DNA of 38,185 nucleotides from a virus. The position numbers and the translations under genes were made by a program. The stretch lies in the IMG/VR virus record IMGVR_UViG_3300032291_001215, positions 1 through 38,185 of that record; one strand, given 5' to 3'. The notes under the pieces were generated by a model. The model did not search any database. It saw only the letters and a list, made by a program, of their open reading frames with translations, and had not been told where the DNA came from. The number at the start of each line of letters is the position of its first letter. Positions within the stretch are counted from its first letter, which is position 1. Shown in pieces: positions 1 through 38,185 of the stretch.

Positions 1-771
1 ATGGCAACCGTAATTTCATCTATTTCGCGCCAAGGCGCATATGAACCGTTCGAGTTGCAGGTCTCTCGCGGTCAAATTCAGGGTCATACCCGCACTTGTC
101 CATTTGGCTTTAACACGGCAGTTGGTACTACCGAAGAGACAATTTGGTCTGTTGGCGGCGTTTATTCATTTCCGTCTACTGCAACAGTTTTGACTGTAGT
201 CAGTGATGATGCTGATGATGATGGTAGCCCAGTTGGTACTGGCGCACGCACAGTGGTGATTGAGGGTCTGGATGCAAACTATCTGCCCATTACCGAAACT
301 GTGACTATGAACGGCACTACAGCAGTGACGACTACACAGTCATTCTTGCGCGTGAACACAGCATATGTTGCAACAGCAGGTTCCTCGAATTCCAATGAGG
401 GAACCATCACAATTGCAAACAGCACACCAACGACGCTTGCCGCAATTGCCGCAACTGCTGGTGTAGCAGAGCAGTGCGTCTACACAGTGCCTGCTGGTTA
501 CACAGCGTACATCACACGTTACATGGTGTCGTCCTATAACGCCACTGCCAACGCAGGTAGCACTGGAAAAATTTATGTTCGTCCTTTTGGCGGAGCTTTC
601 TTGTTGGCTACAGTGACTCGCATTCAAGCAATTGGCGCTTTTACTTGTGAGGCTGATTACCCATTCCCAGTCACTGAAAAGTCTGACATCGATTTCCGTG
701 GCATTGCTTTTCTTGGCTCTTCTAACATGAGCGCCCAATTGCAAATGGTCGTCATCAAAGAAGGCCCTTGA
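1..771 (+). CDS. Phage virion structural protein (putative)
   Basis: A 256-residue protein opening exactly at base 1 with ATG. It is rich in Thr, Val, Ala and Gly with alternating beta-type stretches, has no signal peptide or membrane segment, and reads like a soluble beta-sandwich virion protein. Residues 1-50 are the least repetitive part; a short acidic run (DDADDD) falls near residue 70. The stop is followed within 2 bases by the next gene, and the position just before an adaptor gene fits a head or neck structural role. I do not recognise a named family. It could be a decoration, head fibre or tail-associated protein. Confidence 0.6.
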   Translation: MATVISSISRQGAYEPFELQVSRGQIQGHTRTCPFGFNTAVGTTEETIWSVGGVYSFPSTATVLTVVSDDADDDGSPVGTGARTVVIEGLDANYLPITETVTMNGTTAVTTTQSFLRVNTAYVATAGSSNSNEGTITIANSTPTTLAAIAATAGVAEQCVYTVPAGYTAYITRYMVSSYNATANAGSTGKIYVRPFGGAFLLATVTRIQAIGAFTCEADYPFPVTEKSDIDFRGIAFLGSSNMSAQLQMVVIKEGP

Positions 772-772
772 T

Positions 773-1282
773 ATGCCAAGCAAATCACCATCACAAAAAC
801 GGTTGATGCAAGCCGCCGCCCATACAAAGGGTGGCTTTGGTGGTGTGCCTCAGAAAGTCGGCAAAGAATTTGTCAAAGCCGACAAGAAGTTAAAAGAAGG
901 TGGTCTGTATGCCAACATTCATGCAAAACGCGAAAGAATCGCTGAAGGCTCTGGGGAGAAAATGCGCAGAGTTGGGAGCGAAGGTGCTCCAACGGCTAAA
1001 GCATTTAAAGAATCTGCCAAAACAGCCAAAATGAAGGGCGGTGGCCCTAGCTTGGCCATAGGTCGCGGTGAGAAGCTCCCTGCCAAGCAAGGCGCTGGTT
1101 TGACGGCCAAAGGTCGTGCCAAGTACAACCGTGAGACTGGATCAAATTTAAAGGCTCCACAGCCCCAAGGAGGCCCCCGCAGGGACTCGTTTTGCGCGAG
1201 AATGGAGCCTGTAGCAGAAAAGAGCGAAAAGGGCAGTCGATCACGTGCATCGATGCAACGCTGGAACTGCCCCGGCTGGTAA
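773..1282 (+). CDS. Small basic phage protein with DUF6321-like C-terminal part
   Basis: A 169-residue, strongly basic protein. Three blocks can be read. Residues 1-40 carry a KSPSQKRLMQAAAH-type opening common in small phage proteins. Residues about 45-85 contain YANIHAKRERIAEGSGEKMR, a motif seen as its own small phage protein. Residues about 110-145 have GLTAKGRAKYNRETGSNLKA and a following SFCARM, which I recognise as the DUF6321 pattern. It begins one base after the stop of the upstream gene. The high Lys/Arg content suggests binding to DNA or an acidic partner, but no function is established. The last 25 residues look different from the usual family ending. Confidence 0.7.
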   Translation: MPSKSPSQKRLMQAAAHTKGGFGGVPQKVGKEFVKADKKLKEGGLYANIHAKRERIAEGSGEKMRRVGSEGAPTAKAFKESAKTAKMKGGGPSLAIGRGEKLPAKQGAGLTAKGRAKYNRETGSNLKAPQPQGGPRRDSFCARMEPVAEKSEKGSRSRASMQRWNCPGW

Positions 1283-1291
1283 GGAAACACA

Positions 1292-2362
1292 ATGGCGTAC
1301 TCAGACACATACGGTCAAACAGTCAATGTCCAAACCCTGATTGATCATGGTGCGAGACGTGCTGGCAAACTGGCCGAAGAACTGACCTCTGAGCAGTTAG
1401 TTTCAGCTCGTCAGTCGCTTGGCTTTCTTTTGCAGAACCTGATCAACATCGGGATACAGTATTTCGCCATCGATAAAATCGTTTTGGGCGTTTCTGCAAA
1501 CAATTACATATACAGCCTACCCGCAGGTGCAAACGACGCTCTAAACGTGCTTTATCGCACGATGAGCCGCCCTTCTTGTAGCTACAGTTCGTCCGCTGGC
1601 GGTGTTGTGGCCAACGTTGGTGACAACAATGTGGACACCTACTGCCAACAGAGCAGTGCAAACGGCAACATTTCAGCCAATTTTGGGACAAACAACCCCA
1701 TTTATGCTGGCTCGATTGGCATCTTGCCCTATGTTGCGGGCGGTGGAAGCGCCACATGGACGCTGACCCTCGAATATTCGACGGATAACAGCACTTGGAC
1801 GACGCTTGAGAGCCTCGGAACCGTGACTGTGACCGACAACCAGTGGATCTGGACGGATATTAACCCCGGTCAAGACGTGCAGTACTACCGCGTCCGCGCT
1901 TCTGGTGGCACAACGCTGGCTTTGCGTGAGTTTTACGTTGGAAACAACTCAACCGAGATCACAATGTCTCGTTTGAACCGCGACGACTACACAAACCTGC
2001 CAAACAAGAACTTTACGGCCAACCAACCATTCCAATTCTGGTTTGACCGCACGATTCCCCTGCCTACACTGTACTTGTGGCCAGTCCCAAGCGATCCGTT
2101 CGTGCAAATTACCGTGTGGTACAGCAAACAGATCATGGATGTAGGCGCTTTGACTGACGAGCTGTACATCCCAACGCGCTGGTACGAAGCAACTTTGATG
2201 ATGCTGGCTCACCGTATGAGCCTCGAGTTGCCCGGCGTTGACATGCAACGCATCCAATACCTCGAAGCGCAGGCCGAGAAGTACCTAAACATGGTTGAGC
2301 AAGAAGAGCGTGACAAGTCGCCGATCTACTTCGCTCCTAACATCAGCGTGTACACAAAATAA
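1292..2362 (+). CDS. Head-tail adaptor-like neck protein with an inserted beta domain
   Basis: A 356-residue protein. The N-terminal helical part (about 1-70) and the C-terminal half (about 228-356) have the layout of phage adaptor/tail tubular proteins. These include a LNRDDYTNLPNK motif, a PTLYLWPVPSD strand, a VWYSKQIMDVG strand, a TRWYEATLMMLAHRM helix and an LEAQAEKYL helix. Such proteins sit under the portal and join head to tail. Between them, at residues about 95-225, lies an extra Ser/Thr/Gly-rich beta domain with EYSTDNSTWTTL, which resembles a discoidin-like (F5/8 type C) carbohydrate-binding fold. That comparison is by eye only. A second adaptor-like gene lies at 18200. The ATG follows AAGGAA. 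Confidence 0.65.
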   Translation: MAYSDTYGQTVNVQTLIDHGARRAGKLAEELTSEQLVSARQSLGFLLQNLINIGIQYFAIDKIVLGVSANNYIYSLPAGANDALNVLYRTMSRPSCSYSSSAGGVVANVGDNNVDTYCQQSSANGNISANFGTNNPIYAGSIGILPYVAGGGSATWTLTLEYSTDNSTWTTLESLGTVTVTDNQWIWTDINPGQDVQYYRVRASGGTTLALREFYVGNNSTEITMSRLNRDDYTNLPNKNFTANQPFQFWFDRTIPLPTLYLWPVPSDPFVQITVWYSKQIMDVGALTDELYIPTRWYEATLMMLAHRMSLELPGVDMQRIQYLEAQAEKYLNMVEQEERDKSPIYFAPNISVYTK

Positions 2363-2709
2363 TGCCAATCTTTCTCGACACCCGTGGAAATGCTACTTTA
2401 TCGATAGCGATCTGTGATCGTTGCAAGATGAAGCGTGCCCACGACGAGATGAGACCTGACCCCAATTTCCCCGGCCTCCAAGTTTGTGGCCAAGGTTGTG
2501 CGGATGAGAAAGATCCCTATAGACTCCCAGCCCGAAAAACTGAGAGAATAACGATCAGATTCCCACGTCCTGACGTGAGCGTTGCCGCCAATGACAATGA
2601 CATTGTTACGACTCAAAATGGCATCACAGGTGGTAGCTTCATCATCTCGACTGAAGGTAATACTCAGACGCCCGAGAACAACGGTAACAATGACCAACTG
2701 AGCCCATGA
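2362..2709 (+). CDS. Small phage protein with a zinc-ribbon-like Cys motif
   Basis: A 115-residue protein whose ATG overlaps the final base of the upstream stop, suggesting coupled translation. Residues 18-21 (CDRC) and 42-46 (CGQGC) form a C-x2-C...C-x3-C arrangement that could bind one zinc ion. The C-terminal 35 residues are Asn/Thr/Gly-rich and probably disordered. Small Cys-ribbon proteins of this sort occur beside fibre genes in related phages, but I cannot give a role. It sits between an adaptor-like gene and a large fibre gene. Confidence 0.65.
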   Translation: MPIFLDTRGNATLSIAICDRCKMKRAHDEMRPDPNFPGLQVCGQGCADEKDPYRLPARKTERITIRFPRPDVSVAANDNDIVTTQNGITGGSFIISTEGNTQTPENNGNNDQLSP

Positions 2710-2710
2710 T

Positions 2711-4681
2711 ATGTCCGCACAAGTAACGATCTCACAATTACCAACCGCTGGCACGATTACAGGCTCCGAGCTTGTACCTATTGTTCAGAATGGCCAGACC
2801 GTTCAAACAACTACCGGCGCGATCTCCTCTTCGCCCAATCAAACACAGACGTTCCTGACGCTCAACCAAGAGCCTACGTTGGCCAACAGCCGTGCGCTGT
2901 CTGGTGGTACTGGTGTTGGTTTGATTGACGGTGGTGCGCAGTCCACGCTTCAGGTGTATCTAAATGGCGTCTCAGGAAGCCTTGAATCGGCTTCTAACGG
3001 GATTATTTCCAAATCTAGTGGCTCAGTAGTCGCTCGTACACTTTCGACGTCTGGTAGCGGTTTAAGCGTTACTAATGGCAACGGCGTGTCTGGTGACCCT
3101 ACGTTCCAATTGACAGGCGTGGCCGCATCCGTTGCTGGCTTGTCTGGCACGGGTGTTTTGGCCATGACTGGTGGCGGCACTACGGTGTCTGGTCGTGACC
3201 TTATAGGTACGTCAAATCAGATCACTGTTACCAACGGAAACGGTGCTTCTGGTAACCCTACGTTTGCAATTGCTGACAACGTTGTGCTCCCCGGCACGGA
3301 GGGTGTGACCCTTCCAATCGGTACAACCGCCGAGCGTCCTTCTCCAGCCACCAATGGTGAACTTCGCTACAACACCACTACAGCTACCTTTGAAGGTTAT
3401 GCAAACGGCGCTTGGGGCGCTATCACTACAGGCACTGGCGTAACCTCTGTTGGTTTGGTGTTGCCTAGTGACTTCACCGTCACCAACTCACCAGTGACTT
3501 CTGCTGGCGATCTGACGGCAACTTGGGCATCCCAGACAGCCAACTATATGCTGGCGGCTCCTAACGGCTCTTCTGGCACGCCTAGCTTCCGTGCAATGGT
3601 CAATGCAGACCTCCCCGCTTCTGGTGTGACTGCAAACACCTACGGCTCAACCACAGCGATCCCTGTCATCACTGTGAATGCCAAGGGTGTGATTACAGGT
3701 GTAACAACCGCCGCCATCACTGGTGGCTTGGTGTATCAGGGCTCTTGGAACGCCTCGACTAACACGCCTACGCTTGCATCTGGTGTTGGCACAAACGGTT
3801 ACTACTATGTTGTCTCAGTTGCTGGAGCAACAAACCTTGACGGTATTACTGACTGGCAAGTGGGTGACTGGGCTATCTTCAATGGTACATCTTGGCAAAA
3901 GATTGACCAGACCAACTTGGTCAGCTCTGTCAATGGTCAGACAGGCGCTGTTGTTCTTGGCTACGCTGATGTCGGCGCACCTTCTACCAGCGGCACTAAT
4001 GCAACTGGCACTTGGAATATTGCGATCTCTGGTAACGCCGCCACGGCCACATCCGCTACCAGCGCGACTTCTGCAACCACCGCAACTAACGTAGCTGGCG
4101 GTGCGGCCAACAAGATTGTTTACAACACAAACTCTGGCACAACAAGCTTTATTGACGCGCCAGTAACCACTGGCCATTATTTGAAGTGGAATGGCTCCGC
4201 CTTCACTTGGGATGTGGCTGGAACGGGCACAGTGACCTCTGTGGACGTTTCTGGTGGCACGACAGGCTTGACTACCTCCGGTGGCCCTGTAACTTCTTCT
4301 GGCACGATTACGTTTGCTGGTACGTTGATTACATCAAACGGCGGCACTGGCTTGACTAGCTATACGGCTGGTGACCTTCCTTACTACTCAACAGGCACAG
4401 CTTTGAGCAAGTTGGGTATTGGATCCAGCACATACTTGCTGACATCTAGCGGTACTGCACCGCAGTGGAGCGATCCTTCTGGCGTCACGGTTGGTAGCGC
4501 TACAAATGCCACAAACGCCGCAAACGTGGCCACAACAGCCACGAGCACAAACGCCGACTTTTACATTCCGTTTGTTGCCTCATCTTCCACTGGCAATCAA
4601 GCTCTAGGTGTTGATGCTGGTATTACTTACAATCCATCAACTAACGCAATCACTGCTGGTATCTCAGGAGGTACGTTCTAA
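2711..4681 (+). CDS. Large phage tail fibre protein
   Basis: A 656-residue, Ser/Thr/Gly-rich protein with low charge, as is usual in elongated phage fibres. Internal repeats include VTNGNGVSGDPTF (about residue 120) and VTNGNGASGNPTF (about 174). A fibre module GELRYNTTTATFEGYANGAW lies near residue 215-235. A second module around residues 340-420 carries GYYYVVSVAG, DWQVGDWAIFNG and SVNGQTGAVVLGYADVGAP, patterns common in phage fibres. It ends with SGGTF, and a similar ending (TGGSF) occurs in the fibre at 18844. The ATG lies one base after the preceding stop. The role is adsorption or attachment of further fibre proteins; the receptor is unknown. Confidence 0.8.
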   Translation: MSAQVTISQLPTAGTITGSELVPIVQNGQTVQTTTGAISSSPNQTQTFLTLNQEPTLANSRALSGGTGVGLIDGGAQSTLQVYLNGVSGSLESASNGIISKSSGSVVARTLSTSGSGLSVTNGNGVSGDPTFQLTGVAASVAGLSGTGVLAMTGGGTTVSGRDLIGTSNQITVTNGNGASGNPTFAIADNVVLPGTEGVTLPIGTTAERPSPATNGELRYNTTTATFEGYANGAWGAITTGTGVTSVGLVLPSDFTVTNSPVTSAGDLTATWASQTANYMLAAPNGSSGTPSFRAMVNADLPASGVTANTYGSTTAIPVITVNAKGVITGVTTAAITGGLVYQGSWNASTNTPTLASGVGTNGYYYVVSVAGATNLDGITDWQVGDWAIFNGTSWQKIDQTNLVSSVNGQTGAVVLGYADVGAPSTSGTNATGTWNIAISGNAATATSATSATSATTATNVAGGAANKIVYNTNSGTTSFIDAPVTTGHYLKWNGSAFTWDVAGTGTVTSVDVSGGTTGLTTSGGPVTSSGTITFAGTLITSNGGTGLTSYTAGDLPYYSTGTALSKLGIGSSTYLLTSSGTAPQWSDPSGVTVGSATNATNAANVATTATSTNADFYIPFVASSSTGNQALGVDAGITYNPSTNAITAGISGGTF

Positions 4682-5061
4682 TGGCACAAACAGGCTACAC
4701 ACCAATTCAGCTCTACTACAGCGCTACAACAACTAATGCGCCATCGGCAGGAAATCTTGCCGCTGGGGAGTTGGCAATTAACACGGCTGACGGTAAACTC
4801 TTCTACAAAGATAGTGGCGGTTCAGTACAAGTTATCGCGTGGAAAACAACCCCAGTTTCTGCTGGTGGTACAGGTTCTACGACGCTGACAGCAAACAATG
4901 TTTTGTTGGGTAACGGAACTTCTGCTTTACAGGTTGTTGCTCCGGGCGCTTCTGGTAATGTGTTGACATCCAACGGAACAACTTGGACATCAGCTACACC
5001 AGCGGCTTCTGGCGCAAGCAAGGGTCAAGCAATCGCTTTTTCAATCGTATTCGGTCTGTAA
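4681..5061 (+). CDS. Short fibre-associated protein
   Basis: A 126-residue protein starting on the last base of the upstream fibre stop. Its opening QLYYSATTTNAPSAGNLAAG and the following GELAINTADGKLFYKDSGG match the head-domain style of many phage fibre proteins. A GGTGSTTLTANNVLLGNG segment at about residues 60-77 is a typical fibre repeat. The last residues SKGQAIAFSIVFGL could interact with another fibre subunit. It probably continues or caps the large fibre encoded just upstream. The exact function is not known. Confidence 0.7.
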   Translation: MAQTGYTPIQLYYSATTTNAPSAGNLAAGELAINTADGKLFYKDSGGSVQVIAWKTTPVSAGGTGSTTLTANNVLLGNGTSALQVVAPGASGNVLTSNGTTWTSATPAASGASKGQAIAFSIVFGL

Positions 5062-5070
5062 GGAACCATC

Positions 5071-5469
5071 ATGGCAAATCCAAATATCGTCAACGTCACG
5101 ACCCTCACAGGCAACACGACGTACTTAACTCCTAGCGGCACAACTGCTGTTGTTCTGTTGCCCAACGCCGCATCTTCTGGTTTGGTCTACAAGATCAATC
5201 AGATTGTCTGCGCTAACGTGAACGGCTCTTCTGCCGTGAATGCTACCGTAGCCATCTACACCAACGGTGCTGTGGCCCAAGGCTCTGCACCTAGCGGTGG
5301 TACGGCATACCCAATCATCTCAACGATCTCTGTGCCTGCTAGTGCATCACTGATTGCTGTGGACAAGACAACTGGTGTCTATCTGATGGAAGGCACATCA
5401 ATCACTGTGACTTCTGGCACAGCGAGCGGTATCACTTACACGATCAGCTACGAATCTATCGCTTCTTGA
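5071..5469 (+). CDS. Small virion/fibre-associated protein
   Basis: A 132-residue, Ala/Thr/Ser-rich, all-beta-looking protein without membrane segments. It lies 9 bases after the previous stop, behind a GGAACC ribosome binding site. The sequence pattern (NTTYLTPSGTTAVVLLPNAA, then alternating hydrophobic strands) resembles small virion proteins that accompany fibres. It directly precedes the RCC1 gene block, so it could form the adaptor or collar to which the propeller proteins attach. That placement is inference; no family was recognised. Confidence 0.6.
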   Translation: MANPNIVNVTTLTGNTTYLTPSGTTAVVLLPNAASSGLVYKINQIVCANVNGSSAVNATVAIYTNGAVAQGSAPSGGTAYPIISTISVPASASLIAVDKTTGVYLMEGTSITVTSGTASGITYTISYESIAS

Positions 5470-5481
5470 TAGGGGAACAGT

Positions 5482-6636
5482 ATGTCATTACGACAAATGT
5501 TCGCTGGGAGTATTGTTAAGCCGGGCTTTAACCCGCTGGCGGCACAGACCACCACTTATACAAATTATTTGTATTCTTGGGGGTATAACGATTTTGGTCA
5601 GCTCGGTTTAAGTAACATTACAAACTACTCATCACCCAAACAAGTTGGATCGTTGTCAAATTGGGCGACGATTGCTAATGTTAAAACTGAGAATGGCAAT
5701 TCTGCTCAGTTTTTAGCAACAAAAACCGATGGTACTTTGTGGGTCTGTGGCAGAAATAATGTTGGACAACTTGGATTGGGTAACATAACTAACTACTCAT
5801 CACCCAAACAAGTTGGTTCTCTTACTAATTGGTTAAGTGTATCAGCAGGAGAATACTCTACTGCGGCAATTAAAACTGATGGCACTCTGTGGTCTTGGGG
5901 AGATAACTTTCAAGGCCAACTTGGTTTGACCAATAGAACAAATTATTCATCGCCCAAACAAGTCGGCTCTTTGTCAAATTGGTCTAAGGTTACATCAGGC
6001 TACTACCATACTGTTGCCGTCAAAACTGATGGGACGCTTTGGTCTTGGGGTTTGAATGATTATGGTCAATTAGGATTGAATATAGCCGTTACCGCTAAAA
6101 GATCATCTCCAACGCAAGTCGGCTCCCTCACGAACTGGCTAAATGTTTCCGCTGGTGGATATTTTACTGTTGCTGTAAAAACAAACGGAACATTATGGAC
6201 GTGGGGACGTAGTAATTTTGGCCAACTTGGTTTAGGTACCACAACTTCTTACTCATCTCCAAGGCAAGTTGGTTCTTTGCTTAATTGGGCAAGTGTTAAC
6301 ACTGGAACATATCATGTTCTTGCAATTAAAACTGACGGCACGTTATGGACTTGGGGATATAACGGCGCTGGCCAACTTGGTTTAAATAACCAAACGGATT
6401 ATTCATCACCTAAACAGGTGGGTGTTTTAACAACTTGGTCGCAAACCTCTGGTTCTGTTTACTCATCTGCTTCTGTCAAAACTGATGGAACTTTATGGGG
6501 TTGGGGACAAAATAATGTTGGCCAATTAGGTTTTGGTAACACAACTTATTATTCATCTCCAAAACAACTTGGCGCATTAACAAATTGGTACAGAGTATCT
6601 TTTACGGCTACTTCTACCTTCGCTTTAGGATACTAA
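5482..6636 (+). CDS. RCC1-repeat seven-bladed propeller protein, pair A first gene
   Basis: A 384-residue protein. After a 35-residue N-terminal segment (VKPGFNPLAAQT) come seven repeats, each with a WSWG-type and a GQLG-type motif (for example LWSWGLNDYGQLGL) and a SSPKQVGSL linker, spaced about 50 residues apart. Seven RCC1 repeats form one complete beta-propeller. In eukaryotes and bacteria RCC1 propellers are binding scaffolds; here, among phage fibre genes, a receptor-binding role is the likeliest. The N-terminal segment is shared with the gene at 9609, so it may be the virion attachment part. The codons are visibly more AT-rich than in neighbouring structural genes, suggesting acquisition from another source. 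Confidence 0.85.
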   Translation: MSLRQMFAGSIVKPGFNPLAAQTTTYTNYLYSWGYNDFGQLGLSNITNYSSPKQVGSLSNWATIANVKTENGNSAQFLATKTDGTLWVCGRNNVGQLGLGNITNYSSPKQVGSLTNWLSVSAGEYSTAAIKTDGTLWSWGDNFQGQLGLTNRTNYSSPKQVGSLSNWSKVTSGYYHTVAVKTDGTLWSWGLNDYGQLGLNIAVTAKRSSPTQVGSLTNWLNVSAGGYFTVAVKTNGTLWTWGRSNFGQLGLGTTTSYSSPRQVGSLLNWASVNTGTYHVLAIKTDGTLWTWGYNGAGQLGLNNQTDYSSPKQVGVLTTWSQTSGSVYSSASVKTDGTLWGWGQNNVGQLGFGNTTYYSSPKQLGALTNWYRVSFTATSTFALGY

Positions 6637-6637
6637 T

Positions 6638-7819
6638 ATGCCAATACTTGTATCAGGCGTTCAATACTCAGGCATCTGGACAATGCAACAGGTGAATGCC
6701 GCTATTGCGGCTGGGACTTGGCCTTTGCCTCCGTATATGTACTCTTGGGGTTTAAACAATACTGGTCAGCTTGGTACTGGAAACATAACAAGTTATTCAT
6801 CTCCAAAACAAGTTGGTTCTTCTGCCAGATGGACAACTGGAGCCTCTGGTGGTTATTGGAATGTTGGAAGAACTTTTGTTGTAGCAATCAAATCCGATAA
6901 TTCGCTTTGGTCTTGGGGCGGTAACACAAAAGGTCAACTTGGTCTTGGAAATAGAACTGATTATTCATCTCCTAAGCAAGTTGGTTCATTGACTACTTGG
7001 TCTTCAGTTTCTGCTGGCGGGGGATATTCAAGTTGTTTTGCCGCCGCAATCAAGTCGGATGGAACATTGTGGGTTTGGGGAGATAACATTGAAGGTCAAT
7101 TAGGTCTTGGCAACAGGACGTCTTATTCCTCACCAAAGCAAGTTGGAGCGTTAACTAATTGGTCAAAAGTTTCTTGCGGTGCTTATTATCAGTACACAGC
7201 CGCCGTCAAAACTGATGGAACATTGTGGTCTTGGGGCTATAACTTCTTTGGTCAACTTGGTCTTGGTAACACAACTTCTTATTCATCTCCAAAGCAGGTT
7301 GGATCTTTAACAAATTGGCTTTCCGTTGCTACTGGGTACGCAACAACTTGGTCAATTAAAACAAACGGAACCTTGTGGTCTTGGGGTTATAACGCCAATG
7401 GAGAGCTTGGTATTGGTAATACAACCGATTACTCCAGTCCAAAACAAATTGGTGCGTTAACTAATTGGCTATCAGTTACTTGTGGATATAACCATGCACT
7501 TGCAATCAAGACGGATGGAACCTTGTGGGCTTGGGGTAGGAACATAGTTGGAAATCTTGGAACTGGAAACATTACCAACTATTCTTCACCAAAACAAATT
7601 GGAGCTTTAACAACATGGTCAAAAACCATGCTGACTGGTAACTATGCTAGTTTTGCCATTAAAACCGACGGTACTTTGTGGTCATGGGGTTTAAATAGCA
7701 ATGGTCAACTTGGACTCAATAATAGAACATATTATTCTTCGCCAAAACAAGTTGGTTCACTAACTACTTGGTATCAAGTATTTTCTGGTAGTGAATCAGC
7801 ATATGCTATAAATCAATAA
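6638..7819 (+). CDS. RCC1-repeat seven-bladed propeller protein, pair A second gene
   Basis: A 393-residue protein beginning one base after the stop of the first RCC1 gene. The N-terminal 35 residues (GVQYSGIW ... AAGTWPLPP) differ from pair A first gene but match the gene at 10736. Seven RCC1 repeats follow, with WG/GQLG pairs such as LWSWGGNTKGQLGL and one variant reading GELG and one GNLG. All seven blades are present, so the propeller should be closed. Like its neighbour it is AT-rich. The likely role is a tail appendage that binds a host surface ligand; the ligand cannot be read from the sequence. Confidence 0.85.
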   Translation: MPILVSGVQYSGIWTMQQVNAAIAAGTWPLPPYMYSWGLNNTGQLGTGNITSYSSPKQVGSSARWTTGASGGYWNVGRTFVVAIKSDNSLWSWGGNTKGQLGLGNRTDYSSPKQVGSLTTWSSVSAGGGYSSCFAAAIKSDGTLWVWGDNIEGQLGLGNRTSYSSPKQVGALTNWSKVSCGAYYQYTAAVKTDGTLWSWGYNFFGQLGLGNTTSYSSPKQVGSLTNWLSVATGYATTWSIKTNGTLWSWGYNANGELGIGNTTDYSSPKQIGALTNWLSVTCGYNHALAIKTDGTLWAWGRNIVGNLGTGNITNYSSPKQIGALTTWSKTMLTGNYASFAIKTDGTLWSWGLNSNGQLGLNNRTYYSSPKQVGSLTTWYQVFSGSESAYAINQ

Positions 7820-7839
7820 AACTTCTTAAAAATAAACAC

Positions 7840-9612
7840 ATGAACAAAACACTGCACTTCCTCTCTGGCATTCCACGTTCTGGCTCTACAGTCCTTGCGG
7901 CTATCCTGAACCAGAACCCAATGACCCATGTATCTACCACATCTGGGCTTGTCCACGCCCTTGATGGCTTGGCCAATACATGGCACTCAGCAGGTCTTTT
8001 GAATGACAACGACCCCACCAGAGAAAAGCTTGCGCAAACCATGCGCGGGTGCATTGATGCGTTCTATGCCGATACAGACAAGCCTGTCATCATTGACAAG
8101 TCTCGTGGCTGGCCTATTCCCCAGATTATGGGTGCTATGTCACAAGTGATTGGCCGTCCATGCAAGGTGATTGCTACAGTGCGTCCAGTGCCAGACTGCA
8201 TGGCTTCATTTGTCCGTGTGGCAAAGCCTGCCGATCTGGATGAGTTCATGTATTCAGGCCAGTTAGCTGACCACCTGAAAGCCGCTTATTTGTCTTTGGA
8301 AGCTGGCTACCAAGCCATGCCAGAGAACTTCCTGTTTGTTGAATACGACAAGCTGTTGGCTGATCCCCGCGCAGAGCTGGCTCGTATCCATGAGTTCTTG
8401 GAACTGCCTGCATACGACTACGACTTCTCCAACATTGATGGCTCGTCAGTCAAAGAAGACGACGAGAATCTGCACGGCTACGCTGGTATGCACGATGTCA
8501 AACCAGTTTTGGCTAAACAGCACAATGATGTATCAAAAGACTTGCTCAAGCACCACTACAACCAATTCTGCCAGCCAGAGTTCTGGAGTAACGGAAAACG
8601 AACAATGCCTGAGTTGGATGACCTCGATCTTCAGGTCGCCGCAGGCAAGATGGGTGACTTCGCTGAAGGCTGGAGACTGTCTGAGAAACTCCACGCGGAG
8701 CGTCCTAACGACCACCGAGCCGCCTATAACCGCTCATGGTACTTGCTCAAACAGGGTCAGATTGGCGAAGGCTACAAACAGATGGATCGCGGTCGCTACT
8801 GCGGGATCATCGGTGAGCGTCGACCTGATACACCAGCTCCTGAGTGGGACGGCAAGACCAAGGGCACAATCCTCTTATACTGCGACCACGGCTTGGGTGA
8901 TCAGATTCACCAAGTGCGTTATGCCCGTGACCTAGTGGCTCGTGGCAACAAGGTTGTTGTTTGCTGTTCTGGTCAACTGGCGCACTTGTTTGCCGGAATT
9001 GAAGGCGTATCCGCTGTCGTTCAGGTTGGTGCTGAGTTTGGTGTGTACCATGACTTCTGGTGCTACGGCATGACAGCCCCTAACTACCTTGGCTACGAGA
9101 TGTCTGATCTGCGTGGTGATCCATACATCACAAAGCCTACGACCATCAAAGGCCGTAAAAAACGCATCGGCATCCGCTGGCAGGGCAACTCAAAGTTTGA
9201 GGATGACCACAACAAACGATTTCCCTATGAGTTGCTGTTCAACGCCATCAAAGATGCTGACGCGGAATTCATTTCACTACAGCGTGATGAGGGTTCTGAG
9301 GCTTGCCCAATATGGGTAAAACAAGTACCATTAAACACATGGGCAGACACCCAAGCGGCGGTGGCTAGTTGCGATCTGGTGATCTCTTCTTGCACATCAG
9401 TCAGCCATTTGGCGGCGGCTATGGGCGTGGAAACATGGGTGGTGATTCCAGTGATGGGGTACTACTTGTATGCGTTAGACGGCGACAAGACACCTTATTA
9501 CGACACCATGACTTTATTCAGGCAAGAAGTATTTGGCGAGTGGGAAGCTCCGTTTGAGAAGATCAAGGAGCGCCTGAACGCCAATCGTGCCGCACTAAGG
9601 AGCGTAGCGTGA
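7840..9612 (+). CDS. Sulfotransferase-TPR-glycosyltransferase (GT9-like) fusion
   Basis: A 590-residue multidomain enzyme. Residues 1-230 are a PAPS-dependent sulfotransferase: FLSGIPRSGSTVLAAIL at 7-23 is the 5'-phosphosulfate loop and VEYDKLLADPRAEL near 167 fits the family. Residues about 265-330 resemble a TPR (AAYNRSWYLLKQGQIGEGY). Residues about 340-590 look like a GT9-type heptosyltransferase C-terminal half, with YCDHGLGDQIHQVRYA and SSCTSVSHLAAAMGVETWVV, the latter aligning with the ADP-heptose-binding HLAAALG motif of that family. It could transfer sulfate and a sugar to one acceptor. It sits between the two RCC1 pairs, and ADP-heptose genes follow 3 kb downstream. I see no strong ribosome binding site before its ATG. 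The acceptor is unknown. Confidence 0.8.
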   Translation: MNKTLHFLSGIPRSGSTVLAAILNQNPMTHVSTTSGLVHALDGLANTWHSAGLLNDNDPTREKLAQTMRGCIDAFYADTDKPVIIDKSRGWPIPQIMGAMSQVIGRPCKVIATVRPVPDCMASFVRVAKPADLDEFMYSGQLADHLKAAYLSLEAGYQAMPENFLFVEYDKLLADPRAELARIHEFLELPAYDYDFSNIDGSSVKEDDENLHGYAGMHDVKPVLAKQHNDVSKDLLKHHYNQFCQPEFWSNGKRTMPELDDLDLQVAAGKMGDFAEGWRLSEKLHAERPNDHRAAYNRSWYLLKQGQIGEGYKQMDRGRYCGIIGERRPDTPAPEWDGKTKGTILLYCDHGLGDQIHQVRYARDLVARGNKVVVCCSGQLAHLFAGIEGVSAVVQVGAEFGVYHDFWCYGMTAPNYLGYEMSDLRGDPYITKPTTIKGRKKRIGIRWQGNSKFEDDHNKRFPYELLFNAIKDADAEFISLQRDEGSEACPIWVKQVPLNTWADTQAAVASCDLVISSCTSVSHLAAAMGVETWVVIPVMGYYLYALDGDKTPYYDTMTLFRQEVFGEWEAPFEKIKERLNANRAALRSVA

Positions 9613-10733
9613 GCTTTAGATATGCCGCTGGATTCAATAAGCCGGGCTTTAATCCGCTGGCTACGCAAACGCCTACATACTTATACAACTTGTTTAGTTG
9701 GGGTTCAAATAATAGCGGTCAGTTAGGTATTGGTAACACTACTAGATATTCATCTCCAAAGCAAGTAGGGTCATTAACAGATTGGTCTGTTATTAGTTTG
9801 AATTGGGTTACATCAAGTTCAATTAAAACTGATGGAACTTTATGGATATGGGGTAATAATAACTTTGGTCAATTAGGTCAAGGAAATACAACAAATTATT
9901 CATCCCCAAAACAAGTAGGTGCTTTAACTAATTGGAGTACGGTTAGTGCTGGTTACTCTCATACCATAGCTGTTAAGACTGATGGTACATTATGGGGATG
10001 GGGTTGGAATGGTAATGGGCAGTTGGGATTAAATAACAGAACTAACTATTCTTCTCCAGTACAAATTGGCGCATTGACTACTTGGCTAAAAGTTTCTGCC
10101 GCTTATATCTCAACATGCGCTATTAAAACTGACGGTACGCTTTGGTCATGGGGTGGTAATAATCATGGTCAGCTTGGCCTTGGAAATATAACAGCGTATT
10201 CCTCACCAAAACAAGTTGGATCATTGACTAATTGGTCTTCTGTTTATGTTGGAATTATAACTAACTGCGTTATTTCAGTAAAAACAGATGGCACTCTTTG
10301 GTCATGGGGGACTAATCAATCTGGTCAGTTAGGTTTAGGCAATAGGTCATATTATTCATCCCCTAAACAAATTGGCGCATTAACAACTTGGGCATCTGGT
10401 CAAACTGGACTTTCCACAGGTGCCATTAAAACTGATGGTACATTGTGGACTTGGGGATCTAATACAGCGGGCCAACTTGGTCAAGGTAATACAACCAATT
10501 ACTCTTCGCCTAAACAAGTTGGAAGTTTGACAAATTGGCTTAGTATTGCTTGTGGCGCTTATTTCATGACATCTATAAAAACAGATGGAACTCTGTGGAC
10601 TTGGGGTAAAAATGATTATGGCCAACTTGGCTTAAGTAATATAACTAACTACTCCTCACCAATACAAGTTGGATTAACAACTACATGGTTGCGAGTTTCT
10701 GCTGGATATACCGCAGTATTGTCTAGAGGATAA
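9609..10733 (+). CDS. RCC1-repeat seven-bladed propeller protein, pair B first gene
   Basis: A 374-residue protein using GTG in a GTGA overlap with the stop of the fusion enzyme, so the two are translationally coupled. The N-terminal KPGFNPLATQTPTY matches the gene at 5482, including a 23-base stretch with one mismatch at the DNA level. Seven RCC1 repeats follow (for example LWGWGWNGNGQLGL), giving one full propeller. The last repeats differ clearly from those of pair A. It is AT-rich like the other RCC1 genes. A receptor-binding or virion appendage role is inferred from context. Confidence 0.85.
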   Translation: MSFRYAAGFNKPGFNPLATQTPTYLYNLFSWGSNNSGQLGIGNTTRYSSPKQVGSLTDWSVISLNWVTSSSIKTDGTLWIWGNNNFGQLGQGNTTNYSSPKQVGALTNWSTVSAGYSHTIAVKTDGTLWGWGWNGNGQLGLNNRTNYSSPVQIGALTTWLKVSAAYISTCAIKTDGTLWSWGGNNHGQLGLGNITAYSSPKQVGSLTNWSSVYVGIITNCVISVKTDGTLWSWGTNQSGQLGLGNRSYYSSPKQIGALTTWASGQTGLSTGAIKTDGTLWTWGSNTAGQLGQGNTTNYSSPKQVGSLTNWLSIACGAYFMTSIKTDGTLWTWGKNDYGQLGLSNITNYSSPIQVGLTTTWLRVSAGYTAVLSRG

Positions 10734-10735
10734 AT

Positions 10736-11911
10736 ATGGCAACACAACTTATTCAAGGCGTTCAATACTCAGGCATCTGGAACATCAGCAGTCAAGCAAA
10801 TGCTAAGGGGGCGGGAACTTGGCCTATTCCGCCGCAAGCTCGTTTATTTGCTTGGGGTAAGAACACTGGCGGTCAGATGGGTTTTAGCAATACCACAGCT
10901 TATTCATCGCCAAAACAATTAAACGCTACAGCCAATTGGTTAGATGTTGTTTCAGGTTACAACACCATACAGGGAATTAGATCTGATAACAGTTTATGGG
11001 TTTGCGGTATTAATAACTTTGGTGAGCTTGGTTTAAATAATAGAACAGCCTACTCATCTCCTAAGCAAGTTGGCTCTTTGACCGATTGGTCAAAAATTGG
11101 TGGAGCAGGCAATGGCCCTATTGCTGTTAAAACGGATGGAACACTTTGGTCTTGGGGATACAACCTCCGAGGCCAACTTGGGTTAAATAACACAACAAAT
11201 TATTCATCACCAAAACAAGTTGGTGCTTTGACAAATTGGTCATCAATCGGGAAAAGTCTTTACGGTCTATTTTCACTGGCTACAAAAACAGATGGAACCA
11301 TTTGGTCTTGGGGTCAAGGAAGTGATGGAAGATTGGGTCTTGGAAACAGCACCTACTACTCATCGCCAAAACAAATTGGATCGCTTACCAATTGGTCTAA
11401 AGCCGCTGGCGGTAACGCTTTTGCTATTGCACTCAAAACCGATGGCACTTTGTGGTCGTGGGGTATCAATGACCAAGGTCAATTAGGGTTGGGCAATACA
11501 ACCAGATATTCCTCACCAAAACAAGTTGGTTCAAACACAAATTGGCTAGACATTGCCGCCGGATACCAGCATACACTTGCTGTTACAACAGGCGGAACCT
11601 TGTGGGCTTGGGGTAGAAACAATTACGGTCAATTGGGTATAGGTCTTTCAGGGCCCGGAACTTATAAGTCATCACCAACTCAAGTTGGGTCTTTAACTAC
11701 TTGGTTGGCAGTGGCTGGTGGTTTTTACTCTACAGTGGCAGTTAAAACTGATGGCACAATTTGGTCTTGGGGCTATGGCGGCGCTGGTAGCCTTGGCCTT
11801 GGCAACACCACAAACTACTCAAGTCCAAAGCAAATTGGCGCTTTAAATACTTGGGTTCGACCATATAGTTTCTATGAAACAGCCGTTGCGTTTGGCGCGG
11901 TAAACGGTTAA
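10736..11911 (+). CDS. RCC1-repeat seven-bladed propeller protein, pair B second gene
   Basis: A 391-residue protein starting 2 bases after the previous stop. Its N-terminal IQGVQYSGIWNI ... GAGTWPIPP matches the gene at 6638, with a 26-base identical stretch at 10756-10781 against 6655-6680. Seven RCC1-type repeats follow; several are divergent (GQMG, GELG, GRLG, GSLG), making this the most degenerate of the four propellers. The same gene order as in pair A argues for duplication of a two-gene cassette. The function is probably ligand binding at the tail. Confidence 0.85.
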   Translation: MATQLIQGVQYSGIWNISSQANAKGAGTWPIPPQARLFAWGKNTGGQMGFSNTTAYSSPKQLNATANWLDVVSGYNTIQGIRSDNSLWVCGINNFGELGLNNRTAYSSPKQVGSLTDWSKIGGAGNGPIAVKTDGTLWSWGYNLRGQLGLNNTTNYSSPKQVGALTNWSSIGKSLYGLFSLATKTDGTIWSWGQGSDGRLGLGNSTYYSSPKQIGSLTNWSKAAGGNAFAIALKTDGTLWSWGINDQGQLGLGNTTRYSSPKQVGSNTNWLDIAAGYQHTLAVTTGGTLWAWGRNNYGQLGIGLSGPGTYKSSPTQVGSLTTWLAVAGGFYSTVAVKTDGTIWSWGYGGAGSLGLGNTTNYSSPKQIGALNTWVRPYSFYETAVAFGAVNG

Positions 11912-11938
11912 TTTACAATCTTTTCAAAGGAGTCTTAA

Positions 11939-12328
11939 ATGACACATTTCGTGCAAGTCCTCAATGGTGAGGTAAAACAAGTTTGGGACACGCCTCCATC
12001 TGAAGGTGTTGGTAACAACGGCTGGCGTAACGCTGTCGAAGTTCGTCCTACGATTCAAGCTGGTCGCCAAGGCTATACAGCCCACCGCTTTGACCTGAGC
12101 GTTGACCCCGTGCAGATCATCTGGGATACATACGAGATCTCTGTGGATGACCGCAAAGGTGGCATGAAGTCAAACGCTGGTTTTGGGTTCCAGATGGTTG
12201 TGAACCAACAGGCTCGTAACCCTGAGACATTTGATGCCGCCGCTATTGAGACTGCTCGTCAGGCCATGGTTGCCAAGCAAGCGGCCATCGATGCCTGCAC
12301 TACGCACGACGAACTCGACGCTCTGTAA
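11939..12328 (+). CDS. Putative fibre-associated or fibre-assembly protein
   Basis: A 129-residue protein behind a strong AAAGGAG ribosome binding site. It begins VQVLNGEVKQVWDTPP, the style of small phage proteins encoded directly after tail fibres, and has an aromatic middle (GYTAHRFDLSVDPVQIIWDTYEISVDD). Its C-terminal 40 residues form a charged helix (AAIETARQAMVAKQAAIDAC). Proteins with this helix and position often act in fibre assembly. That role is inferred from layout, not from a confirmed family match. Confidence 0.6.
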   Translation: MTHFVQVLNGEVKQVWDTPPSEGVGNNGWRNAVEVRPTIQAGRQGYTAHRFDLSVDPVQIIWDTYEISVDDRKGGMKSNAGFGFQMVVNQQARNPETFDAAAIETARQAMVAKQAAIDACTTHDELDAL

Positions 12329-12424
12329 GCTGTTGCTGTAAAAGCACAACCGCAAATTTTTTGTTTGGTTGGGCGGAAAGCCGCTATCTATCTTGTATCA
12401 TCGCTCCGTTAACAAGGAGTTAAA
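12329..12424 (+). promoter_or_regulatory. Short intergenic region before the sugar operon
   Basis: This 96-base gap separates fibre genes from the sugar operon. It holds a weak bulged hairpin (arms GTTG.TG and CACAAC at 12333-12351) followed shortly by a run of T, which may end some upstream transcripts. A TATCAT hexamer (about 12397-12402) could serve as a -10 element, but I see no good -35. An AAGGAG ribosome binding site precedes the ATG at 12425. A separate operon promoter is possible, not shown. Confidence 0.3.
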
Positions 12425-13006
12425 ATGAAGATCAACTTAGGTAGTGGCTACAAGCGTATTGACGGGTTTCTCAACATCGATGACGACCCGCTGGTTGAGC
12501 CGGATTTCCTTTGCAACATCGAGCAAGACAAGTTGCCCCTTGAGGACAACTCTGTTGACGAGATCCGTGCCCACCACATCCTCGAGCATATCGGGGAAGG
12601 ATTCATCCCCCTGATGAAAGAATTGCACCGTGTATGCAAGCACGGCGCTTTGCTGGACATCGTGGTTCCGCACCACTTCCACGACAACTTCTACGGCGAT
12701 CCCACCCATAAGCGCCCCATCACTGTGAGCGGGATGCACATGTTCTCCAAGAAACATTGTGAGGAGCACCGTGAAGTGTATGGCTCCAATTCTGGCATGT
12801 CGCTCAAGTATGGAATTGACTTTGACGTAGAGTCGTTTGACTTTGAGTACGACCCCTTCTATCACGGCCTGCTGGACATGATCAAGCAGAAGACCGAGAA
12901 CGGTACATTGACGCATGAAGAGAATCAGATGTTCAGGCGTTTGATGCGGGAAGCGAACAATGTGGCGCTTCATACCTTAATCAAGATGAGGGCGGTGAAA
13001 GAATGA
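12425..13006 (+). CDS. Class I SAM-dependent methyltransferase
   Basis: A 193-residue protein with NLGSGYKRIDGFLNID at residues 4-19, the glycine-rich SAM-binding loop followed by an acidic strand end. The next segments, LPLEDNSVDEIRAHHILEHI and MKELHRVCKHGALLDIVVP, are motifs of the Methyltransf_11-type fold. The C-terminal part is His/Asp/Phe-rich (HHFHDNFYGDPTHKRP) and may shape the substrate site. It is first in the overlapped sugar operon and ends in an ATGA overlap with the APS-kinase-like gene. Methylation of a sugar or fibre glycan is a reasonable guess; the substrate is not readable. Confidence 0.75.
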   Translation: MKINLGSGYKRIDGFLNIDDDPLVEPDFLCNIEQDKLPLEDNSVDEIRAHHILEHIGEGFIPLMKELHRVCKHGALLDIVVPHHFHDNFYGDPTHKRPITVSGMHMFSKKHCEEHREVYGSNSGMSLKYGIDFDVESFDFEYDPFYHGLLDMIKQKTENGTLTHEENQMFRRLMREANNVALHTLIKMRAVKE

Positions 13007-13446
13007 AAATCCTGATCATGGGCTTGCCCGGCGCAGGCAAAACAACCTTGGCTGAAGCTTTGGCCAGACAGCTTCAAGCGGTTCACTTCAACGCAGACGA
13101 GATCCGCCGTGAGATCAACAAAGACCTAGGCTTCAGTATTGCTGACCGCTTGGAGCAAGCTCGTCGCATGGGCGTTCTGTGTGACATTGCCAGTCGTCAT
13201 GGCTCTCATGTGATTGCTGACTTTGTCTGCCCAACACCAGAGGCTCGTGAGGCTTTCAAGCCTGACTTCCTGATCTGGGTTGACCGCATCAAAGAAGGGC
13301 GTTTTGAAGACACAAACAAGCTGTTTGTACCGCCTGAGAAGTACGATGCGCGTATTGAAGGCCCGTGGGGTATGCAGTACTACGCCGAAGAGCTGGCACG
13401 CAGGATCAACCCTCGCCAACCAACATCACTTTACAAAGTCGGATGA
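13003..13446 (+). CDS. Adenylylsulfate (APS) kinase-like P-loop protein
   Basis: A 147-residue P-loop kinase. GLPGAGKTT at residues 7-15 is the Walker A loop. NADEIRREINKDLGFSIADR at about 28-47 aligns with the DGDNVR...LNKDLGFS signature of CysC, the enzyme that phosphorylates APS to PAPS, the sulfate donor of sulfotransferases. The protein is shorter than usual CysC (about 200 residues), and its C-terminal lid (FEDTNKLFVPPEKYDARI) departs from the classical one. The start overlaps the upstream stop (ATGA) and its own stop overlaps the next start. It pairs logically with the sulfotransferase at 7840. Another small-molecule kinase is the alternative. Confidence 0.7.
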   Translation: MKILIMGLPGAGKTTLAEALARQLQAVHFNADEIRREINKDLGFSIADRLEQARRMGVLCDIASRHGSHVIADFVCPTPEAREAFKPDFLIWVDRIKEGRFEDTNKLFVPPEKYDARIEGPWGMQYYAEELARRINPRQPTSLYKVG

Positions 13447-13856
13447 TAGTCTTTACCAACGGTTGCTTCGATGTGCTCCATCGTGGGCACGTTGAGTATC
13501 TTAAAAAGTCCCGCAAGCTCGGGAAAAGACTGATCGTTGGTCTGAATTCGGACGAGTCAGTAAAACGCCTCAAAGGCCCGAATAGACCCATCAATAACGA
13601 AGAAGATCGCAAAGCAGTCTTGCTGGCGCTGAGGTTTGTAGATGAGGTCATCATCTTTGACGAGCCAACGCCGCTTAGGCTGATTCAGGTCTTGAATCCA
13701 GACATCATCACAAAGGGTGGCGACTACAAGCCTGAGCAGGTAGTGGGTTACACCTTTGTCAAACAGACAGTCATTATTCCGTTCTTAGACGGCTATTCAT
13801 CAACAAGGATTATCAATGAGACTATCGGGGATTGTGGAAAAGGGTTGGGGCTCTGA
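13443..13856 (+). CDS. rfaE2: D-glycero-beta-D-manno-heptose 1-phosphate adenylyltransferase
   Basis: A 137-residue nucleotidyltransferase corresponding to the C-terminal domain of HldE/RfaE. It makes ADP-heptose from heptose 1-phosphate and ATP. TNGCFDVLHRGHVEYL at residues 5-20 holds the HxGH catalytic motif (13-16). GLNSDESVKRLKG, NPDIITKGGDYKPEQVVG and the ending DGYSSTRIINETI follow the family closely. I chose the ATG at 13443, in an ATGA overlap with the preceding stop, because the family starts right at this strand; in-frame codons further upstream lie inside the kinase gene. The kinase half is encoded separately at 14166, with a cupin gene between them. Confidence 0.9.
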   Translation: MIVFTNGCFDVLHRGHVEYLKKSRKLGKRLIVGLNSDESVKRLKGPNRPINNEEDRKAVLLALRFVDEVIIFDEPTPLRLIQVLNPDIITKGGDYKPEQVVGYTFVKQTVIIPFLDGYSSTRIINETIGDCGKGLGL

Positions 13857-14169
13857 GTTAATCTGGGCTACCAACGATAAATACTGCGGCAAGCTGATGA
13901 CCTTCAACGAAGGCGCTAAGTTCTCCATGCATTTTCATGCCGTAAAAGACGAGACTTGGCTAGTCCAAAGTGGGCTGTTCAAAGTGATCTACATTGGCAC
14001 GCAAGATGCGCAACGATACGAAAAAATCCTCAAGGTGGGAGATACTTGGAGAAACAAGCCGCTTGAGCCTCACCAGCTCATTTGCCTTGAAGCAGGTGTG
14101 ATCTTGGAAGTCTCAACTGCTGACTCGGTGGAGGACAACTACCGCATCGAGCCGGGGGACAGCCAATGA
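13816..14169 (+). CDS. Cupin-domain protein, sugar isomerase/epimerase type
   Basis: A 117-residue single-domain cupin. Residues 7-30 (VEKGWGSELIWATNDKYCGK) resemble the opening of mannose-6-phosphate isomerase-type cupins. FNEGAKFSMHFHAVKDETWLV at about 30-50 is cupin motif 1, with metal-ligand candidates H39, H41 and E46. EPHQLICLEAG at about 92-102 is motif 2, with H94. It overlaps the adenylyltransferase by 41 bases, and its TGA overlaps the next ATG. Placed inside a heptose operon it may isomerise or epimerise a sugar phosphate or nucleotide sugar, or be a regulator. The substrate is unknown. Confidence 0.75.
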   Translation: MRLSGIVEKGWGSELIWATNDKYCGKLMTFNEGAKFSMHFHAVKDETWLVQSGLFKVIYIGTQDAQRYEKILKVGDTWRNKPLEPHQLICLEAGVILEVSTADSVEDNYRIEPGDSQ

Positions 14170-14879
14170 AGATCTTAGTCATTGGTGATGGGTGCATAGA
14201 CGAATACCGCTACGGATACATAACCCGCGTCAATCCAGAGTCTGCCGCACCTTTATTGAGCTTCGAGGACAGCGAGGAGAAGATGGGCATGGCGTTCAAC
14301 GTAGCCCAGAACCTGCAAGCATTTGGTGCAGATGTCACTTTGTGCGTTAGTGAAGAGCTATCCCGCAAAATCCGCTATATCAACCGCCGGACAGGTGAAC
14401 ATCTTCTTCGGGTAGATATGGACGAGGAGTCCCTGCCATACGACTTCAGTGTGCCCTTGAAAGACTTCGATGCCATCGTGATCTCGGACTACAACAAAGG
14501 CTTTGTTTGGGATCAGACCATTCAAGAGCTTAGGCAACAGTTTGCTGGCCCGATCTACATGGACACCAAAAAGAAGAACCTAGCGGACTTCCCCGGCGTG
14601 TACATAAAAATCAACCAACGTGAGCTGTACGAGGCCACATCCATTCCCGAGCAGGACAAGCTGATCGTCACCTACGGCTCCAAAGGCTGTGGCTACAAAG
14701 ACAAGATGTATCCTGCCAAGCCTATCGAGGTGGTGGATGTATGCGGTGCAGGTGACGTGTTCTTGGCCGCTATGGTGGTCAAGCACTTAGAAACTGGCGA
14801 CATGGGCATAGCTTTGCCGTTTGCCAATGAGAAAGCGGCAATCTCTTGCCAGAGTCTGGGGGCTGTATGCGTATCCTGA
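14166..14879 (+). CDS. rfaE1: D-glycero-beta-D-manno-heptose-7-phosphate kinase, shortened
   Basis: A 237-residue PfkB-family kinase corresponding to the N-terminal half of HldE, which phosphorylates heptose 7-phosphate at C1. Family marks are ILVIGDGCIDEYRYG at 3-17, TRVNPESAAPLLSFED at about 20-35, GMAFNVAQNLQAFGADVTL (GGAANVA in standard enzymes), VISDYNKGF, DTKKKNLADFPG and DVCGAGDVFLAAMV, where GAGD at 194-197 holds the catalytic Asp. It is about 80 residues shorter than usual, with the loss mostly in the middle (the region after residue 60), so activity should be tested. It overlaps hldD by 13 bases. Confidence 0.85.
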   Translation: MKILVIGDGCIDEYRYGYITRVNPESAAPLLSFEDSEEKMGMAFNVAQNLQAFGADVTLCVSEELSRKIRYINRRTGEHLLRVDMDEESLPYDFSVPLKDFDAIVISDYNKGFVWDQTIQELRQQFAGPIYMDTKKKNLADFPGVYIKINQRELYEATSIPEQDKLIVTYGSKGCGYKDKMYPAKPIEVVDVCGAGDVFLAAMVVKHLETGDMGIALPFANEKAAISCQSLGAVCVS

Positions 14880-15637
14880 TCACTGGCCACAAAGGCTTCA
14901 TTGGCCAAAACATGGTCAAGGCTCTGTCAGATCATGAGCTAGACCTATGTGAGTGGGGCGATGAGTATTCCCTCTATGGAATAGACCGCGTCATTCACCT
15001 CGGAGCGATCTCCGACACCCGCTGTGACGACTGGATAGCCCTTCGTAAGCAAAACGTGGGTTTCACCATCACCCTGATGGAGCGTTGCCAGAAGTACGGC
15101 ATTCCGATCCAGATTGCCTCCTCCGCATCGGTTTATGGCCCCCACAACACGACTTTTCGGGAGACTGACCCTGTAGCGCCAGCCAATCTCTACGCCGAGT
15201 CTAAGGCGATTGTGGAGGCTTACTTCCACACTATGCGCCCAATTTCACCAGTTCAAATCTTTCGCTACTTCAATGTGTATGGCCCCCACGAGGATCACAA
15301 GGGTGATCAGGCTTCCCCGTTCCACAAGTTTAGAGAGCAAGCCAAGACTGGCGTGATTAAGATTTTTGAGGGAAGTGACCAGTTTCAGAGGGACTTTATC
15401 CACGTAGACGAGGTGATTAACGTGCACAAACGGTTCTTCAAAGTGGCCGAGTCCGGCATCTGGAACGTGGGCACTGGAAAAACAATGTCATTTGCCGATG
15501 TCGCCCTCTTGGCAAGCACTGAAATACCAGCGAAAATACAGACCATTCCGATGCCCAAAGACCTAAAGTCTGGGTATCAAAAATTTACCCAAGCCGATTT
15601 AACCAAAATCAAGGCGACCCTAAAAAATGAGCGTTGA
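14867..15637 (+). CDS. hldD: ADP-L-glycero-D-manno-heptose 6-epimerase
   Basis: A 256-residue short-chain dehydrogenase/epimerase. It converts ADP-D-glycero- to ADP-L-glycero-D-manno-heptose with bound NADP. ILITGHKGFIGQN at residues 3-15 is the Rossmann loop. ASSASVYGPH is followed by YAESKA, with the catalytic Tyr and Lys. RYFNVYGPHEDHKGDQASPF and FEGSDQFQRDFIHVDEV are HldD-specific stretches, followed by WNVGTG. It is about 50 residues shorter than the E. coli enzyme. I used the ATG at 14867, directly before the Rossmann strand and behind a G-rich ribosome binding site; an upstream TTG at 14846 would add seven unrelated residues. It overlaps the genes on both sides. Confidence 0.9.
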   Translation: MRILITGHKGFIGQNMVKALSDHELDLCEWGDEYSLYGIDRVIHLGAISDTRCDDWIALRKQNVGFTITLMERCQKYGIPIQIASSASVYGPHNTTFRETDPVAPANLYAESKAIVEAYFHTMRPISPVQIFRYFNVYGPHEDHKGDQASPFHKFREQAKTGVIKIFEGSDQFQRDFIHVDEVINVHKRFFKVAESGIWNVGTGKTMSFADVALLASTEIPAKIQTIPMPKDLKSGYQKFTQADLTKIKATLKNER

Positions 15638-15824
15638 AATTGATAAGAGGTTAGCTGTGCACGAAGCCATCTGTTCTGAGCGGTACAACAGCATAGATCG
15701 TTCATTGCGTGACGGCGACAAGCGCATGTCAAAAATTGAGTACTTACTGTACGCGGTGATGATCTGCGTGCTCTTTGGCCCCGGCGTGGCTGGCGAGTTT
15801 GTCAAAAAGCTTTTGGGGTTTTGA
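15627..15824 (+). CDS. Small membrane protein with charged N-terminal helix
   Basis: A 65-residue protein starting inside the last codons of hldD. Residues 1-36 are charged and helical (a possible short coiled coil), and residues about 38-57 (IEYLLYAVMICVLFGPGVAG) form one membrane segment, followed by a short basic end. It opens the lysis region, so a holin-like or antiholin-like role is possible. A 3-TM holin is already encoded at 17155, so its own function is uncertain. Confidence 0.65.
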   Translation: MSVEIDKRLAVHEAICSERYNSIDRSLRDGDKRMSKIEYLLYAVMICVLFGPGVAGEFVKKLLGF

Positions 15825-15825
15825 C

Positions 15826-15918
15826 ATGCAAGACTGGGCTGAAGCAATCATCTTCGCCTCAGTCATAGTCGCCTTCATTGTGTGGGGGACTTTTACGATT
15901 TTGTGGATGTGGGGCTAA
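15826..15918 (+). CDS. Tiny single-span membrane peptide (30 residues)
   Basis: A 30-residue reading frame. After MQDWAEA comes a continuous hydrophobic stretch (IIFASVIVAFIVWGTFTIL) ending in WMWG. Its ATG lies 2 bases after the stop of the preceding small membrane protein. The continuous hydrophobic span in a compact region supports a real gene. Candidate roles are accessory holin or regulator of the lysis proteins. It was found by reading the gap between annotated frames. Confidence 0.5.
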   Translation: MQDWAEAIIFASVIVAFIVWGTFTILWMWG

Positions 15919-15926
15919 TTTGTTAA

Positions 15927-16211
15927 ATGCGCTGGCTTCTTCTCCCACTGTTGCTGTGCTTGGCAGGGGCCACCGCGAATGAACGATGCATTGTTTCGGA
16001 CTTTTATGGGCTAAGTTGGCTGGGTGATCCAAGCCTGCGCCACATGGAGTTATCTAGGTGGCTGACAACAAACGGCGATAACTGTTCAACGGATCAGTTG
16101 TTGGTTATTTGGAACAATTTGCCCATGTGGGCAGGTGTTGCAGACAGCTCGGAGCTACGTGGGAAGCTTTTGTATTTTTTTGCAAGAGCGGCGGAGAGGG
16201 AAAGGAAATGA
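15927..16211 (+). CDS. Small exported protein
   Basis: A 94-residue protein with a clear signal peptide: MRW, a Leu-rich core, then AGATA, with likely cleavage before NERC. The mature part holds two Cys (about 21 and 53) that could form a disulfide in the periplasm, and Trp-rich segments (LSWLGDP, LSRWLTTNG, IWNNLPMWAG). It lies in the lysis region and overlaps the next gene by ATGA. It could act in the periplasm during lysis, for example in a spanin-like role, but it lacks a good lipobox and I do not recognise the family. Confidence 0.6.
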   Translation: MRWLLLPLLLCLAGATANERCIVSDFYGLSWLGDPSLRHMELSRWLTTNGDNCSTDQLLVIWNNLPMWAGVADSSELRGKLLYFFARAAERERK

Positions 16212-16447
16212 TTCAGTTGCACAAGTGGTATCCGTTTGTGCACCCTAGCCCCTACGATATACGTTCTATAGCCCACGCAAAACGTGCCGAGCGAATGGAG
16301 TACGAATACAAGCTAGCTTTGGAGGCCGCAAAGGTTGAGAAAGCTGTTGACGCGCTAGAGATTGAGCTGTACAACAAACGATCACGTCAACGCATAATTG
16401 AGTTGGAAATATTTAACAGTACACGACACTTTGATAGATACGCATAA
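16208..16447 (+). CDS. Small coiled-coil protein of the lysis region
   Basis: A 79-residue protein. I chose the ATG at 16208, which overlaps the preceding TGA (ATGA) and follows GAGGGAAAGGA, a good ribosome binding site; the same frame is open further upstream only across the previous gene. Residues about 28-70 are highly charged and helical (YEYKLALEAAKVEKAVDALE), predicting a coiled coil. There is no membrane segment. Its stop overlaps the start of the next gene. The function is unknown. Confidence 0.6.
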   Translation: MIQLHKWYPFVHPSPYDIRSIAHAKRAERMEYEYKLALEAAKVEKAVDALEIELYNKRSRQRIIELEIFNSTRHFDRYA

Positions 16448-17145
16448 TGGTCACATCAAAAAAAGCCCCGGCCAAAGTCGCTCCAGTTAAGCGACGAACA
16501 CCAAAACCCAGAGCGGCCGTAGAGGCTCCTGCACCCAAGCCCCCAACGGATGCAATTGGCCGCGTCACAGACCTGATTAAGTGGGTTGATAGCCCTTTTA
16601 AGTTGTTCACAGTGATACTTCTAAGCTTCTTAGCCTTTGCTGGCTATTTTGCTTGGGACTCTCGTCAAGTCATCCTGCACGCCATCCAAAACCAAGACCA
16701 CATGCCTCAGCTTGTCAAACAGGACGAGTTGATCGAGCCTGCACAGGGCTTGATGAAGGATGTTGACGGTCTGATTGTTCTGGTTCACAAGGCCAACTTG
16801 GCCACAAACAGCAGAACAACCATGCTGGCCCTCAATTCTGACGGCTCACGCGAGAAAAAGATGGAGGGCACGGTCTCTTCTCTGTTTAACGCCAGCGCTG
16901 ACCGTAATGCGGCCATGGTGGCCATGCTCAACGGTGAAGTCATGTGCGAAGAGTTCAACCCATCGTCAAAAGTGGGCGAATGGGGCGCCAAACAAGGCGT
17001 GAAGTTCATGTGCCGAGGCTCAATTCCTCCTGACATGGGCAAATTTGCAGGCTACGTAGCCGTCGGGTTCAAGGAAAAGCCTGAAGACATCGCCGCCCTC
17101 AAGACCCGAATTAACCTAGCCGCCACAGATATGGCCGACGAATAA
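16447..17145 (+). CDS. Inner-membrane protein with Lys/Ala/Pro-rich N-terminus
   Basis: A 232-residue protein. Residues 1-35 are basic and rich in Ala and Pro. Residues 53-69 (LFTVILLSFLAFAGYFA) form one transmembrane helix, and residues 75-232 probably face the periplasm and start with a helical segment. The periplasmic part has two Cys (in MCEEF and FMCRG) that may pair. The topology (N-terminus inside, one span, helical outer part) would suit an i-spanin, but it is longer and partly globular. It sits just before the holin. I do not recognise the family. Confidence 0.6.
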   Translation: MVTSKKAPAKVAPVKRRTPKPRAAVEAPAPKPPTDAIGRVTDLIKWVDSPFKLFTVILLSFLAFAGYFAWDSRQVILHAIQNQDHMPQLVKQDELIEPAQGLMKDVDGLIVLVHKANLATNSRTTMLALNSDGSREKKMEGTVSSLFNASADRNAAMVAMLNGEVMCEEFNPSSKVGEWGAKQGVKFMCRGSIPPDMGKFAGYVAVGFKEKPEDIAALKTRINLAATDMADE

Positions 17146-17154
17146 GGAGCAACT

Positions 17155-17658
17155 ATGTTTTCACTACTTTCAACCCTTGGCGGACTACTGATCTCTGGCT
17201 TACCAAAGCTTTTGGAGTACTTTCAGAACAAATCTGATCAAAAGCATGAGCTGGCGCTGGCCAACATCCAAGTTCAGATGCAACTTCAGATGATGGCGCA
17301 GGGCTTTGCCGCCCAGCAGAAGATCGAAGAGATCCGTACAGACCAGATTGCCATGGAAACCGATGCTCAAATGACTGTGGCGGCGTATGACCACGACAAA
17401 GAGATCATGAAAAAGGCGGCTGGCTGGGTGGTGACCTACATGGGAACCGTGCGACCCACTGTGACCTACCTGTTTGTCCTCGAATTGTGCGCAATCAACG
17501 CTTGGATTGCCTACTACGTCCACACACACCCCGGTCTCATCATCAACATCGATGAGCTAATCCGCTTGGCTGATGTAATTTTTAGCTCTGACGAGATGTC
17601 CATGTTGGGTGCGATCATCGGTTTCTGGTTTGGCTCACGTAGCTGGAGCAAAAAATGA
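17155..17658 (+). CDS. Holin, three-TM type (putative)
   Basis: A 167-residue protein. Residues 2-17 are hydrophobic, residues about 25-85 form a long charged helix, and two clear membrane segments follow at about 103-123 (VTYLFVLELCAINAWIAYYV) and 148-162 (MSMLGAIIGFWFGSR). The RPTVTYLF start of the second span and the RSWSKK ending resemble the 'holin of 3TMs' family first described in gene transfer agents. Holins make the membrane holes that release the endolysin. The endolysin gene overlaps its stop by 4 bases, which supports the call. The start follows AAGGAGC. Confidence 0.75.
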   Translation: MFSLLSTLGGLLISGLPKLLEYFQNKSDQKHELALANIQVQMQLQMMAQGFAAQQKIEEIRTDQIAMETDAQMTVAAYDHDKEIMKKAAGWVVTYMGTVRPTVTYLFVLELCAINAWIAYYVHTHPGLIINIDELIRLADVIFSSDEMSMLGAIIGFWFGSRSWSKK

Positions 17659-18158
17659 AATTGGGTGAGGCTGGCGCTAAATTGATGCACCAGTACGAGG
17701 GGTACAGGACTAAACCGTACCTATGCCCCGCCCATATCTGGACAATCGGATACGGGCACGTGCTGTATCAAGACCAAATCCGCCTACCAATGGTCAGAAA
17801 AGAGGGCTACAGCGGCATGATCCGCAGTGAGTACCCATTGAAACAGGAGCACAACCGTGTCTGGTCAAAAGAAGAGATCAATAAATTATTCGAAGATGAC
17901 GTCGGCCCTACTGAACGTGGTGTTCTTAGACTTGCTCCCGCTCTTGCTGGTCGTCAAGGCGCTTTCGACACGTGTGTCAGCTTTTCCTTCAACGCTGGAC
18001 TGGGCGCCTTTCAGCGCTCTTCTATTCGGATGAAGATCAATCGAGGCGACTGGGAGGGGGCGGCTGAGGCTTTGATGCTGTACGTCATGGCCGGCGGCAA
18101 AGTTCTGGCCGGACTCAAAAAACGCAGGGAAGCTGAGAAGGCGTTGTTTTTATCTTAA
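17655..18158 (+). CDS. Endolysin, GH24 T4-type lysozyme
   Basis: A 167-residue muramidase that cuts the peptidoglycan MurNAc-GlcNAc bond. The catalytic pattern E-x8-C-x5-T is present: E15, C24 and T30 in the segment EGYRTKPYLCPAHIWTIGYG. SFSFNAGLGAFQRSS at about 111-125 and the downstream GGKVLAGLKKRREAE are family features. There is no N-terminal signal-anchor sequence, so export should depend on the holin encoded immediately upstream. A loop around residues 40-65 (VLYQDQIRLPMVRKEGYSGM) is longer than in T4 lysozyme. It starts in an ATGA overlap with the holin. Confidence 0.92.
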   Translation: MKLGEAGAKLMHQYEGYRTKPYLCPAHIWTIGYGHVLYQDQIRLPMVRKEGYSGMIRSEYPLKQEHNRVWSKEEINKLFEDDVGPTERGVLRLAPALAGRQGAFDTCVSFSFNAGLGAFQRSSIRMKINRGDWEGAAEALMLYVMAGGKVLAGLKKRREAEKALFLS

Positions 18159-18170
18159 AGGCATACTAAA

Positions 18171-18203
18171 ATGGCCCAAAGAATCTACGAGGTGAACGCA
18201 TGA
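18171..18203 (+). CDS. Possible 10-residue leader peptide
   Basis: A ten-codon frame (MAQRIYEVNA) behind AAAGGC, ending in an ATGA overlap with the adaptor gene at 18200. It could serve as a leader that couples or tunes translation of the late structural genes. The adaptor has its own GAGGTGA ribosome binding site inside this frame. The short length makes chance likely. Confidence 0.2.
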   Translation: MAQRIYEVNA

Positions 18204-18835
18204 CGACCGCAAGTGTTATGACCTATGACAGTTTGGTCGAAAACATCCAGTCCTATCTGGAGCGTACAGACGCCGCCACGCTGGACAAAATCCCTTTGTT
18301 TATCATGCTTGCTGAGCAGGTTATTGCCTCTCAGATTAAGTTTTTGGGCAACCTGACAGTCAACACCAGCACAATGACTGCCGGCGCCAATGTGATCGAC
18401 AAGCCAGCTCGTTGGCACAAGACGGTCTCCATGAATATCACTGTGGATGGTGTACGTCAGCCTGTATTTATCCGCAAATACGAATATCTGCGTGAATATT
18501 GGCCAAACCCAGCACTAGAAGGCACACCAGCCTTTTACTGCGACTACGACTATACCCATTGGATGGTGGCTCCTACTCCAGATACAGCGTACGATTTTGA
18601 GGTTTTGTATTACGAGCGTGTACAACCCTTAGACAGCTCTAACCAAACTAACTGGTTCACAATCTACGCCCCTCAAGCCCTGCTTTATGGATCGCTCCTA
18701 CAGGCTATGCCATTCCTCAAGAACGATGATCGAATTCCAATGTGGCAGGGTCAGTACAAGCTGATCATGGACATCTTGACGGCAGAAGACAAGTTGCGTA
18801 TTGCTGATCGTCAAGCGGTCGCCAACGACAGTTAA
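18200..18835 (+). CDS. Head-tail adaptor (P22 gp4/T7 gp11-like) protein
   Basis: A 211-residue protein. The N-terminal helical part (YDSLVENIQSYLERTDAATL, then IPLFIMLAEQVIASQIKFLG) and the beta-rich middle (RWHKTVSMNI, IRKYEYLREYWPN, YDYTHWMVAPTPDTAYDFEV) match the usual phage adaptor layout. The helical C-terminus LLYGSLLQAMPFLKNDDRI also fits. These proteins ring the portal exit and start the tail. A GAGGTGA ribosome binding site precedes the ATG. It is the more canonical of two adaptor-like genes in the window and is followed by fibre and nozzle genes, as expected for a podovirus tail block. Confidence 0.8.
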   Translation: MTTASVMTYDSLVENIQSYLERTDAATLDKIPLFIMLAEQVIASQIKFLGNLTVNTSTMTAGANVIDKPARWHKTVSMNITVDGVRQPVFIRKYEYLREYWPNPALEGTPAFYCDYDYTHWMVAPTPDTAYDFEVLYYERVQPLDSSNQTNWFTIYAPQALLYGSLLQAMPFLKNDDRIPMWQGQYKLIMDILTAEDKLRIADRQAVANDS

Positions 18836-18843
18836 GGACTAAC

Positions 18844-20121
18844 ATGAGCTACAACTCACCATTCACAGGCAACGTCATTCAACCGACGGACGTTTCCTAT
18901 CGTGCCGTCACTTTAAGCGCCAACACTCAGCTTGAGTGGCCAATCAACGGCAACGCTACAGACGACTACGCCGCTCGAATCATGCAGGTGACGGCCACAA
19001 CTACAGGCTTGAGCCTGTACATGCCGCCTGCAAATCAAGCCTCTGTTGGTCAAGATGCTTTGATCCGCAACGTCGGCTCAAACACCTTCACAGTTAAAGA
19101 CTACGCTGGCGCAAACACAATCATCTCTGTGGCCGCTGGTGAGTCCAAGTACGTTTACATCACAGCCAATCCAACAGTTACGGGAACTTGGGGAACTATT
19201 GCTTTTGGCACTGGAACCTCCTCTGCTGATGCCGCCACCTTGGCAGGATATGGCTTGGTCGCAAGTGGCTCAACTTTGAATCAAAGCCATCCAGCTCAGG
19301 CAATTGTGACTGGCGGAACGTTTGCCACGACTGATCGCGCTCAGACGCTAATTTGGTCAGGCGGTGCAGGTACTTATACGCTACCAGCCACATCTACTTT
19401 GGGTAACAACTGGTTCACGCTGTTTAAGAACAACGGCACGGGATCAATGGTGATCTCTGCCACTGACAACATTGATGGCGCGTCTACCAAGACATTTGCG
19501 CCAACTGAGTCGGCATTCATTGTTTGCACCGGCACAACCTACATCACCGTGGGTTACGGCGTCAGCTCACAGTTTTTCTACACATCGTTGGTTAAGGCTG
19601 TAACTTCTGGTTCCTACACCCTAAGCGCCAGCGAAGCATCCAACACAATTCAGACATACACAGGAACGCTTACAGGCAACGTCACGGTTACATATCCGCC
19701 TGTGGTGAACTTGTACGTGATAAAGAACTCCGTGACTGCTGGCGGTTATACGCTGACAGTTGGAACAGGTTCTGGTACATCGGTTGCAATTCCCGCTGGT
19801 GAGCAAGTTACTTTGGCTTGCGATGGAACCAATTTCTTTAATGCCAACACATCTCAAGCTGGCTCCGTGACATCGGTTTCATTGGCCGATGGAAATGTTG
19901 GAGCCCCTTCTCTGAGTTTTGCAAGCGAAACAAATACGGGTGTTTACCGTGCTGGCGCTGGACAATTTAATACAGCTATTTTGGGTGTGGTGAGGTCTAC
20001 GCTATCGGCAACAGGTTTGACGATTGCTGGATCTGTTGCTGGAACGGCTGGCACGTTTTCTGGAGCCGTTTCTGGTACAACTGGAACCTTCACAACTGGT
20101 GTCACTGGGGGCTCTTTCTAA
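18844..20121 (+). CDS. Phage tail or collar fibre protein
   Basis: A 425-residue Thr/Gly/Ser-rich protein. Residues 1-120 look like an attachment domain with a strand pattern (YRAVTLSANTQLEWP, ARIMQVTATTTGLSLYMPP) and a GQDALIRNVGSNTFTVKDYA motif often seen at the start of such fibres. The rest contains repeated beta segments such as GSYTLSASEASNTIQTYTGT. The last 70 residues (FASETNTGVYRAGAGQFN, then GTFSGAVSGTTGTF) are a familiar fibre ending, and the final TGGSF resembles the end of the fibre at 2711. It lies between adaptor and nozzle genes, so it may be a collar or lateral fibre. Confidence 0.75.
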   Translation: MSYNSPFTGNVIQPTDVSYRAVTLSANTQLEWPINGNATDDYAARIMQVTATTTGLSLYMPPANQASVGQDALIRNVGSNTFTVKDYAGANTIISVAAGESKYVYITANPTVTGTWGTIAFGTGTSSADAATLAGYGLVASGSTLNQSHPAQAIVTGGTFATTDRAQTLIWSGGAGTYTLPATSTLGNNWFTLFKNNGTGSMVISATDNIDGASTKTFAPTESAFIVCTGTTYITVGYGVSSQFFYTSLVKAVTSGSYTLSASEASNTIQTYTGTLTGNVTVTYPPVVNLYVIKNSVTAGGYTLTVGTGSGTSVAIPAGEQVTLACDGTNFFNANTSQAGSVTSVSLADGNVGAPSLSFASETNTGVYRAGAGQFNTAILGVVRSTLSATGLTIAGSVAGTAGTFSGAVSGTTGTFTTGVTGGSF

Positions 20122-22103
20122 TGACAAAGAAGGTCTTCGCGCTTGACACAAAGCCGGGCGTCCAGCGCGATGGCACTGTCTTTGACAAAGAGTTCTACAA
20201 CTCTGGTCGATGGGTTCGTTTCCAACGCGGTCGCCCTCGTAAGATAGGTGGCTATCGTCAGATCACCGCTGGTCTATCTGGCCCATCACGAGGCATCTAC
20301 GTTAACCCACAGCAAAGCTTTAACAACGTCTTCAGTGGCCACTCACAGGGCTTGCAGGTTGTTCCCATTGATAACAACGGCGTGGGATCTGGCATCACGG
20401 ATATGACATTGAGCGGTTTTACCGCCTCGGACAATAACCTGTGGCAGTTTGATACGTTTTATGACGTTAGTGGGTCTGGGGATAACCTTCTGTTGGCGCA
20501 CCCCGGCCAGTCCCTAACCCTCATTGACAACAACATCAACACCCCTGTTTTGGGTGGCGACATCACTGGCACGAGCTTAGCGCCAATTGGTGTTTTCACC
20601 GAAGTTGCCGCGACCATTACGAGTGGATCACCAAATATCACATTGGCCACAGCTAATTTGCTGATTGGCGCTGGTCAATCTGTCTCTGGCACGGGCATCC
20701 CCGCGGGTGCAACCGTAGTGTCAATCACTACGACAGCGTTGGTGATTTCAGCTAACGCTACCGCCAATGGCGCCTCAGTAACTTTGACGTTTGACAACAA
20801 TGTATCGGTCTCTGGTGGCGTGGTTACGCTCCACCCGTACGTGTTTGTTTACGGCAATAACGGCTTGATCAAGAACTGCTCAGCAGGCAACGTACAAGAC
20901 TGGGTCTCCGCGGACGCAAATGAGGTCTCTGTGGCCACAGGAAAGATTGTCCAAGGACTACCAGTGCGTGGCGGCTCAAACGCGCCTTCTGGGCTGTTTT
21001 GGAGCCTTGACAGCCTAATCCGTGTGTCATTCATTGGTGGTGCTGGTACACCTCCCCAATATTGGCGCTATGACTTGATCTCTTCTCAGTCGTCAATCCT
21101 GTCTTCTCAATCAGTGATTGAGTACGACGGCATCTACTACTGGTGCGGTGTTGATCGCTTCTTGCTTTACAACGGTGTTGTGAAGGAGATTCCAAATCAA
21201 ATGAACCAGAACTACTTCTTCGACAATCTTAACTATGCTCAGCGTGAGAAGGTTTGGGTGTCTAAGGTTCCTCGTTTTGGTGAAATCTGGTGGTTCTACC
21301 CTCGTGGTAACGAGACTGAGTGCACTGATGCAATCATCTACAACGTTCGCGAGAACACATGGTATGACGCAGGCGAAGCTCTTGGTGCTCGTCGCTCTGC
21401 TGGCTACTTCTCTCAGGTCTTCCACTATCCAATCGCGGCTTCTTGGGAAACCAACGCCACTGGCGGTATCAACACCGTCACATTGACAAACGGTGGATCT
21501 GGCTATACGAACGGAACCTACAACAGCCAAGCTTTGACAGGCGGAAGCGGTACAGGTGCGACAGCCAACATCACTGTGGCTGGCGGCATCATCACTGCTG
21601 TGACGATCTACGACAAAGGCGTCGACTACGAGTCTGGTGACGTCCTATCAGCCGACATTCCTGCTGGATCAAGCCTTGCAATCACGGTAGATGAGGTGGT
21701 GAACTTTGTTTCCTTGTGGCAACATGAGATTGGCACTGATGCGGTTCAGGACACCAATGTGTTGGCCATCGAGTCTTATTTCGAGACAAATGACCTCGGC
21801 TGGGTGTCTGGTGGCCCATCACAACCAAATCCTGTTGGCGAGAACAGATGGCTACGCCTAGAGCGTATTGAGCCTGACTTTGTTCAGGATGGTGAGATGG
21901 AGATCTATGTCACTGGTAGACCATTTGCGCAGTCAGAAGACGTTACAACAGGCCCCTACGTGTTTGATCCAGATACAGGTAAGGTTGACATGCGTGAACA
22001 GCGCCGTGAGCTTCGTTTGAAATTTGTCTCTAACGTGGCTGGTGGTAATTACCAAGTTGGTAAGATCATCTTAGACGCTGACGTGGGCGACGTGAGACCG
22101 TAA
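20121..22103 (+). CDS. Tail nozzle/DNA stabilisation-like protein
   Basis: A 660-residue protein whose ATG overlaps the upstream stop by one base. The N-terminal VQRDGTVFDKEFYNSGRWVR and FQRGRPRKIGGYRQI, and the later VIEYDGIYYWCGVDRFLLYN, VWVSKVPRFGEIWWFYPRG and DAIIYNVRENTWYD, are the pattern of phage stabilisation/nozzle proteins (P22 gp10 and T7 gp12 functional class) that close the podovirus tail. Two inserted beta segments, at about residues 180-230 (TITSGSPNITLATANLLIG) and 455-520 (a Gly/Thr-rich segment), look like Ig-like or fibre-type modules. It follows the adaptor and a fibre, as expected. Confidence 0.8.
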   Translation: MTKKVFALDTKPGVQRDGTVFDKEFYNSGRWVRFQRGRPRKIGGYRQITAGLSGPSRGIYVNPQQSFNNVFSGHSQGLQVVPIDNNGVGSGITDMTLSGFTASDNNLWQFDTFYDVSGSGDNLLLAHPGQSLTLIDNNINTPVLGGDITGTSLAPIGVFTEVAATITSGSPNITLATANLLIGAGQSVSGTGIPAGATVVSITTTALVISANATANGASVTLTFDNNVSVSGGVVTLHPYVFVYGNNGLIKNCSAGNVQDWVSADANEVSVATGKIVQGLPVRGGSNAPSGLFWSLDSLIRVSFIGGAGTPPQYWRYDLISSQSSILSSQSVIEYDGIYYWCGVDRFLLYNGVVKEIPNQMNQNYFFDNLNYAQREKVWVSKVPRFGEIWWFYPRGNETECTDAIIYNVRENTWYDAGEALGARRSAGYFSQVFHYPIAASWETNATGGINTVTLTNGGSGYTNGTYNSQALTGGSGTGATANITVAGGIITAVTIYDKGVDYESGDVLSADIPAGSSLAITVDEVVNFVSLWQHEIGTDAVQDTNVLAIESYFETNDLGWVSGGPSQPNPVGENRWLRLERIEPDFVQDGEMEIYVTGRPFAQSEDVTTGPYVFDPDTGKVDMREQRRELRLKFVSNVAGGNYQVGKIILDADVGDVRP

Positions 22104-22363
22104 TGGCAAACATTCTCAACGTCTCACAGGTTTACGATCCAAGGTATCACACCTTCGAGTCGTGGGCTTCGCTTATGTGCGAGCTGTATGCTGTGCAACA
22201 ATTGGCCATTCCAGACGCAAATACGGACTGGAAAGAATGGGCGGCGGGGTTGAAGGCGATTGATGTGTTTACCAATGAAGGCATTCCCGGCCCATACATC
22301 TACGAAGACTGGCAAGAATGGGCGGAAGCGCTCGTTAACGCTGTAAACCCATCGGTGAACTGA
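22103..22363 (+). CDS. Small Trp-rich phage protein
   Basis: An 86-residue acidic protein starting on the last base of the nozzle gene. It contains two similar helical segments, DWKEWAAGLKAIDVF (about residues 42-56) and DWQEWAEALVNAVNP (about 69-83). This internal repeat suggests a small two-helix binding protein. It lies between the nozzle and the giant repeat protein. The role is unknown; virion assembly is a guess from position. Confidence 0.65.
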   Translation: MANILNVSQVYDPRYHTFESWASLMCELYAVQQLAIPDANTDWKEWAAGLKAIDVFTNEGIPGPYIYEDWQEWAEALVNAVNPSVN

Positions 22364-22365
22364 AT

Positions 22366-25300
22366 ATGGCGATTGAAAACAAATACAGCTACGTATACGA
22401 AGACAACCCAGAATACAGCGATGTCTATGTCAATGCATACCTGAACGCTCTTTCAGGCTATGGTTACAATGAAGAGGCCGTCAACAAGATGGCCCAATCC
22501 GTTTTTGGACAACCAGTAAAACAGGCCACAGTCCAAGCCGAGGTTGCCTCTCCTCTATCTACTATTGCCGCCCCAACTAATGTTGTCGAAACTACTGGAG
22601 CCGCAAATACTGGCGCCTTAGACAAATCAGGCGCTGTTACTCAAACCAATCTTAATCAACAGACCGTACCCACTGGTGCGCTTACACAAGCTACACAGCA
22701 AGCGACCACACAAAATCAAGTAACAACACCAAGCACATTGGCGGCTTCAGCCACTGATGTTGACGGGTTACCAACATCAACAGGTCTAACTGCCGCGCAG
22801 AAGTTGGAGCTAGATACTTCCTCTCAAGTTGACGCTGGAAAAACATCAACAGCAAAACCCACCACAGAAAAAATTGAGCTTGAGGGAAAAGTTTACGACA
22901 TCAATCTTGATGATGTTGCCAAACTCAAAGCTCAAATTTTGGCTCAAGGCACTTCAGCAAATTGGACTGGTGCTGGATATGGTTCTCCTGAAGCTAATGC
23001 TGAAGCCATGGCCAAACAGTTGGTTGCCAACGGCGTGAAGGACATCTATCAAGTTGGCATGGTTGATGTCAAAGTTGATCAAGCCGTTACGCCAGTTTAT
23101 GAACAAGGTGACTTGGTCAGTGATGGTGAAGGCGGAAGCTATTACACGCAAAAACTTGTTGGTTACAAGGACGCTCAAGGCAATATCGTAGACCCCAACT
23201 TGGTTAAAACAGAATACATCTCTGGTGGGGAAAGTGGTTCTGACACTACAGCGTATGTAGCTCCTATTGGAACCCAAAAAGTCATTGGTAACAAAGAAAC
23301 AGGACAAGCTTTAATTAAAGCTTTCAGCGAGTCCGACAAAATAGGCGACCTGTGGTCTGGAACCTATGCCGGCGAGGGAAACACAGCCTTCAGAACCACC
23401 TTTACTGCTGACGGGAAACCTATCTTTTACACAACTGGCGGGTCTTCCAATGACTTGGTCAAGATGTTTGCCGACGACCCAATCCTTGGGAAAATTGCCA
23501 CTGCCGCCGCCGCATACTTTGGTGGCCCAGCAGGCGTGGCCGCGCTACAAGCCGCTCAAGGTAAAAGCATTGAAGACATCGCAAAAGGGGCACTGCTGAC
23601 CTATGTGGGTGGTGAAGTTGCTGGACAGATTTCTGGATCTACGGATCTTGTAAACACAATTGGCGCTGACGCAACAAACGTGCTTGCCAAGGGTGCTGGA
23701 AAGTTGGTTTCAAGCCAAGGTAAAGCTGACATTGGCAACTTGCTGATTGGCGGCGGTATCGATGCAGGCGTAAACGCTATCGTTGGAACAATCGATGGTT
23801 TTGATAAATTAAGCGCTGGTGAGCAAGACTTTGTCAAAAACGTAGCAAAGACAACCCTTCAAAATGGTGGTGACTTATCTATTGGCGACTTGGTTGACGC
23901 TGGCATAACAGCCGCAACTACAGCCGCAAAAGCCTCTAAGACCGGGACAATTGCTACAGCTATTCAGGCTGACAAGGCTGTCAACGACGCTGTGAATGCT
24001 GAACTTGATAAGGCTTTGACATTTGATGCTAGTGGTGCGACAGACGTCAATGCGGCACAACAAGCGGCTGATGCGGCTGGTTACGGTAAGTTCACATTCG
24101 GTGGCAAGACTTACACGATTAACGCTAACGAAAACGCAAAGATTGCCGATCTTGAGAGCACCGTAAAATCAGAGACGGATGCGACAAAACTTGCTACAAC
24201 AGCCGCCAATCTGGCTGGCGGTGAGTTTGCCGGAGTAGATGCGGCTGTGGCGGCCAATGCAAAGGCCAACAATACTGTTATTGGTAATGATGAGGCTGAA
24301 ACTCCTGAGCAAGCCGCGGCTTTAGCCAAGGCTCGTAACCCAAATGGTACGACATTCACCTTTGGTGGCCAGACCTACACGTTAGGCACATCAAACGCCG
24401 CTTTGCAAGCCGCAGTTACTCAAGACAAAATTGACAGCGCGACTTCTTTTAATGATGCTTACAAAGCCGCTCGTGATGGCTTGGGGGCTGGCAAAATATT
24501 TACTTGGAACGGTAAACAGTACACCACTGACACCCGTGAAGAGAACCCATCTCTTGCCGCCGCGTCTGACATTGCTCGTCTGAACAGCATTGCCGCTTCA
24601 ACAGAGGCTGGTGGTGGTCGTGGATCAGCCGCTTCCTATGCCAACTATGACGCTAAAGCCGCCGCTAATGCATTGGACAAAACAAAAGTCATCCCAGACT
24701 TCACTGCTGGCGATGCATACGGCTTTAATGATACGGTCTACGACCCATCAACAGGCGTAGCGCTACTGAACAGCACAGCCACTGCCAACCCCAATACTGC
24801 TTTGGGTAAGGCTGTAATTGCCGCAAACAATGCCATAGGCTCTGTTGTGCAGACAGGACTGTCTAACCTTGCCAGCGCAGGCGGAGAGCAACTGGCGGCA
24901 TTTGGTGGCGCTTTGGCCACTATTGGCGCAACAGACGCGAACAACATGCTTGTGAAGGCTGGTAAAGCCGCCCAAGATCTTGGTTCTGCCATTGAAACTG
25001 CTGAGTCCAAGCAAGGCACACAGAATATTGTGAACGCCGTGTCCAAAGCCGATGGCATGGGCGGAAAGCTGATTGCTGGTTTGAAGGCTGGTTGGGAGAA
25101 CCCTGTTGCCGCTTTGAACATGATCACCCGCGAAGGCTTCCAAGAGATCTTGCCTGCTGGAGTGGCTCTTAAAGCCTCCAAGATCATGAGCCTTGCCGCG
25201 GCGGCGGGTATTGATACCGCTTTGAACGCCGGTGAGTCTATGGGTCAGGCATACAACGATGCTTATGCCGCGGCCATCGCCAAGGGCATGAGCAAAGAAA

Positions 25301-27519
25301 ACGCAGATGCACTGGCCACCAAAGTAGGTTTGTCTGCTGGCGCTATCACATTGGTCACCTCTGGTGTCATGGACGCCGCCTTGATCAAGACCGTGTTCCG
25401 AGAAGGCTCTGGCTCCATCGGATCTCAGCTTGCCAAGGGTTCAACCAAGGAAGGTATCTCTGAGAACATTGAAGAGACTGCCACAGCTTTGGCCACACAG
25501 TACCTCACCACAGGAAAGATTGACCTTGGTGATGCGATGACGCAAGGCGCACTTGGTCACTTGATTGGCAAAACAACTGCTGGCTCTGTTGGTGCGGTGG
25601 ATGTCGCCGCTCAGACTGAGACAATCAACAACAACATTTCAACCGCCGTCACTTCTGGAGATGCGGCAAGTGTGAACACGGCGATTACAAACTCTGTCCA
25701 ACAGTCTTTGACCAGTGGCGCGTCTGTTGAGGTTGCTGTTGGGGCTTCTGTCAACTCTGCGATCACCAACGGAGCTGATGCAGGCGCGTCTATCACCTCT
25801 GCCGTGACTTCTGCTGTAACAAATGGTGCAGACGTAACTCAGACCGTCACTTCGTCGATTGACTCAGCTATCACAGCAGGCGCTGACACCTCGGTTGCAA
25901 TCAATTCAACGGTGACCTCTGCTATCACAAGCGGTGCAGATGTGTCTCAGACTGTGTCCAGCTCAATTACAGCGGCCACCAATGCCGGCGTAAATGTTAC
26001 GACTGCAACCAATGCCGCCGTGACAGCCGCTGTATCCACCGCGGTGACGACCGGAGCCAATACAACCACCGCCATCAACACGGCTGTGACCGCGGCTGTA
26101 ACTTCTGGCGCAAATGTCAATGCGGCTGTGACGACCGCTGTAACTGCGGCTGTAGATTCATCGATCACCAATGCGGTGACCAATGGCACAAGCGTAGCTA
26201 CTGCCGTGACAAGCTCTGTGGCTACATCGGTTAATGCGGCTGTGACAAACAACACAAGCGTGACAACGGCGGTTGAGACTGCTGTAACTACGGCCATCAC
26301 TTCTGCGGTTACAAACAATGCAGATGTAAATACCGCTGTTAACTCAGCCGTGACTTCTGCGGTCACAACTGCTGTCACCAGCAACACCAACATAAACACC
26401 GCTGTAACTACCGCCGTCAACTCTGCTGTTACGACTGCGATCAACAACAACGTAAACGCAAACACGGCAATCACCACATCGGTAACAGCGGCAATCAATG
26501 CGGCAGTAACGACAAACGCCAACACCAACACAAATGTAAATACAAACGTAAATACAAATGTGAACACGAACGTGAACACCGCTGTCAACACTGCTGTGAC
26601 AACTGCCGTGGACGCGGCCGTGAATGCTGGTGTGGATGTCAACACTGCTGTAAATGCCGCTGTGAATGCCGCCGTCAGCACAAACGTCAAAATTGACATC
26701 AAAGAGCTGACAAAGTTGGCAACTGATGCGGCAACGGACTCTGTTGCAAAAGTTGACTTGATCAGCTCGGTCAATGACTTGATCTCAGGCACGCCAACGG
26801 ACAAGACAGTTACGTCAACAACACCTAAAACGCCTGTTACAAAAACACCTACAAAAACCTCGCCGGCTTTAACTGCTGGTTTGATGGCTGGCATGGTTGG
26901 CGGGGCTGATTTAGGTCGCCTGCCACCTCAAATGCTCAAGGCGTACATGACTCAGGATAAGTTCGTAGATCCGCTTGCCAAGCTTCATGCTTTGCAAGAT
27001 GACATGAATACTGAGAAAATGCCAGCATTACCTCAAGTTAATACACAGGAAGCAGATATGCCAGATCAAGGCACGTGGAAATACGGGAATGCCCCAGACG
27101 ACATTGACACATTGTTTGGTGAGCAACCAGAGGAAGAGGCCGCTTTCAAGGCTGGTGGCTACGTAGCCCCCTTGCAGATGGCCTCTGGTGGTGCTATGCC
27201 ATTGCCCCTGCTGGCCAAGTCTGGCGGTGCTCTAGGAGCCCTTCCCCGTCCTGACGGCCGCATGGATTTCCGCCACGGCGCCCATGTTGCCGGCGAGGGT
27301 GACGGCCAGTCCGACGACATCAAAGCCATGCTAGCTGACGGTGAGTTTGTGTTCCCTGCGGACGTAGTTTCTGCGCTGGGAAATGGCTCAACCAAGGCTG
27401 GTTCAGATAAACTATACGAAATGATGCACGCCATTCGTGAGAGAGCACGGTCTAAGAAGCCAAAAGACCTGCCACCACCAGCGCTGAAATCACCACTTGA
27501 CTACCTGAAGAAACGGTAA
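22366..27519 (+). CDS. Giant repeat-rich internal/ejection-type virion protein
   Basis: A 1717-residue protein. Residues 60-150 are low-complexity Thr/Gln/Ala. Residues about 560-735 contain three similar units with FTFGGKTYTI, FTFGGQTYTLG and FTWNGKQYTT. Residues about 930-1080 are helical (GFQEILPAGVALKAS, EGISENIEETATALATQYLT). Residues about 1098-1380 are a tandem repeat of Val/Ala/Thr/Asn tetrads. The C-terminal 140 residues (MASGGAMPLPLLAKSGGAL, GEGDGQSDDIKAMLADGEF, VFPADVVSALGNGSTKAG) form a tail shared by many phage ejection-block proteins. It heads the ejection block ending with a transglycosylase, so a role in DNA delivery is likely. An amphipathic repeat could contact membrane. Confidence 0.75.
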   Translation: MAIENKYSYVYEDNPEYSDVYVNAYLNALSGYGYNEEAVNKMAQSVFGQPVKQATVQAEVASPLSTIAAPTNVVETTGAANTGALDKSGAVTQTNLNQQTVPTGALTQATQQATTQNQVTTPSTLAASATDVDGLPTSTGLTAAQKLELDTSSQVDAGKTSTAKPTTEKIELEGKVYDINLDDVAKLKAQILAQGTSANWTGAGYGSPEANAEAMAKQLVANGVKDIYQVGMVDVKVDQAVTPVYEQGDLVSDGEGGSYYTQKLVGYKDAQGNIVDPNLVKTEYISGGESGSDTTAYVAPIGTQKVIGNKETGQALIKAFSESDKIGDLWSGTYAGEGNTAFRTTFTADGKPIFYTTGGSSNDLVKMFADDPILGKIATAAAAYFGGPAGVAALQAAQGKSIEDIAKGALLTYVGGEVAGQISGSTDLVNTIGADATNVLAKGAGKLVSSQGKADIGNLLIGGGIDAGVNAIVGTIDGFDKLSAGEQDFVKNVAKTTLQNGGDLSIGDLVDAGITAATTAAKASKTGTIATAIQADKAVNDAVNAELDKALTFDASGATDVNAAQQAADAAGYGKFTFGGKTYTINANENAKIADLESTVKSETDATKLATTAANLAGGEFAGVDAAVAANAKANNTVIGNDEAETPEQAAALAKARNPNGTTFTFGGQTYTLGTSNAALQAAVTQDKIDSATSFNDAYKAARDGLGAGKIFTWNGKQYTTDTREENPSLAAASDIARLNSIAASTEAGGGRGSAASYANYDAKAAANALDKTKVIPDFTAGDAYGFNDTVYDPSTGVALLNSTATANPNTALGKAVIAANNAIGSVVQTGLSNLASAGGEQLAAFGGALATIGATDANNMLVKAGKAAQDLGSAIETAESKQGTQNIVNAVSKADGMGGKLIAGLKAGWENPVAALNMITREGFQEILPAGVALKASKIMSLAAAAGIDTALNAGESMGQAYNDAYAAAIAKGMSKENADALATKVGLSAGAITLVTSGVMDAALIKTVFREGSGSIGSQLAKGSTKEGISENIEETATALATQYLTTGKIDLGDAMTQGALGHLIGKTTAGSVGAVDVAAQTETINNNISTAVTSGDAASVNTAITNSVQQSLTSGASVEVAVGASVNSAITNGADAGASITSAVTSAVTNGADVTQTVTSSIDSAITAGADTSVAINSTVTSAITSGADVSQTVSSSITAATNAGVNVTTATNAAVTAAVSTAVTTGANTTTAINTAVTAAVTSGANVNAAVTTAVTAAVDSSITNAVTNGTSVATAVTSSVATSVNAAVTNNTSVTTAVETAVTTAITSAVTNNADVNTAVNSAVTSAVTTAVTSNTNINTAVTTAVNSAVTTAINNNVNANTAITTSVTAAINAAVTTNANTNTNVNTNVNTNVNTNVNTAVNTAVTTAVDAAVNAGVDVNTAVNAAVNAAVSTNVKIDIKELTKLATDAATDSVAKVDLISSVNDLISGTPTDKTVTSTTPKTPVTKTPTKTSPALTAGLMAGMVGGADLGRLPPQMLKAYMTQDKFVDPLAKLHALQDDMNTEKMPALPQVNTQEADMPDQGTWKYGNAPDDIDTLFGEQPEEEAAFKAGGYVAPLQMASGGAMPLPLLAKSGGALGALPRPDGRMDFRHGAHVAGEGDGQSDDIKAMLADGEFVFPADVVSALGNGSTKAGSDKLYEMMHAIRERARSKKPKDLPPPALKSPLDYLKKR
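25671..26693 (+). repeat. Tandem 18+4n-residue repeat region inside the giant protein
   Basis: About 300 residues consist of units starting with a turn (NGAD, SGAN, NNTS) followed by tetrads of the form xAVT. Reading the units from turn to turn gives lengths 18, 18, 18, 18, 22, 18, 26, 22, 22, 22, 22, 22, 38 and 18, always 18 plus a multiple of 4. One unit contains a VNTN run repeated four times. The DNA is less repetitive than the protein, so the pattern is kept by selection or is old. It may form a long amphipathic helix array. Confidence 0.7.
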
Positions 27520-27530
27520 GGAGCGAAAAA

Positions 27531-28529
27531 ATGGGACTATTCCAAGGTGAAGCACCACCAAATGTACAGACGACCAGAGAGACGGCGGCTGTAGCTCCTC
27601 AGTACCTGACGGACTACCTGACCCAGCTTGCACAGCAAGGTCAGCAGTCTTTGGGCAAAGTTGACCCAACAACTGGGCAATATACCGCACCAACTCAGGA
27701 AGAGCTGAAGACTGCTGGAACGCCTTACGTTGCGCCTTTGAGTCAACTGCAACAGGATGTTGCCGCGTACGCTCCAGAGGCGCTGATGCGCTACCAAACG
27801 CCAATGGACGAGGCTTTGAAGTCTGGCCAAGCTGGCGCTGGTGTTGATACTTCTGACATCACCAAGTTTTACAACCCCTACGAAGCCGCTGTCGTTGACG
27901 ACATGGCCACTCGCAGTGCGACCAATGTCCAACGTAACCTTCTACCCCAGCTCAAGGCTGGCTTTGTCGGTTCTGGTGGTTTGGGTAGCACTCGCTATGC
28001 AAACGCCTTGGGTCAGACCATGGGCGACGTGAACACCACGCTATTGCAAGAGCAAAACAAAGCCAAGATGACTGGTTACCAGTCAGCCCTTGACGCCGCA
28101 CTGCGTGAGATGAGTGGCCAGACACAGTCCGCACAAGCTTTGGGCACTTTGGGCGCTCAAGAACAGCAAGCCGCCACGACTGGCTTGAAGACTGGTGCTG
28201 ACATCGGTGCTATTGAGCAAGCTCAAAATCAAGCTTTGATCAACGCGCCAACAACAATGGCCAGCAACGTGGCCCAGATCTTACGTGGCTACACGTACCC
28301 AACGGTCACGACCGAGAAGTACGACGGCCCAGCATCATCCTACGGCCCATCCATCTTGTCGCAGATTGGCGGCTTGGGTTCATTGGTTGCAAGTGGCACA
28401 AACAACACAAATACTGGTTGGTTGGATAAGGCTTTAAGCAAGGCTGGAACAGCAATTGATATTGCAATGAACCCTTCTGGCAATCCGCTTCAAACTGGCG
28501 AGTACTCTGACCCCGGATATTGGACTTGA
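27531..28529 (+). CDS. Putative internal/DNA ejection protein
   Basis: A 332-residue protein behind AAGGAGCG. It is Gln/Ala/Thr-rich and largely helical. QYLTDYLTQLAQQGQQSL lies near the start, FYNPYEAAVVDDMATRSATN at about 115-134, then LKAGFVGSGGLGSTRYANAL, and long helices to residue 250. The FYNPY and GFVGSGGLGSTRYA stretches recur in phage proteins encoded between the giant protein and the transglycosylase. That position, and the composition, fit the group of proteins carried in the head and ejected with DNA. No single family is certain. Confidence 0.65.
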   Translation: MGLFQGEAPPNVQTTRETAAVAPQYLTDYLTQLAQQGQQSLGKVDPTTGQYTAPTQEELKTAGTPYVAPLSQLQQDVAAYAPEALMRYQTPMDEALKSGQAGAGVDTSDITKFYNPYEAAVVDDMATRSATNVQRNLLPQLKAGFVGSGGLGSTRYANALGQTMGDVNTTLLQEQNKAKMTGYQSALDAALREMSGQTQSAQALGTLGAQEQQAATTGLKTGADIGAIEQAQNQALINAPTTMASNVAQILRGYTYPTVTTEKYDGPASSYGPSILSQIGGLGSLVASGTNNTNTGWLDKALSKAGTAIDIAMNPSGNPLQTGEYSDPGYWT

Positions 28530-28537
28530 GGTAAAAA

Positions 28538-30247
28538 ATGGCAGAAAAATCAGCTCCAATTTCGTTGGGTTACGGCACTTCTGCTTGGAGTGAGTACGAA
28601 GCCGCCCAGCAAGAGGCCAGAGACATCCTTGCACAGCGTCAAAACCGTTTGTTTGACCCTACCATGCTTGCCATGGCTCAAGGCTTCCTAGCGCCTACAA
28701 AGACTGGCTCTTTCGGTGAGTCTCTTGGCAACGTGGCCGCCGCTGTTGGCCCAGCCGCTCAGGCTGAAGAAAAGCGCACCATGGACATGGCTAAGATGCG
28801 CATGGAGCTGGCTCAGCAAGGTCTGCAAACAAGCATCCAAGCTGAGAACGCCAAGCAAGATCAAGCGATACTCGACAGATTCGCTCCCAAGCCCGCACAG
28901 CCTGCACCTGCCCCAGTTCAAGGTGGTGCTTCCATGCCTCCCGCCGCTGGTGGCGTTTCGTTGCCTGCCGCTCCTGCGGCCCCCGCAACAGCTCCTGCAC
29001 CTGCTGGCGCATTGCCTCAAGCGGCTCCTGCCGCCCCATCACCATTGGCTCAAGCCGCCCCACAACCTGCGCCTCAACCTGCCCAGCCTACTGGCCAGCA
29101 GTTGTTCCCTGCGCAACCTGCAACTTGGGATCAAGATGAGACGGCGTATGCCATGGCACAAAAGCGTGCTGGCAAGCCTATGGGCGAGATCTTGAAAGAG
29201 ATTGATGAGATTCGCCGCAAGAACGTCGTGGTTAACGAGCGTGGCGCAACAAACATCAAGACTGGCGAAGTGTTTTCGCCTGTTGACCCAACACCCACCG
29301 ATGTCAGGATTCCCGGCAAAGGCGTCTTTGTTACCAGCAAGACTATGGCAAGCCGTTTGGCTGGCGCACAGGCCGAGAACAATCCAGAGAAGTACTGGAC
29401 AATTGCTGATCAGATCACTCAAGGCGTTCAGCGTCCTACGAAGCCAGCTCCTGCCAACGCTACACCTACAGGTGCGCCACCCGCTAATGCGCCAGCACAG
29501 ACTGGCATGAAGACCAAAGCCCAAGAGGAGGCTGAGGCCACACAAGCCAAAGCCGAAGCTGAGAAGGCTGGTACTGGCCGCGGTGCACGTACAAGTACAG
29601 CAATGGACAAGGTTGAGCCTGCCATCGAGGTCAGAGCCGTTGCTCAAGCCGCCAAAGACTTGGTCAATCAAGAAGGCGGCGACAAAGTTGTTGGCATCTT
29701 TGAGAAGCCTACAGTTCGATCTGCGTTGGCCAAGATGGTTGACGAGGGCAAGTTCACGCCCGTCGGCTTCCGTGATGCCATGGTTGCGGCCAATGTTGCC
29801 TTCAACGTGCCCCAAAAGCCTGACGAAAGCTCCAAAGATTACACCCAGCGCAAGCAAGACATCTTGGATCGCTACTATCAACTGGGCACTCAGGTTGCCC
29901 GTGCACGGTTTGAGGCAAGTACATTGGCCAAAGGTCAGGGTGCATTCTCTGACGGTGAACGCCGCATGTTTGCTGATACGACGATCAACACAAAGATGTC
30001 GGTCAACTCGATCAACAAGACTGCTGACATGTTGCTTGCCCGAGCAAACTTTGCTGAGAAGATTGCAAATTCAATCGAAGACTCCAACCTGTCTTACGAC
30101 AGATTCCGCCGCACGCCTGAGTATCAGAAGATGCTCAAGGAGTACGAGGGCGAATTGCGCTCGATCTGGGGCGGCAAGACAGCCTCGACCAAGGGCAAGC
30201 CTGACTTAGATGCGGCTCGTGCGGCTGTCGAAAAAGAACTGCGTTAA
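28538..30247 (+). CDS. Putative internal virion protein with Pro/Ala-rich linker
   Basis: A 569-residue protein. Residues 1-110 are helical (SEYEAAQQEARDILAQRQNR, then AKMRMELAQQGLQTSIQAEN). Residues about 115-190 are a disordered Pro/Ala/Gln linker. Residues about 195-300 form a folded segment (AYAMAQKRAGKPMGEILKEI, VPGKGVF-like strands reading RIPGKGVFVTSKTMASRLA). After another Pro/Ala and charged linker, residues 350-569 are helical with YTQRKQDILDRYYQLGTQV and FSDGERRMFADTTINTKM, the last resembling a stretch common in phage internal proteins. It is followed 9 bases later by the transglycosylase. DNA ejection or scaffolding is likely. Confidence 0.6.
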   Translation: MAEKSAPISLGYGTSAWSEYEAAQQEARDILAQRQNRLFDPTMLAMAQGFLAPTKTGSFGESLGNVAAAVGPAAQAEEKRTMDMAKMRMELAQQGLQTSIQAENAKQDQAILDRFAPKPAQPAPAPVQGGASMPPAAGGVSLPAAPAAPATAPAPAGALPQAAPAAPSPLAQAAPQPAPQPAQPTGQQLFPAQPATWDQDETAYAMAQKRAGKPMGEILKEIDEIRRKNVVVNERGATNIKTGEVFSPVDPTPTDVRIPGKGVFVTSKTMASRLAGAQAENNPEKYWTIADQITQGVQRPTKPAPANATPTGAPPANAPAQTGMKTKAQEEAEATQAKAEAEKAGTGRGARTSTAMDKVEPAIEVRAVAQAAKDLVNQEGGDKVVGIFEKPTVRSALAKMVDEGKFTPVGFRDAMVAANVAFNVPQKPDESSKDYTQRKQDILDRYYQLGTQVARARFEASTLAKGQGAFSDGERRMFADTTINTKMSVNSINKTADMLLARANFAEKIANSIEDSNLSYDRFRRTPEYQKMLKEYEGELRSIWGGKTASTKGKPDLDAARAAVEKELR

Positions 30248-30256
30248 GGAATACAA

Positions 30257-31813
30257 ATGGCCGAACTGAATTTCTTGAAGGCGCTGGATAAAGATCAGCT
30301 TGAGTACGCTCGACAAGTGGCGATCAAAGCCAAAGAGTTGGGCGTGCCACCTGCGCTTGCCATTTCTATTGCTTTCAAGGAAAGTAGCCTTCGCCCTGAT
30401 GCGCCTGACAGCGAAGATGGTGCTGTTGGCCTCATGCAGATATTGCCTAAGACAGCCAAAACCTACGGCTACTCAGAAAAAGATCTGCGCGACACAACCA
30501 AGAACATCGAAGCCGGCATTAAAAACATCAAAGAGGCTTTGGAATACACGGGCAACGACCCCAAGCTGACTGCCGTGTACTACCACAGCGGCCCTGATGC
30601 GATTGCTGATCTTGCCTCTGGCAAACCCATGGGCCCACGCGCCAAAGAGTATGTCAAAAAGCTCAATGAGTTTGGCACGTTTGGCTTCCCAGCCACTGCT
30701 TCTGGTGAGGCCGCCCCGGCGGAGCAAGCAGAGCAAACAGAGCAAACAGAGCAAACGGGGCAAGCCGACGAGGGCAAGCTAGACACAACCGGCGTGAAGA
30801 TGGTCACCCCTGAGCAGGACTTTATCCGCGAGAACTCTGAAGCTGACCTGCGTCGCCAAGAATACGGTTTGGCTGGCGGTTTAACTGGTGCCGCTATTGC
30901 TGGCGCTCCCGTTGTTGCCAAGGTTGCAACAGGTGCAATGGGACGTGTGGCCAGAGCCATAGCACCAAAGCCCACAGGAGCCCCTACAGGCGGTTTATCC
31001 ATGGCTGGTGCACCAACTCCCCCACAAGCGCCTCCAAGCGCTCCTACGGGCGGTTTACCGCAGGGCCAACCTCAGTCCATCATGCGTCAAGGCGCCCCTG
31101 CTACTGGCTACGGCACGTACAACTACGGCCTATCCCAAGGTCTGACAGACATCGAGTCTGGTTTGGCCAAGGACATGACCAAAGAAGCTGGTGGTGTGCA
31201 TGACCTGCTAACTCAGCGCCGTGAGGCCATGAACCGCCTGCAAGGCATGGGTGTGAACAACTTTGTTGAAAACCCACGCTTTGGTGGAATCATGACGGCC
31301 GCTCCTAGTGTTGGTGGTGGCCCACGTGAGTCCTATGCTTTGCGTTCACCAGAGGCGGGTCAACCTGCACAGCTTGCACCCATCCCCAAGGCGGCGCCCA
31401 TCCCCACGACACCTCCACCCCCATCTGGCTTGGATCAAGTCAAGAACATGTTTACGAACATGATGCGACAGGGTTCTAAGATCATGCCGTTTGTTGGCCC
31501 ACCTTTGGCTGGCCTGAGCATTGGGCGCGATCTTGCTGACATCCAGACCCAGTACGAGCGTGCTCCCGTAGAACGTGACTACACCGATATGGGTTTGTCT
31601 GCCGCTGGCGCATTGGCCACAGGAGCCACGTTGACTCCAGCATGGCCGGCCGCGTTGCCTTTGAGCATTAGTTTGCCAACCGTGCGAAACATCCGCAGGA
31701 ACGTGCTTGCTCAAGAGTCTGACCCTGATTACCAGCAGTATTTGAAGTCTGAGCCAACAGCGCAAGAGCTGGAGACAGCAAGCCGTCCAGCTTTCCGTTA
31801 CGCTAGACCCTGA
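30257..31813 (+). CDS. Virion-associated SLT lytic transglycosylase
   Basis: A 518-residue protein. Residues 15-145 are a soluble-lytic-transglycosylase domain: the catalytic Glu is E42 in AFKESSLRPDA, followed by GAVGLMQILPKTAKTYGY (GLMQ at 58-61) and TAVYYHSGPDAI near 106. It would cut peptidoglycan locally during infection to let the ejection proteins and DNA cross the cell wall. Residues 155-175 hold a short EQTEQTEQTGQ repeat, and residues 205-240 are a hydrophobic Gly/Ala segment (GLTGAAIAGAPVVAKVATGA) that may insert in membrane. Pro/Gly linkers follow to residue 400. It is the last gene before the strong terminator. Confidence 0.88.
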   Translation: MAELNFLKALDKDQLEYARQVAIKAKELGVPPALAISIAFKESSLRPDAPDSEDGAVGLMQILPKTAKTYGYSEKDLRDTTKNIEAGIKNIKEALEYTGNDPKLTAVYYHSGPDAIADLASGKPMGPRAKEYVKKLNEFGTFGFPATASGEAAPAEQAEQTEQTEQTGQADEGKLDTTGVKMVTPEQDFIRENSEADLRRQEYGLAGGLTGAAIAGAPVVAKVATGAMGRVARAIAPKPTGAPTGGLSMAGAPTPPQAPPSAPTGGLPQGQPQSIMRQGAPATGYGTYNYGLSQGLTDIESGLAKDMTKEAGGVHDLLTQRREAMNRLQGMGVNNFVENPRFGGIMTAAPSVGGGPRESYALRSPEAGQPAQLAPIPKAAPIPTTPPPPSGLDQVKNMFTNMMRQGSKIMPFVGPPLAGLSIGRDLADIQTQYERAPVERDYTDMGLSAAGALATGATLTPAWPAALPLSISLPTVRNIRRNVLAQESDPDYQQYLKSEPTAQELETASRPAFRYARP

Positions 31814-31863
31814 TTGCCCTTTGTTTGTCCTTCATAGTGCTAATCGCAGTTGCCTATGAATTT

Positions 31864-31893
31864 GCCCTCCCCTAATACGGGAGGGCTTTTTTT
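31864..31893 (+). terminator. Rho-independent terminator of the late operon
   Basis: A perfect 8-base-pair stem (GCCCTCCC at 31864-31871 with GGGAGGGC at 31879-31886), a 7-base loop, and seven T directly after. It lies 51 bases behind the transglycosylase stop and faces the convergent minus-strand genes. There is no T-run on the other side, so it should act mainly on plus-strand transcripts. Confidence 0.93.
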
Positions 31894-32116
31894 ACAGCTC
31901 TTGCTCGAAACGCTTAGCATCCACAAGGTCGTCAAACTCGTGGCATTCCTTGCGGTCTCGTGGGTTCTCGTTGAACTCTTGTTTGACAAAGTCCCTGACC
32001 ACGTAATACCTCTGGGCGTCCTCTGACCAAGCCTTAATCTGATCGAGGAAGACTGGAAGCTGGGAGGGCTTCCAATCCTCGCCAAACAGCTCGTTGACGA
32101 ACTGCTTGGGTGTCAT
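31892..32116 (-). CDS. Small phage protein, last gene of the minus operon
   Basis: A 74-residue acidic protein (TPKQFVNELFGEDWKPSQLP, then a helical charged C-terminus ending KRFEQEL). Its ATG overlaps the TGA of the upstream minus gene (ATGA), which decides this frame over another open frame in the same place. Its stop codon lies at the edge of the late-operon terminator hairpin. The family is not recognised. Confidence 0.65.
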   Translation of the reverse strand: MTPKQFVNELFGEDWKPSQLPVFLDQIKAWSEDAQRYYVVRDFVKQEFNENPRDRKECHEFDDLVDAKRFEQEL

Positions 32117-32340
32117 AGGTTCTCTCGATACTCACCAAGTGCACGGGCCACGTTGGTGTTTAAGCTGTTAACGAACTTGATGCACATATCGCGCTCAGTT
32201 CGAATGATCATGGGAGCGGCGGCCATGATGAAGCCGTCAGCCAACTTGATCAGATCATCTTCAAGGAAATCGTAGTTCTCCTCGAGGTAGATCTTGCGGA
32301 AAGCTTCTTTGATTTCTTCTTTGTCGAGATATGGGTTCAT
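32113..32340 (-). CDS. Small helical phage protein
   Basis: A 75-residue, mostly helical acidic protein: NPYLDKEEIKEAFRKIYLEE at the start, then a hydrophobic segment LADGFIMAAAPMIIRTERD around 33-51. It is linked by ATGA overlaps to the genes on both sides, so it is clearly part of the minus operon. No function can be assigned. The hydrophobic segment is probably too polar at its end to be a membrane span. Confidence 0.65.
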   Translation of the reverse strand: MNPYLDKEEIKEAFRKIYLEENYDFLEDDLIKLADGFIMAAAPMIIRTERDMCIKFVNSLNTNVARALGEYRENL

Positions 32341-32633
32341 TTTTTCACCTGCGCTAATTTTTCAGCTTTCTTTTTGGCCAAGTACTTTTGCATGTACTGG
32401 CGCTGTTTTTCTTTTTGTTCTGGTGTCAAAGTCTTTCTAGGTTTTGTCTTTTGGGGAGTTCTTTTGGGAGTTTTGTTGTAGTCCACAATTTGCTTTAGAA
32501 CATACACATTACCCTCCAAAGACTTGACCTTTCCTTTGAGAACAATGATTTCTGTTGTTGCAATTGTCAGCTCTTTGAGAGCGTTATTTAGTTGCGTGAA
32601 CAGTTGGGCTTTTTCTTTGTTTGAAATAAACAT
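32337..32633 (-). CDS. Small coiled-coil protein with basic C-terminal tail
   Basis: A 98-residue protein. Residues 1-50 form a predicted coiled coil (AQLFTQLNNALKELTIATTE, then KGKVKSLEGNVYVLKQI). Residues 55-98 are strongly basic (KTPKRTPQKTKPRKTL, QRQYMQKYLAKKKAEKL). The combination suggests a dimer that binds nucleic acid. A perfect AAGGAG precedes the ATG; this site overlaps the stop of the small membrane protein upstream. The function is unknown. Confidence 0.65.
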   Translation of the reverse strand: MFISNKEKAQLFTQLNNALKELTIATTEIIVLKGKVKSLEGNVYVLKQIVDYNKTPKRTPQKTKPRKTLTPEQKEKQRQYMQKYLAKKKAEKLAQVKK

Positions 32634-32642
32634 GGCGGCTCC

Positions 32643-32810
32643 TTAAACAATGCCAAGCCAAACGGCTGTGCCGTGAATCCAAGCAATTGGGAAGAGGATC
32701 GCGCCAGCAATCAGGAATCCCCACGAAGCTGTCTTTAGACAGACAATGATGTGGGTGATCCAAGAGGCTACAACCCAGCCAATGAAAATAAGAGGTAACA
32801 GTTCGTCCAT
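32643..32810 (-). CDS. Small two-span membrane protein (55 residues)
   Basis: A 55-residue protein read from the gap between neighbours. It has two hydrophobic stretches, LLPLIFIGWVVASWITHIIV (about 4-23) and WGFLIAGAILFPIAWIHGTA (about 30-49), with a short polar link CLKTAS. An AAGGACACATC sequence puts a ribosome binding site 7 bases before its ATG, and the spacing to both neighbours is tight. In an early operon a superinfection-exclusion or membrane role is possible; nothing more can be said. Confidence 0.65.
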   Translation of the reverse strand: MDELLPLIFIGWVVASWITHIIVCLKTASWGFLIAGAILFPIAWIHGTAVWLGIV

Positions 32811-32820
32811 GATGTGTCCT

Positions 32821-33582
32821 TCACTTGTGTTTGTTTTTAGCTTGCCAATAATTCAAGAGGCTCTCGAACATGACCCAGCCACGCTCAAGTTCTTCTTGTT
32901 CCCACTCCTTGATAACCACGAGGCCGGGCTCCGTCACTGACACGAACACGTTTGCGCAACGTGCTTTTGGCAGGTTCAGACCAATCCGATAGGCCGCTAG
33001 TTGCATCAGGTGTTCGTCAAACGCATCTACCTTCTTCGGATCTGTGAACTCTTTGGTCTTGAAGTCGATCACGATGCCATCGCCGTCTTCGGTGTGCAGG
33101 TCTAACTTGCCACCAAACCCTAGCTCATGGCAGAACGACTTCTCTGAGTGCCATGTAGGCTCACCAAAGACCTTCTTGACCTCTTCGCCGACGCCCATCT
33201 GGTAGTCAACCATGTCGGCCACCATCACGCCTTCGTACCAACTCTCCAAAGCAGAGTGAACCTCTGTACCACGCTGAGCGGCGGCACGGGTGTGCTCTTT
33301 GGAGTCTTTGATCACTCGCTGGACGTAGAGGTCTTCAGCTTCGTCTGGGGCCCTTGGGAGGGTCATGGATGCCAGCATCATCTGGTTGAGCTTCCACGCC
33401 TCGAGCCCCGGCTTTGCGGCACATCCAATAATGGTAGTGACCGATGGCACTAGGCTCAGCTTGCGTGCGTCTGCAAGCGTCGTGTTGCGCAGGTTGCCGT
33501 TCTTGGCTTCTACGGTGTATTTTGGTTGCCCTTCACGGGTGTACCAATGGGAGCTTTCGCTCGCTCGTACAGTTATTGTCAT
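32821..33582 (-). CDS. PD-(D/E)XK exonuclease, RecB/Cas4-like
   Basis: A 253-residue nuclease. RGTEVHSALESWYEG (with H109) precedes the active-site core: D161 in GFGGKLDLH, then VIDFKTKEF with D173 and K175, and QLAAYRIGLNL (Q194, Y198) as the QxxxY motif of the RecB/Cas4 group. With the SSB-like protein encoded two genes upstream it probably forms a phage recombination or end-processing pair. I chose the ATG at 33582, which follows AAGGAC; the open frame continues upstream only by running over the preceding gene. The spacing to that gene is 8 bases. Confidence 0.85.
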   Translation of the reverse strand: MTITVRASESSHWYTREGQPKYTVEAKNGNLRNTTLADARKLSLVPSVTTIIGCAAKPGLEAWKLNQMMLASMTLPRAPDEAEDLYVQRVIKDSKEHTRAAAQRGTEVHSALESWYEGVMVADMVDYQMGVGEEVKKVFGEPTWHSEKSFCHELGFGGKLDLHTEDGDGIVIDFKTKEFTDPKKVDAFDEHLMQLAAYRIGLNLPKARCANVFVSVTEPGLVVIKEWEQEELERGWVMFESLLNYWQAKNKHK

Positions 33583-33590
33583 TTTGTCCT

Positions 33591-33953
33591 TCAGTAGTTG
33601 ATCTTTGATCTCCACAGCGTCACTCTCATGCCATGCACCTTGCGGCTGGTGGCTGTCGTGATCCCTGCGAATTCGATGATGTTGTTCTTTTTGGCCATGT
33701 TCACAATGTGCCCCCAAGCACGAGGCTCAGGTGGCGCGGGTACATCTAGGCTGTCAGCCCTGACTTGCTCTGTGGTGAACTCGTGGTGCATACGCGCATA
33801 CTGGACAAAAGTCTCGTAGGCAATCGTTTTCCACTCTTCGCCAGCGTTATCAGCCGCAACCTTTGCCAAGGCGTGGCCAAGTTGTAAGCCCGTAGGTGGG
33901 GGGACGTGCCCCCCAAACAGGTCAAGTGTGAATTCGTCCCGTTCGTTTTTCAT
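33591..33953 (-). CDS. Small protein with winged-helix-like C-terminal part
   Basis: A 120-residue protein lying between the SSB-like and exonuclease genes. Residues 1-25 are acidic and Pro-rich (LDLFGGHVPPPTG). Residues 60-120 read as helix, helix, then two strands (RAWGHIVNMAKKNNIIEFAG, then KVHGMRVTLWRSK), which fits a small winged-helix DNA-binding domain. I do not recognise a named family. The position suggests a part in replication or recombination. It has only a weak ribosome binding site. Confidence 0.65.
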   Translation of the reverse strand: MKNERDEFTLDLFGGHVPPPTGLQLGHALAKVAADNAGEEWKTIAYETFVQYARMHHEFTTEQVRADSLDVPAPPEPRAWGHIVNMAKKNNIIEFAGITTATSRKVHGMRVTLWRSKINY

Positions 33954-33955
33954 AA

Positions 33956-34612
33956 TCAGAAGGGCAAGTCGTCGTCCATGTCATCAAAGCCGCTAGAAGC
34001 CGCTTTATTGGGCGTTTGAGCGGGTTTTCTGGCTTGGAGGGCCTGCCACTCAGGTGAGGACTGAATCTTCTCCTTGAGCCCTTTGCCGAAGGTGTCGAAC
34101 AATTCGTAGTCAGGCTCAGCCAAACGGAAGAGCTGGTTGACGTTGACAGCAGGTGGGAGGCCAGCTTGCTTGACCACAGCAGGCACGGGAGCGATGCTTC
34201 CAACATTGGAGTACATCTTGCCGTTCTTGCCGGGGCGCTGGATCACGTTCAACATGCACCACTGGCCAAGGATATTGGAGATGTCAAAGCGGCGCATCTC
34301 TTCCTCTGAGAAGGGTTTGTTTCTCCAGCCTTGCAGATCAGTGCGCAGGTTTGCCTTCTCATTCCAGCTCAGCGTGTAGTTCTTGAAGATAGCAAGGGGA
34401 TCGCCACGGCCAGTGACCAGCTCGTTGCCTTCGTCGTCTTTGCCATGGAGTTCCCAGCCCAGCATGATCTTGCGCTGGTGCTTTGTCTCGCCCATGTATT
34501 CGACTGTTTGGGTTCCGAGGTCAACGATGCGGTAGCAACGTGCCAAGTGGAGACCTGCGGGTACTGGTGTGAATTCGCCACCAGAGGATGTGTTTTCTAC
34601 GATAAAGCTCAT
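33956..34612 (-). CDS. Phage ssDNA-binding (SSB-like) protein
   Basis: A 218-residue protein. Residues 15-165 form an OB-like beta-rich part (LHLARCYRIVDLGTQTVEYM, KIMLGWELHGKDDEGNELV, FKNYTLSWNEKANLRTDLQG, WCMLNVIQRPGKNGKMYSNV) similar to phage DUF669-type single-strand binding proteins. The last residues (DDMDDDLPF) form the acidic tip ending in Phe by which SSB proteins recruit replication partners. It is coupled to the small gene before it by overlap and is followed by a winged-helix-like protein and an exonuclease. The start has AAGG 8 bases upstream. Confidence 0.8.
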   Translation of the reverse strand: MSFIVENTSSGGEFTPVPAGLHLARCYRIVDLGTQTVEYMGETKHQRKIMLGWELHGKDDEGNELVTGRGDPLAIFKNYTLSWNEKANLRTDLQGWRNKPFSEEEMRRFDISNILGQWCMLNVIQRPGKNGKMYSNVGSIAPVPAVVKQAGLPPAVNVNQLFRLAEPDYELFDTFGKGLKEKIQSSPEWQALQARKPAQTPNKAASSGFDDMDDDLPF

Positions 34613-34773
34613 GTTTTTTCCTTAAAAATTTCGTTAAATTTGCTAGTAAATTGGTCAATAAAGTCTTGTGGTACTGGGTCTTTTTTCAGTTCTTTCTCAA
34701 GTAAATATTTTGTGTATTCCTGCTGTGCAACAGGGTCGTTTTTCCATTCGTTGTATTCTTTATTGGTGGCCAT
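34609..34773 (-). CDS. Small charged protein (54 residues) upstream of SSB-like gene
   Basis: A 54-residue protein rich in Lys, Glu, Asp and aromatic residues (MATNKEYNEWKNDPVAQQEY and a C-terminal FNEIFKEKT). It has GAGG 6 bases before its ATG, and its TGA overlaps the ATG of the SSB-like gene. The tight coupling makes it a convincing gene. It is AT-rich compared with its neighbours. The function is unknown. Confidence 0.65.
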   Translation of the reverse strand: MATNKEYNEWKNDPVAQQEYTKYLLEKELKKDPVPQDFIDQFTSKFNEIFKEKT

Positions 34774-34781
34774 GGTGATCC

Positions 34782-34991
34782 TCATTCCGATTCCCCAAAG
34801 AACATGGCCATACCTACGTAGTCAGGAAGCTTGTAGCCTCCGCTATAGATGTGATTGATGTCAATGCTCTCATTCATACCACTGGCAATGCCCATGTAGT
34901 AGTGAAGCGTCTCTGTATGCCAATCAAGAATCATGAGAACGCCAATACGGCCCTTGCTGGTTTCTAGCCAAATAACGTCTTGTAAGTTCAT
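34782..34991 (-). CDS. Small hypothetical phage protein
   Basis: A 69-residue protein (MNLQDVIWLETSKGRIGVLM, then alternating hydrophobic and aromatic residues). I chose the ATG at 34991 because GGAG lies 8 bases upstream; a TTG four codons earlier would put this ribosome binding site inside the gene. The start overlaps the stop of the tiny membrane peptide by one base. It is probably a small beta-rich domain of unknown role. Confidence 0.6.
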   Translation of the reverse strand: MNLQDVIWLETSKGRIGVLMILDWHTETLHYYMGIASGMNESIDINHIYSGGYKLPDYVGMAMFFGESE

Positions 34992-35089
34992 CAAGGTCTC
35001 CAAATAAAAAGGTCGAGGGCCAAGATGACTGCGCCGATGGCAAACAGGATCACGTTGACAGTGATGGATTGAAATTCTTTGTTAGTCAT
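34991..35089 (-). CDS. Tiny single-span membrane peptide (32 residues)
   Basis: A 32-residue frame: polar MTNKEFQSITVN, then a membrane segment VILFAIGAVILALDLFIW. The ATG overlaps the preceding TGA (ATGA), its TGA overlaps the next ATG, and AGGAA precedes it. Both junctions fit the compact operon, so I consider it real. The role is unknown. Confidence 0.6.
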   Translation of the reverse strand: MTNKEFQSITVNVILFAIGAVILALDLFIWRP

Positions 35090-35298
35090 GCTTTCCTAGC
35101 TTTCAGCATTGCGTCCGCCATGATGTATGCTGATCTAGCGCAAACATGCTCGGAGTCGTTATCCAAGTCGCCAACATATATGCCGTCTTCATACTGGCTT
35201 GCCAAAATTATTTGCATAGCCTTGGCCGCAAAGTAATCGCGTAATGTCATGCCATCTGAATCGGCAATTTGGCTTGTGGGAAATGCGTGCTGGTTCAT
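35086..35298 (-). CDS. Small phage protein with GMTLRDYFAAKAM motif
   Basis: A 70-residue protein. GMTLRDYFAAKAMQ near residues 16-29 is a motif found in many small prophage and phage proteins of Proteobacteria, followed by an acidic linker and a C-terminal helix (SAYIMADAMLKARKA). Its stop overlaps the next ATG, and its start touches the stop of the membrane protein before it. The family's function is not known to me. Confidence 0.7.
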   Translation of the reverse strand: MNQHAFPTSQIADSDGMTLRDYFAAKAMQIILASQYEDGIYVGDLDNDSEHVCARSAYIMADAMLKARKA

Positions 35299-35516
35299 TA
35301 CACCCCCAGAGCAACCAAGGTTGAAACGAGTACAGCAAGGAAGATGATGTACGCAACCCAGCCAAACACACGACGCTCTGAGTACTCAGGCTCGATGCCA
35401 AGCAGAGCCATCTGAATGCGTTCAGCATCAGCACTCATGTGATTACGTTGGGGAGGGCTGTACATACAGCCAATGCGAAGACCAGACTTGGTCGTGTAGG
35501 GAAGGTGTTTTTCCAT
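35298..35516 (-). CDS. Small C-terminally anchored membrane protein, first gene of the minus operon
   Basis: A 72-residue protein. The N-terminal YTTKSGLRIGCMYSPPQRNH and ADAERIQMALLG look like a small phage domain; residues about 47-72 (VFGWVAYIIFLAVLVSTLVA) form a C-terminal membrane anchor. I chose the ATG at 35516 because GGAG lies 8 bases before it; another ATG at 35528 is possible. Codons further upstream lie above the predicted transcription start. It is the first gene behind the minus-strand promoter. Confidence 0.6.
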   Translation of the reverse strand: MEKHLPYTTKSGLRIGCMYSPPQRNHMSADAERIQMALLGIEPEYSERRVFGWVAYIIFLAVLVSTLVALGV

Positions 35517-35551
35517 TTGATTCTCCATAACCGCCGTATCGGCGTGCGCAG

Positions 35552-35581
35552 ATCTTAACACCAAATTAAAAACCAGTGCAA
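35552..35581 (-). promoter_or_regulatory. Sigma-70-like promoter of the minus operon
   Basis: Read on the minus strand, TTGCAC (35581-35576), an 18-base AT-rich spacer and TAAGAT (35557-35552) with TG one base before it (an extended -10). Transcription would start near 35545, about 30 bases before the ATG at 35516, and serve the whole set of overlapping minus genes. Confidence 0.55.
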
Positions 35582-35605
35582 TACATTCCCGAGTGAAACG
35601 TGGGG

Positions 35606-35634
35606 TTTCTTTTAATTCGAAGTTAATGTATACT
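35606..35634 (+). promoter_or_regulatory. Possible plus-strand promoter before the structured RNA
   Basis: TATACT at 35629-35634 is a good -10 hexamer. The matching -35 region (TTTCTT at 35606-35611, 17-base spacing) is poor, so an activator may be needed. An inverted repeat GAAAC-GTGGG-GTTTC (35596-35610) overlaps that region and could be an operator. The start would fall at about 35641, exactly where the first RNA helix begins. Confidence 0.4.
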
Positions 35635-35641
35635 CTGCCAC

Positions 35642-35800
35642 GTTAGCGCACAGTAATCAGGTTGGGTTTGCTTTCTGCCGAATCTATTCTCTCTCTGTGG
35701 CTCCCTGCGCTAACACCAATACGCATGGGGATTGTCCTCTGGGGGTTCCCGGAGGCCCGGAACAGTCCCCAGCCGTGTTGGTGGTGTGGCGGGTTAGCGC
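35642..35800 (+). ncRNA. Structured untranslated RNA or leader upstream of the regulator
   Basis: No gene is seen at 35517-35880. Within it, plus-strand RNA can form a hairpin of three helices: CACCAATACG (35714-35723) with CGTGTTGGTG (35774-35783), TGGGGATTGT (35726-35735) with ACAGTCCCCA (35762-35771), and CCTCTGGG (35736-35743) with CCCGGAGG (35748-35755) around a GGTT loop. Each helix has exactly one G-U pair, always U on the left. GCGCTAAC (35707-35714) can pair either with GTTAGCGC at 35642-35649 or with the identical GTTAGCGC at 35793-35800. This may be a regulatory 5' leader of the YdaS-like gene or an independent small RNA. No known RNA family is recognised. Confidence 0.55.
35642..35800. 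repeat. Three GTTAGCGC repeats, two direct and one inverted
   Basis: GTTAGCGC occurs at 35642-35649 and 35793-35800, and inverted (GCGCTAAC) at 35707-35714. They may be RNA pairing partners or operators for the regulator encoded at 35881. I noticed no further copy of the 8-mer in the neighbouring divergent region. Confidence 0.6.
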
Positions 35801-35880
35801 CGTTACAGACTTAACCGTCGGATGAAACGCTTAAAAACACACTGCTTTATGTGAGCCACCAACAACCAATTGAGGACACG

Positions 35881-36084
35881 ATGACACTGCAAGAGTATTT
35901 CAAGACGGAGCCGTTGGGCGCAAGAGGTGAGATGGCCGAATACTTGGGCATCAGCCTGACATGGATGTCACTGCTCATCCATGAGCGTAGAACTGCGTCT
36001 GCCGCATTGGCCGTCAAGATTGAAAAAGCAACACAAGGGCTGGTCACAAGAAAAGACTTGCGGCCAGATCTGTTTTTCGTGTAA
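35881..36084 (+). CDS. YdaS-like/Cro-type helix-turn-helix regulator
   Basis: A 67-residue protein. TLQEYFKTEPLGARGEMAEY, then GISLTWMSLLIHERRTAS and KIEKATQGLVTRKDLRPD, match the YdaS/Cro-like family found in lambdoid and Burkholderiales prophages. The helix-turn-helix spans about residues 16-40. I chose the ATG at 35881 because GAGG lies 6 bases before it and the family begins with MTLxEYF; upstream codons lack a ribosome binding site. It follows the 240-base structured leader and probably controls the divergent region. No partner cI gene is visible in the window. Confidence 0.85.
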   Translation: MTLQEYFKTEPLGARGEMAEYLGISLTWMSLLIHERRTASAALAVKIEKATQGLVTRKDLRPDLFFV

Positions 36085-36104
36085 CATGATTTGAAACACG
36101 GCTA

Positions 36105-36126
36105 GGTAGGGCTTGATCACCCTGCC
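36105..36126 (+). promoter_or_regulatory. Hairpin between the regulator and replication genes
   Basis: GGTAGGG (36105-36111) pairs with CCCTGCC (36120-36126) around an 8-base loop, with one U-G pair on the plus strand. No T-run follows, so it is not a standard terminator. It lies in the 102-base gap before the DUF1376 gene and may shape the mRNA leader. Confidence 0.4.
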
Positions 36127-36186
36127 GAAAAGCGTCCCATCCCCGCCTGCCGCAGTTTCTTTAGGGATGTGAATTTTGGGATCGGT

Positions 36187-36939
36187 ATGCACTACTTTCA
36201 ATTCAATATTGGCGACTATAGAGCCGCCACCGCGCATCTTTCAAACGATGAGGATCTTGCTTATCGCAGGCTCCTCGACATGTACTACGACACTGAACAG
36301 AAAATCCCATTGGATACCCAGTGGGTTGCCAGACGGTTACGTGTTGGAACCCAAGTGGTTGATGCTGTCTTGGCCGATATGTTCGAGAAGCATGAGGATG
36401 GCTGGTTTCACGCCAGATGTGACGAAGTTATCAAGCAATACAGAGAGTTTGCTGAGGCTGGAAAGCGTGGGGCGGCCAAGAGGTGGGCTAACAAGGGTGT
36501 TACACCCCCTAATGGGGAGGCTAATAGCCCCCCTAATCCATCCCCAATAGCAACTAATAACCAAGAACCAATAACTACTAACGAATCTATAGAAGCTAAA
36601 GCTTCTCCTGACCTCGGCAAGCCGAAGTCAGTGCCATCTGCACCGATTCAGGAAATTGTGGAGATGTACAACAAGCTCCTTCCAATGTTGCCAGCAGTCT
36701 CTGTGGTCAACGATTCACGTAAGAGAGCGATAGCGGCAAGGTGGCGGGAAGTGGTGACGACCGACAAGATGGATCGTCAGCAAGGGCTTGAGTTCTTCGA
36801 GTGGTACTTCACCATGGTCAAGGATTCCAACTTCCTGACAGGCAAGTCCAAAGACTGGAAAGCCGATCTGGACTTCCTGTTCAACGCAAGCAAGTTTCCC
36901 CGAATCATCGAAGGCACATACCACAAGGATCAAAAATGA
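36187..36939 (+). CDS. DUF1376 (YdaU-like) replication-region protein
   Basis: A 250-residue protein. MHYFQFNIGDYRAATAHLSN, then DLAYRRLLDMYYDTEQKIP, is the classic DUF1376 start, a winged-helix-like domain in prophage replication genes. Residues about 105-160 are a Pro/Asn/Thr-rich linker; residues 165-250 form a helical domain with a WREVVTTDKM ... FEWYF pattern and KDWKADLDFLFNASKFPRII, a typical ending of replication O-like proteins. I used the ATG at 36187, with GGGA upstream, because the family starts exactly there; a GTG at 36169 would add six odd residues. It probably binds the origin and helps load the host helicase. Confidence 0.85.
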   Translation: MHYFQFNIGDYRAATAHLSNDEDLAYRRLLDMYYDTEQKIPLDTQWVARRLRVGTQVVDAVLADMFEKHEDGWFHARCDEVIKQYREFAEAGKRGAAKRWANKGVTPPNGEANSPPNPSPIATNNQEPITTNESIEAKASPDLGKPKSVPSAPIQEIVEMYNKLLPMLPAVSVVNDSRKRAIAARWREVVTTDKMDRQQGLEFFEWYFTMVKDSNFLTGKSKDWKADLDFLFNASKFPRIIEGTYHKDQK

Positions 36940-37361
36940 GTTACGCATCATCAAAAAAGCGCTACGCTGAAACAACCAAGACCGAGGCTTTTGATGGCCC
37001 AAACACCCACAACTGCTTTGCCAACGGATGTCCCATGGCTGGCGGGATCTCTACTGGCGGCAACTGGGTCTGCGCCTACCACCATCAGGCTCCCGGCGAA
37101 GAGTGGCCACGTGTGACTCAAGCCCTGCGTGACTGTGAGCGAATTCGTGTGGCCATCAACGAGGTCATGGTCATCGACATGATCTCTTGGGGAGCGGCAA
37201 CGAATGGTTACCCACCAAAGTGGCAAGAGTTTGCCGCCCTGTTTGACGACGAGCCAGAGCTTCAGCCAACAGAGCACGAGAAGATCCGCAAAACAAAGTA
37301 CGAATACCGCCTGCGCAACGAGCTGGCCATTCGTGCGGGATTGGCGAAGAGAAAGTCATGA
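36936..37361 (+). CDS. Phage protein with Cys/His zinc-binding site
   Basis: A 141-residue protein starting in an ATGA overlap with the DUF1376 gene. C27 and C32, then C46 and H49/H50 (WVCAYHHQ), form a likely zinc site. The rest is helical, with ALRDCERIRVAINEVMVIDM and a charged C-terminus (RKTKYEYRLRNELAIRAG). The frame is open further upstream, but that part lies inside the previous gene. Directly after a replication initiator this may be a DNA- or primase-associated factor; the family is not known to me. Confidence 0.75.
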   Translation: MSYASSKKRYAETTKTEAFDGPNTHNCFANGCPMAGGISTGGNWVCAYHHQAPGEEWPRVTQALRDCERIRVAINEVMVIDMISWGAATNGYPPKWQEFAALFDDEPELQPTEHEKIRKTKYEYRLRNELAIRAGLAKRKS

Positions 37362-37597
37362 ACAAAAAAGACATTATTTGTATGGCTGAGGCATCGGGCG
37401 TTGAAGACAGTTTGTTATACGAACACTGGCGTTGCAACGTTGAATCTATGACCCAGTTTGCCAAGCTAGTAGCACAGCATGAGCGTGAGGCGTGTGCAAA
37501 AGTGTGTGAGGATCAGGCGGACGATGGCACTGAAGGCGAATGGGACGGTTGCTGTCTATCTTTGGCTAAAAAGATCCGAGCAAGGGGTCAGGAGTGA
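37358..37597 (+). CDS. Small Cys-containing phage protein
   Basis: A 79-residue protein in an ATGA overlap with the preceding gene. The core FAKLVAQHEREACAKVCEDQ, followed by an acidic linker and a short AKKIRARGQE end, is a pattern common in small proteins of Proteobacteria phages; the EREACAK motif recurs in the gene at 37881 (EREACAR). Four Cys in the second half might bind metal. The function is unknown. Confidence 0.75.
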   Translation: MNKKDIICMAEASGVEDSLLYEHWRCNVESMTQFAKLVAQHEREACAKVCEDQADDGTEGEWDGCCLSLAKKIRARGQE

Positions 37598-37812
37598 CAA
37601 AAGATGAAGCCAACAAAATCCTCAGCCAAATCCGCGAAGGGTTTGGTAATGCCTACACCGAGGCTTGCGCCATCGAATGTCTCTATGTCACAGGAGACCT
37701 TGGAACACATGAGGCAGTGCGAAGCTCGGGAGTGGATCAGCCGATATTCGAAGAAGGCTATCGAGCAAGGCTCAGGCAACGCGCAATTGTGGTGGGCAAA
37801 AGTAAAGAGTGA
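37594..37812 (+). CDS. Small phage protein, GTG start, overlapping the next gene
   Basis: A 72-residue frame using GTG in a GTGA overlap with the preceding stop, with AGG just before. Residues 1-36 (TKDEANKILSQIREGFGNAY, then ECLYVTGDL) look like a known small phage domain. The last 35 residues look unconserved and lie in the same DNA as the next gene, which reads in another frame. Either two genes overlap by about 128 bases, or this one once ended sooner. The N-terminal half is the convincing part. Confidence 0.6.
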   Translation: MTKDEANKILSQIREGFGNAYTEACAIECLYVTGDLGTHEAVRSSGVDQPIFEEGYRARLRQRAIVVGKSKE

Positions 37813-37903
37813 CATCGAAAAAAGGCGTGGCACTGAAGCCATGCATGACCTAGTAAACCGAATGAAACAGGAGCGAGAAAATGGCAAAAGTCGAGTTAAG
37901 TGA
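37685..37903 (+). CDS. DUF7696-like small phage protein
   Basis: A 72-residue frame. HMRQCEAREWISRYSKKAIE and VKSDIEKRRGTEAMHDLVNR follow the CEAR...ERRRG...A...L pattern I know as DUF7696. I placed the start at the ATG 37685; another ATG at 37709, preceded by TTGGA, is about as good and would give 64 residues. Codons upstream in this frame overlap the previous gene and are not family-like. The function is unknown. Confidence 0.6.
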   Translation: MSQETLEHMRQCEAREWISRYSKKAIEQGSGNAQLWWAKVKSDIEKRRGTEAMHDLVNRMKQERENGKSRVK

Positions 37904-38129
37904 TTTCCAAAAGAAGTTCTTTGCCCAAGGCACAGGACAGCAGTTGTTCACAGCCAAGGAATTCGAGGACGCTTTGGCGCAGGCCAAGGCTGAAATCATG
38001 GCAGTGGCCATCCAGACCACCAAGCAGGCGATTGGCATCGAGCGTGAAGCCTGCGCACGATTGGCCGACGAGTATGAGTTGCCAGCTCTGGGTCAAGCGA
38101 TTCGCACAAGGATGAACCGTGCGGATTGA
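37881..38129 (+). CDS. Small helical phage protein
   Basis: An 82-residue protein overlapping the previous gene by 23 bases. It has an N-terminal helical part (ELSDFQKKFFAQGTGQQLFT) and a C-terminal IEREACARLADEYELPAL with IRTRMNRAD, the ending style of a common group of small phage proteins that also contain EREACA. It precedes a RusA-like gene and overlaps it. No function is assigned. Confidence 0.7.
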   Translation: MAKVELSDFQKKFFAQGTGQQLFTAKEFEDALAQAKAEIMAVAIQTTKQAIGIEREACARLADEYELPALGQAIRTRMNRAD

Positions 38130-38185
38130 GCTGGACTTCCCACCCGCTGAGCTGTTCCCCAACCGTGCCAAGGGTACGCACTGGG
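38119..38185 (+). CDS. RusA-like Holliday junction resolvase, N-terminal fragment
   Basis: Only the first 22 codons are present because the window ends. The GTG at 38119 has AAGGA 5-9 bases before it, and the residues RIELDFPPAELFPNRAKG then THW match the start of RusA-family endonucleases, which cut Holliday junctions and in phages process branched replication DNA. It overlaps the preceding gene by 11 bases. The Asp residues of the active site lie beyond the end. Confidence 0.7.
   Translation, partial: MRIELDFPPAELFPNRAKGTHW

Follow-up and report, generated by a model that had tools for sequence, protein, structure and literature searches.

Replacement of receptor-binding domains behind conserved anchors is an already known kind of variation in phages, and the presence of RCC1 genes in phages is in itself nothing new. 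Such proteins carry the PHROGs label 'regulator of chromosome condensation', in the category DNA metabolism, and RCC1 matches occur in 64 phage-collection records. The jumbo coliphage phAPEC6 encodes eleven RCC1-like proteins, for which its authors suggested an inner-body or DNA-condensation role (PMC7247149). Caulobacter FlmG is a flagellin O-glycosyltransferase that combines TPRs with a glycosyltransferase (GT); its TPRs bind several flagellins, and all six are modified (PMC7591256). Within the open-access literature (subscription journals and preprints lay outside the scope of our search), we found no description of phage RCC1 propellers together with glycosyl- or sulfotransferases, or of shared sockets together with a sulfotransferase-TPR-glycosyltransferase (STGT).

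The window, by which we mean the whole stretch of DNA that was analysed, is a linear 38,185-nt IMG/VR virus record of freshwater phage DNA, and a near-twin contig is 99.93% identical to it across 13.5 kb. It contains a five-gene block in which STGT separates RCC1 pair 1/2 from pair 3/4 (Table 1). The explanation that we judge best, with a confidence somewhat above even, is that the four RCC1 proteins are swappable tail-recognition propellers that are modified by a dedicated STGT.

Table 1. Features of the RCC1/STGT locus, by position in the window
Feature	Position	Strand	Evidence and remarks
Small conserved protein	5071..5469	+	No family match; directly 5' of the RCC1 genes in most loci (synteny)
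RCC1 propeller 1 (slot 1)	5482..6636	+	Socket MSLRQMFAGSIVKPGFNPLAAQT, then 7 PF00415 repeats; AF2 closed propeller
RCC1 propeller 2 (slot 2)	6638..7819	+	Socket GVQYSGIWTMQQVNAAIAAGTWP, 7 PF00415 repeats
STGT, 590 aa	7840..9612	+	Fused: sulfotransferase ~1-200, TPR ~261-321, GT-B glycosyltransferase ~340-587
RCC1 propeller 3 (slot 3)	9609..10733	+	Socket SFRYAAGFNKPGFNPL, 7 PF00415 repeats
RCC1 propeller 4 (slot 4)	10736..11911	+	Socket GVQYSGIWNISSQANAKGAGTWP, 7 PF00415 repeats
Small conserved protein	11939..12328	+	No family match; 3' of the RCC1/STGT block in most loci (synteny)
APS kinase-like protein	13003..13446	+	PF01583 1.2e-15, motif FNADEIRREINKDLGFS
Heptose-1-phosphate adenylyltransferase domain (HldE domain II)	13443..13856	+	TIGR02199 4.6e-52, slightly under cut-off
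Heptose-7-phosphate kinase-like PfkB protein (short HldE domain I)	14166..14879	+	TIGR02198 4e-33, under cut-off
ADP-heptose 6-epimerase-like protein (HldD)	14870..15637	+	TIGR02197 2.1e-60, under cut-off

Repeats, predicted fold and blade variation

The first-pass annotation described four genes with seven repeats each, and the profile search agrees, as do the ORF coordinates: PF00415 matches the window 28 times, with seven repeats for every one of the four ORFs, each match exceeds the curated cut-off (E between 9e-17 and 3e-6), and the same search gave 0 matches in 14 control genomes. Exactly seven repeats are present in 392 of the 404 RCC1 proteins that we collected. Structure prediction, which the annotation had proposed as a check on propeller closure, came out in its favour. 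The AF2 model of gene 1, made from a 42-sequence alignment, has 28 strands (7 x 4) with a mean pLDDT of 91.7 and a pTM of 0.88, and the closest solved fold found by Foldseek is UVR8 (6dd7; TM 0.83, rmsd 1.5 A), among neighbours that comprise UVR8, HERC RLDs and RCC1 (TM ~0.83-0.85, rmsd 1.5-2.2 A). We are confident in the prediction that gene 1 encodes a closed seven-bladed beta-propeller.

It had also been supposed that these propellers are acquired binding modules, the AT-rich codon use being taken as a sign of recent acquisition. The four genes have a GC content of 39-45% and a GC3 of 26-35%, in a window whose overall GC is 50%; however, GC3 is lower in the RCC1 genes than in the adjoining enzyme gene in 79/79 relatives. 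AT-richness is therefore a standing trait and thus no sign of recent acquisition, and we reject the argument. The view of the propellers as binding modules fares better, since it agrees with their slot-specific N-termini, with the exchangeability and saturated diversity of the propellers, and with the restriction of variation to what appears to be one face.

Entropy over 2,049 blades has its maxima at positions 9, 11, 12 and 40-46, which map to the B-C and D-A' loops in the strand order of the AF2 model, and the A-B (VGSLT) and C-D (TDG) loops, on the opposite side of the blade, are conserved. By strand order, the B-C and D-A' loops share one side of the four-stranded antiparallel blade, and blade variation appears to be concentrated on one face of the propeller. 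The GWRHT interface motif of UVR8 presumably falls at positions 41-45.

Sockets, propeller exchange and a probable role in the tail

The comparison of related phages that the first-pass annotation recommended yielded slot-specific N-termini, a pool of propellers and an association with the enzyme gene in 80/80 contigs. Among 35 genomes in which the enzyme gene has a pair of RCC1 genes to each side, the N-terminal segment (the socket) is 72, 73, 70 and 66% identical within slots 1-4 and 23-52% identical between different slots, and propeller identity is 57-59% whichever slots are paired. Where STGT is 96-98% identical to that of the window, the propellers are only 53-65% identical. Identity at four-fold degenerate sites is 0.35-0.53 in the propellers versus 0.68-0.79 in STGT, and among the RCC1 paralogues of the window itself it is 0.32-0.49, the same level as for propellers between relatives. 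Such low values imply that the propellers have been replaced or are saturated, and are not merely under amino-acid selection.

Because saturation on its own could produce the flat 58% propeller identity, we sought direct swaps. At 91% identity, the slot-3 propeller of one genome (L069) matches the propeller in slot 1 of another (L077), with same-slot pairs of these two genomes at 56-59%, and therefore propellers move between fixed sockets. In a second case (L062 and L101), a propeller that is 97% identical at the nucleotide level is joined to a different N-terminus. Clean whole-propeller swaps between slots are few, and in two genomes (L065 and L164), blades that resemble one another at 80-90% in shifted registers point to blade amplification. 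A diversity-generating retroelement was rejected as the source of variation: a search for reverse transcriptase (PF00078) in 10 records, which are possibly fragments, gave 0 matches.

When sockets were searched for by DNA pattern alone, an RCC1 propeller lay behind the socket in 58/58 and 81/82 complete ORFs, and this search found no socket on any other domain, the lone exception being a truncated ORF of 26 residues. Judged from these sequences, the RCC1 proteins have the makeup of a conserved N-terminal anchor with an exchangeable C-terminal domain. RCC1/STGT cassettes, moreover, occupy different phage backbones: four relatives (L032, L033, L048 and L102) in which STGT is 97% identical show just 23-36% identity in p1292, an upstream structural gene, and terminase identity among relatives runs from 76% down to no relationship by BLAST. 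In relatives whose STGT is 96-98% identical, the small proteins bordering the block are 82-100% (upstream) and 89-94% (downstream) identical; the first is possibly a connector and the second possibly a fibre-assembly protein.

Tail- or fibre-like proteins are encoded upstream of the RCC1 genes of the window, and in phage S-SRM01 the RCC1 array lies downstream of baseplate and long-tail-fibre genes. This position after tail-protein-like genes favours a role in the tail, and we infer that the four RCC1 proteins are the host-recognition (receptor-binding) parts of the virion. A short slot-specific N-terminal peptide would dock each protein onto the particle, and the variable face of the seven-bladed propeller would contact the host surface. 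Recombination would replace propellers within and between slots and between phages, so that one cassette would sample many specificities. That the RCC1 proteins are exchangeable recognition proteins is, in our judgment, likely.

Two other roles for the propellers have to be weighed against these data. If RCC1 proteins organised or condensed DNA inside the capsid, as their name, their PHROG category and the suggestion of the phAPEC6 authors (PMC7247149) would have it, then one would not expect them to lie among tail genes or to have docking peptides specific to each slot, hypervariable propellers that are swapped, and a single variable face, and we disfavour an inner-body protein of this kind as very improbable indeed. 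The context likewise argues against an RCC1 nucleotide-exchange or chromatin function. Alternatively, the propellers could act outside the virion as secreted or intracellular decoys or as host-takeover proteins, a proposal for which there is room in that the literature on these phages yielded no virion proteomics. Yet a search of the RCC1 proteins for strongly hydrophobic segments found none, docking-like conserved N-termini occur solely on RCC1 propellers, and the neighbourhood is one of tail genes; we consider such a role improbable.

The fused enzyme and its partners

The first-pass annotation was silent on the gene between the two RCC1 pairs, and STGT may be the most informative part of the locus. 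Its N-terminal part matches PF13469 (E 1.3e-14, over the cut-off) and contains the PAPS-binding motif PRSGSTVLAA, which is invariant in 19 STGT homologues; profile and motif together mark it as a putative PAPS-dependent sulfotransferase (ST). The AF2 model of the whole protein has a pLDDT of 81.8 and a pTM of 0.56, so that the relative placement of its domains is uncertain. In Foldseek searches, the first part was closest to tyrosylprotein sulfotransferases (TPST2), the TPR-GT part to SPY and bacterial OGT, and the GT part to the heptosyltransferases WaaF and WaaC and the protein heptosyltransferase TibC; at the level of sequence, the PDB yielded no significant match to the GT part. Pfam TPR profiles have 0 matches in the STGT of the window and do match two homologues (L025 and L245). 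The model places a predicted TPR part and GT-B part in one chain, as in FlmG. No strongly hydrophobic segment was found in STGT, and no PADLOC defence family matched it.

Using only the enzyme as query, and not RCC1, we found RCC1 genes at most three genes away in all 80 viral contigs that carry an STGT homologue; where the contig extends, they lie upstream in 75/75 and downstream in 63/69. The five STGT matches in bacterial assemblies (L167-L171) also have RCC1 on the same contig. One of these (L168) carries genes for a phage head and a terminase that does not resemble the others, and another (L171) is chromosomal-looking and encodes a 27-repeat RCC1 protein, CysDN and APS kinase, with ST and TPR-GT in genes of their own; L168 and L170 are minimal RCC1+STGT pairs. 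Unfused TPR-GT and ST genes sit among the RCC1 genes of S-SRM01 and related cyanophage contigs, which are unrelated to the window phage, and also in the marine virus AG-345-E08, together with ADP-heptose-like genes. In the Synechococcus phage BUCT-ZZ01, which is cultured on S. elongatus PCC 7942, a 14-repeat RCC1 gene is followed by a GT gene. There are exceptions to the association: many phage RCC1 genes, among them those of Clostridioides, Brevibacillus and Pseudomonas phages, lie without such an enzyme in their vicinity, and in one podovirus a TPR-GT is present and RCC1 was not detected.

We propose that the propellers are the substrate of STGT, with FlmG as a working precedent. The enzyme would be cytoplasmic, its TPRs would recognise the conserved propeller framework, and it would add sugar and/or sulfate before assembly, the sugar being heptose in phages with ADP-heptose genes. 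Downstream of the block are a methyltransferase, an APS kinase-like protein and an HldE/HldD-like ADP-heptose synthesis set, and the locus additionally has a cupin and sugar-nucleotide genes. The APS kinase-like gene, present in 29/32 long loci, possibly supplies PAPS for the sulfotransferase. As for the sugar, the ADP-heptose genes suggest heptose as the donor moiety in the window phage; but because the set is complete in only 12/32 long loci, heptose is no general donor, and donors probably vary.

The obvious candidates for the acceptor are an N-x-T sequon, which occurs in 88% of blades within the clade of the window, and a Tyr before SSP, which occurs in ~75%. Among RCC1s whose linked STGT homologue is distant, these values fall to 44% and 5%, so that the simplest acceptor-site prediction failed and both sites were rejected as universal acceptors. 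The tyrosine, moreover, is the residue to be expected as substrate if TPST2, the best fold match, were the guide, yet it is scarce (5%) in these distant partners.

Chances are about evenly divided, in our estimate, that STGT modifies the propellers. Under a competing account, the propellers bind receptors and STGT, sharing a variable locus with them, modifies the surface of the infected host or another phage protein, for instance to block superinfection. The methyltransferase, cupin and sugar-nucleotide genes nearby, the many sugar-modifying genes in cyanophage tail loci and the TPR-GT that occurs without RCC1 would all fit this account. It is at odds with the flanking of the enzyme by RCC1 in 80/80 loci, the existence of minimal RCC1+STGT pairs, the lack of a strongly hydrophobic segment in STGT, and the resemblance of its TPR and GT-B parts to the protein-modifying FlmG and OGT/SPY, and we regard it as unlikely, though not strongly so. 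Modification of the propellers by STGT, if real, could extend to a widespread system, in which fixed tail sockets take propellers from a shared recombining pool and one dedicated TPR-guided bifunctional enzyme adds both sugar and sulfate to each propeller. This broader proposal is tentative, and we rate its chances as short of even; if true, the host-recognition surface would be both genetically exchangeable and chemically decorated.

Relation to known systems

Phage RCC1 proteins are now catalogued as chromosome-condensation proteins, and the socket-and-pool pattern of the 35 four-slot genomes makes a role in tail recognition directly testable, with hundreds of natural propeller variants available on one framework. 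Viruses that chemically finish their own adhesins are uncommon, and a phage sulfation and glycosylation enzyme tied to the propellers would, if true, add such a case; STGT-type enzymes would then be a source of protein-modifying enzymes.

With the RCC1-like propellers of UVR8, HERC RLDs and human RCC1 (PF00415/PF25390), the phage proteins share seven 50-residue repeats and a closed fold; they differ in their short slot-specific docking N-terminus, hypervariable face, tail context and exchange between slots. Synechococcus phage S-SRM01 and phAPEC6 have several RCC1 genes, as does the window, and S-SRM01 has separate ST and TPR-GT genes, but the fused enzyme and the four-slot arrangement are neither seen nor reported in them. 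Compared with TibC and other GT9 heptosyltransferases (4rap, 1psw, 2h1h), STGT has a matching predicted GT-B fold, with ADP-heptose genes nearby in the window; however, identity is only ~13%, TPR and sulfotransferase parts are added, and many STGT relatives lack ADP-heptose genes. FlmG and STGT both join a TPR substrate-binding part to a GT-B part, and as FlmG acts on several paralogous surface proteins, so the presumed substrates of STGT are paralogous; STGT differs in its extra N-terminal sulfotransferase, in being encoded by a phage, and in that its substrate is deduced from context. Finally, the RCC1 proteins resemble modular phage receptor-binding proteins in having a conserved anchor and an exchangeable variable domain, and depart from the usual kind in that an RCC1 propeller serves as the domain, one pool supplies as many as four sockets, and a putative dedicated modifying enzyme is encoded among them.

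Base composition and propeller arrangement

At 5482-11911 in the window, and in relatives, GC3 was lower in the RCC1 genes than in the enzyme gene, which encodes the sulfotransferase-TPR-glycosyltransferase fusion, at every locus compared (79/79; medians, 0.29 vs. 0.54).

Among related loci, a single ORF adjoining the enzyme gene fuses 21 RCC1 repeats, i.e., three propellers' worth, in L113 and L114, and a tandem array of seven or eight RCC1 genes, each with seven repeats, is present in L149 and L150. Both types of socket (the short, slot-specific N-termini preceding the propellers) are fused serially ahead of a single propeller at L041 6778, L050 11773, L054 11773 and L101 1522, where downstream RCC1 genes are fewer.

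Accompanying genes

Further features of the window
Feature	Position	Description
APS kinase-like protein	13003-13446	Motif NKDLGFS; close to sulfotransferase
ADP-heptose biosynthesis-like set, in phage	13365-15637	HldE adenylyltransferase, short HldE kinase, cupin, HldD
1,717-aa protein	22366-27519	In podovirus-like tail/ejection region

The APS kinase-like protein, whose gene was found in 29 of the 32 long relatives, probably serves in PAPS supply; the full ADP-heptose biosynthesis-like set was present in 12 of these 32. The 1,717-aa protein gave no family match that was informative.

Bacterial and Kelch-linked loci

In an 800-kb bacterial MAG (L171), a single, apparently chromosomal locus contains a 27-repeat RCC1 protein, CysDN and APS kinase, with the sulfotransferase and TPR-glycosyltransferase as separate genes. 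Proteins with Kelch repeats, another propeller family than RCC1, adjoin related sulfotransferase genes in S-SKS1 (L244), AG-345-O18 (L246) and AG-345-L05 (L247), and AG-345-O18 also carries ADP-heptose-like genes.

Follow-up and report, generated by a model that had tools for sequence, protein, structure and literature searches.

A probable ADP-heptose gene cassette of a phage, with a cupin proposed as its entry isomerase

ADP-heptose is made canonically by the GmhA/HldE/GmhB/HldD route, and a related gene cassette (T4-GC 304-308) is present in the cyanomyoviruses P-SSM2, S-CAM1, S-CAM3 and P-TIM68, where in P-SSM2 and S-CAM1/3 it adjoins tail-fibre genes. We analysed a 38,185-nucleotide stretch of a freshwater phage (IMG/VR record IMGVR_UViG_3300032291_001215; hereafter the window), which shares its kinds of cassette genes with these cyanomyoviruses. 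The cyanomyovirus cassette also includes a mini-HAD phosphatase that has been annotated as a phosphoheptose isomerase; the window lacks this gene and carries a sulfotransferase-TPR-GT9-like protein upstream. An earlier note on this DNA had regarded a near-complete heptose route beside tail genes as unusual. That view does not hold, as the same cassette sits next to tail-fibre genes in the cyanomyoviruses named above and is common in environmental contigs; the operon turned up again in dozens of contigs, and the cassette in many from IMG/VR, which rejects its uniqueness. The cassette itself is thus already widespread in phages, and what is new is the cupin as a constant partner where GmhA is absent.

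The cassette and its heptose-family enzymes

The window cassette comprises six genes in one run on the plus strand, with stops and starts overlapping (Table 1). The overlaps and family matches confirm the single operon and the gene names given earlier, and its surroundings, comprising tail, lysis and RCC1-repeat genes, place it amid late phage genes as the note had stated. The methyltransferase is a variable neighbour of the cassette, missing or substituted in many relatives. The APS-kinase-like gene occurs in many relatives as a 261-residue form with a C-terminal NMN-adenylyltransferase-like domain, with fused forms in loci L025 and L030.

Table 1. Features of the window discussed in the text
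Feature	Coordinates	Strand	Evidence
Two further RCC1-repeat proteins	5482-7819		
Sulfotransferase (N-terminal), TPR, GT9-like domain (C-terminal, from about 8860)	7840-9612	+	PF13469/PF00685, residues 1-194
Two RCC1-repeat proteins	9609-10733, 10736-11911	+	phrog_4219/7220, regulator of chromosome condensation
SAM methyltransferase	12425-13006	+	PF08241 E=5e-5, phrog_6636
APS-kinase-like P-loop kinase	13003-13446	+	PF01583 E=1e-15, phrog_10255
RfaE2/HldE-C, D-glycero-beta-D-manno-heptose 1-phosphate adenylyltransferase	13443-13856	+	TIGR02199, 5x9q, NGCFDxLHxGH motif
Cupin (phrog_7851), proposed sedoheptulose-7-phosphate isomerase	13816-14169	+	Invariant residues, model, co-occurrence
Compact RfaE1/HldA-type kinase, PfkB family, 237 aa	14166-14879	+	TIGR02198, phrog_8133 (258 bits), motifs
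HldD-type ADP-heptose 6-epimerase, 256 aa	14867-15637	+	TIGR02197, 1eq2, motifs

By sequence, the kinase, adenylyltransferase and epimerase appear to be heptose-family enzymes, with E-values of 1e-33 to 1e-60 that exclude chance. The best curated family of the adenylyltransferase is TIGR02199, at 176.4 bits, 5 bits below the equivalog cut-off of 181.5, compared with 54 bits for the glycerol-3-phosphate cytidylyltransferase family; its nearest solved relative is 5x9q, and it retains the NGCFDxLHxGH motif, with the nucleotidyltransferase HxGH present as LHRGH. The kinase is best matched by TIGR02198, scoring 114.9 bits in three stretches. The equivalog cut-off of 345 is not reached because the protein is about 80 residues shorter than the 315-position model; SDYxKG, DTK, KIN..E and GAGD are retained, and alignment of the phage kinases with Salmonella HldE shows that DxxxDxY, SDYxKG, D-x-K, N..E and GAGD, the motifs for substrate and catalysis, are kept. 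For the epimerase, TIGR02197 scores best at 204.5 bits (cut-off 274.6), compared with 75 bits for GalE, and E. coli HldD (1eq2) matches with E=2e-42. Its N-terminal Rossmann half is shortened, and it retains the YAESK and FRYFNVYGPHEDHKG stretches, which correspond to the YxxxK motif and the HldD FRYFNVYGP..HKG stretch. Neither of the weaknesses feared for the heptose reading, loss of catalytic residues on alignment or placement in a non-heptose branch, was found: the motifs are in place, and the heptose families score far ahead of the next families.

The cupin as a proposed replacement of GmhA

A search of the whole window returned no GmhA, and no GmhB or HAD gene. The SIS family (PF13580) was likewise absent from the window and 14 further records, and from 33 of 34 other records, the sole positive, L292, carrying GmhA without the cupin. 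A GmhA hidden elsewhere in the phage was thus not found, and no whole record with the cupin cassette, as searched, held a GmhA-type (SIS) gene. A phosphatase gene was absent from the window phage and from its long relatives G001, G002 and G005; in relatives that have one, it is an HAD phosphatase or a canonical GmhB.

Among 171 viral loci with both kinase and adenylyltransferase, 142 have the cupin only, 16 GmhA only, 13 neither and none both. When loci were collected by scans with queries other than the two isomerases, 58 of the 59 untruncated ones had the cupin, which is the constant fifth partner of the cassette. The kinase tree requires at least two switches of isomerase type, forced by its starred branches: L292 retains the mini-HAD and the compact kinase but has GmhA where the cupin would be, and L056 and L157, which fall on the canonical HldE side of the tree, have the cupin, L056 together with a canonical GmhB (134 bits). 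In one bacterial family, the adenylyltransferase occurs in 4 of 201 genomes, one with the cupin and no GmhA and three with GmhA and no cupin. The pattern has exceptions. The cupin stands without heptose genes in 14 of 80 loci, many of them on short contigs, and also in L059, L060 and L078; it co-occurs with GmhA in L077, L252 and L262, where GmhA lies within an HddA module; and L194 has neither. Part of the exclusion could also reflect two cassette lineages.

The cyanophage "phosphoheptose isomerase" (phrog_1238) was considered as a GmhA and rejected, being a DxDGT protein that matches the capsule phosphatase family TIGR01689; it is really an HAD phosphatase and a GmhB candidate. This naming error may have spread to other work, as gmhA serves as a phage marker gene in a marine virome paper (PMC9238414). 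A genuine phage GmhA belongs to a PHROG without an assigned function.

Cupin relatives, 23 in number, share invariant residues K9, W11-G12, E14, S37, H39, H41, K44, E46, H86, E98 and S100-T101. D-lyxose isomerase and phosphomannose isomerase are aldose-ketose isomerases, and at E <= 0.1 the D-lyxose isomerase family is matched by all 23 cupins and the phosphomannose isomerase C-terminal family by 13. The window cupin was modelled with a pLDDT of 94; many cupin folds match the model, among them phosphomannose isomerase 7zvy over its whole length (TM 0.76/0.81). The likeness to these isomerases thus extends to the cupin fold, the metal-type HxH...E...H set and the Pfam matches, at about 16-20% identity in structural alignments, and other cupin families match too. 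Homology alone does not establish an isomerase, as oxalate decarboxylases and quercetinases are equally near in sequence. The family name of phrog_7851, "cysteine dioxygenase", was rejected: that enzyme has a three-histidine metal site without the cupin glutamate, whereas Glu46 is invariant beside H39, H41 and H86 in the 23 relatives.

Our proposal is that the cupin acts as a sedoheptulose-7-phosphate isomerase, non-homologous to GmhA and taking its place, on the basis of co-occurrence, exclusion and fold: no kinase-plus-adenylyltransferase locus has both the cupin and GmhA, the cupin-cassette records searched show no SIS gene, phrog_1238 is an HAD protein, and the tree records switches of isomerase type. 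The reaction would be the C7 analogue of fructose-6-phosphate to mannose-6-phosphate. A literature search pairing GmhA or sedoheptulose 7-phosphate isomerase with a cupin returned nothing relevant. Of the earlier statement that GmhA and GmhB are missing and must come from the host, the absence stands; that the host has to supply GmhA is probably incorrect, since the cupin, which the note had only listed alongside the heptose genes, turns up as the invariant partner in loci that have no GmhA.

A predicted heptosyltransferase fold upstream

The C-terminal domain of the 7840-9612 protein scores 11.4 bits against PF01075, under the cut-off of 22. Its AlphaFold2 model has a moderate mean pLDDT of 70.7, and the best Foldseek matches are OGT and the GT9 ADP-heptosyltransferases TibC, WaaF (1psw) and WaaC, with E of 3e-5 to 1e-4 and TM of about 0.4-0.5 to the WaaC/WaaF/TibC fold. 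A GxGD motif is invariant. The window domain differs from TibC and WaaC/WaaF in its fusion to TPR and sulfotransferase regions and in a cysteine aligned at what we take to be the aspartate position of the C-terminal DTGxxH motif of WaaC. From this model, the protein is a candidate transferase for activated heptose, and its ADP-heptosyltransferase-like fold points to ADP-heptose being made by the phage and added to the virion or a surface glycan. The suggestion that heptose serves virion glycosylation remains plausible, given this predicted domain just upstream. The RCC1-repeat proteins are possibly virion proteins; we speculate that they could be the acceptors.

The proposed route and its alternatives

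We consider it somewhat more probable than the reverse that the cassette encodes an ADP-heptose route with a cupin entry step and a heptosyltransferase-fold user. The cupin would isomerise host sedoheptulose 7-phosphate to D-glycero-D-manno-heptose 7-phosphate, which, going by family and motifs, the compact kinase would convert to the 1,7-bisphosphate. A phosphatase would then remove the 7-phosphate, presumably HAD/GmhB in relatives and a host enzyme for the window phage. By family assignment, the RfaE2-like enzyme would adenylylate C1 and the HldD-like enzyme epimerise C6. Lastly, the heptosyltransferase-fold domain, here sulfotransferase-fused, probably acts as the transferase, with a virion protein or surface glycan as acceptor. 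That phages widely, and some bacteria, use a cupin as a so far undescribed, non-homologous sedoheptulose-7-phosphate isomerase, with HAD/GmhB in many relatives, for a GmhA-independent and largely host-independent supply of ADP-heptose to heptosyltransferase-fold enzymes that glycosylate virions or surface glycans has close to an even chance. A "transketolase" in P-TIM68 was considered as supplier of sedoheptulose 7-phosphate and set aside, since its first Pfam match is to E1 dehydrogenases.

The phage could instead supply three steps and the host GmhA and GmhB, with the cupin serving another purpose, for instance as a ketoisomerase or epimerase on the sugar, or as a regulator. The lack of both genes in the window, solitary cupins such as that of L078 beside a DegT aminotransferase, and a homology that does not single out isomerases all fit this reading. 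It leaves unexplained, however, the near-constancy of the cupin and its never occurring with GmhA in kinase-plus-adenylyltransferase loci, as well as the L292 swap; moreover, of 101 genomes from the family of the cyanophage hosts, 74 showed no GmhA, and heptose is reported absent from cyanobacterial LPS (PMC4390846). We regard it as unlikely. More improbable still is another activated sugar made by heptose-family enzymes recruited to a different substrate. All three enzymes fall under their equivalog cut-offs, the kinase and epimerase carry deletions, and TPP-dependent and alcohol dehydrogenases lie beside some cassettes (P-TIM68, L063), yet the score margins over the cytidylyltransferase and GalE families are wide, and three heptose-family enzymes occur together, joined in L056 by the canonical GmhB.

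A further alternative concerns the use of the sugar rather than its synthesis: it could modify host LPS or the host surface, for superinfection exclusion or receptor change, and not the virion. This is the usual reading of phage LPS-type genes, including rfaE in pelagimyophages (PMC7029224), but the late-region site by tail genes, the adjacent transferase fused to a sulfotransferase and the cassettes of cyanophages, whose hosts reportedly have no LPS heptose, make it rather doubtful here.

If the cupin does perform the GmhA step, there are two unrelated enzymes through which the classical pathway can begin, and the heptose modules of phages do not rely on host LPS genes, which would explain the cassette in cyanophages. 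Set against the canonical route, the window has a kinase, an adenylyltransferase and an epimerase of the same families, with their motifs kept; the differences are that the kinase and epimerase are compact, that kinase and adenylyltransferase are separate genes, that GmhB is lacking, and that a cupin stands in place of GmhA.

A heptose operon in a phage

The six genes of the operon are carried on one strand, with each stop overlapping the next start, which bears out an earlier note's description of a heptose operon in a phage. The window is a virus record of 38,185 bases; a Manatee Spring virus and Caulobacter phages with genomes near 62 kb have the nearest relatives of its tail gene.

Features of the heptose cassette and related loci
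Feature	Record	Position
Operon, + strand: methyltransferase, APS-kinase-like, RfaE2-like, cupin, RfaE1-like kinase, HldD-like epimerase	window	12425-15637
Sulfotransferase, then TPR, then GT9-like domain	window	7840-9612
RCC1-repeat proteins (four)	window	5482-7819, 9609-11911
APS-kinase-like fusion	L025	4213-4998
APS-kinase-like fusion	L030	4499-5284
HAD gene named phosphoheptose isomerase (P-SSM2_311) and homologues; phrog_1238	L043 (P-SSM2)	12719-13063
Kinase	L194	7255
Adenylyltransferase	L194	7953
HAD	L194	8377

The best NCBIfam matches of the adenylyltransferase, kinase and epimerase are TIGR02199 (176 bits), TIGR02198 (115 bits) and TIGR02197 (204 bits), each by a wide margin over the next families; none of the three reaches its equivalog cut-off, and the kinase and epimerase are shorter than their families. 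Aligned with Salmonella HldE, the phage kinases are missing two blocks, the first following the G-M-A-x-N motif and the second preceding the ATP-side motifs, but retain DxxxDxY, SDYxKG, D-x-K, N..E and GAGD, while the window epimerase retains YxxxK and FRYFNVYGPHEDHKG of HldD 1eq2. With these motifs kept and heptose families as best matches, we saw neither the loss of catalytic residues nor the non-heptose placement that the note had named as telling against its reading. In relatives such as L025 and L030, the APS-kinase-like gene is fused with an NMN-adenylyltransferase-like HxGH domain, and its function may be tied to the sulfotransferase or some other nucleotide-activated group.

The supposed rarity of the cassette proved wrong, as the kinase occurs in 35 named-phage records, for the most part cyanophages, and in many viral contigs. 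In P-SSM2 and S-CAM1/3, the adenylyltransferase, kinase, HAD, cupin and epimerase genes are grouped, adjoining a tail-fibre gene. Viral contig scans returned 40 stretches encoding relatives of the kinase, and at least 589 and 592 for the cupin and adenylyltransferase, respectively, not all of which need be in a cassette. Cellular contigs L063 and L076 bear this cassette too, accompanied by a GT9-like gene and with GmhA not adjoining it; L063's genome, doubtfully labelled a Bifidobacterium breve MAG, gave no GmhA match. All or part of it also occurs on contigs in bacterial or archaeal MAGs (L056/L057, of 335 kb and 153 kb in a Neomarinimicrobiota MAG, L058, L083 and L085) that look phage-like, so their binning is doubtful.

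Possible use of the sugar

The GT9-like domain of the sulfotransferase protein (model pLDDT 70.7) has OGT, TibC, WaaF and WaaC as best fold matches, and its GxGD motif is unchanged across 16 relatives; in the C-terminal motif, a Cys occupies the position that is Asp in WaaC. Close to about half of the cassette loci (89/171), at least one of four groups of GT9-like genes is represented, a grouping of our own in which some members are weakly GT9. RCC1-repeat proteins with YSSPKQ-type repeats lie on both sides of the sulfotransferase-GT9 gene, and related repeat genes recur at the same place in relatives. We speculate that the sugar is transferred to virion proteins, for example those with RCC1 repeats. 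It may instead modify host LPS; heptose is reported absent from cyanobacterial LPS (PMC4390846). Among 101 genomes from the cyanophage host family, some of which may be incomplete, 74 showed no GmhA.

Cupin and GmhA in the cassettes

The cyanophage gene that goes by the name phosphoheptose isomerase carries a DxDGT motif, and its family match is the HAD capsule phosphatase TIGR01689. We therefore rejected it as GmhA; these cyanophages have a GmhB candidate but no GmhA. Its family, phrog_1238, bears the GmhA name and also weakly matches a true GmhB, while genuine phage GmhA falls in phrog_14703, labelled 'unknown function'. This misannotation of HAD phosphatases as phosphoheptose isomerase or gmhA is found both in PHROGs and in phage records. 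The HAD gene is absent from the window and, within the stretches retrieved, from its long relatives G001, G002 and G005; G003 has it.

Among 171 kinase-adenylyltransferase loci, some on contigs counted in more than one scan, 142 had only the cupin, 16 only GmhA, none both and 13 neither, most of the last with a contig end near the genes. Where 4 kb was available on each side in the kinase or adenylyltransferase scans, the cupin was present in 58 of 59 loci and GmhA in none; conversely, all 11 loci of the GmhA scan lacked the cupin. No SIS-family gene was found in 15 whole records or in 33 of 34 further ones, several above 140 kb, and the exception, L292, has GmhA and no cupin. In one bacterial family, the adenylyltransferase occurs in 4 of 201 genomes, one with the cupin only and three with GmhA only. 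A compact cassette with complete flanks, L194, had neither detected, nor any SIS gene in its entire 80.8-kb record. L077, L252 and L262 have both on one contig, where an HddA-type kinase adjoins GmhA, and some cupins are solitary, without heptose genes.

Because this exclusion could partly be a matter of lineage, switches on the kinase tree matter: at least two changes of isomerase type fall across starred branches. L292 lies within the compact kinase clade yet has GmhA, and L056/L157 lie on the canonical HldE side yet have the cupin. L056 carries a fused HldE, HldD, the cupin and a canonical GmhB (134 bits); its MAG has GmhA on other contigs.

The cupin as a candidate isomerase

The note had both GmhA and GmhB coming from the host. 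A GmhB candidate is indeed absent from the window, but host-supplied GmhA is probably dispensable, given the cupin's prevalence and its exclusion of GmhA. That the cupin replaces the missing isomerase at the GmhA step we consider an even call, and it amounts to a prediction, open to test, that phage heptose cassettes encode an isomerase unrelated to GmhA. Cupins form a large superfamily in which isomerases are not singled out by sequence. In chemical terms, sedoheptulose-7-phosphate isomerisation is the C7 counterpart of the step catalysed by phosphomannose isomerase. Family and fold matches of the phage cupin include phosphomannose isomerases of the cupin type and D-lyxose isomerases.

Follow-up and report, generated by a model that had tools for sequence, protein, structure and literature searches.

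A plus-strand RNA hairpin in a phage genome is one of three recurring, interchangeable building blocks at the start of a putative early mRNA

Why would a phage place a long RNA hairpin at the start of an early transcript, and is it the RNA or the symmetry of the DNA that is kept? The window analysed here, 38,185 nucleotides of viral DNA (IMG/VR record IMGVR_UViG_3300032291_001215), raises this question at 35714-35783, where a sequence-only reading had proposed three helices of 10, 10 and 8 bp interrupted by a 2x2 internal loop and a 6-base bulge. Our folds, both minimum-free-energy and centroid, reproduce this architecture, and they bear out that all three non-Watson-Crick pairs are U-G on the plus strand. 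The hairpin is made up as follows:

35714-35783, plus strand: the reported hairpin, consisting of the P1 scaffold (helices 1 and 2 around the CA/GC internal loop) and insert A (helix 3 and the bulge)
35714-35723/35774-35783, plus strand: helix 1, 10 bp
35724-35773, plus strand: 2x2 internal loop, CA (35724-35725) opposite GC (35772-35773), nearly invariant in the scaffold family
35726-35735/35762-35771, plus strand: helix 2, 10 bp
35736-35743/35748-35755, plus strand: helix 3, 8 bp
35744-35747, plus strand: GGUU loop of helix 3
35756-35761, plus strand: 6-nt bulge

The plus strand folds at -46 kcal/mol versus -26.0 +/- 3.3 for shuffled sequence (z -6.1; 0 of 200 dinucleotide shuffles), and the minus strand at -34.7 kcal/mol (z -3.2). 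An alignment of 16 distinct copies of the hairpin with insert A has 90.4% of its cells paired and eight pairs changed on both sides; its covariation score, which carries the caveat that applies to related sequences, exceeds all 500 shuffles and all slid controls, and RNAalifold is concordant. The outermost pair of helix 1 forms in just 4 of these 16 copies and the tenth pair of helix 2 in just 6; the recurrent core is 6 + 9 bp flanking the nearly invariant internal loop.

The earlier reading overlooked two things: the hairpin is a single unit in a leader built of modules (35642-35863), and the whole insert is missing from most close relatives. From the -10 box to the start codon of the first gene, which encodes a helix-turn-helix (HTH) protein, the leader spans ~230 nt and carries D, P1 with insert A, and K, in that order:

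35629-35634, plus strand: -10 box TATACT of a rightward promoter, conserved in relatives with and without the insert
35642-35714, plus strand: module D, an inverted repeat with stem GTTAGCGCA/TGCGCTAAC (35642-35650/35706-35714) around AGTAATC...CTCCCTG
35777-35863, plus strand: module K, with enclosing stem GTTGGTGGT/GCCACCAAC at 35777-35785/35855-35863
35788-35804, plus strand: K hairpin 1, GGCGG-GUUAGCG-CCGUU
35840-35853, plus strand: K hairpin 2, CAC-UGCUUUAU-GUG
35796-35798 with 35844-35846, plus strand: K kissing loops, AGC with GCU
35872-35876, plus strand: ribosome-binding site GAGGA, called from sequence
35881-36084, plus strand: first gene, 67-aa HTH (repressor-like) protein (PHROG 35, transcriptional repressor, E 2.4e-9)
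36169-36939, plus strand: second gene, replication/primosomal protein (PHROGs 9327, 4118, 345 and others)

The first module begins 7 nt past the -10 box and has the orientation of the downstream gene. No full sigma-70 consensus promoter was called in the window, so the promoter call rests on conservation and position.

What recurs in the hairpin is its arms and not its interior: AACACGCATGGGGATTG, mostly 27-83 nt, then CAGTCCCCAGCCGTGTTGG. Its 17-mer is present in four viral loci and one relative at the same locus, and scanning IMG/VR with the arm pattern returned at least 120 stretches. The P1 scaffold can be written AACACG-CA-UGGGGAUUG...CAGUCCCCA-GC-CGUGUU around an exchangeable insert. At least 159 distinct units in at least 118 arrays were collected, nearly all on IMG/VR contigs, with exact-pattern searches that favour conserved arms and from sequences that are mostly uncultured contigs related among themselves; the 118 arrays listed comprise 85 single, 27 double, 4 triple and 2 quadruple ones. 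Across the paired positions of the 159 copies there are 2126 Watson-Crick pairs, 207 G-U, 5 A-C and 47 other combinations, which supports the earlier proposal that a plus-strand RNA is under selection. As the search pattern leaves little of the 5' arm free to vary, the count was repeated on 27 units matching no search pattern (344 Watson-Crick, 35 G-U, 2 A-C, 24 other); since these units, with their unmatched 5' arm, still show 35:2, the skew was not produced by the search. In the internal loop, C lies opposite C or U in 153/159 copies and A opposite G in 150/159. One U-G pair of helix 2 is retained in 137/159 and replaced by U-A or C-G in 21. The inserts and closed modules form many recurring families and many singletons. 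Taken alone, most inserts are no more stably folded than shuffled controls (mean z -0.7 and -0.35), and the idea that they are strongly folded RNAs is unsupported on average by energy alone.

The largest of these families is K, whose core, scanned for independently, is present in at least 119 viral stretches. An uninterrupted stem of 8 or more bp encloses 101 of 106 copies, versus about 41 with permuted flanks, and 52 different stem sequences are used among the 106. Paired changes are seen in hairpin 1 (CGG/CCG, AGG/CCU, UGG/CCA) and hairpin 2 (CAC/GUG, CCC/GGG, CUC/GAG, UCC/GGA), and the AGC/GCU loop-loop pairing becomes GGC/GCC in some copies. Because extraction required the inner pairing, unbiased evidence comes from the two outer pairs of hairpin 1 and from the unselected stem test. 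K is also found within the P1 scaffold (L176, L411, L469, L499), and inserts therefore move between holders. D, the first 73 nt of the leader, is a smaller family with about six other members, in which the core is shared and the paired stems differ (L166, L171, L174, L179, L192, L209). A stem of at least 6 bp is present in 8 of 12 D candidates (permuted mean 3.0, maximum 6); one of the eight, L312, is probably a chance match.

How stable is this leader between relatives? Two sets of viral loci were compared, 80 gathered through the replication protein and 80 through the HTH protein. Close relatives align across the region without about 220 bp that contain the hairpin, and 23 loci are module-free, with a -10 box TATACT lying 26-27 nt before the start codon; folding the upstream regions of close relatives yielded no such hairpin. 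At nine loci a different leader sequence occupies the same spot (the window, L092, L093, L099, L107, L108, L110, L116 and L122), these leaders beginning 6-12 nt after the -10 hexamer and their modules varying between relatives; L105 has the leader of L099. The right junction in the window also differs, at the ribosome-binding site, which gives it the look of leader replacement by recombination and not of transposition with target duplication. In a blastn search, the window region matched no annotated phage or plasmid.

Similar placement is seen elsewhere, with gene starts near arrays scored by Shine-Dalgarno plus start counts, as naive ORF calling is unreliable. TANNNT hexamers are most frequent 12-13 and 17 nt ahead of the K stem; within 60 nt downstream of K, 42/100 cases have a Shine-Dalgarno sequence with a start codon, versus 4/100 on the opposite side. 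For P1 arrays the counts are 62/90 after the array and 24/90 on the other side, with -10-like hexamers 15-20 nt upstream. Modules thus tend to start at promoters, oriented with the downstream gene, chained, and sometimes beside tRNAs. These positions suggest that transcription begins at promoters directly before the first module, which would put the modules at about +1. The flanking genes, read from sequence and not from a database, are diverse (HNH-nuclease-like, terminase, primase-like, Cro-like and small proteins), and diverse downstream genes fit a partner that is not gene-specific.

The comparisons demonstrate conservation of a plus-strand RNA, organization in modules and arrays, and gain and loss of modules at one locus. 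What, then, is the leader for? Most likely, we infer, it acts in cis, protecting or regulating the early transcript. We give about an even chance to the fuller reading, a modular structured 5'-leader RNA of the early HTH/replication transcript that acts in cis and independently of the gene behind it. The modules would occupy almost all of the 5' leader, starting at about +1 and stopping shortly ahead of the ribosome-binding site. P1, with its 6-bp outer stem, CA/GC internal loop and 9-bp stem, would be the constant holder of an exchangeable insert. Its GUUGGUG end has two alternative partners, the 5' arm of P1 and the CACCAAC of the following module, and would in this way couple adjacent modules. 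The modules would close the 5' end and present conserved loops to a general partner, for which RNA polymerase (as for the put RNA of phage HK022) or the RNA-decay or ribosome-loading machinery are candidates; early phage transcripts might thereby be better elongated, stabilized or timed. Stabilization of the 5' end is as simple a cis reading as put-like action. Against acting in cis stand the tRNA company of some arrays and the tRNA-like modules, which fit trans-acting RNAs equally well, as well as some arrays that lie directly after a terminator with no evident promoter, the weak folding of most inserts and the negative consensus-promoter call in the window.

The closest functional parallel we considered is HK022 put RNA (putL/putR), which brings about RNA-only antitermination by modifying RNA polymerase; putL closely follows an early promoter, and each put element combines two stem-loops with a triple helix and lacks an enclosing stem, members being similar in sequence (PMC9378689). 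The likeness lies in the size and build (a phage RNA of ~70-90 nt made of stem-loops), in the place of the first module of the window 7 nt past the -10 box of the HTH/replication promoter, and in the expected action on whichever transcript carries the RNA. Compared by put's published description, however, a long stem of free sequence closes K, which also has kissing loops, P1 consists of one hairpin interrupted by an internal loop, and a CA/GC scaffold with exchangeable inserts forms arrays. Because the put architecture differs, we do not class the modules as put elements, and a put-like function is proposed here by analogy.

Could the modules instead be cut from a precursor, like tRNAs, and act as separate small RNAs, for instance as tRNA-like decoys against host nucleases or defence, the gene position merely supplying a promoter? 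Their tRNA company and array form make this the main rival to the cis-acting leader, possible though rather unlikely in our estimate. Canonical same-strand tRNAs are near 14 of the 118 arrays, some array modules themselves resemble tRNAs (RF00005, E 2e-6 to 8e-4), their acceptor being GUUGGUG/CACCAAC and their anticodon region enlarged, and many module families occur in chains. Terminators follow few arrays, a mild enrichment over controls (8/103 versus 13/515). Phage tRNA arrays likewise string small closed RNAs together on a single strand; none of P1, K, D and A, however, is a tRNA, and the modules share P1 holders. Against trans action, modules are fitted at short spacing between the promoter and the ribosome-binding site of genes, and those of the window are not tRNA-like, none of its elements matching tRNA (RF00005) or ARAGORN models.

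Is the leader a switch? The 3' end of P1, GUUGGUG, may pair back with the P1 5' arm or forward with a CACCAAC that closes the next module. A perfect 7-nt partner lies within 300 nt downstream in 74 of 154 units versus 3 of 154 shuffled, most often followed by AAC, and by this complementarity P1 hairpins alternate with closed modules. The K enclosing stem of the window shares GUUGGUG with the 3' arm of helix 1, so both folds compete, the competing strand lying just upstream of the ribosome-binding site. Computed energies, which leave out the kissing interaction, are near-equal (P1-closed -86.2, K-closed -85.7, P1 plus D -87.1 kcal/mol); with the P1-closed and K-closed folds within about 1.4 kcal/mol, a local switch that regulates translation or elongation of the HTH/replication transcript could operate. 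We nevertheless regard it as unlikely, since it has no known ligand or signal and the competition differs between copies, the P1 5' extension amounting to just 2-3 pairs in many arrays.

That the modules are cassettes spread by recombination between conserved arms, with no function for the phage, accords with turnover at one locus and with the same inserts in different holders; we consider it very improbable, as compensatory changes and G-U pairs preserve the helices across widely diverged copies, which requires selection on the RNA, and neither target duplication nor an encoded enzyme was found.

A DNA-level element (attC-like site, host REP repeat, cruciform or terminator) is the least probable reading and is already contradicted: the modules are palindromic, repeated in arrays and have GTT/AAC ends, whereas the G-U/A-C skew favours a plus-strand RNA. 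Integron attC sites are imperfect hairpins with a constant arm pair and a variable interior, carried in arrays, and of similar size; they differ in boxes (RYYYAAC/GTTRRRY, which the 3' box GTTGGTG does not fit), strand bias and the need for an integrase, and the record, which may be incomplete, has no match to PF00589 (tyrosine integrase). A host REP/BIME repeat does not fit either: none of the 300 genomes taken from the order of G001, a Burkholderiales-titled genome representing one likely host order, contains the P1 pattern. In the wider genome collection a 16-base pattern gave mostly chance matches, with the 3' arm present too at just three loci. No intrinsic terminator was called in 35480-36200; the hairpin is followed by GTGTGGCGGG and no T-run.

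Do the modules belong to a known family? At the families' gathering cut-offs Rfam 15 has no match in the window, and over 35500-35950 only chance-level ones; 12 array loci gave tRNAs only, and matches in further array loci were to tRNA and int-alpA or at chance level, with no family among them for P1, K, D or A. The open-access literature searched holds no description of the four. They nonetheless fall among kinds that already exist, structured phage leader RNAs and RNA arrays; the organization of a constant holder with an exchangeable insert is, to our knowledge, not described. GOLLD and ROOL, often found in phages and near tRNAs, are structured RNAs as well, while the units here are small, exchangeable and without an Rfam match. 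Both are large, ornate phage-associated RNAs with determined structures (PMC12286853). The int-alpA RNA (RF02996) is likewise a structured intergenic phage RNA with a weak match in the same operon, yet it is a separate element that matches neither the hairpin nor K. That match, at 36095-36169 between the HTH and replication genes (E 0.0019, 25.5 bits against a gathering threshold of 35.8), lies in a segment conserved in relatives.

P1 and K are thus absent from Rfam 15 while each is present in more than 100 viral contig stretches, typically directly behind phage promoters, and more than 100 uncultured phages carry such blocks singly or chained. Tentatively, and with somewhat less confidence than in the cis-acting leader itself, we propose a cassette-like phage RNA system, an RNA counterpart of gene-cassette arrays: constant scaffolds and exchangeable modules chained at promoters, their content turning over between close relatives, that would serve early infection through polymerase modification or counter-defence. 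Should the modules be put-like, they would make RNA-only control of early transcription in phages a far larger class and a more modular one; should they act in trans, they would be a store of effector RNAs for phages. A natural experiment is available in close relatives that share the promoter and differ in having or lacking the modules.

Related modules also occur, unannotated, in Klebsiella phage RCIP0114, Pseudomonas phage Itty13 and a metagenomic podophage. In RCIP0114 (L400) the module at 2001-2087, AGAACCUUUC...GUAGGGCGC, is common to freshwater arrays and Itty13 and sits between a hypothetical gene and a SAR-endolysin gene region. Itty13 (L401) has a large unannotated region at 1764-2646 with several RNA-like modules, one of which is tRNA-like, has an enlarged anticodon region and is found again in Pseudomonas phages Shamal and Haboob. 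A complete P1 adjoins a tRNA-Asn-like gene in the metagenomic podophage MW202484. A related module lies beside an 'antitermination protein' in one metagenomic phage (L403); the late-promoter (Q antiterminator) idea that this raises is not general, because flanking genes vary. Acceptor, D and T arms are intact in the tRNA-like modules L279:6178-6281, L221:653-756, L268:1921-2033 and L269:482-622; a longer sequence replaces the anticodon region in the first two, and extra sequence is inserted in the other two. P1 starts soon after the U-tract of an intrinsic terminator in L162, L176, L230, L267, L272 and L283, several of which leave little room for a promoter.

Elsewhere in the window, 22366-27519 encodes a 1717-aa protein without any PHROG match, and 6638-7819 encodes, among tail-like genes, a 393-aa protein matching the PHROGs annotation 'regulator of chromosome condensation' (E 1e-51).
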